In this document: piece by piece, positions 1 through 36,695 of the stretch
Numbering within the stretch: the stretch's first letter is position 1
How the letters are laid out: every line of letters begins with the position of its first letter
Source: a virus
Length of the DNA stretch: 36,695 nucleotides
IMG/VR virus record: IMGVR_UViG_3300025011_000108
Coordinates: 1-36,695 of that record
Strand: one strand, 5' to 3'
Program-made: the position numbers and the translations under genes
Notes under the pieces: model-generated
Databases searched by the model: none
What the model saw: only the letters and a program-made list of their open reading frames with translations
What the model was told of the DNA's origin: nothing

Positions 1-1
1 G

Positions 2-529
2 GGGTTCAAAAATATCTACCAGCAAACCGGCATTGAAGCGGACGACATCATGGCTAGGCTGGTGAGAGATAATCCCCATCAAGTAATCGTCCTGACCGGC
101 GATGAGGATCTTTTGCAACTGGTTGATCAGTGCACTTGGTATTCGCCGATGACAAAAACTTTAATGAATGAAAAGACCTTCCGGAAGAAATACGGCATTG
201 CCCCAAGGGATTGGCGAATAGTCAAGGCCCTGGCTGGTTGTTCTTCTGATAAGATTCCCGGCATCAGTATGGTCGGGGAGAAAACGGTTTTGAAATACCT
301 GAACGGAACCCTCAATAAAGATACAATTGTCAGCATGGTTATTGAGGATGAGAAACGGGCCATGAAAAAGAAAAATGGCATCCTCGTTAATCTACCATTC
401 CCGAAAACGCAATCAGTTGAGATTCAGGGTGATGAATTCAGCCCGGAAGGGTTTGGTGCCATCTGTGATTTATTTGGCCTGGAGAAACTGGCGGAGAAAG
501 TCGATGATTGGGGGATGATGTTTCGGTGA
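2..529 (+). CDS. 5'-3' exonuclease / flap endonuclease, 3' part (cut by window edge)
   Basis: The reading frame is open from base 2, so the N-terminal part lies outside the window. The visible 175 residues carry FEN/PolA-type 5' nuclease motifs: a GIEADDIMARL acidic motif (metal ligands), TGDEDLLQLV, and a helix-3-turn-helix region reading SSDKIPGISMVGEKTVLKYL, which matches the SDNIPG-x-GxKTA pattern that binds DNA. Members of this family (T4 RNase H, T5 D15) remove RNA primers and flaps during replication. It is the first visible gene of a + strand DNA-metabolism operon; its TGA stop overlaps the GTG start of the next gene. The family assignment is firm; the exact in vivo role is inferred. 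Confidence 0.88.
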   Translation, partial: GFKNIYQQTGIEADDIMARLVRDNPHQVIVLTGDEDLLQLVDQCTWYSPMTKTLMNEKTFRKKYGIAPRDWRIVKALAGCSSDKIPGISMVGEKTVLKYLNGTLNKDTIVSMVIEDEKRAMKKKNGILVNLPFPKTQSVEIQGDEFSPEGFGAICDLFGLEKLAEKVDDWGMMFR

Positions 530-1005
530 TCAAGCAACTCAAACAATCAGAACTCAAACAGCTCCGCAATAATATCCTTCTTGATCAAGACGGCCGGTGT
601 CCCATCTGCCGAAGACAAATAAATGAATATGAAATTTGCTTGGACCATGAACATAAAAAGAAAGTAAAAGGCACCGGTCAGATCCGCGGGGTTCTTTGCC
701 GGGCCTGCAATACCTTTCTGGGCAAAATGGAAAATAATTGCCGGCGATATGGGATCAGTCGGGTGCGTTTACCAAACTTTTTATCAAGGACGGCTGATTA
801 TCTCAGGGAAGACCATAAACCTTTTATTCATCCAAGCGAAAAAGAAAAAGCCCCAAAATTGATGAAATCTTCGTATAATAGTTTGAAAGCAAATTATTCC
901 GGTAAAGCAAAATTTCCTGGATATCCAAAGTCGGGAATATTAACAGTTAAATTAAAAACCCTTTTCCGGGAGTATGGGATCAGGCCAAAATTTTACGGGA
1001 GGTGA
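526..1005 (+). CDS. Recombination endonuclease VII-like Holliday junction resolvase
   Basis: A 159-residue protein with the His-Me finger endonuclease VII fold signature: zinc cysteines C25/C28 and C58/C61, a catalytic LDHEH segment (D40, H41, H43), RG at 54-55 and N62 following the second Cys pair. These positions are almost the same as in T4 gp49 (recalled: D40, H41, N62; Zn Cys 23/26/58/61). The family cleaves Holliday junctions and other branched DNA so that concatemers can be packaged. I chose the GTG at 526 because it overlaps the upstream TGA (GTGA) and places the zinc site correctly; a TTG at 508 in the same frame is possible. The C-terminal 90 residues are basic and could bind DNA. 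Confidence 0.88.
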   Translation: MIKQLKQSELKQLRNNILLDQDGRCPICRRQINEYEICLDHEHKKKVKGTGQIRGVLCRACNTFLGKMENNCRRYGISRVRLPNFLSRTADYLREDHKPFIHPSEKEKAPKLMKSSYNSLKANYSGKAKFPGYPKSGILTVKLKTLFREYGIRPKFYGR

Positions 1006-1012
1006 GTTTGAA

Positions 1013-1198
1013 ATGTTTTGTTCAGCTGAAGTTATAAAATATAAAAATAAAGAATTTTGCAAATCAATAAACTGCGCCCAATTAACAAAACAAGATGAAT
1101 GTAAAATAAAAGGGTGTATTTATTCTGCGAAAGATTTTCACCATTGGTTAAATAAAAATAATTTCTGTATTTCAAAATGTATTAAGGCAGAAAAATGA
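1013..1198 (+). CDS. Small cysteine-rich protein, unknown function
   Basis: A 61-residue ORF with about seven cysteines spread along its length and many lysines, suggesting a small metal-binding or disulfide-rich protein; no family recognised. The ATG at 1013 is preceded by a strong GGAGGTGA ribosome binding site. An in-frame codon at 974 would extend it into the preceding gene but lacks such a site. Its TGA overlaps the ATG of the Rad50-like gene, so the two are probably translationally coupled. It is noticeably more A+T-rich than its neighbours. Confidence 0.6.
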   Translation: MFCSAEVIKYKNKEFCKSINCAQLTKQDECKIKGCIYSAKDFHHWLNKNNFCISKCIKAEK

Positions 1199-2229
1199 TC
1201 AAATCACTCCGGATAGAAAATCTTGAATCCCACAAAGATACCTTTTTCGAGTTCTCCCCCGGCCTGAATGTTTTTGTCGGAGAAACTGACCGGGGGAAAT
1301 CTGGATCTTTCCGCGCCTATAAATGGCTGACTCAGAATAATCCCGGTGGCGAGTGGATGAGGCCCCTGTACTGGGATGGTACAACAACCGTTACTGGCGA
1401 GTTTATCAATCCCGGCCTTATCCTCAAGAGGGTCCGGGATAAATCAGAAAACAGTTATATACTCAATAACGAGAAACCAATCAATGCCGGCACCTCAGTC
1501 CCAAGCAATATAGCCACCTTGCTGGATCTCGATGATGTCAATTTGCAGACCCAGATTGAACGGGCTTTCCTCATGTTCGAAACTTCCGGGGAGCGCGGGC
1601 GTATACTCAACCGGATTGCTGGTTTGGATGAAATTGAACAAACCCTCTCCAATGCCAAGGAAGATGTAAATCGGCTTGATAAACTTTGGAAGAGCGAGAA
1701 AGCAACGGCGGAGGCCAAGGAAAAAGAGTTAGAAGAGTTTGTCGATATTGATGATATGGAAGAACGAGTCGGCCAGATCGATACCATGCAAAAGCTGCAA
1801 GCCTTCTCCGGCTCCAGGATTCAGAACCTAAAGAAATTACGGGATAGTCTAAAAACGCTTGAGGATGCGATTACAGGCAAGGAAGGGTTGCTTGCGGCCG
1901 AATCTACGCTTGAGGGTTTAAAAGAGAAATTACAGGCGGTACAGGTTGCGGAATCGCGGATTGCGAAGTTGAATAGAATCCTGACTTTGGATTCTGCTAT
2001 AAAAAGGAAGGAAACGGCGGAGAACTTCGAGGGGATCAAGGAAAGGTTTGAAAAGATCGGGATCGGTACAGGGGCCTTGGAATTATCTTCAGCCAGAGTA
2101 AAAAAACTGAAAAGATTATTGTCCGATTTTAGTATAATAGGGAAAGAGATTGCCGAGGTTGAGGATGAATTAAAAGACCTGCAGGTGAAGATTCCAAATA
2201 TTTGTAGCGAGTGCGGGAGGGAGTTATGA
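1195..2229 (+). CDS. SbcC/Rad50-like ATPase, N-terminal half (Walker A, coiled coil, zinc hook)
   Basis: 344 residues. The N-terminal beta strand and a Walker A motif GETDRGKS (residues 29-36) bind ATP; a Q-loop region lies near 118-130 with the text LQTQIERAFLMFE and a downstream ERGRILNRIAGLDEIE segment, typical of Rad50/SbcC. Residues from about 145 to 330 are charged heptad-like coiled coil. The protein ends at ICSECGREL, a CxxC zinc-hook half (C337, C340) only four residues from the C-terminus. There is no ABC signature, Walker B or D-loop; these are in the separate gene at 3768-4412. In a normal SbcC both halves are on one chain. The gene is part of an overlapping string with SbcD at 2400, and the products probably form an end-processing complex together. 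The ATG overlaps the previous stop (ATGA). Confidence 0.85.
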   Translation: MIKSLRIENLESHKDTFFEFSPGLNVFVGETDRGKSGSFRAYKWLTQNNPGGEWMRPLYWDGTTTVTGEFINPGLILKRVRDKSENSYILNNEKPINAGTSVPSNIATLLDLDDVNLQTQIERAFLMFETSGERGRILNRIAGLDEIEQTLSNAKEDVNRLDKLWKSEKATAEAKEKELEEFVDIDDMEERVGQIDTMQKLQAFSGSRIQNLKKLRDSLKTLEDAITGKEGLLAAESTLEGLKEKLQAVQVAESRIAKLNRILTLDSAIKRKETAENFEGIKERFEKIGIGTGALELSSARVKKLKRLLSDFSIIGKEIAEVEDELKDLQVKIPNICSECGREL

Positions 2230-2399
2230 TACGCAGAACCCCAATTAAAGAAGTTGAAGAAGAAAAAATGTGCAAATGTAGAAAAAATCCAGCAGCAGAA
2301 CCGCATACTTGTCCATACGCTGAGGAAATTAATGGCGATTCTGAAACTCTTTGCACCTGTTGTGAAGATTGTCAATACGAATGCGCTATGGATATCTAA
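2226..2399 (+). CDS. Small Cys-rich (probable zinc-binding) protein
   Basis: 57 residues starting at an ATG that overlaps the TGA of the Rad50-like half (ATGA). The protein has a dense cysteine pattern: CKC near residue 16, then HTCPYAEEINGDSE, LCTCCEDC and ECAMDI at the C-terminus. Similar small proteins with the words HTCPYAEEI and CTCC..C are, from memory, common in phage genomes, but no function is established to my knowledge. It lies between the two partners of the Mre11-Rad50 system, and its stop abuts the SbcD start with no gap, so it is translated with them. A longer version from 2211 would start inside the preceding gene and is less likely. Confidence 0.7.
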   Translation: MIRRTPIKEVEEEKMCKCRKNPAAEPHTCPYAEEINGDSETLCTCCEDCQYECAMDI

Positions 2400-3338
2400 A
2401 TGAGACGAAGCAACCAACCCAAAAAAGCCGATGCCATCCTGACTGCTGATATTGAACTCCGAGCCTTCCAACCAACTTGCCGGACTGATGATCACTGGGC
2501 GGCACAGGAAAGGAAAATCAAATGGCTTTGCCAATTGCAAGCCGAGAATGATGGATGCCCTATTCTTGATGCCGGGGATCTCTTTGATAAGCGGTACAAA
2601 TCAAACCCAAGCCACGAGTTGCTTGGTTGGGCAATGGAGAATTTGCCGGAGAAGTTTTATACCATACCAGGCAACCACGACCTGCCGGGGAAATCAATCG
2701 ATAATTATTCCAATTCGGCAATGGCAGTACTGCAAAGAGCCGGAGCTATAAAAGTGACATATCCATGGAAAACAACTGTTGACGCGGAAATTCATCTTTT
2801 TGGTTATCCTTGGGGCTTGGAAATAAAACAGCCGTTAATTCGACCTGTAATTGAAGAAAAATATATCGCCCTTGTCCACGCCATGGTCTATGAAGAGTTT
2901 GAGCCCTTTCCCGGCTGTGTCGGTTATTCCGCCAAGGAAGTAATGGATCTGCTCCCGGACTTTGACCTGATTGTCTGTGGCCATAACCATCAGACCTTTA
3001 CCCGGAAAGAGAATGGGAGGGTCCTTGTCAATCCCGGCTCCTTGATGCGGAATGATGCCGACCAGATTGATTTTAAACCCAGCGTCTTTTTGTGGTTTGC
3101 CGATACCAATACAATCAAAAGGGTTTATGTGCCGATTGAGGAAGGGGTTATCAATCGGGATTATATCGACATCAAAAAGGCCAAGGAAAACCGTTTGGAT
3201 GCTTTTGTAGAGAAACTTGGTGAACAGGTGGTATCCGGAATCAACTTCCATGACAACCTTGAGGCGGCGGTCAGCGATGGTCTGATAACCCAGGGCGTCC
3301 TGGATAAGGTATGGAACTATTATGAGGGCTTGAAATGA
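2400..3338 (+). CDS. SbcD/Mre11-like metallophosphoesterase (nuclease)
   Basis: 312 residues with calcineurin-like phosphoesterase motifs in order: motif I reads TADIEL (D17, E19), motif II DAGDLFDK (D60), motif III GNHD (91-94), motif IV LVHAMV (H160) and motif V CGHNH (194-197), followed by VNPGSLMR. This family, with Rad50/SbcC, trims DNA ends and hairpins using two Mn ions. The usual motif I is DxH; here the His position is Glu (DIE), so one metal ligand is altered. The C-terminal 80 residues are helical and probably form the Rad50-binding region. It sits between the two halves of the split Rad50-like ATPase. ATG directly follows the TAA of the preceding gene. Confidence 0.88.
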   Translation: MRRSNQPKKADAILTADIELRAFQPTCRTDDHWAAQERKIKWLCQLQAENDGCPILDAGDLFDKRYKSNPSHELLGWAMENLPEKFYTIPGNHDLPGKSIDNYSNSAMAVLQRAGAIKVTYPWKTTVDAEIHLFGYPWGLEIKQPLIRPVIEEKYIALVHAMVYEEFEPFPGCVGYSAKEVMDLLPDFDLIVCGHNHQTFTRKENGRVLVNPGSLMRNDADQIDFKPSVFLWFADTNTIKRVYVPIEEGVINRDYIDIKKAKENRLDAFVEKLGEQVVSGINFHDNLEAAVSDGLITQGVLDKVWNYYEGLK

Positions 3339-3535
3339 TGCATGATAACTGTAAAATATGCAAGCATTTATTGACTTATGTTACAAAACAGAAAAGAAAT
3401 AAGTTATGTTTTTGTACTGGTGACGCAGCAGGCCCATATATAACTTACGGAGTTCGTGTGGATTTTCATGAGTTTAATACAAAAGATTTTTTCAAGTCTA
3501 AAAAATGTCTAGGTTTTTCTGATAGGGGGTTTTAA
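3335..3535 (+). CDS. Small protein with CxxC/CxC pairs, unknown
   Basis: 66 residues starting at an ATG overlapping the SbcD TGA (ATGA). It has CKICKH at residues 6-11, CFC near 25-27 and a further Cys near 58, suggesting a small zinc-binding or redox site. No family is recognised. It is followed without a gap by the coiled-coil ORF at 3536, so it belongs to the same translational unit as the Mre11-Rad50 genes. Confidence 0.6.
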   Translation: MMHDNCKICKHLLTYVTKQKRNKLCFCTGDAAGPYITYGVRVDFHEFNTKDFFKSKKCLGFSDRGF

Positions 3536-3766
3536 ATGGAGCAAAAAATACAAGATATGTTGAAGAAAGTCGCCAAGCGGAAAACCGAACTGGCCGAACT
3601 GCGCGGTGAAAAGACTCAGATCCAGAAACAAATGGCTGCAGAGGATTGCGAAACCGCCGAGGATATTGAACGGGAAATTTCTAAGGAAGAGAGGAAGATC
3701 AAAAAGATCAATACCGAAATCGAGGCTGCGGTTGAAAGTCTGGAAGCGGATTACGATTGGTCATAA
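3536..3766 (+). CDS. Small coiled-coil protein between SbcD and Rad50 C-half
   Basis: 76 residues, almost entirely charged heptad-like helix (MLKKVAKRKTELAEL, IEREISKEERKIKKINTEI), predicted to form a short coiled coil. There is no catalytic motif. Its ATG directly follows the TAA of the preceding ORF and it ends one base before the ATG of the Rad50-like C-terminal half. Because that half has only a short coil, this protein might supply or pair with the missing coiled-coil arm of the split ATPase. This is inference from position and sequence type only. Confidence 0.68.
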   Translation: MEQKIQDMLKKVAKRKTELAELRGEKTQIQKQMAAEDCETAEDIEREISKEERKIKKINTEIEAAVESLEADYDWS

Positions 3767-3767
3767 T

Positions 3768-4412
3768 ATGAACCTGCAACCCTTCAAAGACAAAATACAG
3801 CAACTGAAAGGTCGCCGGCAAAAGATCCAGGAGGAACTTACCACCTCCCAAACCGCAGCCAAGGCCCACCGCCGTGAACTCCGCAATGCGGAGAAGGCGC
3901 AGGTAATTATCCAGTTAACCGCCCAATCGACTCAAGATGAACTCAAGTATCAATTAACCGAATTGCCGAAACTGGCCCTGCAATCGGTATTCGATGATGC
4001 GTACGATTTTTCTGTTGACTTTACAATCAGGCGGGAAAAGGTTGAGGTTGATTTCTGGTTTGTCCGGGAGGGGGCAAGGATCAACCCCAAGGACAATAGT
4101 GGTCTTGGTTCTGTCGATATTGCCGGCCTGGCCCTGCGCCCTGCTCTCTGGTCCCTCAGATCGCCCCGTAATCGCGCCAGTATCTGGCTTGACGAACCCT
4201 TCAAGCATCTCAAAGGGGCGGAGGCCAATCGACGAGCCTTGGCTATGTTATCGGAGATTTGTAAGCCCCGGCCGGAAAAGAACTGGCCGGGATTGCAGAT
4301 TGTAATGATTGCCGACGAGCGGGCCAGTCGGGAGGATCTTCTTGAAGTGGCGGATTGTATTTACGAGTTCTCAATGCGGGGCAGGCAGACAATAGTCAAG
4401 AGGATAAAATGA
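3768..4412 (+). CDS. SbcC/Rad50-like ATPase, C-terminal half (signature, Walker B)
   Basis: 214 residues. A short coiled coil (about 1-65) leads into a nucleotide-binding half-domain: a signature-like segment GLGSVDIAGLALRPALW (113-129), Walker B SIWLDEPF with D142/E143, a D-loop-like KHLKG (146-150) and a final strand IVMIADERA (178-186). These are the elements missing from the gene at 1195-2229, so the two genes together make one Rad50-type ATPase. The H-loop His (normally T/S-H-D) is Ala here (I-A-D-E). There is no CxxC hook in this half. The ATG at 3768 is chosen because it follows the preceding stop by one base; the longer in-frame ORF from 3606 overlaps the coiled-coil gene and is not expected to be used. 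Confidence 0.82.
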   Translation: MNLQPFKDKIQQLKGRRQKIQEELTTSQTAAKAHRRELRNAEKAQVIIQLTAQSTQDELKYQLTELPKLALQSVFDDAYDFSVDFTIRREKVEVDFWFVREGARINPKDNSGLGSVDIAGLALRPALWSLRSPRNRASIWLDEPFKHLKGAEANRRALAMLSEICKPRPEKNWPGLQIVMIADERASREDLLEVADCIYEFSMRGRQTIVKRIK

Positions 4413-4675
4413 AACGCTATATCATCAGGATGTGGTCAGACAAAGTCGACCCGGTAATTGTCGAAGTAGATATCATCCGGGAGAACGAAGATGTAATTTA
4501 TCTGGCCGGCAAACCGATATCCAAAGAAACCAGTTATATCAAAGTGAGAAATACCTGGGAAGAAGCACAAGCGAAATTAATCAAACTGCAAACCGCTATA
4601 TGCGAAAATCATCGCCGGCAACTCAGGAGATCAGAACGATTGCTTAAAAAAATAATGGAGCAGGAAAAACTATAA
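4409..4675 (+). CDS. Small hypothetical protein, last gene of + strand operon
   Basis: 88 residues, starting at an ATG overlapping the TGA of the Rad50-like C-half (ATGA). The N-terminal half looks like a small beta domain (RYIIRMWSDKVDPVIVEVDII); the C-terminal 35 residues are a basic, Arg/Lys-rich helix that could bind nucleic acid. No family is recognised. Its TAA at 4673-4675 directly abuts the TAG of the convergent - strand gene that ends at 4670, leaving no intergenic space. Confidence 0.65.
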   Translation: MKRYIIRMWSDKVDPVIVEVDIIRENEDVIYLAGKPISKETSYIKVRNTWEEAQAKLIKLQTAICENHRRQLRRSERLLKKIMEQEKL

Positions 4676-4984
4676 AATCCCTTTAAACTTCTTTTTCAAT
4701 CTTTCAAACTCCTTTAACTCTTTCTTTTCTGTTTCGGCAAAGATATACCAGGCCTCAAGTTGCTTACTATAAACTGGTTTAATATTCGCTACACTATTCC
4801 AATTCACTGACACTTCAAGAAACTCTTTGTACTCATCCCATCTTCCATCTATGCTGCCGAGATTTCCGTGAAGGCGGACATAAGTTCCATTCAAATGGGT
4901 ATGCATATGTCGATAATCTATCTCGATCTTTCCGATAACTCCAATATGGTATAAGGCCAATAAGGCTGGAAACGGTGACTGCAT
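4670..4984 (-). CDS. Hypothetical protein, last gene of the late operon
   Basis: 104 residues, no recognised family. The sequence looks like a small globular alpha/beta protein (IGKIEIDYRHMHTHLNGTYVRLHG, SVNWNSVANIKP) with a charged helix at the C-terminus (ETEKKELKEFERLKKKFKG). No signal peptide or membrane segment is visible. The ATG follows the ferredoxin-like gene by nine bases with a GAGAAAGA purine stretch upstream. It is the most distal gene of the - strand operon and ends tail to tail against the + strand operon. Confidence 0.65.
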   Translation of the reverse strand: MQSPFPALLALYHIGVIGKIEIDYRHMHTHLNGTYVRLHGNLGSIDGRWDEYKEFLEVSVNWNSVANIKPVYSKQLEAWYIFAETEKKELKEFERLKKKFKGIL

Positions 4985-4993
4985 TAATCTTTC

Positions 4994-5209
4994 TCAATAT
5001 AAAGAAATGGCTTTCTGTTTACAAACCTCAATTACCGACTTGACTCCTCTCCGGACATCTTCTCTCTGATATGCCCAAGCCGAAATACTTATTTTCCCGT
5101 TATAAACAGACCTGAATTTAGGGAGAAGTTTTTCACATTCTTTACAGTCTTGACAAAGTGCCTTATTAATTTCCAGGGTCAGCAATTCACCAGCATTGTT
5201 CTTTCCCAT
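4994..5209 (-). CDS. Ferredoxin-like protein (single [4Fe-4S] type)
   Basis: 71 residues with the cluster motif CxxCxxC at C19-C22-C25 (LCQDCKECEKLLP) and a distant fourth Cys C63 (VCKQKAI), matching the mono-cluster ferredoxin pattern CX2CX2C...C in which the last Cys is normally CP; here it is CK. The middle contains an acidic/aromatic stretch and helix (ISAWAYQREDVRRGVKSVIEV). Such proteins carry single electrons between oxidoreductases. Its TAATG overlap with the endolysin-like gene shows it is translated with the lysis module, an unusual place for a redox protein. It could instead be a zinc protein with four Cys; the spacing favours an iron-sulfur cluster. Confidence 0.6.
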   Translation of the reverse strand: MGKNNAGELLTLEINKALCQDCKECEKLLPKFRSVYNGKISISAWAYQREDVRRGVKSVIEVCKQKAISLY

Positions 5210-5682
5210 TATTCAAAAATCCCCCATGCCTGCCTGTAGAATTCATTCCAAGTCTGTCGATGTGGTTTCCCCGGCCTCCAGGCTTCGATGTATTGCTCCC
5301 AGGATCGCTCGTACTCGTCTTTTTGAGGTAGGGTATCTGGTAGTGTCCAAAGCAATAGGCGAGCGAATGCCGTAGCCAAAACATCGTTATGTTCGATAGC
5401 TGAGTAACTTGTGGAAACACTTCTATCGTATTGGAGTCGGTCAAGAACCCCATTGATAATTATGCTGGTTTGATAATGCTGTAAAACCCCTGCTACTCCA
5501 CCCATCTTCTCAAACTGATAAAATCCTCTTGCTGGCCCACCAACTTGTCGGCGATATGTGAATCTCGACTCCTGCAGGCCTATCGTTAATAGCATAGCTA
5601 TTGCGGCCGGAGAGTTCATTTGCTTTGGAAGCAAAGCCAGGCCAGGATAAATCGCAACTTGGAGAACATCAGAGATTTTCAT
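5209..5682 (-). CDS. Lysozyme-like endolysin / peptidoglycan hydrolase
   Basis: 157 residues. Residues 30-70 contain LLTIGLQESRF followed by VGGPARGFYQFEKMGGVAGVL, the QES...GGPARGxxQFE...GGV pattern of phage lysozyme/transglycosylase-like proteins; E38 is the probable catalytic acid. The family cleaves glycan strands of peptidoglycan. The protein has no classical signal peptide, so it would need a holin for export; hydrophobic membrane genes lie directly upstream. ATG is preceded by an AGGAAA site, and the stop overlaps the ferredoxin-like start. A virion-associated role cannot be excluded, but position next to membrane genes favours host lysis. Confidence 0.72.
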   Translation of the reverse strand: MKISDVLQVAIYPGLALLPKQMNSPAAIAMLLTIGLQESRFTYRRQVGGPARGFYQFEKMGGVAGVLQHYQTSIIINGVLDRLQYDRSVSTSYSAIEHNDVLATAFARLLLWTLPDTLPQKDEYERSWEQYIEAWRPGKPHRQTWNEFYRQAWGIFE

Positions 5683-5694
5683 CGTAATTTCCTT

Positions 5695-6126
5695 TTATGG
5701 TTTTTTGGTGCTGTCTTTCTTATCGAATTGAAGATATGTAAGAGTGGAAATATTTACGTTCATATCTGTTATTGATCGGAGTAGGGCTTCATATCTTTCT
5801 TCCGTCCTGGCCTGCCCAGTAACCAATAGATCAATTTGTTTGGAAAGGTTTTTAATATCAGCCGCTGTTGAACCAACATTGGATGTATATTGAGCTTTCA
5901 TATCATCTTTTACTTCTTTGATGTATACAAAAGAACCACCAACAAACAAAGTGACGAGAAGTGACCATCCAAAAATTCGATTCTGCCAGGTAAGTATTTT
6001 TGGAATATTATCTGTTAATGCCTGCATGTTCTTTCTCCGCTCTACTTCAATGCCATGTAAAGCACATTGTCCATCAATTCCAAAATTACATTTCCCGTTT
6101 TCTTTCTCGTCCTCATGTTCTGACAT
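5695..6126 (-). CDS. Membrane-anchored coiled-coil protein (lysis accessory / spanin-like candidate)
   Basis: 143 residues. The N-terminal part has a possible metal site (CNFGIDGQCALHGIE), one transmembrane helix follows (about 47-66, FGWSLLVTLFVGGSFVYI), and the rest is a charged periplasmic-type coiled coil with an ARTEERYEALLRSI stretch. This layout (cytoplasmic N-terminus, one TM, coiled coil) resembles XhlA-type hemolysin accessory or i-spanin proteins, but no specific family signature is visible. I chose the ATG at 6126 with GGAGAGG upstream; an in-frame TTG at 6129 is the alternative. It lies just upstream of the endolysin-like gene. Confidence 0.65.
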   Translation of the reverse strand: MSEHEDEKENGKCNFGIDGQCALHGIEVERRKNMQALTDNIPKILTWQNRIFGWSLLVTLFVGGSFVYIKEVKDDMKAQYTSNVGSTAADIKNLSKQIDLLVTGQARTEERYEALLRSITDMNVNISTLTYLQFDKKDSTKKP

Positions 6127-6162
6127 CAACCCTCTCCTTTGATGATTGCGAATTTCATTATA

Positions 6163-6210
6163 AATTTATATGGGTCTTTAATGTTGATTTGTTAAAGACC
6201 CATATAAATT
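6163..6210. repeat. 19-bp perfect inverted repeat (hairpin) in the lysis module
   Basis: Positions 6163-6181 and 6192-6210 are perfect reverse complements (core GGGTCTTTAA / TTAAAGACCC) separated by a ten-base loop. It fills the 95-bp gap between the genes ending at 6225 and starting at 6126. On the - strand transcript it would form a long stem without a clear following U-tract, so it could be an attenuator, an RNA stability element or a binding site. It is not a textbook terminator. Confidence 0.8.
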
Positions 6211-6224
6211 CGATAAAATCTCTT

Positions 6225-6494
6225 TTATTCTTTCAGAACAGGTTCATCCTTAGATTCGGAAACTTCGGGCTTTTTGAATACACCGGTGAGATTGGCTAAT
6301 TTTACCATTGCGGAAACAAAGGCCTCAATAGCTGGCCAGACCGAATCAATCTCCTTGAAAATCACACTGAGACTTTCCCGGATAGCCGCAATCTTTTCTT
6401 TTCCCCAACCGGAAGCAGGGATGAACTCCTCGATCTTTTGTACCGCTTCGATAATAGCCGGTACCATCTGCAAGAACATTAAAATATACTTCAT
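6225..6494 (-). CDS. Hypothetical hydrophobic/amphipathic protein of the lysis module
   Basis: 89 residues with a hydrophobic N-terminus (MKYILMFLQMVPAIIEAV) and further amphipathic helices (SVIFKEIDSVWPAIEAFVSAMVKL), ending in a charged tail. It lacks a clean long transmembrane segment but could associate with the membrane. No family recognised. The ATG overlaps the stop of the holin-like gene (ATGA), so it belongs to the lysis cassette; it may be a lysis regulator or phage membrane protein. Confidence 0.62.
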   Translation of the reverse strand: MKYILMFLQMVPAIIEAVQKIEEFIPASGWGKEKIAAIRESLSVIFKEIDSVWPAIEAFVSAMVKLANLTGVFKKPEVSESKDEPVLKE

Positions 6495-6823
6495 GGTTTT
6501 TTCTCCTCTAGGGTTCCAATAGTTAAGGCATCTGCCCCTTTCAGTTTTCTCGTAGTGACAATTGTCAAAACGATATTTACAGCATTTAAAAGGCCAGCAA
6601 GTGATCCAGAAACAATGATTATCACTTCGTCATTTACCGGCAATTTAACATCAATCGCCTCCAATCCAAGAACAATTGCGGTTAGAATAAGAGCAATTTG
6701 GTTCGCAGTAATGGCAACATTCTTCCAGCCTGCTGGGTCCGAAACCTGCTGCCCCGCTTCCAATGCTTCCTTGAATTGCCCTACATTTTTTATCAGTGAG
6801 ATCCATCTCATAATACGCTTCAT
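6491..6823 (-). CDS. Holin-like membrane protein (two TM segments)
   Basis: 110 residues with two hydrophobic helices, about 33-57 (VAITANQIALILTAIVLGLEAI) split by a short polar turn (DVKLPVNDE) from 66-93 (VIIIVSGSLAGLLNAVNIVLTIV), and a charged C-terminus. The size, TM pattern and position upstream of an endolysin-like gene fit a class II holin that permeabilises the inner membrane. The start is uncertain: ATG at 6823 has AGGAG almost touching it, while an in-frame ATG at 6811 has AGGAG at twelve bases. A lipoprotein-like ORF overlaps its 5' half in another frame. Confidence 0.65.
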   Translation of the reverse strand: MKRIMRWISLIKNVGQFKEALEAGQQVSDPAGWKNVAITANQIALILTAIVLGLEAIDVKLPVNDEVIIIVSGSLAGLLNAVNIVLTIVTTRKLKGADALTIGTLEEKKP

Positions 6824-6920
6824 CTCCTATAATCAACCTGATGTAATCATCCCCAGTCATTGTCCTGGGAGCACATGAACAGAACAAAAATATTGCGAAA
6901 CCAATAAAACAGAACTTCAT
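6651..6920 (-). CDS. Possible small lipoprotein overlapping the holin-like gene
   Basis: An 89-residue ORF that starts nine bases after the stop of the zinc-ribbon gene and begins with a signal peptide (MKFCFIGFAIFLFCSCAP) with a lipobox-like cysteine at C16. Its first 32 codons fill the only gap before the holin-like gene; the remainder runs in a different frame through that gene. A small outer-membrane lipoprotein overlapping another lysis gene would recall Rz1-type o-spanins, but the overlapped C-terminal part is Cys-rich and may be fortuitous. The unique N-terminus and tight packing favour a real gene; the true extent is uncertain. Confidence 0.45.
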   Translation of the reverse strand: MKFCFIGFAIFLFCSCAPRTMTGDDYIRLIIGDEAYYEMDLTDKKCRAIQGSIGSGAAGFGPSRLEECCHYCEPNCSYSNRNCSWIGGD

Positions 6921-6929
6921 TTCTGCTTC

Positions 6930-7118
6930 TTACTCTTCTTTTGGAATAACTGTTTTATCAGTTTTATCAATTTCTTCAGATCCACTTTTATCCCAATCAT
7001 TTTGTCTTTTGGCGGAGGTGGATAATCGTTCATGAGTTTCCTCATTTGGATAATTACAGACTGGGCATTTGGACCTGTCAATATGTAAATGCTGACAGGT
7101 CTTGCAAATATATGACAT
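6930..7118 (-). CDS. Small zinc-ribbon protein
   Basis: 62 residues. The N-terminus has two CxxC-type pairs, CKTC at 5-8 and CPVC at 18-21, with histidines between them (HLHIDRSK), a rubredoxin-like zinc knuckle. The remaining 40 residues are charged and probably disordered. Its function is unknown; it may bind nucleic acid or protein. TAATG overlap with the preceding lipoprotein gene supports the start. Confidence 0.62.
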   Translation of the reverse strand: MSYICKTCQHLHIDRSKCPVCNYPNEETHERLSTSAKRQNDWDKSGSEEIDKTDKTVIPKEE

Positions 7119-7744
7119 TAGTTATCAGTTACCACAACAGGAGCATCAACGATATCTACGCCTGGAACTACAGGATCGGTTGCTGGAGCAGTAGCATCAA
7201 AACTCCCACTTGTAGTTGCCGTACCTTCCTCACCGGTATTGGTTACGTCAGTGTTTGTTTCGGAATTAGTGCGGGAATTGGTGACCGTAGAATCACCACC
7301 TCCGGTATCAACATTCGAGGTACTGCCAGCATTCTTCCCGATAGAGTCGACAATTTCAGTAGCAGCCCAAGCACCAGCAACCCATTTGACAGCATTAAGT
7401 ACACCACCTCCGAGTACTTGAACACTCCGGTTGCGATTGTTACTGTCAGCAATCAACACATCGTTGATATTCGTACCACCACCACAGGGGTCAATCTGTT
7501 TTCCAGTCAGCGCCCCAACTAACTGCGCTGTAGCCTTCTGTTGCTCGATCATGACAATGGCCATATCGCCCAGCTTCGAATAATCAGGGCCATTCATTGC
7601 CAATGCTTGATAGCAAGCTGTTCGAGAATTTTCTTTGTTCATTTCTACCTGAAGAAGTCCATCATCAGGAGCAAACTTATGCATTCCGCAACCTGTTAAT
7701 AAAACAACAATAGAAAGTAATAATACTGCCACAATTCTTTTCAT
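7118..7744 (-). CDS. Predicted lipoprotein with disordered Ser/Thr-rich tail
   Basis: 208 residues. MKRIVAVLLLSIVVLLTGC is a typical type II signal peptide with lipobox LTGC (C19 becomes lipidated), so the mature protein would be anchored in the host envelope. Residues 40-130 look globular, with CGGGTNINDV and a Gly/Ala-rich hydrophobic segment near 110-130; the last 70 residues are Thr/Asn/Asp-rich and low complexity. Function unknown: possible superinfection-exclusion or lysis-related lipoprotein. ATG is preceded by AAGGAGGAA. Confidence 0.68.
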   Translation of the reverse strand: MKRIVAVLLLSIVVLLTGCGMHKFAPDDGLLQVEMNKENSRTACYQALAMNGPDYSKLGDMAIVMIEQQKATAQLVGALTGKQIDPCGGGTNINDVLIADSNNRNRSVQVLGGGVLNAVKWVAGAWAATEIVDSIGKNAGSTSNVDTGGGDSTVTNSRTNSETNTDVTNTGEEGTATTSGSFDATAPATDPVVPGVDIVDAPVVVTDN

Positions 7745-7756
7745 ACTGGTTCCTCC

Positions 7757-8278
7757 TTAAAAGTAATAAGTTATCCGAGATGGATGCCTACCATACGGTG
7801 AATGGGCAAATGTATTGGTTTTATCTTTAGAATTCTTTACAACAAAGCCGTTATGGGGGCCGCTGCTGATTCGGTTTGCCCTACCTAATTGAACTCGGTA
7901 TCCTTCTCGTGGTCGATCAGAAAACACAACGATAGCAGTACCCCCTCTAAACATAGGGAAAGTACGAAATGCTTGACGATTACCATTCCGCACTCCATAT
8001 GTCCCAGTGCTCTTTACGCCTGCTGCAAATTCACCAGCACCAGAATATGGAACTGGCTGAGCCTCTACCCAGTCAACTCCTTCGAGTTCCTCTGCATCAA
8101 TATCTCGTTCGATGGTTTTATCAGTATCATCTTTAGCAAATGGATCATACTTTGCGGTAGTATCTCCCGGACCTGTCTGCTTATTGTCATTGTCGCTTGA
8201 GCAACCAGAAGTCATTGCAACGATAATTAAAGCAATCAGGGCAACTGCCAATATTGTTAAAATAGAACTGGTTTTCAT
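7757..8278 (-). CDS. Predicted lipoprotein
   Basis: 173 residues with an N-terminal signal peptide and lipobox TSGC (C26), followed by an Asp/Thr-rich linker and a C-terminal globular domain (about 75-173) rich in Gly, Arg and aromatic residues (TYGVRNGNRQAFRTFPMFRGG, HNGFVVKNSK). I recognise no family. The mature protein should sit on the periplasmic face of a membrane. It starts nine bases after the previous stop with an AGGTGAG site. With the lipoproteins at 7118 and 6651 it makes a run of up to three envelope proteins between tail-tip genes and the lysis genes. Confidence 0.65.
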   Translation of the reverse strand: MKTSSILTILAVALIALIIVAMTSGCSSDNDNKQTGPGDTTAKYDPFAKDDTDKTIERDIDAEELEGVDWVEAQPVPYSGAGEFAAGVKSTGTYGVRNGNRQAFRTFPMFRGGTAIVVFSDRPREGYRVQLGRANRISSGPHNGFVVKNSKDKTNTFAHSPYGRHPSRITYYF

Positions 8279-8286
8279 TTGCTCAC

Positions 8287-8520
8287 CTACACCATAAATG
8301 TTTTTACTTCTTTTCCCTTTCCAATTGCTTTGATTATTATCTCATTTTGAATAATGACTCGATCACCAAAGTATCTCGGTATTGATCCCCTGGCTTGCAA
8401 AAGTCTTCCGGAATCATCAATCAATTGATAAAGATCGCCAGATATCCTTCTTTGAACAGTAGCAATGATGCTTACCTGTTGTTCTGGAGAAAACAATTTT
8501 ATGAGAGTTTCTTTTTTCAT
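8287..8520 (-). CDS. Small tail-region protein, unknown
   Basis: 77 residues, predicted all-beta with an OB- or SH3-like look (VSIIATVQRRISGDLYQLIDD, DRVIIQNEIIIKAIGKG). No family recognised. The ATG overlaps the preceding stop (ATGA) and it is the last gene of the tail-tip group before the lipoproteins, so it may be a minor virion component. Confidence 0.6.
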   Translation of the reverse strand: MKKETLIKLFSPEQQVSIIATVQRRISGDLYQLIDDSGRLLQARGSIPRYFGDRVIIQNEIIIKAIGKGKEVKTFMV

Positions 8521-8831
8521 CTCATTTCCCGTTCGATTGCTATTGAAGTGGTGGCCGAAAACTGCCTGCCATTTTCAGAGATATCAATCGTTATGGCATA
8601 TAATTTCAATTTCCCTCGATACTGGCCAGACTCTTCAGTTATATTCATCAGTTTTCCAACCGGCATATAAGGAAGCAAAGTGCAATTCCCGCGCTCTACA
8701 CTGCGATTACTGCAATGATAATCTATTTCCCTTGTACCCCTAGCTATGCCTGCCTGATCCGTCGTTAGAAGCGATTCTACGATGTCTGGGCCTTGATTAT
8801 TGCCTGGGGGTCTGGCAACTTGAATTCTCAT
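8517..8831 (-). CDS. Hypothetical tail-tip region protein
   Basis: 104 residues, no recognised family. The N-terminal 35 residues are polar; a CSNRSVERGNC pair could form a disulfide; the C-terminal half is beta-rich (YRGKLKLYAITIDIS, QFSATTSIAIEREM). Overlaps with both neighbours (ATGA-type) place it in the tail-tip operon segment. A structural role is an inference from position. Confidence 0.62.
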   Translation of the reverse strand: MRIQVARPPGNNQGPDIVESLLTTDQAGIARGTREIDYHCSNRSVERGNCTLLPYMPVGKLMNITEESGQYRGKLKLYAITIDISENGRQFSATTSIAIEREMR

Positions 8832-9376
8832 TTGGCCTCAATGGTAAAAACTATGGCTATTGGATATTGTGCTTCCTCCAATTCGATATCCCGACTGTCC
8901 GCTACCTTCTGAAAGTCAGCAGTCGAAAGAGAGGGGGGATTGAATTGATAAAGAGTACAAAGAAACGAATATGTAATATCGCCAATGCAAGGAGAATTCG
9001 AAGCCTTCAGTCCACCTTCTGTTTTAGCCAATGATGCTTCATTCCCGTACCAGATTGCACTTGGTGAACCATCTATTTCATAATTTACACCAACCGGAGT
9101 ATCGTTATTGACGAACAATATCTCGTCTGTTTTTGATCTCGATACCTGACCCTGATCTACTACTTGGCCAGCGGTAGTCTTGATTGCAGTAACTTGCAAC
9201 TTGGAGTGATTGTAATGAGTCCGAAACCAAATAAAATCATCTTTAAAGAATTCAGTTTTTACTTCACCTTGATCATCAACATTCATTATCTCATCCAACT
9301 CAATAATAAATTGACGATCTGACTCGGCTACAGATTCACCAAAATCTACAACTATTGTTGGTCCACCAGAATTCAT
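8828..9376 (-). CDS. Hypothetical minor tail protein
   Basis: 182 residues, predicted mainly beta (TIVVDFGESV, DRQFIIELDEIMNV, FIWFRTHYN). No catalytic motif. It follows the large LamG-containing tail protein with an ATGA overlap and is probably a tail-tip component or adaptor. The assignment rests on location and composition only. Confidence 0.62.
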   Translation of the reverse strand: MNSGGPTIVVDFGESVAESDRQFIIELDEIMNVDDQGEVKTEFFKDDFIWFRTHYNHSKLQVTAIKTTAGQVVDQGQVSRSKTDEILFVNNDTPVGVNYEIDGSPSAIWYGNEASLAKTEGGLKASNSPCIGDITYSFLCTLYQFNPPSLSTADFQKVADSRDIELEEAQYPIAIVFTIEAK

Positions 9377-11643
9377 ATCGCTATTGCCTCCGGGAAAAAC
9401 TGAACTTTCTCTATCTCTGCATCACGAACTCTGAACTTCCAGTATTTCGTATTGTAAATTACTTCGACCAATGAGTTCTGGCTCAGTTCGGTAGATACTG
9501 TTTTGTCTTCATTTATGGTTATTAAACCAAGTTCAGTTTCTTTATAATCGTGAGAAATCTTGTTGTAAAAAGGTTTCTGGGTCATTCCTTCCCCGGCAAT
9601 TATTTCCACTATTTCTGTTCTTTCTTCTGTGATAATTCCTTCGGCAACTATTGATACCCAAACTCCGCCAGAAGTATGAAGAATAACTTGCTCCAATGGA
9701 TTCCAAGGAACTTGATAAACATAAATATCTTTGGTATTCTCATCAATATCTACTTGTTCAAGTGTCAAACCACTTTCATCAATTACTTTATCTGAAATCA
9801 AAAATCTATTATATCCTTCCCGAATATCAGAAGTCGAGTCGACAGAAAAGAAATTATCCATATCAGTCAAATAAAAATCTGGCGTTGCAGTTTCCCATTC
9901 TGTTGTTGATATGGGATACTCGGGAAGACAGATTAATTCACCAGCCGGAGAAGATTGAAGTATTCCACCAACAGCATTTACAATCCTTCTGATTATGGAT
10001 AATGGCGATTCATTATTAGCTGTTAAAACTCCTGTTGGAATATACCAATCAATCAATTGCCAAATTACTGTAATTGATTTAATGGCAGCAAGACCAGCAA
10101 CAATTACAGAAGCCAATGCGCCAGTAAACTCTTGATCTATTGGAGTAGCATATGGGCTATCAAGGAGAATAGTTTTTGAAGCAAGAGGAATGTAATATTC
10201 GACTCTTCCCCATTCAGGTCTTGATTGCCTTGGTCCCTCAACGAGTAAATGATATTCTGTTGAATCTATCGGGATAATAATTTCAGTTTCAATATGTTTA
10301 CAAAGGAGAAAATCATTTTGATCCGCAAGGTGTATTTCTCCTTTTATTGCATACTCGCCTTCATCGATTTCAATATTTATATGATGAGGCTTTAGCGATT
10401 CACCATTGTTCGTAGTTACATAAAATAAAGGTTCTTGTGCTTCTTCAGCATCTGGTCCGGCAATATAAATTTGTTCAAGCTTTTGTCGAAGCAAAGTATA
10501 TTCAGAAAGATCGTAATTATACGACATTAAAGCACGCAAATCTCCTTCTGAAATGGAATACCTCATTTCCATAATTGCTAGCAAGTCACCAGGCAAATTC
10601 CAGTTCTCAACCAAACTTTGGCGTAACTGTAAGGCATTCCCATATGGTTGAATGAGTAGTCGCCGCAGCAGGTCGGCTGAGCCGTAATACTGTTCAAGAT
10701 ATTGCCGTACCACCGGCATGTCGCCGTAATGTTGGGTCAGGACGACAAGCAGTTGCAGGCCGTAAAGTTGCTCAAATTTAGTAAGTAGTATTGTTGCTAA
10801 ACTATATGGTTGTTTAAGTAATGCTTGAATTGTATTACCAACTAAAGAGTATTCCTGGACGAGGACAGCAAGCAGAGATACTATTGATGCCCCGCTTTCG
10901 GGTGCCGCTGATTTGTATGGGTGGTCGGCCTGTAATCTGGATACTGTACCCCATCTCCAGGCGAGATATCCCTCTGCCGACTGCAAATCTTCGGTGGAAA
11001 GCTCACCCTCAATTAATGCTGACTCACAAAACAGCCCGTTAAAAACCGTCGCTCCGTCAGGTCTTAAACCCAGCCTGATCTGTTGTGAGGCAGTTTCCCA
11101 GCCGGTATTTACAGTAGTTGAGGTAGTAACAACACCATCTGCCATCTCAACTACTGTATGCACCCCTGCTGCCGCACCATCTTTTTTCATCTGGATGGTG
11201 TGGACAAAGACACTGGTTGCATCTCGCAAAGATAGTGTCATCTCGACATATGTCGCATTAATATATAGCCGGTTGGTGCCAAGAGCATGATGTCTCTCCA
11301 ACGGTCGGCCATAATACGGCGAAGCCACTAATGTCAACGGTGGGGTTTGATACGTACCCGGAGTTCCTGTTTTCCAGACTGAGATCAACGTGAATTCGGT
11401 CTGGGCAACGGGTGTAGCTGGCGTATTGGATAGATAATGTGCGGAGTTGTCGAACAGTATGGCATCCAAACCGTTGACTGCTGCGCTGCTGACCGGCGGT
11501 TGCGCAGAGGTAGTGGCCTGGGTCAAATGGGTATCGTTGCCGGTTTTATCGGTGAGCTGGTTGACGCCGACGTCGACCGTCCTGGTCAGAGCATCATACC
11601 ACAGCCTTGTGGCTGGCAGATCGGCAAAGGTCCAGAGTGCCAT
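9373..11643 (-). CDS. Large tail-tip protein with N-terminal LamG/lectin-like domain and repeat region
   Basis: 756 residues. Residues 1-240 look like a concanavalin/LamG jelly roll (NGLDAILFDNSAHYLSN, EFTLISVWK, INATYVEMTLSL, LRLGLRPDG-type strands ending AEGYLAWRWG), a fold used to bind glycans. Residues about 255-400 form roughly ten degenerate 13-15-residue repeats with the pattern LxQxYGxxxxLRxxL. The C-terminal half is beta-rich (IETEIIIPIDSTEYHLLVEG, VEVIYNTKYWKFRVRD) like a tail hub or fiber-attachment protein. It lies downstream of the tape measure and probably contacts the host surface. The DNA encoding the N-terminal domain is clearly more G+C-rich than that for the C-terminal half, suggesting domain shuffling. 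TAATG overlap supports the start. Confidence 0.72.
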   Translation of the reverse strand: MALWTFADLPATRLWYDALTRTVDVGVNQLTDKTGNDTHLTQATTSAQPPVSSAAVNGLDAILFDNSAHYLSNTPATPVAQTEFTLISVWKTGTPGTYQTPPLTLVASPYYGRPLERHHALGTNRLYINATYVEMTLSLRDATSVFVHTIQMKKDGAAAGVHTVVEMADGVVTTSTTVNTGWETASQQIRLGLRPDGATVFNGLFCESALIEGELSTEDLQSAEGYLAWRWGTVSRLQADHPYKSAAPESGASIVSLLAVLVQEYSLVGNTIQALLKQPYSLATILLTKFEQLYGLQLLVVLTQHYGDMPVVRQYLEQYYGSADLLRRLLIQPYGNALQLRQSLVENWNLPGDLLAIMEMRYSISEGDLRALMSYNYDLSEYTLLRQKLEQIYIAGPDAEEAQEPLFYVTTNNGESLKPHHINIEIDEGEYAIKGEIHLADQNDFLLCKHIETEIIIPIDSTEYHLLVEGPRQSRPEWGRVEYYIPLASKTILLDSPYATPIDQEFTGALASVIVAGLAAIKSITVIWQLIDWYIPTGVLTANNESPLSIIRRIVNAVGGILQSSPAGELICLPEYPISTTEWETATPDFYLTDMDNFFSVDSTSDIREGYNRFLISDKVIDESGLTLEQVDIDENTKDIYVYQVPWNPLEQVILHTSGGVWVSIVAEGIITEERTEIVEIIAGEGMTQKPFYNKISHDYKETELGLITINEDKTVSTELSQNSLVEVIYNTKYWKFRVRDAEIEKVQFFPEAIAI

Positions 11644-11993
11644 TATTTACCACCTCGCAGGATATACTCGGTATGGCCGCAGTGCGTCGAATCCCATAGC
11701 TGGTCGGTGGCAGGACGGTTCTGGCACTGGATTGCGTGGGTAGCAGCGGTGGTGCGATCGTGCGCAGCCAGTGCCATAATTACCGCTGGCCTGCCACACA
11801 CCGAACAGACTGTAATATTGTCAGGGCGCCGTTTCATCCCAGCCGTAACGGTCGGCTCCGCTTGTTGAGCTGCAATATACTGTTGCAACATCTGGCGTAA
11901 CACAGCATTCTCAGTTATCCCGTCAGCATCTGCTTCGGCCAACAGTGCCAGGCAATTTTGCAGCATTCCTAGTGTAAATATTTTTAATCTCAT
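11643..11993 (-). CDS. Small protein with zinc-ribbon-like C-terminus
   Basis: 116 residues. The N-terminal half is helical (LQNCLALLAEADADGITENAVLRQML); the C-terminal half has CSVCG at about 63-67 and later C and HCGH residues, consistent with a zinc ribbon. The ATG at 11993 overlaps the preceding TGA (ATGA); an in-frame upstream start at 12011 is less likely. It lies between two large virion genes and could be a chaperone or minor structural protein. Confidence 0.6.
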   Translation of the reverse strand: MRLKIFTLGMLQNCLALLAEADADGITENAVLRQMLQQYIAAQQAEPTVTAGMKRRPDNITVCSVCGRPAVIMALAAHDRTTAATHAIQCQNRPATDQLWDSTHCGHTEYILRGGK

Positions 11994-13738
11994 GTGCAAC
12001 TCCACCAGCACTCAAAGCAGTCGCCTGGTGTAGTAATCCTGGCTGGCTTGCCCGATAATGCAGCATTGATCGATTTAGTTGGCATGGCTGCCATCTGCGC
12101 ATGGAGCGACTCGTTCTCCCAGGTCATATTCTGTCCGTTAATCATTACCCAGGACGCCCCCGTCCAGCGCATCGCATTTACCGTATAGTCTGTACGCGGA
12201 TGGACACCGACATAGAACCCATACCCAACCATGCACCCTTCATATGCCCCGTCCCATGAGATTCCGAGAAACGACCGGCAATCCCCCACGCTTTCAGCTC
12301 CACCCCAAAATTCAACACCGGAACAGATCCCATGTAATACTCCGACAGTTGCATCGACTGAACCATTTGCCACCGAGCATCCATCCGTCACCGTGATCGG
12401 GGCATAGCCGCAGGCCAGCGCGCTGGCATAAACCCGGATATATGGCACATCGGTGATGGCGTCTCGCAACGCGCGGCCGTCGAACGTAAAACCCTGGCCG
12501 CGAACTGACCAATTATAAGGAGGAACCCCACCGGTGACGAATACCCAGCCTTCTGTTTCTGGTGCCAAGACTTCAACAGAATTCTCAGAATCCCAGACAA
12601 TCGGCGTGGCGTCTTCGCAGCAGTTCTGTGGCCGAATTACCGTCTCTTCATATCGAGTCCCACACCCTGCTGGGGTAATTGGGCCAAGACCGATAAACTC
12701 AATTGGTCCAGACCATTCTAAAGTCATTCTGTTGATAATTTCATCTGATAACTTTTTCCCACCTTCGAGCCTAAAGCTTCGCACTCTACAGCCATCATGT
12801 TGACCATCAACGCAACATTTCTCACTAAAGAACCAAGGTTCAGTAACCGGAGATCCGAATGGAGGAAGCGGAAAATAATCAATACAACCATATTGCTGAA
12901 CAGGTTCTGGCGGGGGTTCTGGCTCGGGATCTTCGTCCGGTGGAACACCAGTAGAAGTTGAATATCCGCATACTTCTTCAAGTAAACCCTCGTCTACTTC
13001 AGGAGGATTTATCTCTGCTCGATAAACATGATAATGATAAAAAGCCAAAACATTTGCGCTCTGAGGTTCGCCAAGTTCAGATCCAACATAATTTGGAACA
13101 CCTGGAATTTCTACAGTTACAAGATCGTAAAGAGTTCCAAACTCAGCACGAAGAGATCCTGTTACCTCAACTCCCCAAAACAAAGTATTTCCTAATGCCT
13201 GTATTGGTGGTGGAGTAATCACGCCATTTTTGCCAATTACTTGCCCCAACCAAGATACTCTCAATCCGGTTTGAACTGGAAACGGTAGAACAATGGAGGA
13301 TTCATTTTTTACATTCTGATTAACACTTACTTGTTCTGAAGAAAGAACAGTTTTGATGATTTTGCCAACGCTCAATCTCAATGTATATGGAACATCAGGA
13401 TGGCTTCTGATGATCTTCAGATCGGTTTGATAGGTTCCGGATCTCAGCATTTCGCATGCTGACATATCAACTTCGGTCGTCTCAGCTATCTTATCAAGAA
13501 CCTCATCCATATCCTCAAAGGAATCCGGGGTAACAGGTTCTTCCGGAATAGCAGGTTCTTCATCCTGACTTTCTACACATAATATCGTATCAAAAAGAGC
13601 ATCAATAGTATCAGCAACAAAACCAACAGTTGCCCGCTCATCCTCAACTACCTGCTCAATAGTCAACCAATACTCATCTTCCGGAGTTAATTCGGAAAGT
13701 GGTAATTGATATCTGAGGATTAAATTTTTGTAACTCAT
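11990..13738 (-). CDS. Large cysteine-rich virion protein of the tail-tip group
   Basis: 582 residues. The N-terminus (NLILRYQLPLSELTPEDEYW) and a module near 160-215 (SWLGQVIGKNGVITPPPI, EVTGSLRAEFGTLYDLVTVEI) resemble parts of the two upstream proteins at 13735 and 14679, so the three look paralogous. A Pro/Glu-rich linker (EDPEPEPPPEP) leads to a Cys-rich region (EKCCVDGQHDGC, PQNCCEDAT) and a PKD/SprB-like Ig repeat (GGVPPYNWSVRGQG), then a final Cys-rich domain ending in WWSC. The many cysteines suggest disulfide-stabilised exposed parts of the virion. The start overlaps the preceding stop (ATGA). Confidence 0.7.
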   Translation of the reverse strand: MSYKNLILRYQLPLSELTPEDEYWLTIEQVVEDERATVGFVADTIDALFDTILCVESQDEEPAIPEEPVTPDSFEDMDEVLDKIAETTEVDMSACEMLRSGTYQTDLKIIRSHPDVPYTLRLSVGKIIKTVLSSEQVSVNQNVKNESSIVLPFPVQTGLRVSWLGQVIGKNGVITPPPIQALGNTLFWGVEVTGSLRAEFGTLYDLVTVEIPGVPNYVGSELGEPQSANVLAFYHYHVYRAEINPPEVDEGLLEEVCGYSTSTGVPPDEDPEPEPPPEPVQQYGCIDYFPLPPFGSPVTEPWFFSEKCCVDGQHDGCRVRSFRLEGGKKLSDEIINRMTLEWSGPIEFIGLGPITPAGCGTRYEETVIRPQNCCEDATPIVWDSENSVEVLAPETEGWVFVTGGVPPYNWSVRGQGFTFDGRALRDAITDVPYIRVYASALACGYAPITVTDGCSVANGSVDATVGVLHGICSGVEFWGGAESVGDCRSFLGISWDGAYEGCMVGYGFYVGVHPRTDYTVNAMRWTGASWVMINGQNMTWENESLHAQMAAMPTKSINAALSGKPARITTPGDCFECWWSCT

Positions 13739-14679
13739 GGAGTCAGATCCTGGCAGAAGTTGAAAGGATCTTTTCCATCTATAATTGCCACAATGGTATC
13801 TTCTTTACAGGTTGAATAATAAACTCGCCTAGTCGAAATTTCTTCACAAAGATGAACCAGAGTTTCATACATATTAGGGCAAAATTCCAAGATATCCTTT
13901 ACACATTGAGGAATTTCAATTTCCAATTCTTCTGTTTGAGTAGCACCATCCAAAGATAACCAATCGGCCGTAACTGTGCTCTCCAAGTTCTCTATTTTGT
14001 AACTATTCAGTTTAACAATTGGTGGAGGAGAAAATACGATTTTTCTATCTTGAATTTGCTGGATTATATTGTTTTTCAAATCCTCTTCTGTTATTTCTTC
14101 CTGAGTCATCGGCTTATTGAGGATAATTGTCAAAAGATAATATCCTCCAACAGCTTTTCCTTTAACTCGAAATGCTCCAAAGACTTCTGTAGAAAATTCC
14201 AATCTTTTATTTGTTATGGTAATGCTCGGAGCCGGGATACTATCTCCGTAAGAATTGAAAGTTGGAGTTTCCCATTCAACAGAAGCGTCTTCCATATAAT
14301 ATGGAAGATCCCAGGTATTTGAATTATTCACAAATCCGGAAAATTCTTTTGGTAAATTAACAATCTGAACCGGGCCAATAGTTCCCAATGAAGCGGCCAA
14401 ATTATAAAGCAAAGCCGGATCACTCGGCCAAGCATAAAAGCCCAAATAAACATAGATATCTGACCCGATAAACTCAACAGGGCAACCAATCGGTTTGTAA
14501 GTTCTGGCCGATACCCCCGTTACTGCTAAAGTCCACATCTTGTAAATGTCACGAATCGAGGCATAATAAGAAAGTTTTGACTCCAATTTCTGTTCAAGTT
14601 TCACCCAAGGTTCTTGTTCGCTATCAAGAAGCAAACTCGAATCCGGACTGATCCTTATCTGGAGATTTTTCTCACTCAT
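13735..14679 (-). CDS. Tail-tip structural protein, paralogue 2
   Basis: 314 residues. The N-terminus (NLQIRISPDSSLLLDSEQEPW, then VKLEQKLES) and a central module (WETPTFNSYGDSIPAPSITI ... EVFGAFRVKGKAVGGYYLLTI) match the layout of the proteins at 14679 and 11990. There is no enzyme motif. The family appears specific to this tail-tip region; it probably forms part of the tail tip or fiber base. I start at ATG 14679 (TGATG overlap with the upstream stop) rather than at the in-frame TTG at 14682. Confidence 0.68.
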   Translation of the reverse strand: MSEKNLQIRISPDSSLLLDSEQEPWVKLEQKLESKLSYYASIRDIYKMWTLAVTGVSARTYKPIGCPVEFIGSDIYVYLGFYAWPSDPALLYNLAASLGTIGPVQIVNLPKEFSGFVNNSNTWDLPYYMEDASVEWETPTFNSYGDSIPAPSITITNKRLEFSTEVFGAFRVKGKAVGGYYLLTIILNKPMTQEEITEEDLKNNIIQQIQDRKIVFSPPPIVKLNSYKIENLESTVTADWLSLDGATQTEELEIEIPQCVKDILEFCPNMYETLVHLCEEISTRRVYYSTCKEDTIVAIIDGKDPFNFCQDLTP

Positions 14680-15440
14680 CAAATTGCCTCAAGCCCGGTA
14701 CAATAATCAATATCGACATACTCGTCTTCTGGCGGGATATGATCTGGGGGCTGATCATCCGGAGTAATATCAAGCTCTGCGTTTCTATAATTACATTCTT
14801 CGGTCTCGGAACCTTCAGGAATATCCATTTCCATGTAAGTATTTCCACCATCCCAACAAGCATAAACAAAAGACTGAAGTTGATTCTCCTTGGCGTCCGG
14901 TCTAGGCTGAATATTTAAATCATAAGTATGTCGGCAGACCTTATATGTTATGATGAGAGTTCCATATACCTTTTCAGGAAGTGAAGCACCATCAGTTGTA
15001 ACTGTCGCTTCTGGATTTGGATTTACTATATCTCCCTCAGAAGTATAAACCGGCCCTATCCATCCAGACGAGACTATCTCCAATGCCGGGTATTTGAGTC
15101 CTAATTCTAATTCAAGATCGACCTGGATCTCTTCACTAAACTCTAAAATTTGAACGCGCCTTGACGATAATGTTCCCCAGGAACAGCCGATTATATAGTT
15201 GAGGTCTTCCCTCGATGGATATGCATATACATTCCCATCAATAATCGTATGAGGACAATTCGGTTCTGGTTCGTCTTCCTGGAAAAGAATCGAATTTATA
15301 GTTGCATACACTCCGAATTTCGTTACATATCCAAGGAGAGGTTCCCAAGGATCTTGCTCAAGCAAAACGAAGTCGTCATTGTTTCTATTTCGCCTTGGCT
15401 GAGCAATTGAAATTCGGAGTATATATTGGTTCGAAGCCAT
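14679..15440 (-). CDS. Tail-tip structural protein, paralogue 1
   Basis: 253 residues. It begins YILRISIAQPRRNRNNDDF and VLLEQDPWEPLL, like the next two genes, and contains the shared module SSGWIGPVYTSEGDIV ... VYGTLIITYKVCRHTYDLNI. The C-terminus is acidic and Pro-rich. No catalytic motif. It starts one base after the previous stop. As the shortest member of the paralogous trio it may represent the core unit; the others add C-terminal domains. Confidence 0.66.
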   Translation of the reverse strand: MASNQYILRISIAQPRRNRNNDDFVLLEQDPWEPLLGYVTKFGVYATINSILFQEDEPEPNCPHTIIDGNVYAYPSREDLNYIIGCSWGTLSSRRVQILEFSEEIQVDLELELGLKYPALEIVSSGWIGPVYTSEGDIVNPNPEATVTTDGASLPEKVYGTLIITYKVCRHTYDLNIQPRPDAKENQLQSFVYACWDGGNTYMEMDIPEGSETEECNYRNAELDITPDDQPPDHIPPEDEYVDIDYCTGLEAI

Positions 15441-15441
15441 T

Positions 15442-16476
15442 TTATACGGCCTCTCCTACGATCACCTGAGTGGTTTTATTATTGGCCAAACTAGCAGACC
15501 CAGCCGGAACAACTCGCTTCTGACCAATACCAATAGCGGCCGGATGAGTGGTGAAAGTCACGGTATCGCCAGCTTCCCAAGTCCCTCCCCATGCCTCCAA
15601 TTCAATTGTAAAATATGGTTTGGTAAAAGTCGTGTTATTCGGAGCAAAGTCACCACCGGTTGTTCCTGTCCCAATTGTACCGGTTAATGAATCGCCAGTT
15701 AGTGAATAATGAGTGGCATCAGTAAAGGTCAAGGTCCAATCTTCATCAATAGTCCCAATATTATCGAGGATGATTGGATAGGTCGACGTATCAAGAGTCC
15801 CTGCAGTGCTCGTAACGACTGGAGTAGTTACTGAAGTTTCTATATCGGCTATTGGTATAATCAGACTTGAAACCCTTGGAGAAGAAATAGTCGGAGTTCC
15901 AGCAGCAGTATAATTATTGGCAATCAGTTCATCTACCGTAATTGTAATTTCAAGGCCATCAACAGTTGGAGTTCCATTGATGGTCAAAATCTCTTCATTA
16001 CCAGTCAGAGCATCTGCCGTTGCTTTATCGGTGAGTTTGATTTTATCCCCATCGGCAAAAATTAAATCAGCACCAGAAGCCAAAGCAGCGTTTTTAACCA
16101 CTACAACAATGGTTTGAGCGCCGGCAGTAATATTCTCTGCAAGATATGCAGTGCCAAATTTTCTTTCAGTATCAGTGCCAGTTGAATACCCAGTCAAATC
16201 CTCGATAGCATCCCTCTGACCCATCAAAAACATGGTCACATAATCAGTAGCAGAAAGAGTCGGGGCATCAGTATAAACAGAAGGATCAATCAAAGTTCCA
16301 TCAGCATCATCAGCTACTTTCCAAAACGTCTTCTTGTAATCGAAAAACCCCGCAGTCCTCTGGGCACTGGTCACATGAGGGAAAACATTCTGAACAACCC
16401 CACTGGTAACCGGAGCAGCACCATCCATTCGGCCATTGGTTTTTTGTTTGTAAACCTTTAGATCAGAATTCTGCAT
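15442..16476 (-). CDS. Virion structural protein with Ig-like region
   Basis: 344 residues. The first 150 residues (MQNSDLKVYKQKT, SGVVQNVFPHVTSAQRTAG, DYKKTFWKVADD) resemble a structural protein common in proteobacterial siphophages and Mu-like phages (recalled, not searched). The C-terminal 140 residues are Thr/Gly-rich beta repeats (SLTGDSLTGTIGTGTTGGDF) of Ig-like type. It lies just downstream of the tape measure and a small tail gene, so a tail-tip or distal tail role is likely. Confidence 0.68.
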   Translation of the reverse strand: MQNSDLKVYKQKTNGRMDGAAPVTSGVVQNVFPHVTSAQRTAGFFDYKKTFWKVADDADGTLIDPSVYTDAPTLSATDYVTMFLMGQRDAIEDLTGYSTGTDTERKFGTAYLAENITAGAQTIVVVVKNAALASGADLIFADGDKIKLTDKATADALTGNEEILTINGTPTVDGLEITITVDELIANNYTAAGTPTISSPRVSSLIIPIADIETSVTTPVVTSTAGTLDTSTYPIILDNIGTIDEDWTLTFTDATHYSLTGDSLTGTIGTGTTGGDFAPNNTTFTKPYFTIELEAWGGTWEAGDTVTFTTHPAAIGIGQKRVVPAGSASLANNKTTQVIVGEAV

Positions 16477-16856
16477 TATGCCCTCATTAATGTAATTGTT
16501 CCAATATATCTTTCGTTAGCCGTAAAAGTCGATTGCCACAGGGTTTTTTCAACAGCAAAGCCGTCAATCTTAATCTTTACATTTATTGTCTCTCCATGAT
16601 AACTCAAGGAGATAGTTTCACCAGACTGCCGGAAGGCCTCAAGGGAGGTAAGTTGCGCCTGGGTAAAATAGCCCTTTCTGATATCGTCTTCCTCAATAGT
16701 CTCAAGAACTATTTCAGCTGTTCCTGCAGGTCCACGTTGAGGAATAACTTTGCCACCAAGTGTCACTCGTTCATTACCGGAAACAATAGACTGATTGAAT
16801 CTTCCTCTCCAGGAGACATGGTCATTAAGCGATACTCCACCAAGGGTGATTGACAT
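16476..16856 (-). CDS. Small minor tail protein downstream of the tape measure
   Basis: 126 residues, beta-rich (MSITLGGVSLNDHVSW, GTAEIVLETI, ETINVKIKIDGFAV, RYIGTITLM). Size and position directly after the tape measure gene fit a distal-tail or tail-completion protein, but no clear family signature is visible. Start codon overlaps the tape measure stop. Confidence 0.65.
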   Translation of the reverse strand: MSITLGGVSLNDHVSWRGRFNQSIVSGNERVTLGGKVIPQRGPAGTAEIVLETIEEDDIRKGYFTQAQLTSLEAFRQSGETISLSYHGETINVKIKIDGFAVEKTLWQSTFTANERYIGTITLMRA

Positions 16857-19585
16857 TATGATCTCCTGAGATATCTCTTTTGGAGTTCAGCGAAAATCCG
16901 TTCCCCATTTCGATTGTCTGCTCGTACTGTTATCGGTTCTGGACTGCCGGCAATAAAGTATTTTCTGATTGACTCTGAAGTCGATTCCTGGGATACCTGT
17001 TGAATCGGTCCACCCATTGCAAAAGCCTGACGAGGAAATCCCGGCATTACAGGCCCACCCATCCGGAGTTTTGGGAGAAGATTCTGGACCACTGTTTTCC
17101 AGTCACCGGCGTTATAAGCAAGAGTCGTTCCAACGCCGACTTCCCGTTGCCTTTCCTTCCGGATCATCACTTCACCGGCTTCCCCCATGATTGGGATCTT
17201 GTCCCCTCCGCCATATCCGGGGAAGTACTGCCCTGCAGCGGCGTGGATAGCCTGTCCACCAAGCCTGAGTGCCTGTATAGCCCCACCCATAAAAAAGCCA
17301 GCCACCGAGCCTCCAGCGGCTTTTTCACTTATCTTTATTTTGGATGCTTCTGACTGGACTTTCTTGATTCCGGTAAGCATCTTATCAATTGCAGAGTCAG
17401 CAGCTTTTGCAGCATCTTCCCAGACATTTGTCCAGACTCCATCAATCAATTTAATTTCTTTTCCAACTCCTTTTACATCTTCGACTTGCTTCTTCGCAGT
17501 TTCTGCTGATCCTTTCTTTGCACCTTCAGAGACGTTAGTCCAGGTTTCGCCAATTTTTTTGACCTCAGTTTCAATTCCAATAGCTCCATCTTTCGGTACA
17601 GCCCATAAAGTTTCACTGATTCTCGTCGCTGTTTTGTTAAGAGATTGATCTATATTTGTGAAAACAACATTGGCCGAATTAGCCCCATCCTTCCAGGCCT
17701 TATCAAAAGCAGCTCCCATAGCCGGGAATGTCTGCATTGTTATTTCATTTGATTTCGTTTTAACATCTTCAAAAAGTTGAGCAGCAACAGTAAAATTACT
17801 TTCTTTAATCACAGAATTTGCAGCATCTATTTCGATCTGCTTACTGCCTTTCAAGGCCTCATCCCTGAGTTGGATCATCCTCTCAACGCCAGCAATTGCC
17901 TCAGCTACACCCTGTTTTGTACTGACAAGGGTTTTATCCCCTTCCTTTACTTCTTTGTTCAGTTTGACAAAGCGTTCTTGTGCCATATCGGCATATTTAA
18001 CAGCCTCGTCAAAATTCCCTGCCTTGGCCGCTTTCTCAGCGGCCTGCTCGTATTCCTGAGCCTCCTTCTTGATATCTTTCCAGGCGGAGAAATCATCCAT
18101 TCCAGACTGCCGAAGCGAACGGATAAGTTCTTCACCAGACATTTGGTTCTGGGCTATCTCATCAGAAATTTTCTTTATAGCATCAGCGTGTTTTTCATAT
18201 TCATCTTGGAGAGTCTTCAGCGATCTTGCCTGATTGTCTTTAAACGACTTCAGGGAGTTTTCCATTGCTCTCTGAGCTATAGCAGCCTCACGAGGAGCAG
18301 ACTTCCAAGGATCGGAAATACTCTCCTGAATAGCATCCTTAATCTTGGCATCCAGAATAGACTTCTCAAGTTCAGAAATTTTCGCCTTTACGACACTGGC
18401 CTGCCTTTCCATTTCTCCAGGATCAGGAAAGAGTGACCAAGTAGCTTTTTGATTTTTTAGTCCAGCAATTTTTCTTTCGACCTTTTCAACTTCAGTAAGA
18501 ATTCTGCCGGTATTGAAATCCCTCGTTCCAGCGGCTACATCAAGTAAATTTTGGATATTTTCAGCAAAGCCCTTATAAGCCCTGGCACCTTGTTGAATAC
18601 TACCGGTCTGCGTCTTTTCCAGTTCATTATTGAGGGTTAAAACCCCTGCGGCTGCAATAGCCGCTTGTGGCCCAAACTTGGCAAGTACGCCACCAACAAT
18701 AGCAAGCTGGCCTATTCCTGGAGTCCCTAATGCATTTGAAAGGTCTTGAATCGCTTTCCCAAAAGCAATAGTCCCTTCCAGAACCGACTTTATATTTTCT
18801 CCCCATCCTTTTAAATTTGTTTCATTAAGAACATTGCCAAATTTCTTCAGTCCGTCTGTAATAGAATCAACAAGAACTCCAAAAGCAGGCTGAAACAAAA
18901 CCCCCAGTTTAACTTTGGTATCATCGACATAACGTTGAAGCGACAACCACTTCTTCATTGGGGTTTCCATTGCCCCAGCATAAGCACCAGCTATTTTCGG
19001 GCCTTCAGCAAGTACTGAATTCATCCTGGCGGTTGCTTTTTCGCTCTCTGTTAATTCGGCTGTTGTCTTGTGAAGAGACGCAGCCATTTCAACATAAGAG
19101 TTCTGGAAACTTACATTCAAGCCAATAGTACGAAGGATCTCAATCTCACCAGAGCGGATACCCAAAATCATCCGCTCGAATGCTTCTGACGAATTGATAT
19201 TACCGATTACCGCTGCGTCCTGGGCTATCCTGGCAAGCTCAGAACTCTTGGAAAGATCAATCTGAGCCTGAGACATCTTGGTTAAAGTCTCACGAGCAGA
19301 AGTCATGGAAATACCCGTCTTCCGCAACTCCTGCTCGTACTTGGCCATTTCCCTAGCTGAATACCCAGCATTCTTGCCGACCACTTCCATTACTACGCCA
19401 AGGGTATCAAACCTGGCTGTAGCAAAGGTCACTTCTTTAATAGCGGCACCGATAGCAGCAACAGAGGCTATCCCAGCAAAGTATCCAGCAGCTCGTTTGG
19501 CAAAAGCGGCGATATTCGTTTCCGCTTTATTCAAGCCGGAAGTATCAGCTTCAATCCTGGTATATAATGAACCAATATCGATCAT
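16856..19585 (-). CDS. Tape measure protein
   Basis: 909 residues, the longest protein in the window. Typical features are an N-terminal RIEADTSGLNKAETNI segment, long Ala/Lys/Glu-rich helices, and a hydrophobic Gly/Ala-rich stretch near 275-315 (LAIVGGVLAKFGPQAAIAAAG). Another segment near 800-880 (GGSVAGFFMGGAIQALRLGG) is also Gly-rich. The tape measure fills the tail lumen, sets tail length (roughly 1.5 angstrom per residue would give about 135 nm) and is ejected ahead of the DNA. The gene follows the G/GT chaperone genes with an ATGA overlap, the conserved siphovirus order. Confidence 0.9.
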   Translation of the reverse strand: MIDIGSLYTRIEADTSGLNKAETNIAAFAKRAAGYFAGIASVAAIGAAIKEVTFATARFDTLGVVMEVVGKNAGYSAREMAKYEQELRKTGISMTSARETLTKMSQAQIDLSKSSELARIAQDAAVIGNINSSEAFERMILGIRSGEIEILRTIGLNVSFQNSYVEMAASLHKTTAELTESEKATARMNSVLAEGPKIAGAYAGAMETPMKKWLSLQRYVDDTKVKLGVLFQPAFGVLVDSITDGLKKFGNVLNETNLKGWGENIKSVLEGTIAFGKAIQDLSNALGTPGIGQLAIVGGVLAKFGPQAAIAAAGVLTLNNELEKTQTGSIQQGARAYKGFAENIQNLLDVAAGTRDFNTGRILTEVEKVERKIAGLKNQKATWSLFPDPGEMERQASVVKAKISELEKSILDAKIKDAIQESISDPWKSAPREAAIAQRAMENSLKSFKDNQARSLKTLQDEYEKHADAIKKISDEIAQNQMSGEELIRSLRQSGMDDFSAWKDIKKEAQEYEQAAEKAAKAGNFDEAVKYADMAQERFVKLNKEVKEGDKTLVSTKQGVAEAIAGVERMIQLRDEALKGSKQIEIDAANSVIKESNFTVAAQLFEDVKTKSNEITMQTFPAMGAAFDKAWKDGANSANVVFTNIDQSLNKTATRISETLWAVPKDGAIGIETEVKKIGETWTNVSEGAKKGSAETAKKQVEDVKGVGKEIKLIDGVWTNVWEDAAKAADSAIDKMLTGIKKVQSEASKIKISEKAAGGSVAGFFMGGAIQALRLGGQAIHAAAGQYFPGYGGGDKIPIMGEAGEVMIRKERQREVGVGTTLAYNAGDWKTVVQNLLPKLRMGGPVMPGFPRQAFAMGGPIQQVSQESTSESIRKYFIAGSPEPITVRADNRNGERIFAELQKRYLRRS

Positions 19586-20321
19586 TTCTTGCGCCTTTGT
19601 TTGCTTTTTCTGCTACCAAATGCCGATTTCAATGCCGCTGCCATCTCTTCCGGAGTTTGCTTCTTTTTCTCAACTACTTTCGGTTCAATTAAAGGATTCG
19701 GGACAAAGTCTTCTGGCACCCAGTACCTTCTCTTTCCTGTATCCTCGTCTTTACCTTCTAATACTGAAAAATTCCCTACCGTTGCACAAATCATCCCGAA
19801 TAGCTTCGATTCATGTACCGCCCCAAACGGTTCTAACTCCGCATATGCTATCCACTCCGCCACCTGACTCGCAGTTAAGTGTTGGAGTAGATAATCAGGG
19901 TGCGGGTATCCTAATTCGCGACAGAGTCGGAAGAGGAATCTGCGTTCGGAACGGGCTCGGAGTTTTTTGTTGTTGCCGCAGCTGCCTCCTCATTCATTCC
20001 GGAAAGTCTCATCCCAACATCAGAAAGACGACTGGTGGCCCTGGAGGATTTGCTCATCAGGTCTGGGATATCAAGATCGGAAAACATCAAGGTTCCGTCC
20101 TCGTTGACTACTGTTGCGATCAAGACCCTGAGCCTCATTCCGCCGACTTCATTACTTTCCTTCTTGACTACCCAAGCATCAAACCGATCTCTGGTGGCGG
20201 CATCCATCTCCTGAACCCATACGGAACCGCCCCACTCGGGAACAGGCACCAATTCTCTCTTCAGCTCGGTTGCCTTCAGTACATCAAATTTGCCTAATAC
20301 CTTCACTTCATTCTCGCTCAT
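19582..20321 (-). CDS. Tail assembly chaperone GT fusion made by -1 frameshift
   Basis: Reading the G gene from 20321 to the slippery site and then shifting to the -1 frame gives an open frame to 19582 and a fusion of about 246 residues (120 + 126). After the shift the sequence reads RRFLFRLCRELGYPHPDYLL, then LTASQVAEWIAYAELEPFG, a typical T domain of lambda-type chaperones. The T part has no good start codon or ribosome site of its own (a GTG at 19863 lies inside a conserved helix). G and GT bind the tape measure and recruit tail tube subunits. The lysine-rich C-terminus (KSKQRRKK) ends at an ATGA overlap with the tape measure gene. Confidence 0.85.
19911..20321 (-). CDS. Tail assembly chaperone G
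   Basis: 136 residues, the unshifted product. It contains ATELKRELVPVPEWGGSVWV, then DAATRDRFDAW and a GGMRLRVLIATVVNEDG segment, characteristic of phage tail-assembly chaperone N-domains (TAC). It lies between the tail tube and tape measure genes. The C-terminal tail after the slippery site is Ser/Asp-rich and low complexity, as expected of a tail that is replaced in the GT product. Confidence 0.87.
   Translation of the reverse strand: MSENEVKVLGKFDVLKATELKRELVPVPEWGGSVWVQEMDAATRDRFDAWVVKKESNEVGGMRLRVLIATVVNEDGTLMFSDLDIPDLMSKSSRATSRLSDVGMRLSGMNEEAAAATTKNSEPVPNADSSSDSVAN
19962..19968 (-). other. Programmed -1 frameshift site A AAA AAC
   Basis: The - strand reads AAAAAAC, in the zero frame as xxA AAA AAC (codons ACA AAA AAC), a perfect X XXY YYZ slippery heptamer. 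It lies 49 bases before the G stop codon, and the -1 frame continues to the end of the T domain. Position and type match the conserved frameshift in lambda-like tail chaperone genes. Confidence 0.88.
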
Positions 20322-20364
20322 TCTTGCCCTCTTCTTGGTTATTTGTCGCTGGTTAAACTACTTT

Positions 20365-20784
20365 TTAAGTGGACTGGAAACCGCTCTGGCCGCTGACCTT
20401 GATCGTTACCGCCATTGTGATTTTATCATCAAGGGGAATCGAATTACCGAGGTCGGTTACAAGGCCGGAGAATTCGAATGTACCGATTGATCCTGGAAAG
20501 ACGATCTGATAATCAACGAGGGTTTCAATCTCGAAGTCGTCATTCATGTCGTCGTAACCGGCTCGGGTAAAGTTCATGTCGAGAACCACCTGACCGCCAT
20601 CCCGGAAAGCGGCAATGAACTCACGATATCCACCGGTCGAATCCAGACTGGTAACATCGATGACATTCCGTTTCTTATCCGGCCCTTTGATACTATTGAT
20701 TTCTGCAATAGCGGCAAAAGTGGGGGTGCTCAACATATTCGATCGTTTAAAGACCGTTCCAACTCCAGATACAGCATTGCTCAT
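20365..20784 (-). CDS. Major tail tube protein
   Basis: 139 residues with tail-tube style sequence: TPTFAAIAEINSIKGPDKKRN, VIDVTSLDSTGGYREFIAAF, DGGQVVLDMNFTRAGYDDM, and a final beta hairpin with KITMAVTIKVSG. This matches lambda gpV/HK97 gp6-type tube subunits that stack into hexameric rings. It has a strong GGAGG site and stands alone between short gaps, as expected for a highly expressed gene. Neighbours are the tail terminator and the chaperones. Confidence 0.88.
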   Translation of the reverse strand: MSNAVSGVGTVFKRSNMLSTPTFAAIAEINSIKGPDKKRNVIDVTSLDSTGGYREFIAAFRDGGQVVLDMNFTRAGYDDMNDDFEIETLVDYQIVFPGSIGTFEFSGLVTDLGNSIPLDDKITMAVTIKVSGQSGFQST

Positions 20785-20808
20785 AATATCCTCCTACTGT
20801 TTGACTGT

Positions 20809-21210
20809 TTACGCCCTTTTGATCCGCAGGTTGCACGAAAAAATTGGCCTTCCTTGTGTATCATTCCCAACGTGAAATGGTTCTGTTAATTTCCAAATCA
20901 ATATATAAACTGTATTATTTATCGTCGTATTTGCTAAAGCGTGGAGTTCGGCCATGATCGCTTCCATCTTCGCCCATGCTGTTTCATACCCGCCAACCTT
21001 TCCACGAACCAATATCTGGATACTGGGATTCCTTATGCTCGTCGGGTCCGGGCTCATTCCTGGCGTATCAAATATAGCCGTAGCCAATACGGATGTTTCT
21101 GGCAAAAGTGAGATAAAAAGATTTGTCCCAAAAACAAAATCAAGCATTGAACTTGAATCTGCTGATTGGGTAAGGAGATAATCTTTTATATCTTTGGAAG
21201 GAGAGTTCAT
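20809..21210 (-). CDS. Tail terminator / minor capsid-type neck protein
   Basis: 133 residues with the pattern of tail terminator proteins: N-terminal helix (DIKDYLLTQSADSS), central NPSIQILVRGKVGGYETAWAKM segment, ETAW followed by a long helix, and a C-terminal strand IFSCNLRIKR. These proteins cap the tail tube and join it to the neck. The order HK97-gp10-like, terminator, tube is conserved in siphophages. The start follows the previous stop by one base. Confidence 0.78.
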   Translation of the reverse strand: MNSPSKDIKDYLLTQSADSSSMLDFVFGTNLFISLLPETSVLATAIFDTPGMSPDPTSIRNPSIQILVRGKVGGYETAWAKMEAIMAELHALANTTINNTVYILIWKLTEPFHVGNDTQGRPIFSCNLRIKRA

Positions 21211-21211
21211 A

Positions 21212-21676
21212 TCATTTCAATTTTGCGTGCTTGACCAGAATCTGGAGAATACGGTTTTTATTTTTAAATAATGCCTTTTCAAGAAACTTATTTGAACCAG
21301 AATTGAAATTATAATGCGCCGGCATCTCATGAACCCACAAAGCATAATTGGCTGTATATCCTACAATCGCATTGAATCTGTGTTTTCCTTTATTTACAAT
21401 TCCTCTTCCTTCGGCGATCTGATTTGAATGATCGCTAGCCATTTTGCCGGCATCAGATCCAGTAAAATTTGGCGTCGGATTATCTTCTCGCTGATCAGTT
21501 ACAAGGATGAATGCGCTATTGCGAAGATTACCAAGGTCAATCGGGGTTCCTTTAACAGAATCATATTTCACAACCAACGCCGCTTCAGTCAACCCCTCCT
21601 TGGTATGGAGTTCGATATCTGAAATGGCTTTGTTCAGATTTTTCAAAACTGCTGATAATCCTTTCAATTCAACCAT
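21212..21676 (-). CDS. HK97 gp10-like neck/tail completion protein
   Basis: 154 residues: MVELKGLSAVLKNLNKAI at the N-terminus, KYDSVKGTPIDLGNLRNSAF and a C-terminal YTANYALWVHEM ... KFLEKALFKNKNRI. The TPxDxGxLRxS and Y.A..vh motifs are the hallmark of HK97 gp10-type proteins at the head-tail interface. I choose ATG 21676, which matches the family start; a longer in-frame start at 21751 would read through the small membrane ORF. Confidence 0.82.
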   Translation of the reverse strand: MVELKGLSAVLKNLNKAISDIELHTKEGLTEAALVVKYDSVKGTPIDLGNLRNSAFILVTDQREDNPTPNFTGSDAGKMASDHSNQIAEGRGIVNKGKHRFNAIVGYTANYALWVHEMPAHYNFNSGSNKFLEKALFKNKNRILQILVKHAKLK

Positions 21677-21819
21677 AATCCCAAACCAATAAAAAATCCT
21701 GCTATAGAAAGGCCTATAGCAATTCGATATCCAAGAGCGATTCCAAGCCATGCCAAGCCTTTCGCAATTATTACCATATCGGAATCGCCATCAAGGTCAT
21801 ACATATTATTTTTACTCAT
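21664..21819 (-). CDS. Small membrane protein in the neck module
   Basis: 51 residues, too short for a standard ORF cutoff. After a polar N-terminus (MSKNNMYDLDGDSDMVIIAK) come about 30 hydrophobic residues with Gly/Ala (LAWLGIALGYRIAIGLSIAG), one or two transmembrane helices. The ATG overlaps the TGA of the previous gene (ATGA) and its stop lies inside the start of the HK97 gp10-like gene, so it fits exactly into the operon. Its function is unknown. Confidence 0.6.
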   Translation of the reverse strand: MSKNNMYDLDGDSDMVIIAKGLAWLGIALGYRIAIGLSIAGFFIGLGLWLN

Positions 21820-22172
21820 ACGAGATATGCCTTTCGCAAAAATTGATCGGCCTTGATTGTCGGGATCTTCTCAAATCCCTCAATAGTCAGTGCATCTTCT
21901 GTTTCTGGAGTTCCAAAACTTGAAAGATCAATCAAATTCATTAAAGCCATTCTCCCCTTCATATCAAAATCGGTTTCAGAAAGAACAACTACCCGGGAAA
22001 GTACTTCCTCAACACCATTGCCAGTACCTTGCGATGTCAAAAACTTTTCCCGCTTTATAGTCCACCGGACAGCTACCTCTACCGGTTCGCCATAAGTATA
22101 TCCGCCATATCCATCCGGTGTTGGTGATGGCCAGTAAACCGCTTTCTGATTGAAGAATTTTCCGAGATTCAT
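21816..22172 (-). CDS. Head closure / minor capsid-like connector protein
   Basis: 118 residues. FFNQKAVYWPSPTPDGYGGYT and EPVEVAVRWTIKRE at the N-terminus, then a beta-rich body (SRVVVLSETDFD) and IKADQFLRKAYLV at the C-terminus. This is the layout of head closure proteins (SPP1 gp16-like) that seal the portal after packaging. Position after the adaptor and before the gp10-like gene supports the call; the family link is moderate. Confidence 0.7.
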   Translation of the reverse strand: MNLGKFFNQKAVYWPSPTPDGYGGYTYGEPVEVAVRWTIKREKFLTSQGTGNGVEEVLSRVVVLSETDFDMKGRMALMNLIDLSSFGTPETEDALTIEGFEKIPTIKADQFLRKAYLV

Positions 22173-22540
22173 CAGTGATACCCAATCATGTTCAGAGAAG
22201 CAGATTTCTTATATCCTTTTGTGGCAATCTGGCTGAGAGTCCCGGAAGTATCCAAAAGAATTGCCATCTGACCATAACTGGTACCATTCAAACCCATCCC
22301 CCACTGCCCTTGATAAGATTCAGAAAGGACATCGACACCAACAGATTTTACTCTCTGATCCTGTACGCTCAATACATGGGCGGAGAGATATCGCTCAATC
22401 TCTTTCAAGGTTTCATCTGTCAAACCAGCAGTTTCCAGCCAGGAAGTTACCATCATATTTGCCGTATTGATAAAAACATCAATATCAGTTAATGTGGTAT
22501 CGATAATGGCAAACACTTCAGTATCAGTTACACGAGGCAT
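22172..22540 (-). CDS. Head-tail adaptor (gp6-like connector)
   Basis: 122 residues. Helical N-terminus (TDTEVFAIIDTTLTDID, INTANMMVTSWLETAG) followed by EIERYLSAHVLSVQD and a C-terminal loop YGQMAILLDTSGTL. This matches the helical adaptor proteins (HK97 gp6/SPP1 gp15 type) that bind beneath the portal; the ERYL.AH helix and the D-x-T/S-G-x-L loop are typical. First gene after the glycan cassette; TAATG overlap with the sulfotransferase-like gene. Confidence 0.74.
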   Translation of the reverse strand: MPRVTDTEVFAIIDTTLTDIDVFINTANMMVTSWLETAGLTDETLKEIERYLSAHVLSVQDQRVKSVGVDVLSESYQGQWGMGLNGTSYGQMAILLDTSGTLSQIATKGYKKSASLNMIGYH

Positions 22541-23217
22541 TACTTGCCCTCCTCATTAAACCATTTTGGTTCGATAAAGGCTTTAACCATTGGCTCGTTA
22601 AATACCAAACCGATGCTCTCTATCAGCTGCCTGGCATAATCCCAATCGCCAGCACAAAGACGAGATGGCCAGAAGTCAAAAATATCCAGTTTGGCGGTAT
22701 GCATTTCAGCAAATCTTTTCTCATGCTGATCTATCCAAGACTGCCAACCGGCTTCATCTCGATAAGCCCGCATGAACCGGGTCAATTGGCAGCTCCGAAT
22801 GATGTCTTTATGGGTCCGGTGAATGATAATCCACTTTGCTTTTGGGAAAGCTTTATGCCACATGTACCACATCCCAGCAGCCTTAGTACATTTGCAGAAC
22901 CATTCACCGCTTTTATATCCCTGAGACATCATAAGGCGCTGAACAATATCTCTCCAGTGATCTGCTTCCGGCTGAGAAACTTCAAACACCTGACGATTGT
23001 TTGGGAGAGGCTTCTGCCCCATTGGATCGGCACCAATCTTTTTCAGATATGGTTTGACAATATCGTTCCGAAGTTTGCAGTTTTCAAACATTCCCTTCTG
23101 AGCTTCTGGGCTCGGGCCATACATTTCCCCACCAAAAGCACCACAGATATTAAGCATGCCTGCCGTCATAGACGTTCCAGAACGGGCGCAACCAACTACC
23201 AAAATCGGATCTTTCAT
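22540..23217 (-). CDS. Sulfotransferase-like protein
   Basis: 225 residues. The N-terminus DPILVVGCARSGTSMTAGML is the P-loop-like 5'-phosphosulfate binding loop of PAPS-dependent sulfotransferases (GxxRSGTS). A second motif, WIIIHRTHKDIIRSCQL (about 130-146), matches the 3'-phosphate site with Arg and Ser. The family transfers sulfate from PAPS to sugars or proteins. It is the last gene of a five-gene glycan cassette and is coupled to the glycosyltransferase upstream (ATGA, with an AAAGGAGC site). A substrate on the virion or the host surface is an inference. Confidence 0.78.
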   Translation of the reverse strand: MKDPILVVGCARSGTSMTAGMLNICGAFGGEMYGPSPEAQKGMFENCKLRNDIVKPYLKKIGADPMGQKPLPNNRQVFEVSQPEADHWRDIVQRLMMSQGYKSGEWFCKCTKAAGMWYMWHKAFPKAKWIIIHRTHKDIIRSCQLTRFMRAYRDEAGWQSWIDQHEKRFAEMHTAKLDIFDFWPSRLCAGDWDYARQLIESIGLVFNEPMVKAFIEPKWFNEEGK

Positions 23218-23861
23218 GCATGCTCCTTTACAATTTCTCGCCAAAGGGTTGGAACTTCAAATGGCCTGGGTTTACCATGAAAAACAAGAACTTTACAATT
23301 TGAAGATATCCCACCAGAACAGTGCCGCTTGTATGAGTAGATACTCTCCGGGAAGGCATCTTGCAATATTTTTGGGATAACTCTTTTTTCTCTCAGTTTG
23401 GCATTCGTATAATCCTCTTCTCCACGAAGTTGCTTGGAGAACTTCTCATAATCGAATTGTTCATACAACCAGGACCAATCACCATTCCAAGCCATAATCC
23501 CCGAGATAGTTCTGACTGGAGGCCGGAAAGAACGAATCATCCAGAAGTCTTTTTCAGTGGAGTCGGTGACTACCTTAAACAGGTCATCAATATTTCCTCT
23601 GATTACAGTATCAATCCCGGTTACAACAGTAGGGCCAATATTCCGGAAGACCTCGGGAACAGACCACCAGCCAGGCCAGTTGTTAATCAGTGGAATAGAG
23701 ACAACGCCATCAATCTTTTCCTTGGAATCTGTAAAACAAATGAAGTCATAAGGAATCGTCGTATTTGCTCGTACCTGCGCTGCAAGGAGTCGGACGTGCT
23801 CTTCTATATAATCTCCGCCTAACTTCAGTACACAGGCAAATACCGGCATTGTCGACCTCAT
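23214..23861 (-). CDS. Glycosyltransferase-like protein (paralogue B)
   Basis: 215 residues with a GT-A nucleotide-sugar fold layout: VFACVLKLGGDY, HVRLLAAQVRANTTIPYDF, CFTDS, then TGIDTVIRGNIDDLF around residues 90-105 (the DxD region reads GxD), and IMAWNGDWSWLYEQFDYEKF. It shares these blocks with the upstream gene, so the two are tandem paralogues. The start at 23861 overlaps the upstream TGA (ATGA) and gives an N-terminus aligned exactly with the paralogue; an internal ATG at 23849 is possible. The sugar donor and acceptor are unknown. Confidence 0.75.
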   Translation of the reverse strand: MRSTMPVFACVLKLGGDYIEEHVRLLAAQVRANTTIPYDFICFTDSKEKIDGVVSIPLINNWPGWWSVPEVFRNIGPTVVTGIDTVIRGNIDDLFKVVTDSTEKDFWMIRSFRPPVRTISGIMAWNGDWSWLYEQFDYEKFSKQLRGEEDYTNAKLREKRVIPKILQDAFPESIYSYKRHCSGGISSNCKVLVFHGKPRPFEVPTLWREIVKEHA

Positions 23862-24487
23862 TCCACTAACCTCCACAGATTCGTCCGCCAGGGCTTGGGG
23901 TCACCGTGAAAAATGATGATTCCTGGATCTTTCACAAGGCCTTTTCGAACATGGCGCTTATAGCTACAAATCCCTTCAAAATATTCCTGGATTGCTGTTA
24001 AATCAACGCCCTTGGTCAGTAAAGCATTTATCTGGTAATTTTCATCACCACGATGAAGTTTTGATTCCTTCTCAAAGTCAAACTCATCATACAACCAGGA
24101 CCAATCACCGTTCCAGGCCTGCATTCCATTTATAAACTCTCCCGGATGAAAGAACGAATCCAATAAAAAGAAATCCTCTTCCGGGATATGACAAACCATC
24201 TTCAGGAGGTCGTCAATATTCTTCAGGACCAACGTGTCCAAGCCAATGGCAATTGTCGGCCCCTGGTGTTTCCAAAGCTCGACACAAGACCACCATCCGG
24301 GATAATTCTTTTCAAGTTCGACGGTCTCTATTTCCAGGAGTTCATCAACCTGATCTGTATAGCAAACAAAACGATAAGGAATCGTCGCATTGCGTTCAAT
24401 CTGCCTTGCGAGTGCTCTTACATGACCTGGGTAATAATCGCCGCCAGAGCGAAGGCAAACAACTATTGAAGGGATCTGATCGCTCAT
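23858..24487 (-). CDS. Glycosyltransferase-like protein (paralogue A)
   Basis: 209 residues, same architecture as the next gene: SIVVCLRSGGDYYPGHVRAL, IPYRFVCYTD, PGWWS, IAIGLDTLVLKNIDDLLKM, AWNGDWSWLYDEFDFEKE and a final IIIFHGDPKPW. As in the paralogue, the first Asp of the usual DxD metal motif is Gly. The ATG overlaps the stop of the acyltransferase gene (ATGA). Two related transferases in a row may build two steps of one glycan. No signal peptide; cytoplasmic. Confidence 0.75.
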   Translation of the reverse strand: MSDQIPSIVVCLRSGGDYYPGHVRALARQIERNATIPYRFVCYTDQVDELLEIETVELEKNYPGWWSCVELWKHQGPTIAIGLDTLVLKNIDDLLKMVCHIPEEDFFLLDSFFHPGEFINGMQAWNGDWSWLYDEFDFEKESKLHRGDENYQINALLTKGVDLTAIQEYFEGICSYKRHVRKGLVKDPGIIIFHGDPKPWRTNLWRLVE

Positions 24488-24981
24488 AGCCACTCGCTCT
24501 CCGGTACCGTCCCAATCTTGACCGCCCGACTCTTTCCATGAGGAACCCCCCATACTTCACCGGCCGGGATATTTTTGGTGACAAAAGAATTGGCATGAAC
24601 AAAAGCATTTTCCCCAATATTTACACCAGGGGCAATTACCGCGCCAGCCCCAATCCGAGCGCCATTGCCAATAACCGCCCGCTCGATCTTTGGAACTGCC
24701 CGGCCCTGATTGGCGATATTCTTCTCGTTGGTCATTACCACTCCTGGACCAAAGAAAACATTATCCCCGATGGTCGCTTCCGCGGTGATATGACATTGAG
24801 ATTGGATCGTTGTATTGCAGCCAATCTTGGTATTCTTCTCAATCACCACATTATGGCCAATGATCGAGTTATGACCAATCTCCACATTATCCCGCAGGAC
24901 AACAAAATGGAAAACTTTGGCATCAATAGCGATCTTGACACCTCGATCAATTACAACGTATGGGCTGATAAATCCTGACAT
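24484..24981 (-). CDS. Hexapeptide-repeat (left-handed beta-helix) acyltransferase
   Basis: 165 residues composed of repeated [LIV]-G-x4 hexapeptides (VEIGHNSIIGHNVVIEKNTK, then IGCNTTI, ATIGDNVFFGPGVVM, AVIGNGARIGAGAVIAPGVN), a classical LbH trimer fold with the substrate loop around 80-105 (TNEKNIANQGRAVPKI). The N-terminal layout (ISPYVVIDRGVKI) and the C-terminal AGEVWGVPHGKSR resemble sugar N- or O-acetyltransferases of the WbbJ/PglD/FdtC type. These use acetyl-CoA to acylate nucleotide sugars or glycans. It belongs to the glycan cassette and overlaps the preceding gene by 31 bases. Confidence 0.85.
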   Translation of the reverse strand: MSGFISPYVVIDRGVKIAIDAKVFHFVVLRDNVEIGHNSIIGHNVVIEKNTKIGCNTTIQSQCHITAEATIGDNVFFGPGVVMTNEKNIANQGRAVPKIERAVIGNGARIGAGAVIAPGVNIGENAFVHANSFVTKNIPAGEVWGVPHGKSRAVKIGTVPESEWL

Positions 24982-25616
24982 ATGGCCTCTAATGGTTTTC
25001 GTTCAAATGTTTCAAGAGCGCCGCCAACTGTTGCGTTTATAATCTTCAATCCAACCTGATTTGCATCCCTGGCTATTACTGGCCAGTACTTCATAAACTT
25101 TGGGTATGGGTCATGAAGTCGTCCTGCTTTTTTGTCGAACCTGACTTCGTAGTCGTTGTGCCAATGAGACTGTGTATCTTTAGGGTCTTCTGGATTCTGC
25201 ATATCGAAACCGAGAAGCACGACCGTTTTAGCACCAAGCCAATAGGCAAAATTGATCGCTGAAGCACCGGAGTTGCCATTCCAGGCAATGGCATTTCTTC
25301 TCTTGATCTCAATTCCAGATGGCTTGCTTCTGCCGACATATTTCACCCTGGCTTTTCTTTGCTCTGGAAGGGTGGCTGCACAAGTGACAATCAATCCCCC
25401 ATATTCACTTATGGCCGGCAAATTCTCTTCGTACCAGCCTTTATCCCCGAACCAGCAGGCATCAACCCAAGGTCCGAGTTTGTATGCCTGATTAACTCCA
25501 ATTACTCGGTGGTTATGGATGAGTGATAAATCCTGTTTTAAAAGACTGACTCCCCCACCGATAATGAAGACAATCGAGCCTGGCCATAAGGCCGGTATTT
25601 CCCAGAAATTAGCCAC
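24951..25616 (-). CDS. MptE-like (DUF115-type) Rossmann protein of the glycan cassette
   Basis: About 221 residues from the GTG at 25616; an in-frame TTG at 25676 would add 20 basic residues. The body reads GSIVFIIGGGVSLLKQDLSL, VIGVNQAYKLGPWVDACWFGD, a GNSGASAINFAYWLGAKTVVLLGFDMQ segment and a His-rich SHWHNDYE, the pattern of DUF115/MptE-like proteins that occur with glycosyltransferases and bind sugar phosphates or nucleotides. Its exact reaction is unknown. It overlaps the upstream gene and is the first of five glycan-cassette genes located between capsid and connector genes. Confidence 0.72.
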   Translation of the reverse strand: MANFWEIPALWPGSIVFIIGGGVSLLKQDLSLIHNHRVIGVNQAYKLGPWVDACWFGDKGWYEENLPAISEYGGLIVTCAATLPEQRKARVKYVGRSKPSGIEIKRRNAIAWNGNSGASAINFAYWLGAKTVVLLGFDMQNPEDPKDTQSHWHNDYEVRFDKKAGRLHDPYPKFMKYWPVIARDANQVGLKIINATVGGALETFERKPLEAICQDLSAHTL

Positions 25617-26088
25617 GAGCTTCGAGTATTGCTTCGCGGAGCTGATCTTCGGCTTCGTACTCTTCGAGGATCTCAATTTCTTCCTCTTCCATGATATCGA
25701 TCAGGGCATCCCAGTCCAGCGCACCAAGATCAACAATTTCAGTCTTGGGGATCTCCATCATCTTCCCCATGATCTTTTCTGCCTCGCTTTTTTTCATCGG
25801 GGCATCATTCAGGGGTTTATCGGGATTGTCCGGGTTGACGATATTATACATTCCCCGCTGGACCCGAACCAGATGGAGTTCTTTCGGTGGGGTCGTTGGT
25901 ATTTGAATCTTCGCCGGTTCGGAGATCGGTTTAACCGCCGTCAAACAGTCATAATCTTTTTCGAACGAACCAAGAAATCCTTCCGGCACTTCAACTACAT
26001 CGCCCGGCACGACTGAAAATCTTTTCCCATCATACTTAAAGGAATGCCGTCCCGTTTTTGCTTTCTTTCTGTATTTACAAAGGTTCAT
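25609..26088 (-). CDS. Hypothetical head-region protein with HeH/Rho-N-like C-terminus
   Basis: 159 residues. The N-terminus (KYDGKRFSVVPGDVVEVPEG) resembles a small beta domain found in phage head-region proteins. The acidic C-terminal 40 residues (DWDALIDIMEEEEIEILEEY, then AEDQLREAIL) look like a SAP/HeH/Rho-N helix-extension-helix motif. I choose ATG 26088 because an AAGGAGG site lies five bases upstream; the longer frame from 26145 would include the hairpin. It lies directly after the capsid gene and may be a head-completion or assembly protein. Confidence 0.65.
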   Translation of the reverse strand: MNLCKYRKKAKTGRHSFKYDGKRFSVVPGDVVEVPEGFLGSFEKDYDCLTAVKPISEPAKIQIPTTPPKELHLVRVQRGMYNIVNPDNPDKPLNDAPMKKSEAEKIMGKMMEIPKTEIVDLGALDWDALIDIMEEEEIEILEEYEAEDQLREAILEARG

Positions 26089-26120
26089 AGAGCCCTCCTT
26101 GCTGGTTATCTTTGATGAAA

Positions 26121-26149
26121 TAGAATGGTGGATTGCGCCCACCATTCTA
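26121..26149 (-). terminator. 11-bp hairpin downstream of the major capsid gene
   Basis: A perfect 11-bp stem (26121-26131 with 26139-26149; TAGAATGGTGG / CCACCATTCTA) closes a seven-base loop, 30 bases after the capsid gene's stop. On the - strand it is followed by TATTTC rather than a T run, so it is a weak terminator or an mRNA 3'-end stabiliser that could keep capsid transcripts more abundant than downstream ones. The structure is certain; its function is inferred. Confidence 0.6.
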
Positions 26150-26179
26150 ATGTCATTTTGCCTTCAATGTGGGCGCGGA

Positions 26180-27253
26180 TTAAGCGTGCAGTACCGTTAC
26201 GCCACAGTTGCCATTCTGATCGGCCCGGATCTGCGGGACCATAATCGTCATGACCTTGTAATTGGTGGTCATCCCGCCGCCCTCAGTCCATTCGACCGTG
26301 GTAAGGGGCAGGCCTTCAACCATCCTGACAACATCGGAAGTCATCTGAACCAGAACAACATGATCTGCAGTCATCTTGTCGACGACCTTGACCTCGGTGA
26401 TACCGGCGATTTCTAGGATACGCTGACGAATGGTCTTGTCGGATTCGGCCTTGTAATCGTCGTCAAGAACGGTCTCATACGAAGTCGGCAAATAGAGAAC
26501 CCAAGGCCCGTAGAAATGAGAATCAATGGATGCCTGTTTCATCTCGCGAACATCATCAAGAATATCCTCGCCAGTTGTCCCCGATGCATCCCAGTTTGCC
26601 GCCAGAGTGACATTATTAACTTGAGGATGATCCAAATACCCATAGATGATTCCACCGCCATAAGCATACGAAGAAACGCCGGCAAACAGCATATCTTCGA
26701 TCTTCTCTGCGACGACACGAGCGGCCATGGTGGCGGTCGTGGTATCCAGCGGGGTACTGCCATTCCTGGAGGCGGTCAGAGTCCGAATATTATACTGGAA
26801 ATCCTTATGGACGATCGGCAGCGGCAAATACTTCAGGGTCGTTTCGGGCCGGTCCCGTTTGCTCGGGGTGACCGCATCCATGGTCAGTTCAGCGGCAGTC
26901 AACTCGGAGATATCCTCATACTCGAGAACGGTCTTCCCAAGGCCATTGCCAATCCGATATACCAGATTCCGGGAATACAGATCCGCTACGCCGACGAGAC
27001 GCTCCTGGGCAGCGAACATAACCGCCTGATCGAGTTCCTTCCACTCATCTTTCCGGAGAGTAGCGGCGTTGACCCGAACCACCTGCGGCTGGCCGCTATT
27101 ATAGACAACAGCATAAGCATGGCCATCCTGGCCGATCCAGGGTTTGAGCAGACCGACCGACATCCCGCCGGCCATCAGTTTTTGTGCTACGGGACCAGAC
27201 CCGGCGCCATTCTGGATAAATTCAATCCCAGCATTCGCATACGTTTTATTCAT
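26180..27253 (-). CDS. Major capsid protein (encapsulin-like HK97 fold)
   Basis: 357 residues. Several blocks resemble the encapsulin/linocin M18 family: DEWKELDQAVMFAAQERLVG, SRNLVYRIGNGLGKTVLEYE, LKYLPLPIVHKDFQYNIRTL, and PLDTTTATMAARVVAEKIED followed by MLFAG. Encapsulins share the HK97 capsid fold, and phage capsids of this subgroup use the same sequence family. It has a strong GGAGG-type site and is flanked by short gaps, with the decoration protein and protease/scaffold upstream, the normal head-gene order. The N-terminus shows no long delta domain, fitting a separate scaffold encoded upstream. Confidence 0.85.
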   Translation of the reverse strand: MNKTYANAGIEFIQNGAGSGPVAQKLMAGGMSVGLLKPWIGQDGHAYAVVYNSGQPQVVRVNAATLRKDEWKELDQAVMFAAQERLVGVADLYSRNLVYRIGNGLGKTVLEYEDISELTAAELTMDAVTPSKRDRPETTLKYLPLPIVHKDFQYNIRTLTASRNGSTPLDTTTATMAARVVAEKIEDMLFAGVSSYAYGGGIIYGYLDHPQVNNVTLAANWDASGTTGEDILDDVREMKQASIDSHFYGPWVLYLPTSYETVLDDDYKAESDKTIRQRILEIAGITEVKVVDKMTADHVVLVQMTSDVVRMVEGLPLTTVEWTEGGGMTTNYKVMTIMVPQIRADQNGNCGVTVLHA

Positions 27254-27314
27254 TGCTTCCTCCTACTTGTTTTATCTCAAAAACCTTTATGCCACCAACC
27301 AGGCAGCGAAAATA

Positions 27315-27806
27315 TTACGCGATTTCTACGGGACAGCGACCAGAAGGATCAGCGGCAGACGATCCGGACATATCACAAGCTGCCATTGCATAGCCGACAA
27401 TACAATTATCGGCAATCGGGGTGGTATCGGCGCTGGAATCATCCCATACCGATTCGGTGGGTGCTGTATATTTGGTCAGAGTGCCATCACCAGCAGACTG
27501 CAGAGGATCGCCGATAGCGATATTCTGACCATTGGCAATAATGGCGTTTACCTCAGCGCCACGTTCCACGATCTCATACTGTACGCGGGTATTGGCGGCA
27601 TAAGCATCAGCAATCGTTTTGCCCTGCATATCGTCTTCAATAGCGAAAGCCTTCTGTGCATGTCCACCAGCAGTGGCGTGAACTCGCAGTTTGCCAGTGG
27701 TCATAACTTCAACCAGATGCCCCGGAGTGATAGCGGCGTTTGCCACTCGCTCTTTCCGGATTCCTCGACCGATCAGGATGATCGTTTTTGCATTTGTAGC
27801 GGCCAT
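27315..27806 (-). CDS. Capsid decoration / head stabilisation-like protein
   Basis: 163 residues, beta-rich: TIILIGRGIRKERVANAAIT, PGHLVEVMTTGKLRVH, YEIVERGAEVNAIIANGQNI, AIGDPLQSAGDGTLTKY. The pGhlve, RGaevna, GDpLqSaGDGtl pattern resembles head-decoration proteins encoded between protease/scaffold and capsid genes. It would bind the capsid surface and stabilise it. GGAGGG ribosome site before the ATG; it may also be a target for the glycan cassette, which is only inference. Confidence 0.72.
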   Translation of the reverse strand: MAATNAKTIILIGRGIRKERVANAAITPGHLVEVMTTGKLRVHATAGGHAQKAFAIEDDMQGKTIADAYAANTRVQYEIVERGAEVNAIIANGQNIAIGDPLQSAGDGTLTKYTAPTESVWDDSSADTTPIADNCIVGYAMAACDMSGSSAADPSGRCPVEIA

Positions 27807-27871
27807 TTGTAGCCCTCCATTATATTTTTGTTATTCGATTTACTACATCAATTTCAAAACTGTTTGTCGGC

Positions 27872-29395
27872 TTATTTCTTGCCGAGATTCTCCGAAAGAG
27901 TTACTGGAATATACGCCTCTTCAACATGACCGGTATTGACAACCTGACCTGCAGGGGCCTGGCCGGAATAGTTCGGAGCAGGAGCCGGGAGGAGATTGGA
28001 AATGGATTCGAGCATACCCATATCCATGCCTTTGAGCTGGTCCTCATTGAAGGTATTCCGCTCATTGGCCGTGATCTTGGCGATCAGGGAGGCGCGCTTG
28101 GTATCCAGTTCTTTCATGCCGGCGTTGACCACAGAACGGATCTCGGTGGGGACAGTTTCCAGCCAGCCGGCCAGGGTAGTCGGTGCTGCTTTGGTATTGT
28201 CGATGACTTTTTCCACGATCTTTTCAACCTCCTTGATAATTTCTTTCGGTTCGGCATTGGCCATTACCTTGCTGAACTGTGCTTCGTTCAGGCCGGTCAA
28301 CCATTCGCGGTCTTCCTCGGTAAAGGCATTCTCCTGATTTTCAATCATTTGATTGACCGTCATTTCCTTACACTTTGCCTTGTCAGCGGGGGTAACCGCC
28401 TTCTCGGCACATTTTGCTTTTGCAGCAGCTGTAGCCATAATCCTTACCTCCTCGGTAATGTTGTTTTCGGCGGGTCCGCCTTCATTGCTCTTCGGTTTGT
28501 ATTGGAGGTCTTCAATCACTTCTTCTGGATCTCCTACAAACTCCAATTCTCCACTGTCATTTACTGAATACTTCTGCTTTAGCAGTACTGATTGTTCGGG
28601 TTGGTTTGGTCTTCGTAAATCTTGTTTGTAAATAAACGAATCTGAATAAACAGCTCGTAAATAATTGACAACTACCGATCTATCTGTTACTCGATCATAA
28701 ACATCCATTGAATCAACAAAACGCCGGACCTTATCAATTAGACCACCAAGTTCTTGTTGTTTGGCCAAAACGATCAAGATGCTTTCTTTTCCGGAATTCA
28801 TAATCTCCTTTGAATTCGCACGCAGCCCGCAGCCATCATCCCAAGAACAAGCCCCGGTCGAATTTGGAAGCAAGGCCAAATGATCCGGGATCATATCGAC
28901 TATACTGGCACTGTACTGCTCGGAATTCCATTGCCCGGCCTGGCCGTCATCCATGGCCAAAAGTCCAGTAGACACCTCAAGTTTGCCGCCGTTCTCGATG
29001 AATGAAAACAGGCTTGGTGACTTCTGGCTGACCAGTGCTGTATTGAGAAAGAGTTCGGCCTTGAGTTTTCCGCCTTCAAAAACCACATTGGCCACATATC
29101 CAACCTGCCATTCCTGACGGATGGTTCCGTCGTGATTGCAGAGGACATGAGTTCCATCAGAAAGAATCGGATGTCCGACTGTTACCGGCATGTTGTTCCA
29201 GTGTGGGGCAGATGCTTCTAGGACCTGAGGCGGATAATAGACAGGATCAGTACCGACCCCGTGGTGGACGCCCTCAGCTAGCATGACAACTGGATAGACT
29301 TGGTATTCAACTCCGCCAATTCTCCGCCTCTGCAGAACTTTCAGGCTCGGTCCTTTCTCAATTGCCTGAGCAACCATCAATTGCATTTCTTTCAT
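27872..29395 (-). CDS. DUF2213-type prohead protease/scaffold protein
   Basis: 507 residues. The N-terminal 200 residues (YQVYPVVMLAEGVHHGVG, APHWNNMPVTVGHPILSDG, GGKLKAELFLNTA, DHLALLPNSTGACSWDDGCG) match the DUF2213-like phage family, where this part acts as a probable prohead protease. The C-terminal 150 residues are Lys/Glu/Ala-rich helix (AAAKAKCAEKAVTPADKAKC) typical of scaffolds, with a hydrophobic end (MDMGMLESISNLLPAPAPNY). ATG at 29395 has AAGAGG seven bases upstream, one base after the MuF stop; the longer frame from 29428 overlaps the MuF gene. Confidence 0.78.
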   Translation of the reverse strand: MKEMQLMVAQAIEKGPSLKVLQRRRIGGVEYQVYPVVMLAEGVHHGVGTDPVYYPPQVLEASAPHWNNMPVTVGHPILSDGTHVLCNHDGTIRQEWQVGYVANVVFEGGKLKAELFLNTALVSQKSPSLFSFIENGGKLEVSTGLLAMDDGQAGQWNSEQYSASIVDMIPDHLALLPNSTGACSWDDGCGLRANSKEIMNSGKESILIVLAKQQELGGLIDKVRRFVDSMDVYDRVTDRSVVVNYLRAVYSDSFIYKQDLRRPNQPEQSVLLKQKYSVNDSGELEFVGDPEEVIEDLQYKPKSNEGGPAENNITEEVRIMATAAAKAKCAEKAVTPADKAKCKEMTVNQMIENQENAFTEEDREWLTGLNEAQFSKVMANAEPKEIIKEVEKIVEKVIDNTKAAPTTLAGWLETVPTEIRSVVNAGMKELDTKRASLIAKITANERNTFNEDQLKGMDMGMLESISNLLPAPAPNYSGQAPAGQVVNTGHVEEAYIPVTLSENLGKK

Positions 29396-29396
29396 T

Positions 29397-30356
29397 TTAA
29401 TCCTCTTTAATATACGGTAAAGCCACACACCGGCATTGTGGATGTGCCGGAATTATATACTCAGCATCATCAATCGAAAACAAAACTCCATTCAACGGGG
29501 AGCACTTGGGACATACTCTACTATCTCCAGCAGTCAGCCACTCCACCTGAACATTGATCCCCAGTATGCCAGCCGCCTTGTACTCACCAATATTGGCTGA
29601 ATGGTGCGCCCGAATAACTTCAGTACGAGCCAGCACTTCAGCCCTTCGCCTTGCCGGGATCTTCCGGCCAAGGGAATCTATAATCGATAAGTCAGCGCCA
29701 GTACCATCCCCTGTAATCGCTTTATTCAATAGTCGCGCAATCTCTCTTGGTCCTCGGCCGTCAGCCAAGCCCATTGCCAGGACGTCGGAAACCACTGACT
29801 CCATCTCCGCAGTAATGCCCTGAAGCGATGAATATGCCCTTGTATAGATAAGGCCAACACGATCAGCATGAACTGGACCATTAAAAGTAGAAACGATTGG
29901 TTCTCCTCCGAGTTGACCTTCATCGATTTCAATCCCCTTTTTCCTGAGTTCCTGCCTGGCCCTTCTGATCCCCTGTTGGTATGCGCTGTCGATATATAAT
30001 TTCATCCATGTGGATCTAGCGGAGTTGGGATCGGAACTAATCAAATCAAAAGCCATCCTCAAACCCTGCTTTCCATCTGTAAAGAAATATTCCTCATTCT
30101 TTGCTTTCAACCACTTTACAAACGCTTCGACTTTCTGGTCATTCCTGGGAAAATCGTATTGTTTGGAGGATAATCCAGAAGCATTTACAGTAACTCTTGT
30201 TTCTTCTACCAAACCAAAAACATCCAACTCAATTACTGCCTGGCGGATATCTATCATCAAACTTGCAAATCGATTGCGCATCTCAGCCACGAACTTATTA
30301 CGGAGAGTAATAGTCCGAGTGGGGTCAATCGAATTTGTAAGGAAGAGAGATATCAT
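29397..30356 (-). CDS. MuF-like head morphogenesis protein
   Basis: 319 residues. The C-terminal 100 residues contain RAEVLARTEVIRAHHSANI, a CPKC pair (GDSRVCPKCSPLNG) and PAHPQCRCVALPY, the signature of the Mu gp30/SPP1 gp7 (MuF) minor capsid family. The N-terminal part is helical. MuF proteins are packaged in small numbers near the portal and help DNA handling in the procapsid. ATG at 30356 overlaps the stop of the preceding small peptide (ATGA); the longer frame starting at 30443 crosses that peptide. Confidence 0.86.
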   Translation of the reverse strand: MISLFLTNSIDPTRTITLRNKFVAEMRNRFASLMIDIRQAVIELDVFGLVEETRVTVNASGLSSKQYDFPRNDQKVEAFVKWLKAKNEEYFFTDGKQGLRMAFDLISSDPNSARSTWMKLYIDSAYQQGIRRARQELRKKGIEIDEGQLGGEPIVSTFNGPVHADRVGLIYTRAYSSLQGITAEMESVVSDVLAMGLADGRGPREIARLLNKAITGDGTGADLSIIDSLGRKIPARRRAEVLARTEVIRAHHSANIGEYKAAGILGINVQVEWLTAGDSRVCPKCSPLNGVLFSIDDAEYIIPAHPQCRCVALPYIKED

Positions 30357-30430
30357 ATTAATTGTGTAATCGTAAGTAGTATAGCAATTCCCCAGAGAAT
30401 GCCGGATATGATCTTTTCTGTTTTGCTCAT
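30353..30430 (-). CDS. 25-residue hydrophobic membrane peptide
   Basis: A 25-codon ORF from ATG 30430 to TGA 30353. The first seven residues are polar (MSKTEKI), followed by a single hydrophobic helix (ISGILWGIAILLTITQLI). Its start overlaps the stop of the upstream 27-residue peptide (TGATG) and its stop overlaps the MuF start (ATGA); such exact nesting supports translation. Function unknown; a holin-like or membrane-anchoring peptide is possible. Confidence 0.5.
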   Translation of the reverse strand: MSKTEKIISGILWGIAILLTITQLI

Positions 30431-30513
30431 CACATCGGCCCAAAACCGACCCACAGCACCGCCGCCAGTTCGATAGCGAGGATGACGAGTAGGGCGTTGA
30501 TGACGTGGGTCAC
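30430..30513 (-). CDS. 27-residue hydrophobic membrane peptide
   Basis: A 27-codon ORF from GTG 30513 to TGA 30430, one long hydrophobic helix (VINALLVILAIELAAVLWVG). The GTG overlaps the previous gene's TGA (GTGA) and a GGTGGGGG purine tract lies just upstream. Base composition is clearly G+C-rich compared with the 25-residue ORF after it. Function unknown. Confidence 0.5.
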   Translation of the reverse strand: MTHVINALLVILAIELAAVLWVGFGPM

Positions 30514-30758
30514 GCCCCCACCACTTGATCCGCCCGCGCAATCCCAGCAGCATCGAGGTCCGCACTGTAGACCACCATGCCCCTACCCCCGATCCGTATC
30601 TTCGGTGTCGGTTCCAGCGCATCCAAATCAACCGAAGCGTTGTTGGTGAACTCGGGGATGGCCTGGAAGTCTGCGCCGAGTGGGGCTGTGATTACGGTGC
30701 CGGTTATGGGTGCGTCTATGCCGAGCGGCCCATGATATTGGAGTGATGATCGTATCAT
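30510..30758 (-). CDS. Small G+C-rich hypothetical protein
   Basis: 82 residues, predicted small beta domain (DAPITGTVITAPLGADFQAI, PKIRIGGRGMVVYSADL). No recognised family. I chose ATG 30758, which has GAGG six bases upstream and lies just after the tailspike stop; an in-frame start at 30785 lies inside the tailspike gene. G+C content is well above the surrounding genes, so it may have moved in with the neighbouring tail-appendage genes. Confidence 0.58.
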   Translation of the reverse strand: MIRSSLQYHGPLGIDAPITGTVITAPLGADFQAIPEFTNNASVDLDALEPTPKIRIGGRGMVVYSADLDAAGIARADQVVGA

Positions 30759-30765
30759 TTGATCC

Positions 30766-32280
30766 TCATGGAGTAAATTTTGCAACTCCGGTTTTTGAGT
30801 AGTTATCGTGAAAAATGAAATCCTTTTGTTTCTGCATCACAATGTCGCCGGATTGTAAATAATTGTCGTGGACCTTGTTACCATATTGGTATGACTGTGA
30901 CCCGTAGATGCCCTTGACTGCCAGAGCCTCAGTGTTATAAATACCCATCAGGTTATTCCCTGATATCTCATTATGCCAGGCAATTGTCTCCCACAAAGAC
31001 AGCATTAATCCCCCGCAGACATTTATCCCCTTGGACATACCTGAGACGAGATTATTTTTGACGCTGAATCCGCAACAATTCAGCCATAATGATATCCCTA
31101 CGCCGTAGGTAGGGTCAGCCCCATAACTGCCGAAAATCTCATTATGTGAAATGTCACAGTTATAGAATCCTGCCTGAACGGAAAAAATCCCAGAAAGACT
31201 CACAGTGTTTGCCGCAATGGGTATGTCCAGGATCAAAGAATTTGTTAAATGATCAAACGAATGTATCCTGGCTATTAATCCATCTTGACCTGTTGCTCGA
31301 TTGAAAGAAAACCTGAACTTATGCCAGTCGTCCCGGCCCGACACTAAGCATTGGTCGATCCCTGATACCAGTACGTGCTGCATACTTCCAAATGTTACAA
31401 CAAGCCTCCCTGCTGCATCATTGGTAGCAGCAGATAATGTTCCAGTGCATATAGTTGGGCACAAACCTTCATCATTTCCATAGCCATCAAAGGCGATCCC
31501 CTCTTCGTCTATGCCATATAATTTATTGTTCGCAACTACTGCCCCGGAAATAACCCCGTAACGAGAAGCTGAAAAGAAAATCCCGGTAATTGCCCCGAAC
31601 AAAGAGGCATCTATCACATTATTTGAAACATCAATCTTTCCATTATCGTCAAAACTTTTAGCTCCACTGATAGAATCTGGCGCCCACTGTGGAGATATTG
31701 CAACAGGGTGAGAAACCTTTCCTGTAAATTTAAAAGAATTGCCAGAGAAAATAACACCTCTTATCCATCGCAAATTAAATGCGCTGTAGCATTGCCCAAA
31801 AGTTCCGACATTATCAATAATCTCTACCGCAGGGATATCACCTCTTGGGCTGTCGAAAGAGAAATTAAACAGATAGGTGGATGATGGATTGTCATCGGTT
31901 AATAACTCACACCCCACTATTGAAAATTTGCGAGGCACAGGCCAACCTGGATGTAAGGGAGCCTGCATGGTTAAATAGTTGCTAGTTAGCCTTATGTTTT
32001 TTAGTGATATGTCAACCGCTCCACAATTTATGATATTTGCAAGACTGACATTTTCCCTGTTATTTACAACAAACGTATCCATTCTACTGCTTCCCAGGAA
32101 TCTGCCGCCAAACATATTTACAGCGTCAGACAGACTGTAGTCGCAATAGTATGTCCCTGGACTAAAAAACAAATCCTTATGTCGATTTGTTGACTTGGCG
32201 GCCCCTATTGCATCAACTATGCTCTGGGTGGTAGTCCCGTAGCTACTTACATCCACCATTGTATCTGAGTTATATCTCAC
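30766..32280 (-). CDS. Right-handed beta-helix tailspike / pectate-lyase-like protein
   Basis: 504 residues. Repeating short strand turns (TFVVNNRENVSLANIINCGA, then VDISLKNIRLTSN, VIFSGNSFKFTG, KIDVSNNVIDASLF, GAVVANNKLYGIDEEGI, NCDISHNEIFGSYG, FSVKNNLVSGM) are typical parallel beta-helix rungs, with NN/SxN turns. Such proteins are tailspikes, often cleaving surface polysaccharides; no catalytic acids can be assigned by eye. The start is GTG 32280, overlapping the upstream TGA (GTGA). Unusually it is encoded between the portal and the MuF gene rather than after the tail genes. Confidence 0.82.
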   Translation of the reverse strand: MRYNSDTMVDVSSYGTTTQSIVDAIGAAKSTNRHKDLFFSPGTYYCDYSLSDAVNMFGGRFLGSSRMDTFVVNNRENVSLANIINCGAVDISLKNIRLTSNYLTMQAPLHPGWPVPRKFSIVGCELLTDDNPSSTYLFNFSFDSPRGDIPAVEIIDNVGTFGQCYSAFNLRWIRGVIFSGNSFKFTGKVSHPVAISPQWAPDSISGAKSFDDNGKIDVSNNVIDASLFGAITGIFFSASRYGVISGAVVANNKLYGIDEEGIAFDGYGNDEGLCPTICTGTLSAATNDAAGRLVVTFGSMQHVLVSGIDQCLVSGRDDWHKFRFSFNRATGQDGLIARIHSFDHLTNSLILDIPIAANTVSLSGIFSVQAGFYNCDISHNEIFGSYGADPTYGVGISLWLNCCGFSVKNNLVSGMSKGINVCGGLMLSLWETIAWHNEISGNNLMGIYNTEALAVKGIYGSQSYQYGNKVHDNYLQSGDIVMQKQKDFIFHDNYSKTGVAKFTP

Positions 32281-32522
32281 TCAAACCACCCTGGATAAAC
32301 CGTCTGCCTAGAGTTAAATGTTACTGTCCCAGCGCCTGTAAAACTAAAACTATCGACAAGGGGGATTATTGAAACGAATATGGGCGATATTGCAAGGTCA
32401 TACACTCCACCTGTACCGTTCAACTCGTGCGCTTCAGATATACCTTTTTCTATCTTGTTCAATAAATCTGCCGAAACACCGGGAGGCGCACCATTCTTCC
32501 ATACTGTTTTTGTGTAGCTCAT
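32277..32522 (-). CDS. Small tail-appendage protein (fiber N-terminus-like)
   Basis: 81 residues. The first 30 residues, YTKTVWKNGAPPGVSADLLN then KIEKGI, are the common phage word 'Y-KT-W-G-P-isa-LN-iE-GI' found at the start of appendage and fiber proteins. The C-terminal half is beta (AISPIFVSIIPLVDSFSF). It may be an adaptor for the adjacent tailspike, which it overlaps (GTGA). The ATG at 32522 overlaps the second TGA after the preceding gene, see the entry at 32519. Confidence 0.65.
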   Translation of the reverse strand: MSYTKTVWKNGAPPGVSADLLNKIEKGISEAHELNGTGGVYDLAISPIFVSIIPLVDSFSFTGAGTVTFNSRQTVYPGWFE

Positions 32523-32590
32523 ATAGGATAAATTTCATCTCCAGGATAAAATGTTTCAGACGGCAAGACCGCTGTCAATTCTACGCATCA
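32519..32590 (-). other. In-frame extension behind the TGA of the tail-appendage gene
   Basis: The gene ending at 32588 stops at TGA (32588-32590); the same frame stays open for 22 more codons (including TAVLPSETFYPGDEIYPI) to a second TGA at 32519-32521, which overlaps the next start as ATGA. The extension repeats the FYPGD words present inside the gene. Either the first TGA is a recent nonsense mutation or it is read through at some rate. Confidence 0.55.
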
Positions 32591-33826
32591 AATTGGGGTA
32601 ACAAGCATATTTTTAGCTTTTATTGTTCCAGGTCCTGCTGAGGTCCTCAACGCCAGACGTGTCCCCGTAGCGGTTACAATTGAAGACGCAACCTGCCCAT
32701 TTTTCTGTACGGTATTTGAAGCCGGACCTCCGAGAAAACAATTGATACTGGTAGTAACTGCACCCTCTGGGAACTCCCACTGGATTAGATATTGCGCCCC
32801 GACCGTTACTCCTACCAATGTTTGGGTAAAATACGATGATGCAGTCGTAAATGTTCCGGTCAGGAACCCTTCTACAACAGACAGCGAAACCCCGCCCTCA
32901 TAAAAGGTCCCCCACTCAGCAGTCCCGTTGCCGAGGTCTCCGTTTACCACTAAATTTTCCACTTTTGTCGTGATCGTAAATGTATCAGACACGCCATTAA
33001 TCGTCACAACTGCATCGGCAGCAGTCTCATACTCAGCACTTGATGTACGCTGCACCTCAAACGTATCGCCAGGATAAAAATCACCAGGAGTGGAAACAAA
33101 ACTCCCGCTACCGTTCAGTCGGTATGCGCCACCTGATACTGAGATGGTGCCGATTCCAACCAGCCCTGTGACGGATACAGGTGCTGAGGTGATAAGTGTT
33201 GATGTGGCAACTCCTGTCTGGTCGGTGATTGTAAACTGATCAGGTGTTGCTGTTGAGTATTCCCATGACCAAGCAGCACATCCACCACCATCAATCAGTG
33301 CCGGAATTCTCCATCCTACACCTATGGCGGTCTCGCCGGTTTCCTCCAGGTACTGTGTTCCATCAGCCACAGTGTACCCTCGCTCGTTCGCGTAGTTGCT
33401 GCCGCTCCCATCCAGTCTCTCGGTGATGGTGACACCGTCCAGATACAGCGTGTGACCGTTACCACTCGCGTCGATCTCAAACGTACCGCCCGCATTTATC
33501 CCCGGCAGATAAGCCCATCTCACGCCATCCCGGAATATGTCAATATCCCAGCAGTCAGGCCCAGGAAAAGTCAGGGTGCCATTCACGCTGCATGTCGGAG
33601 CGTCGCCAGTGGCGGTGATGGTGTCGGTGGTCAACAGGCCGGGGCAAGGGGAGCTGCCCGCGCCCAGGAAGCCTGAGCTTTTGACCTGCTGGGTGGTGTG
33701 GGAGGATGCAGGTGCGTAGGCAATAAGTTTACCATCATCTACTGTGGTGCGATACCAAGCTAGGAGGTTGGCTTGGTCAGGACCCAATCTTCGACGACCA
33801 CCAATTAAACCAAGTGACAAATCCAT
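32588..33826 (-). CDS. Tail-appendage protein with Ig-like and carbohydrate-binding-like domains
   Basis: 412 residues to the first in-frame TGA. The N-terminal 150 residues are Gly/Ser/Thr-rich beta with paired Cys. An Ig-like module with the words GSFVSTPGDFYPGDTFEVQR covers about 240-295, and the C-terminal 120 residues (NLVVNGDLGNGTAEWG, YFTQTLVGVTVGAQYLIQWE) resemble a CBM4/9-type carbohydrate-binding jelly roll. It probably contacts host glycans. TAATG overlap with the upstream gene. The natural end may have been 22 residues further, because the frame continues past the TGA to an ATGA overlap with the next gene. Confidence 0.7.
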   Translation of the reverse strand: MDLSLGLIGGRRRLGPDQANLLAWYRTTVDDGKLIAYAPASSHTTQQVKSSGFLGAGSSPCPGLLTTDTITATGDAPTCSVNGTLTFPGPDCWDIDIFRDGVRWAYLPGINAGGTFEIDASGNGHTLYLDGVTITERLDGSGSNYANERGYTVADGTQYLEETGETAIGVGWRIPALIDGGGCAAWSWEYSTATPDQFTITDQTGVATSTLITSAPVSVTGLVGIGTISVSGGAYRLNGSGSFVSTPGDFYPGDTFEVQRTSSAEYETAADAVVTINGVSDTFTITTKVENLVVNGDLGNGTAEWGTFYEGGVSLSVVEGFLTGTFTTASSYFTQTLVGVTVGAQYLIQWEFPEGAVTTSINCFLGGPASNTVQKNGQVASSIVTATGTRLALRTSAGPGTIKAKNMLVTPI

Positions 33827-34101
33827 TACATTACCGCAAGGTCAACAGCGGTGTTAAATGTAAAAGTCGTGCCTGGATTAATACCAATCACCTGGCCGGG
33901 AGAGATATCAATATAAACCGATCCAGATGAAGAATCAGCACCAATCGTAAAAGCAGAATAATCGCTACTAAAAAACGCCTTGTCTGGCTCATCCGGTATC
34001 CATTCGGTATATGCAGCCACAGATATGATTCGCCGTGGAGCAAATACCGGGAGTTTTGTTCTGATAATTGTATCGTCTGGTGTGCTAAAAGGATTCGGCA
34101 T
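33826..34101 (-). CDS. Small beta-rich protein of the tail-appendage group
   Basis: 91 residues, no recognised family. Predicted all beta (RIISVAAYTEWIPDEPD, AFTIGADSSSGSVYIDISPG, GTTFTFNTAVDLAVM). The ATG has GAGGAA nine bases upstream. It is the first gene after the 245-bp intergenic region and leads the tail-appendage cluster, so it may be an accessory subunit or adaptor of the neighbouring glycan-binding protein. Confidence 0.6.
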   Translation of the reverse strand: MPNPFSTPDDTIIRTKLPVFAPRRIISVAAYTEWIPDEPDKAFFSSDYSAFTIGADSSSGSVYIDISPGQVIGINPGTTFTFNTAVDLAVM

Positions 34102-34346
34102 TGTTATTCCTCAATTGTTTTTGTAATAATTTCAAATACTTAATAATAGAAAGGGAATCCCTAACAAATGATTAAAAAATATATAATCATTTTAATCATT
34201 TGGGTACTTTGTGGGTTGAATTTTCAAAAACCCCCTTAGTAATTATCCAGTTAATCAATCTATAAACATCTAATTTTGAATAAAAACAAATTTTTAAAAC
34301 AATATTAACTAATTAACTGTAAAAAATGTTCAATAATATTCATCAG
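34102..34346. promoter_or_regulatory. A+T-rich intergenic region, largest gap in the late operon
   Basis: 245 bases without a convincing gene, very A+T-rich, between the acidic 48-residue ORF and the tail-appendage genes. It holds a 13-bp perfect inverted repeat (34165-34202) and runs such as TTAACTAATTAACTG. I see no strong sigma70 promoter; several weak TTGAAC and TATATT-like words exist on the - strand with poor spacing. It could carry a phage-specific promoter for the appendage genes or an insertion scar. Confidence 0.4.
34165..34202. repeat. 13-bp perfect inverted repeat
   Basis: CAAATGATTAAAA at 34165-34177 and its exact reverse complement at 34190-34202, separated by 12 bases. The A+T-rich arms make a weak RNA stem but a plausible dimeric protein-binding operator. 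Confidence 0.7.
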
Positions 34347-34493
34347 CTATCTATCAATTGGAGTCTCTTCTTCAAGATCGCCGGCAAGTTCATCATCGCC
34401 GTTTTCCTTTATCCATTCTGCCTGTTCTGCCTCAGGCATATTTTTTACTTTTTCAAAAAGAGTATTAAATTCTTCTATTGACATCCCGCTCAT
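34347..34493 (-). CDS. 48-residue acidic protein coupled to the portal gene
   Basis: A short ORF starting at an ATG that overlaps the portal TGA (ATGA) and ending with TAG at 34347. The peptide is acidic and helical (MSIEEFNTLFEKVKNMPEAE, then WIKENGDDELAGDLEEE). The overlap geometry is the same as elsewhere in the operon, supporting translation. It could be an inhibitor or partner of the GNAT-like domain at the portal C-terminus; this is speculation from position. Confidence 0.6.
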   Translation of the reverse strand: MSGMSIEEFNTLFEKVKNMPEAEQAEWIKENGDDELAGDLEEETPIDR

Positions 34494-34918
34494 ATAAATC
34501 CCTTCTCCCTGGCCGCTGCTGGGGATAAATAAAATTTGACTCCATTAGTTCCTGGTTTTACATCAAACCCTGTTTTAATATAAAAACCAATTGTGCTTGG
34601 TGATCGCTCTGGGGTTAAAGTTACTGCCCCATCTTTCCCGGCAGCAGCAGATGCTTTTACTACCTCCGAAAGCATCTTAACCCCACCTCCCTTCCCAAAA
34701 CTCCCCAATACATTTATTTCCGCAGAATCCTTGCCAATAGAAAAAGAAACAGCAGCATCAAAGATGCCATCATGATCGTGATCTAATCCGATCACTTGCT
34801 TACCTTTTTTACCAGCGTCTTTTAATGCTCCAACAACATAGTTCCTTTGCTTTGAATCCGGCAAGGTCTTTACTTTGTTGATCGCCTCATTTTTATTCGC
34901 TGATGTAATTTTAGAAAT
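34490..34918 (-). other. GNAT-like cargo domain on the portal C-terminus
   Basis: Covers portal residues 493-634. The order beta - GKGGG loop - helix - beta - FYIKTGF matches GNAT motifs A and B, with the loop reading F-G-K-G-G-G in place of the usual R/Q-x-x-G-x-G/A. No portal function needs this domain, so it is probably an appended effector. Confidence 0.6.
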
Positions 34919-36394
34919 TCCAGTCCCACAAAACTGCCCACCACCAGCGCCGCCTGCAGGTTTATGACAACTATTTGCATTTGTTATTTGGTCTTCAAGA
35001 TCATCATCCCCCTGGCCATCATCAGCAGCCATAGGAGGAATGTAAGTTTTCAACGCTGTCATTATCCGTTCAACCCGTTCTTCCGGCAATTCCATAATCT
35101 CCAGCAAATACTGCTCTAGAGGCATAGATAACTGAGCATCCGGAGATGATAGATACTTGGACAATCCTTCAGAACGAATCCGACCGGTTTCTGCTTTATC
35201 TTTATCACTGGGGGCCGACAAATCAGGCCATTCAATCTCGTATCCACCAGCCGGCACTTTCAGAATTCCAAAGGCATTCAACTTATCAATTACCGGCCGC
35301 AATATACAGGGTTCAACAAATGTCTTTCTCCGACCATCACATTGATCATCCCAGGCCTCTGTATCCTGGCTGCTGGATAACTCCCCTCGCTCCGAGCCCT
35401 CAAGGATTCGTTTCGGGATACCAGTTGCAATGGAAATCATCTTCAACTGTAGTTCGCCGTGCTGGGTAGGATCAGCAACTGCAGGGGCTAGACTCTTCAC
35501 GTCCAATCCCTGGAGTTTCATATAACGCTCCAGGTTGTGAACGTACTTCTGGATCTCCTCTTCCAGGGCGGCAGCATCTTGAGGTTGGATGGTAGTGTCT
35601 TCTGCTGCCGTAAATGCCATGCCTGGGAAAGCCCCTTGCCAGAACATCTCAGCCGAGCCACCCACAATCAGCTCCATATTGAGAAGTCTATTATAGATGC
35701 GTTCCAAGCGGGGAAGACCAAGCACATTTGATTCAAGGAGATTATCGGCTATGTGGACAACCCGGCTGTAATGAACGGTTGTTTCCAGGGTGGATGCCGT
35801 ACCAGGGGTATTGGCTATCCTCAATCCATAAGTAAGAGGAAGGCCAAAGCGAGGATCTTTTGGGTCAGTAACATATTGTTTGATCGGAGCATTCGCCTCG
35901 GTAAAAGGTTGGAGATAAAGAAGGTCGTTTGCTCTTTCTACTGGTTGGCCAAGATCCTCGGCCAAATCATTGAATCCCAGCAGTAAAACACCATACTGGC
36001 CAATGCCACTTATCTTATCAGCGCGGATCAGGATATTGTAAATACCCAGTCGCTTTTCTAGCTCTTCCCAAGCCTCTTTATAGGTATCTGAGGAATCATC
36101 CGTGCCGCGTATAATTGGTAAACGACGCCAGCTCGCCTCAACAGGTTTTTCGATAACCTTGCCGGCGATATCTTGCCTCCTGTAGCGGTGGTAATAGTCC
36201 GAGAATTTGATCCCGTCGAGACCAGGATATCCGAGAGCGGTATATACATCCCTCAATCCTCCGAAAGTGGTTGTATTTCCATAAGTGAGTCTTGACCCAA
36301 CAATGCCAGACTGCAATGCCCGGTATAAGGCTACCCGACGGATCTGTTCTGACTTCTCGTTGGCGGTCAACTTGATTGGTGAATTACGCCTCAT
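34490..36394 (-). CDS. DUF1073-type portal protein with C-terminal GNAT-like domain
   Basis: 634 residues. Residues 1-460 are a DUF1073 (PF06381-type) portal: LRDVYTALGYPGLDGIKFSD, YHRYRRQDIAGKVIEKPVEA, SGIGQYGVLLLGFND, LPRLERIYNRLLNMELIVGG, and TGIPKRILEGSERGELSSSQ. The portal forms the dodecameric DNA channel. A Gly-rich linker CHKPAGGAGGGQFCGTG at 476-492 leads to a 140-residue domain with a GNAT look: strands INVLGSFG, the acyl-CoA loop FGKGGGVKMLSEVV, then GAVTLTPERS and FYIKTGF. DUF1073 proteins are labelled 'anti-CBASS Acb1-like' in some databases because of C-terminal additions; here the addition looks like an acetyltransferase instead. ATGA overlaps at both ends. Confidence 0.83.
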   Translation of the reverse strand: MRRNSPIKLTANEKSEQIRRVALYRALQSGIVGSRLTYGNTTTFGGLRDVYTALGYPGLDGIKFSDYYHRYRRQDIAGKVIEKPVEASWRRLPIIRGTDDSSDTYKEAWEELEKRLGIYNILIRADKISGIGQYGVLLLGFNDLAEDLGQPVERANDLLYLQPFTEANAPIKQYVTDPKDPRFGLPLTYGLRIANTPGTASTLETTVHYSRVVHIADNLLESNVLGLPRLERIYNRLLNMELIVGGSAEMFWQGAFPGMAFTAAEDTTIQPQDAAALEEEIQKYVHNLERYMKLQGLDVKSLAPAVADPTQHGELQLKMISIATGIPKRILEGSERGELSSSQDTEAWDDQCDGRRKTFVEPCILRPVIDKLNAFGILKVPAGGYEIEWPDLSAPSDKDKAETGRIRSEGLSKYLSSPDAQLSMPLEQYLLEIMELPEERVERIMTALKTYIPPMAADDGQGDDDLEDQITNANSCHKPAGGAGGGQFCGTGISKITSANKNEAINKVKTLPDSKQRNYVVGALKDAGKKGKQVIGLDHDHDGIFDAAVSFSIGKDSAEINVLGSFGKGGGVKMLSEVVKASAAAGKDGAVTLTPERSPSTIGFYIKTGFDVKPGTNGVKFYLSPAAAREKGFI

Positions 36395-36609
36395 TGTATT
36401 TTCAGCCCCGCACGAATGAAGCAGTCTTTTGCTTCGAGTAGTTTCCGAAAACCCTCTGCTTTCTCCGGACCATCTGGAAGTTCATCCATCATAATATCGG
36501 CCAGATCAGCAATGAGTCTACCAATGACTTGGGAGGATTCAGGCAGATCGCCATAAAAGAAATGTTTGTATATTGGATAAAGATGTTTCGATGCTGGATT
36601 CCTGGCCAT
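36391..36609 (-). CDS. Small helical protein resembling the Acb2/Tad1-hairpin family
   Basis: 72 residues: a FFYG motif near 17-20, a helix (QVIGRLIADLADIMMDELP) and a C-terminal helix with GPEKAEGFRKLLEAKDCFIR. The ELPxGPEK..xLRKLLEAKDCxVRA pattern is common in small phage proteins that I recall as related to Acb2, a homohexameric sponge for cyclic nucleotides of CBASS. Residues that bind nucleotide in Acb2 cannot be checked here. It lies between terminase and portal, starts four bases after the TerL stop and overlaps the portal start (ATGA). Call by resemblance only. Confidence 0.55.
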   Translation of the reverse strand: MARNPASKHLYPIYKHFFYGDLPESSQVIGRLIADLADIMMDELPDGPEKAEGFRKLLEAKDCFIRAGLKIQ

Positions 36610-36613
36610 TATA

Positions 36614-36695
36614 TCACCACGTCCCTACTCGTTTTGTATTGGTTAGTTCATCGAAGGCGTCTGCGGCCGCATCGACCTGATCCTTGAATTTGCCT
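36614..36695 (-). CDS. Terminase large subunit, C-terminal fragment (cut by window edge)
   Basis: The last 26 codons of a gene entering from the right edge, reading KFKDQVDAAADAFDEL and ending TKRVGTW. The D-Q-x-D-A-x-x-x-A-F-x-x-L text is typical of the very C-terminus of TerL nuclease domains, and the neighbour is the portal gene, as expected. The motor and nuclease motifs lie outside the window. Confidence 0.7.
   Translation of the reverse strand, partial: GKFKDQVDAAADAFDELTNTKRVGTW

Follow-up and report, generated by a model that had tools for sequence, protein, structure and literature searches.

Glycosylation of virion proteins is already known from a few mycobacteriophages. In Che8, Corndog and Myrna, capsid and tail-tube proteins are modified by phage-encoded glycosyltransferases (Freeman et al. 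2023; PMC12363180, PMC12691614, PMC12619734). As far as these accounts describe the systems, one or few glycosyltransferases are involved, such as Che8 gp110 and Corndog gp38. In the related phage Maravista, the glycosyltransferase genes are found close to the 3´ genome end (PMC11256854). A further relevant enzyme is Maf1, which glycosylates flagellin in the cytoplasm and for which CMP-pseudaminic acid is the proposed donor (PMC4065374). In contrast to the mycobacteriophage systems, the locus described here is a multi-enzyme, exchangeable unit beside the capsid gene, with predicted acylation, sulfation and supply genes. It resembles gtrABC cassettes and bacterial O-antigen loci, in which conserved flanks likewise enclose an exchanged interior of sugar genes. 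Unlike these, the phage locus lacks a flippase, a polymerase and a GtrA-type membrane protein, and is located in a late head operon. We regard this exchangeable, predicted sulfating locus as a probable further form of phage virion glycosylation, with a virion protein as its putative target.

The window analysed is the whole 36,695-bp viral record IMGVR_UViG_3300025011_000108 of IMG/VR, which is cut at its terL end. It contains a minus-strand head and tail operon of the siphophage type. The gene order is terL end, portal, Mu-F-type head morphogenesis gene, protease/scaffold, decoration protein, major capsid protein (MCP), a gene for a 178-aa protein and the cassette genes g1 to g5; an Ad1-like connector gene stands 3´ of g5 and is followed by neck and tail genes. 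The original prediction of a five-gene set between the capsid and connector genes was confirmed, with all five ORFs present on the minus strand from 25616 to 22540. The cassette and its neighbours are as follows.

27315..27806, minus strand: head decoration protein (phrog_766, E 2.8e-17); a further candidate acceptor
26180..27253, minus strand: MCP (phrog_771, E 1.8e-28; phrog_264, E 2.1e-12); left border and candidate acceptor
25609..26145, minus strand: 178-aa gene (P10), between the MCP gene and the cassette; no family match
24951..25616, minus strand: g1, first gene of the cassette, with a GTG start; GT42-sialyltransferase/Maf-like transferase
24484..24981, minus strand: g2, left-handed beta-helix (hexapeptide) acyltransferase of the sugar N/O-acetyltransferase type
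23858..24487, minus strand: g3, GT8-like glycosyltransferase
23214..23861, minus strand: g4, GT8-like glycosyltransferase, paralogue of g3
22540..23217, minus strand: g5, last gene of the cassette; predicted PAPS-type sulfotransferase
22172..22540, minus strand: Ad1-like head-tail connector (DUF4054, E 2e-4, just under the cut-off; phrog_302, E 3.5e-4); right border

The cassette genes overlap each other and both neighbours. Linkage by ATGA-type overlaps, as originally proposed, holds for g2/g3, g3/g4 and g4/g5 (4 bases each) but not for g1/g2, which share 31 bases. The 178-aa gene and g1 overlap by 8 bases, and the junction from g5 to the Ad1-like gene reads TAATG. The base composition of the cassette does not depart from that of its surroundings. 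A scan for internal promoters and terminators yielded a signal just modestly above that of shuffled sequences, which was not informative. Because the family matches of g1 to g5 are strong (E 4e-9 down to 1.3e-34), these ORFs are not chance content. Compared with four close relatives, g1 to g5 exhibit dN/dS values of 0.009–0.088, indicating strong purifying selection, and the MCP gene is similar in the same comparison (0.035–0.040). The 178-aa gene evolves faster than the neighbouring genes; a small gene is likewise present at its position in phages that carry no cassette.

The first gene had been read as an MptE-like, sugar-binding protein. This assignment was rejected, as g1 scores 15.8 bits against PF01973 where the Pfam cut-off is 34.6. 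Instead, g1 matches phrog_4603 ('alpha-2,3-sialyltransferase') with an E-value of 1.3e-34. When a profile built from 23 relatives was compared with the PDB, the GT42 sialyltransferases, which include CstI and CstII, were the sole significant family (2x63, E 1.5e-5), yet at low similarity, and the alignment with 2x63 takes in the GGGPSL and NSGxxA...LGxDxx regions. The Pfam CST-I family gave no match in g1. The AlphaFold (AF2) model of g1 has a pLDDT of 93, and its top Foldseek match is the Maf flagellin glycosyltransferase 5mu5 (E 1e-6), followed by the MptE-type structure 8sd5. The shared fold is accompanied by a clear difference in size (221 aa in g1, 632 residues in 5mu5), and the acceptor of g1 would be a phage protein. 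By sequence profile and predicted fold, g1 is a GT42-sialyltransferase/Maf-flagellin-transferase-like enzyme, and it is likely to be a CMP-sugar transferase.

Two relatives carry a CMP-Kdo synthetase gene between terL and portal in the head operon (the phage of locus L033, NF003950, E 1.6e-65; L089, PF02348, E 1.7e-42), which fits a CMP-sugar donor for g1. The window itself contains no CMP-Kdo synthetase; the terL end, a 72-aa ORF and the portal gene occupy the corresponding region, at the end where the record is cut. Sialic acid made by the phage was rejected as a source, NeuB being absent in 25 records.

The family assignments originally proposed for g2, g3 and g4 stood up to profile and structure comparison. 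The g2 product is by sequence a hexapeptide acyltransferase (Pfam Hexapep, E 1.7e-27, 94.4 bits against a cut-off of 27), and its PDB matches are sugar N-acetyltransferases (7s43, E 1.6e-18; 3mqg, E 2.5e-17). The paralogues g3 and g4 share 44% identity and both match phrog_1962 (E 2.2e-24 and 2.8e-29, respectively). Their family profile matches the Skp1 galactosyltransferase 6mw5 (E 1e-6) and glycogenin (E 2e-4), and Foldseek with the AF2 model of g4 (pLDDT 94) returns glycogenin/6mw5 at E 5e-8. The DxD motif expected of GT8 enzymes is degenerate in both proteins, in which the first Asp is replaced by Gly (GxD). The last Asp is invariant among 19 relatives, 11 of which retain DxD. The two proteins are thus termed GT8-like rather than GT8, and the loss of the first Asp makes their metal use or activity uncertain.

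The reading of g5 as sulfotransferase-like was borne out. Sulfotransfer_3 is matched at E 4.1e-9 (37.5 bits, cut-off 27) and also exceeds the cut-off in the records of 8 of 20 relatives. Among 28 relatives, the PAPS-loop residues Arg12, Ser13 and Arg134 are invariant, and Lys109 and Ser142 are each conserved in 27. The g5 profile aligns with tyrosylprotein sulfotransferase (TPST), PAPS loops included, at a weak E-value of 0.01. We therefore predict that g5 is a PAPS-type sulfotransferase. An APS-kinase-like ORF stands immediately 3´ of g5 in four related cassettes (TIGR00455: L016, 5e-18; L014, 3e-13; L018, 3e-16; Pfam APS_kinase: L133, 1.2e-18), on which account sulfation chemistry by the cassette is well supported at the level of sequence. 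These ORFs are C-terminally shortened and fall under the NCBIfam equivalog cut-off but above the Pfam cut-off; the one compared with solved structures, from L018, matches APS kinases. A full-length APS kinase (6e-57) is encoded elsewhere in the genome of the phage carrying L090. In addition, a g5 homologue on a bacterial contig (36%) adjoins cysQ. CysQ disposes of PAP, which is left over when PAPS serves as the sulfate donor. Both the cysQ and the APS-kinase-like genes fit PAPS as the donor for g5. A search of cultured phage records for a g5 homologue gave no match, and the phage-sulfotransferase literature, with poor coverage of subscription papers, yielded no description of such a locus.

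To place the cassette among relatives, IMG/VR was searched with g5, g1, g3/g4 and capsid queries, and 40 non-redundant phages in which the two flanking genes are present were compared. The site between the MCP and Ad1-like genes is empty in six (286–549 bp) and filled in 34 (1.6–9.4 kb). Of the 34 filled sites, 33 open with g1 and 27 contain g5, usually in last place; seven cassettes lack g5, and the insert of L105 consists of g1 only. Every long insert has at least one marker family (g1, g5 or GT8-like). Loci recovered by capsid queries alone were counted separately because some loci had been found through cassette genes; these comprise six empty and 23 filled sites, with g1 in all 23 and g5 in 16 of the filled ones. 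The interior is exchanged between phages. It includes transferases (GT2, GT11, GT29-like and DXD glycosyltransferases), UDP-glucose dehydrogenase, Polysacc_synt_2, epimerase, FkbM and rhamnosyl methyltransferases, radical SAM proteins, sets of ADH, transketolase-like and SDR genes, and second sulfotransferases. The five genes g1 to g5 represent one state of this exchangeable locus for proposed glycan assembly, which a deep clade of tailed phages retains at the site.

In the MCP tree, one branch (100/91) parts the empty-site capsids from all loci with a detected cassette, which argues that the locus is old and has been retained. Two cultured Brevundimonas phages, StAshley and MaInes, are relatives with an empty site. 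Host clues come only from MAG contigs (Spirochaetota, Balneolales and others). A segment of ~30 residues at the capsid N-terminus was observed in roughly 32 of 37 assessable cassette capsids and in none of nine capsids without a cassette. It follows the tree, with exceptions in L124, L125, L126, L104 and L162, and was for that reason not used as evidence. Conservation in a wide MCP alignment was too low for a scan of the collection.

The computed results comprise family-level gene identity, operon linkage, constraint, the fixed position of a locus whose interior is exchanged, and the supply genes for PAPS and CMP-Kdo that relatives carry; from these we infer a donor, an order of steps, an acceptor and a biological role. 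The explanation that we consider probable is cytoplasmic glycosylation of a virion protein, with acylation and sulfation of the attached glycan. The soluble cassette enzymes would act in the host cytoplasm upon late expression. With a CMP-sugar as donor, for example CMP-Kdo or that of a sialic-acid relative, g1 would attach an acidic sugar, which probably forms the protein-linked first or key residue; g3 and g4 would add hexoses from UDP-sugars. The glycan would be acylated by g2 and sulfated by g5 with PAPS. The most likely acceptor would be an abundant head protein, namely the capsid, the decoration or the 178-aa protein; with such an acceptor, the released particle would bear a sulfated and acylated coat. 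A virion protein is favoured as acceptor by the position beside the capsid gene and by the Maf precedent. In a simple hydropathy scan, none of 226 ORFs has two hydrophobic windows and 15 have a single marginal one, so the cassette proteins appear soluble.

The original prediction had left the target between virion and host surface. Three findings point to the virion without proving it: the strict linkage to the capsid gene across the deep clade, the lack of membrane glycan proteins, and the absence of a tyrosine integrase in 17 of 19 long relatives. The integrase result also makes lysogenic conversion unlikely, and serotype conversion of the gtrABC type was rejected, with no GtrA-type protein in the 19 long relatives and no ORF with two hydrophobic windows. 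The main competing explanation, which we regard as unlikely, is a late remodelling of the host LPS/LOS core at the inner membrane, whose product the host exports and which alters adsorption to the dying cell or to debris. GT42, GT8 and Kdo enzymes serve in core synthesis: CstI and CstII, matched by g1, act on lipooligosaccharide, as does by its name 9c08 among the g1-profile matches, and the GT8 enzyme LgtC is a LOS galactosyltransferase. The CMP-Kdo synthetases of two relatives would suit such a role, and the named bacterial hosts found for g1 and g3/g4 relatives are Gram-negative. A phage membrane protein would be unnecessary, as the host flips and exports the core. However, the cassette has been tightly retained next to the capsid gene throughout a deep clade, late expression would leave little time for a surface change, GtrA is absent, and the O-antigen-like turnover of the interior suits a coat under selection.

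A separate sulfation of virion protein tyrosines by g5, in which glycosylation and sulfation are independent marks on head proteins, is improbable. The nearest PDB chains of the g5 profile are indeed tyrosylprotein sulfotransferases with aligned PAPS loops, but the match is weak and Sulfotransfer_3 is a broad family. Moreover, in the phages surveyed g5 occurs almost only in cassettes rich in glycan genes and is absent in the g1-only L105 and in empty sites. The wide variation in contents, together with the dispensability of P1 relatives described below, would suit a hot spot for passenger genes with no one shared role; with g1, g5 or the GT8-like family in each filled site, g1 nearly always first, and strong purifying selection, we consider this very improbable. 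Modification of phage DNA bases, as by the T-even glucosyltransferases, was mostly rejected and is the least probable of these explanations. DNA is a possible substrate of phage glycosyltransferases, and thymidylate-synthase-like ORFs are present in three relatives; such a gene is absent, however, in 17 of 20 perhaps incomplete records, among them those of near relatives with 38 and 51 kb. No role in DNA modification is known for sulfotransferase, CMP-Kdo synthetase, FkbM or UDP-glucose dehydrogenase genes, and the cassette is located in the head operon rather than among replication genes.

Beyond glycosylation of a virion protein, we tentatively propose, as somewhat less certain, that the site determines capsid serotypes: at a fixed position, freely exchanged sugar genes would be enclosed by genes for a sialyl-type transferase and a sulfotransferase, each lineage would bear its own modified (sulfated or other) glycan coat, and PAPS and CMP-Kdo supply genes would be recruited when needed. 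If true, capsids, like bacterial surfaces, could occur in serotypes, specified by a fixed, old and sulfating locus with its own PAPS supply in the head operon of a deep phage clade. Functions would also be given to phrog_4603 and phrog_1962, large phage families of unclear role.

Related genes are present in well-known phages. Phage P1 (pmgO, pmgP and pmgQ) and Citrobacter phage phiNP carry g1-like and g3/g4-like genes together, sited elsewhere than the MCP-Ad1 slot. P1 can grow lytically without its genes (PMC10695390); a role essential to the virion is therefore not general. No sulfotransferase match and no large cassette were seen in the P1, D3 and phiNP records. The long unexplained P1 genes and orf7 of Pseudomonas phage D3 become directly testable in laboratory phages; orf7 is g1-like and lies between the capsid and Ad1 genes, in the same slot as the cassette.

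Most capsids from cassette carriers have an N-terminal segment of about 30 residues, which all nine capsids from cassette-less phages lack.

Window 26180-27253 (-): capsid gene; N-terminal segment of the type (K/R)P(W/F/Y)(I/V)GxDG(R/K)x(Y/F)(V/I)T
L159:1852-5093: region of a phage placed with cassette carriers by the tree, cassette markers missing

The distribution of this segment tracks the capsid tree, with five exceptions. The L159 phage groups with the cassette carriers in the tree, yet lacks the segment, g1 (GT42-sialyltransferase/Maf-like) and g5 (PAPS-type sulfotransferase). Further down are two genes, a 178-aa P-loop-like ORF (GAESTGTRLA) and a 584-aa ORF, which may represent a glycan module that has been relocated or replaced. 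In another relative, L103, the cassette slot holds two radical SAM/SPASM proteins, one of which is fused to a methyltransferase, suggesting radical chemistry in the cassette of this phage.

L103:11904-15648: two radical SAM/SPASM proteins
L118:8654-10663: chromosomal g5 homologue beside cysQ, gammaproteobacterial MAG

The L118 homologue, around which no phage operon is visible, is a cellular member of the g5 family.

The head operon of the window contains a second variable site.

Window 30766-34101 (-): second variable site, between the portal and head-morphogenesis genes
Window 508-3338 (+): divergent early-type genes (endonuclease VII, AAA/exonuclease, SbcD-like phosphoesterase)

None of the four ORFs at the second site belongs to a clear family; all are absent from the relative L087, and other genes are found instead in L086. 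The 504-aa ORF is beta-helix-like, with a weak NosD match, and the 81-aa ORF has a fibre-type N-terminus. The ORFs of this site possibly encode head fibres and could serve as acceptors of the glycan.
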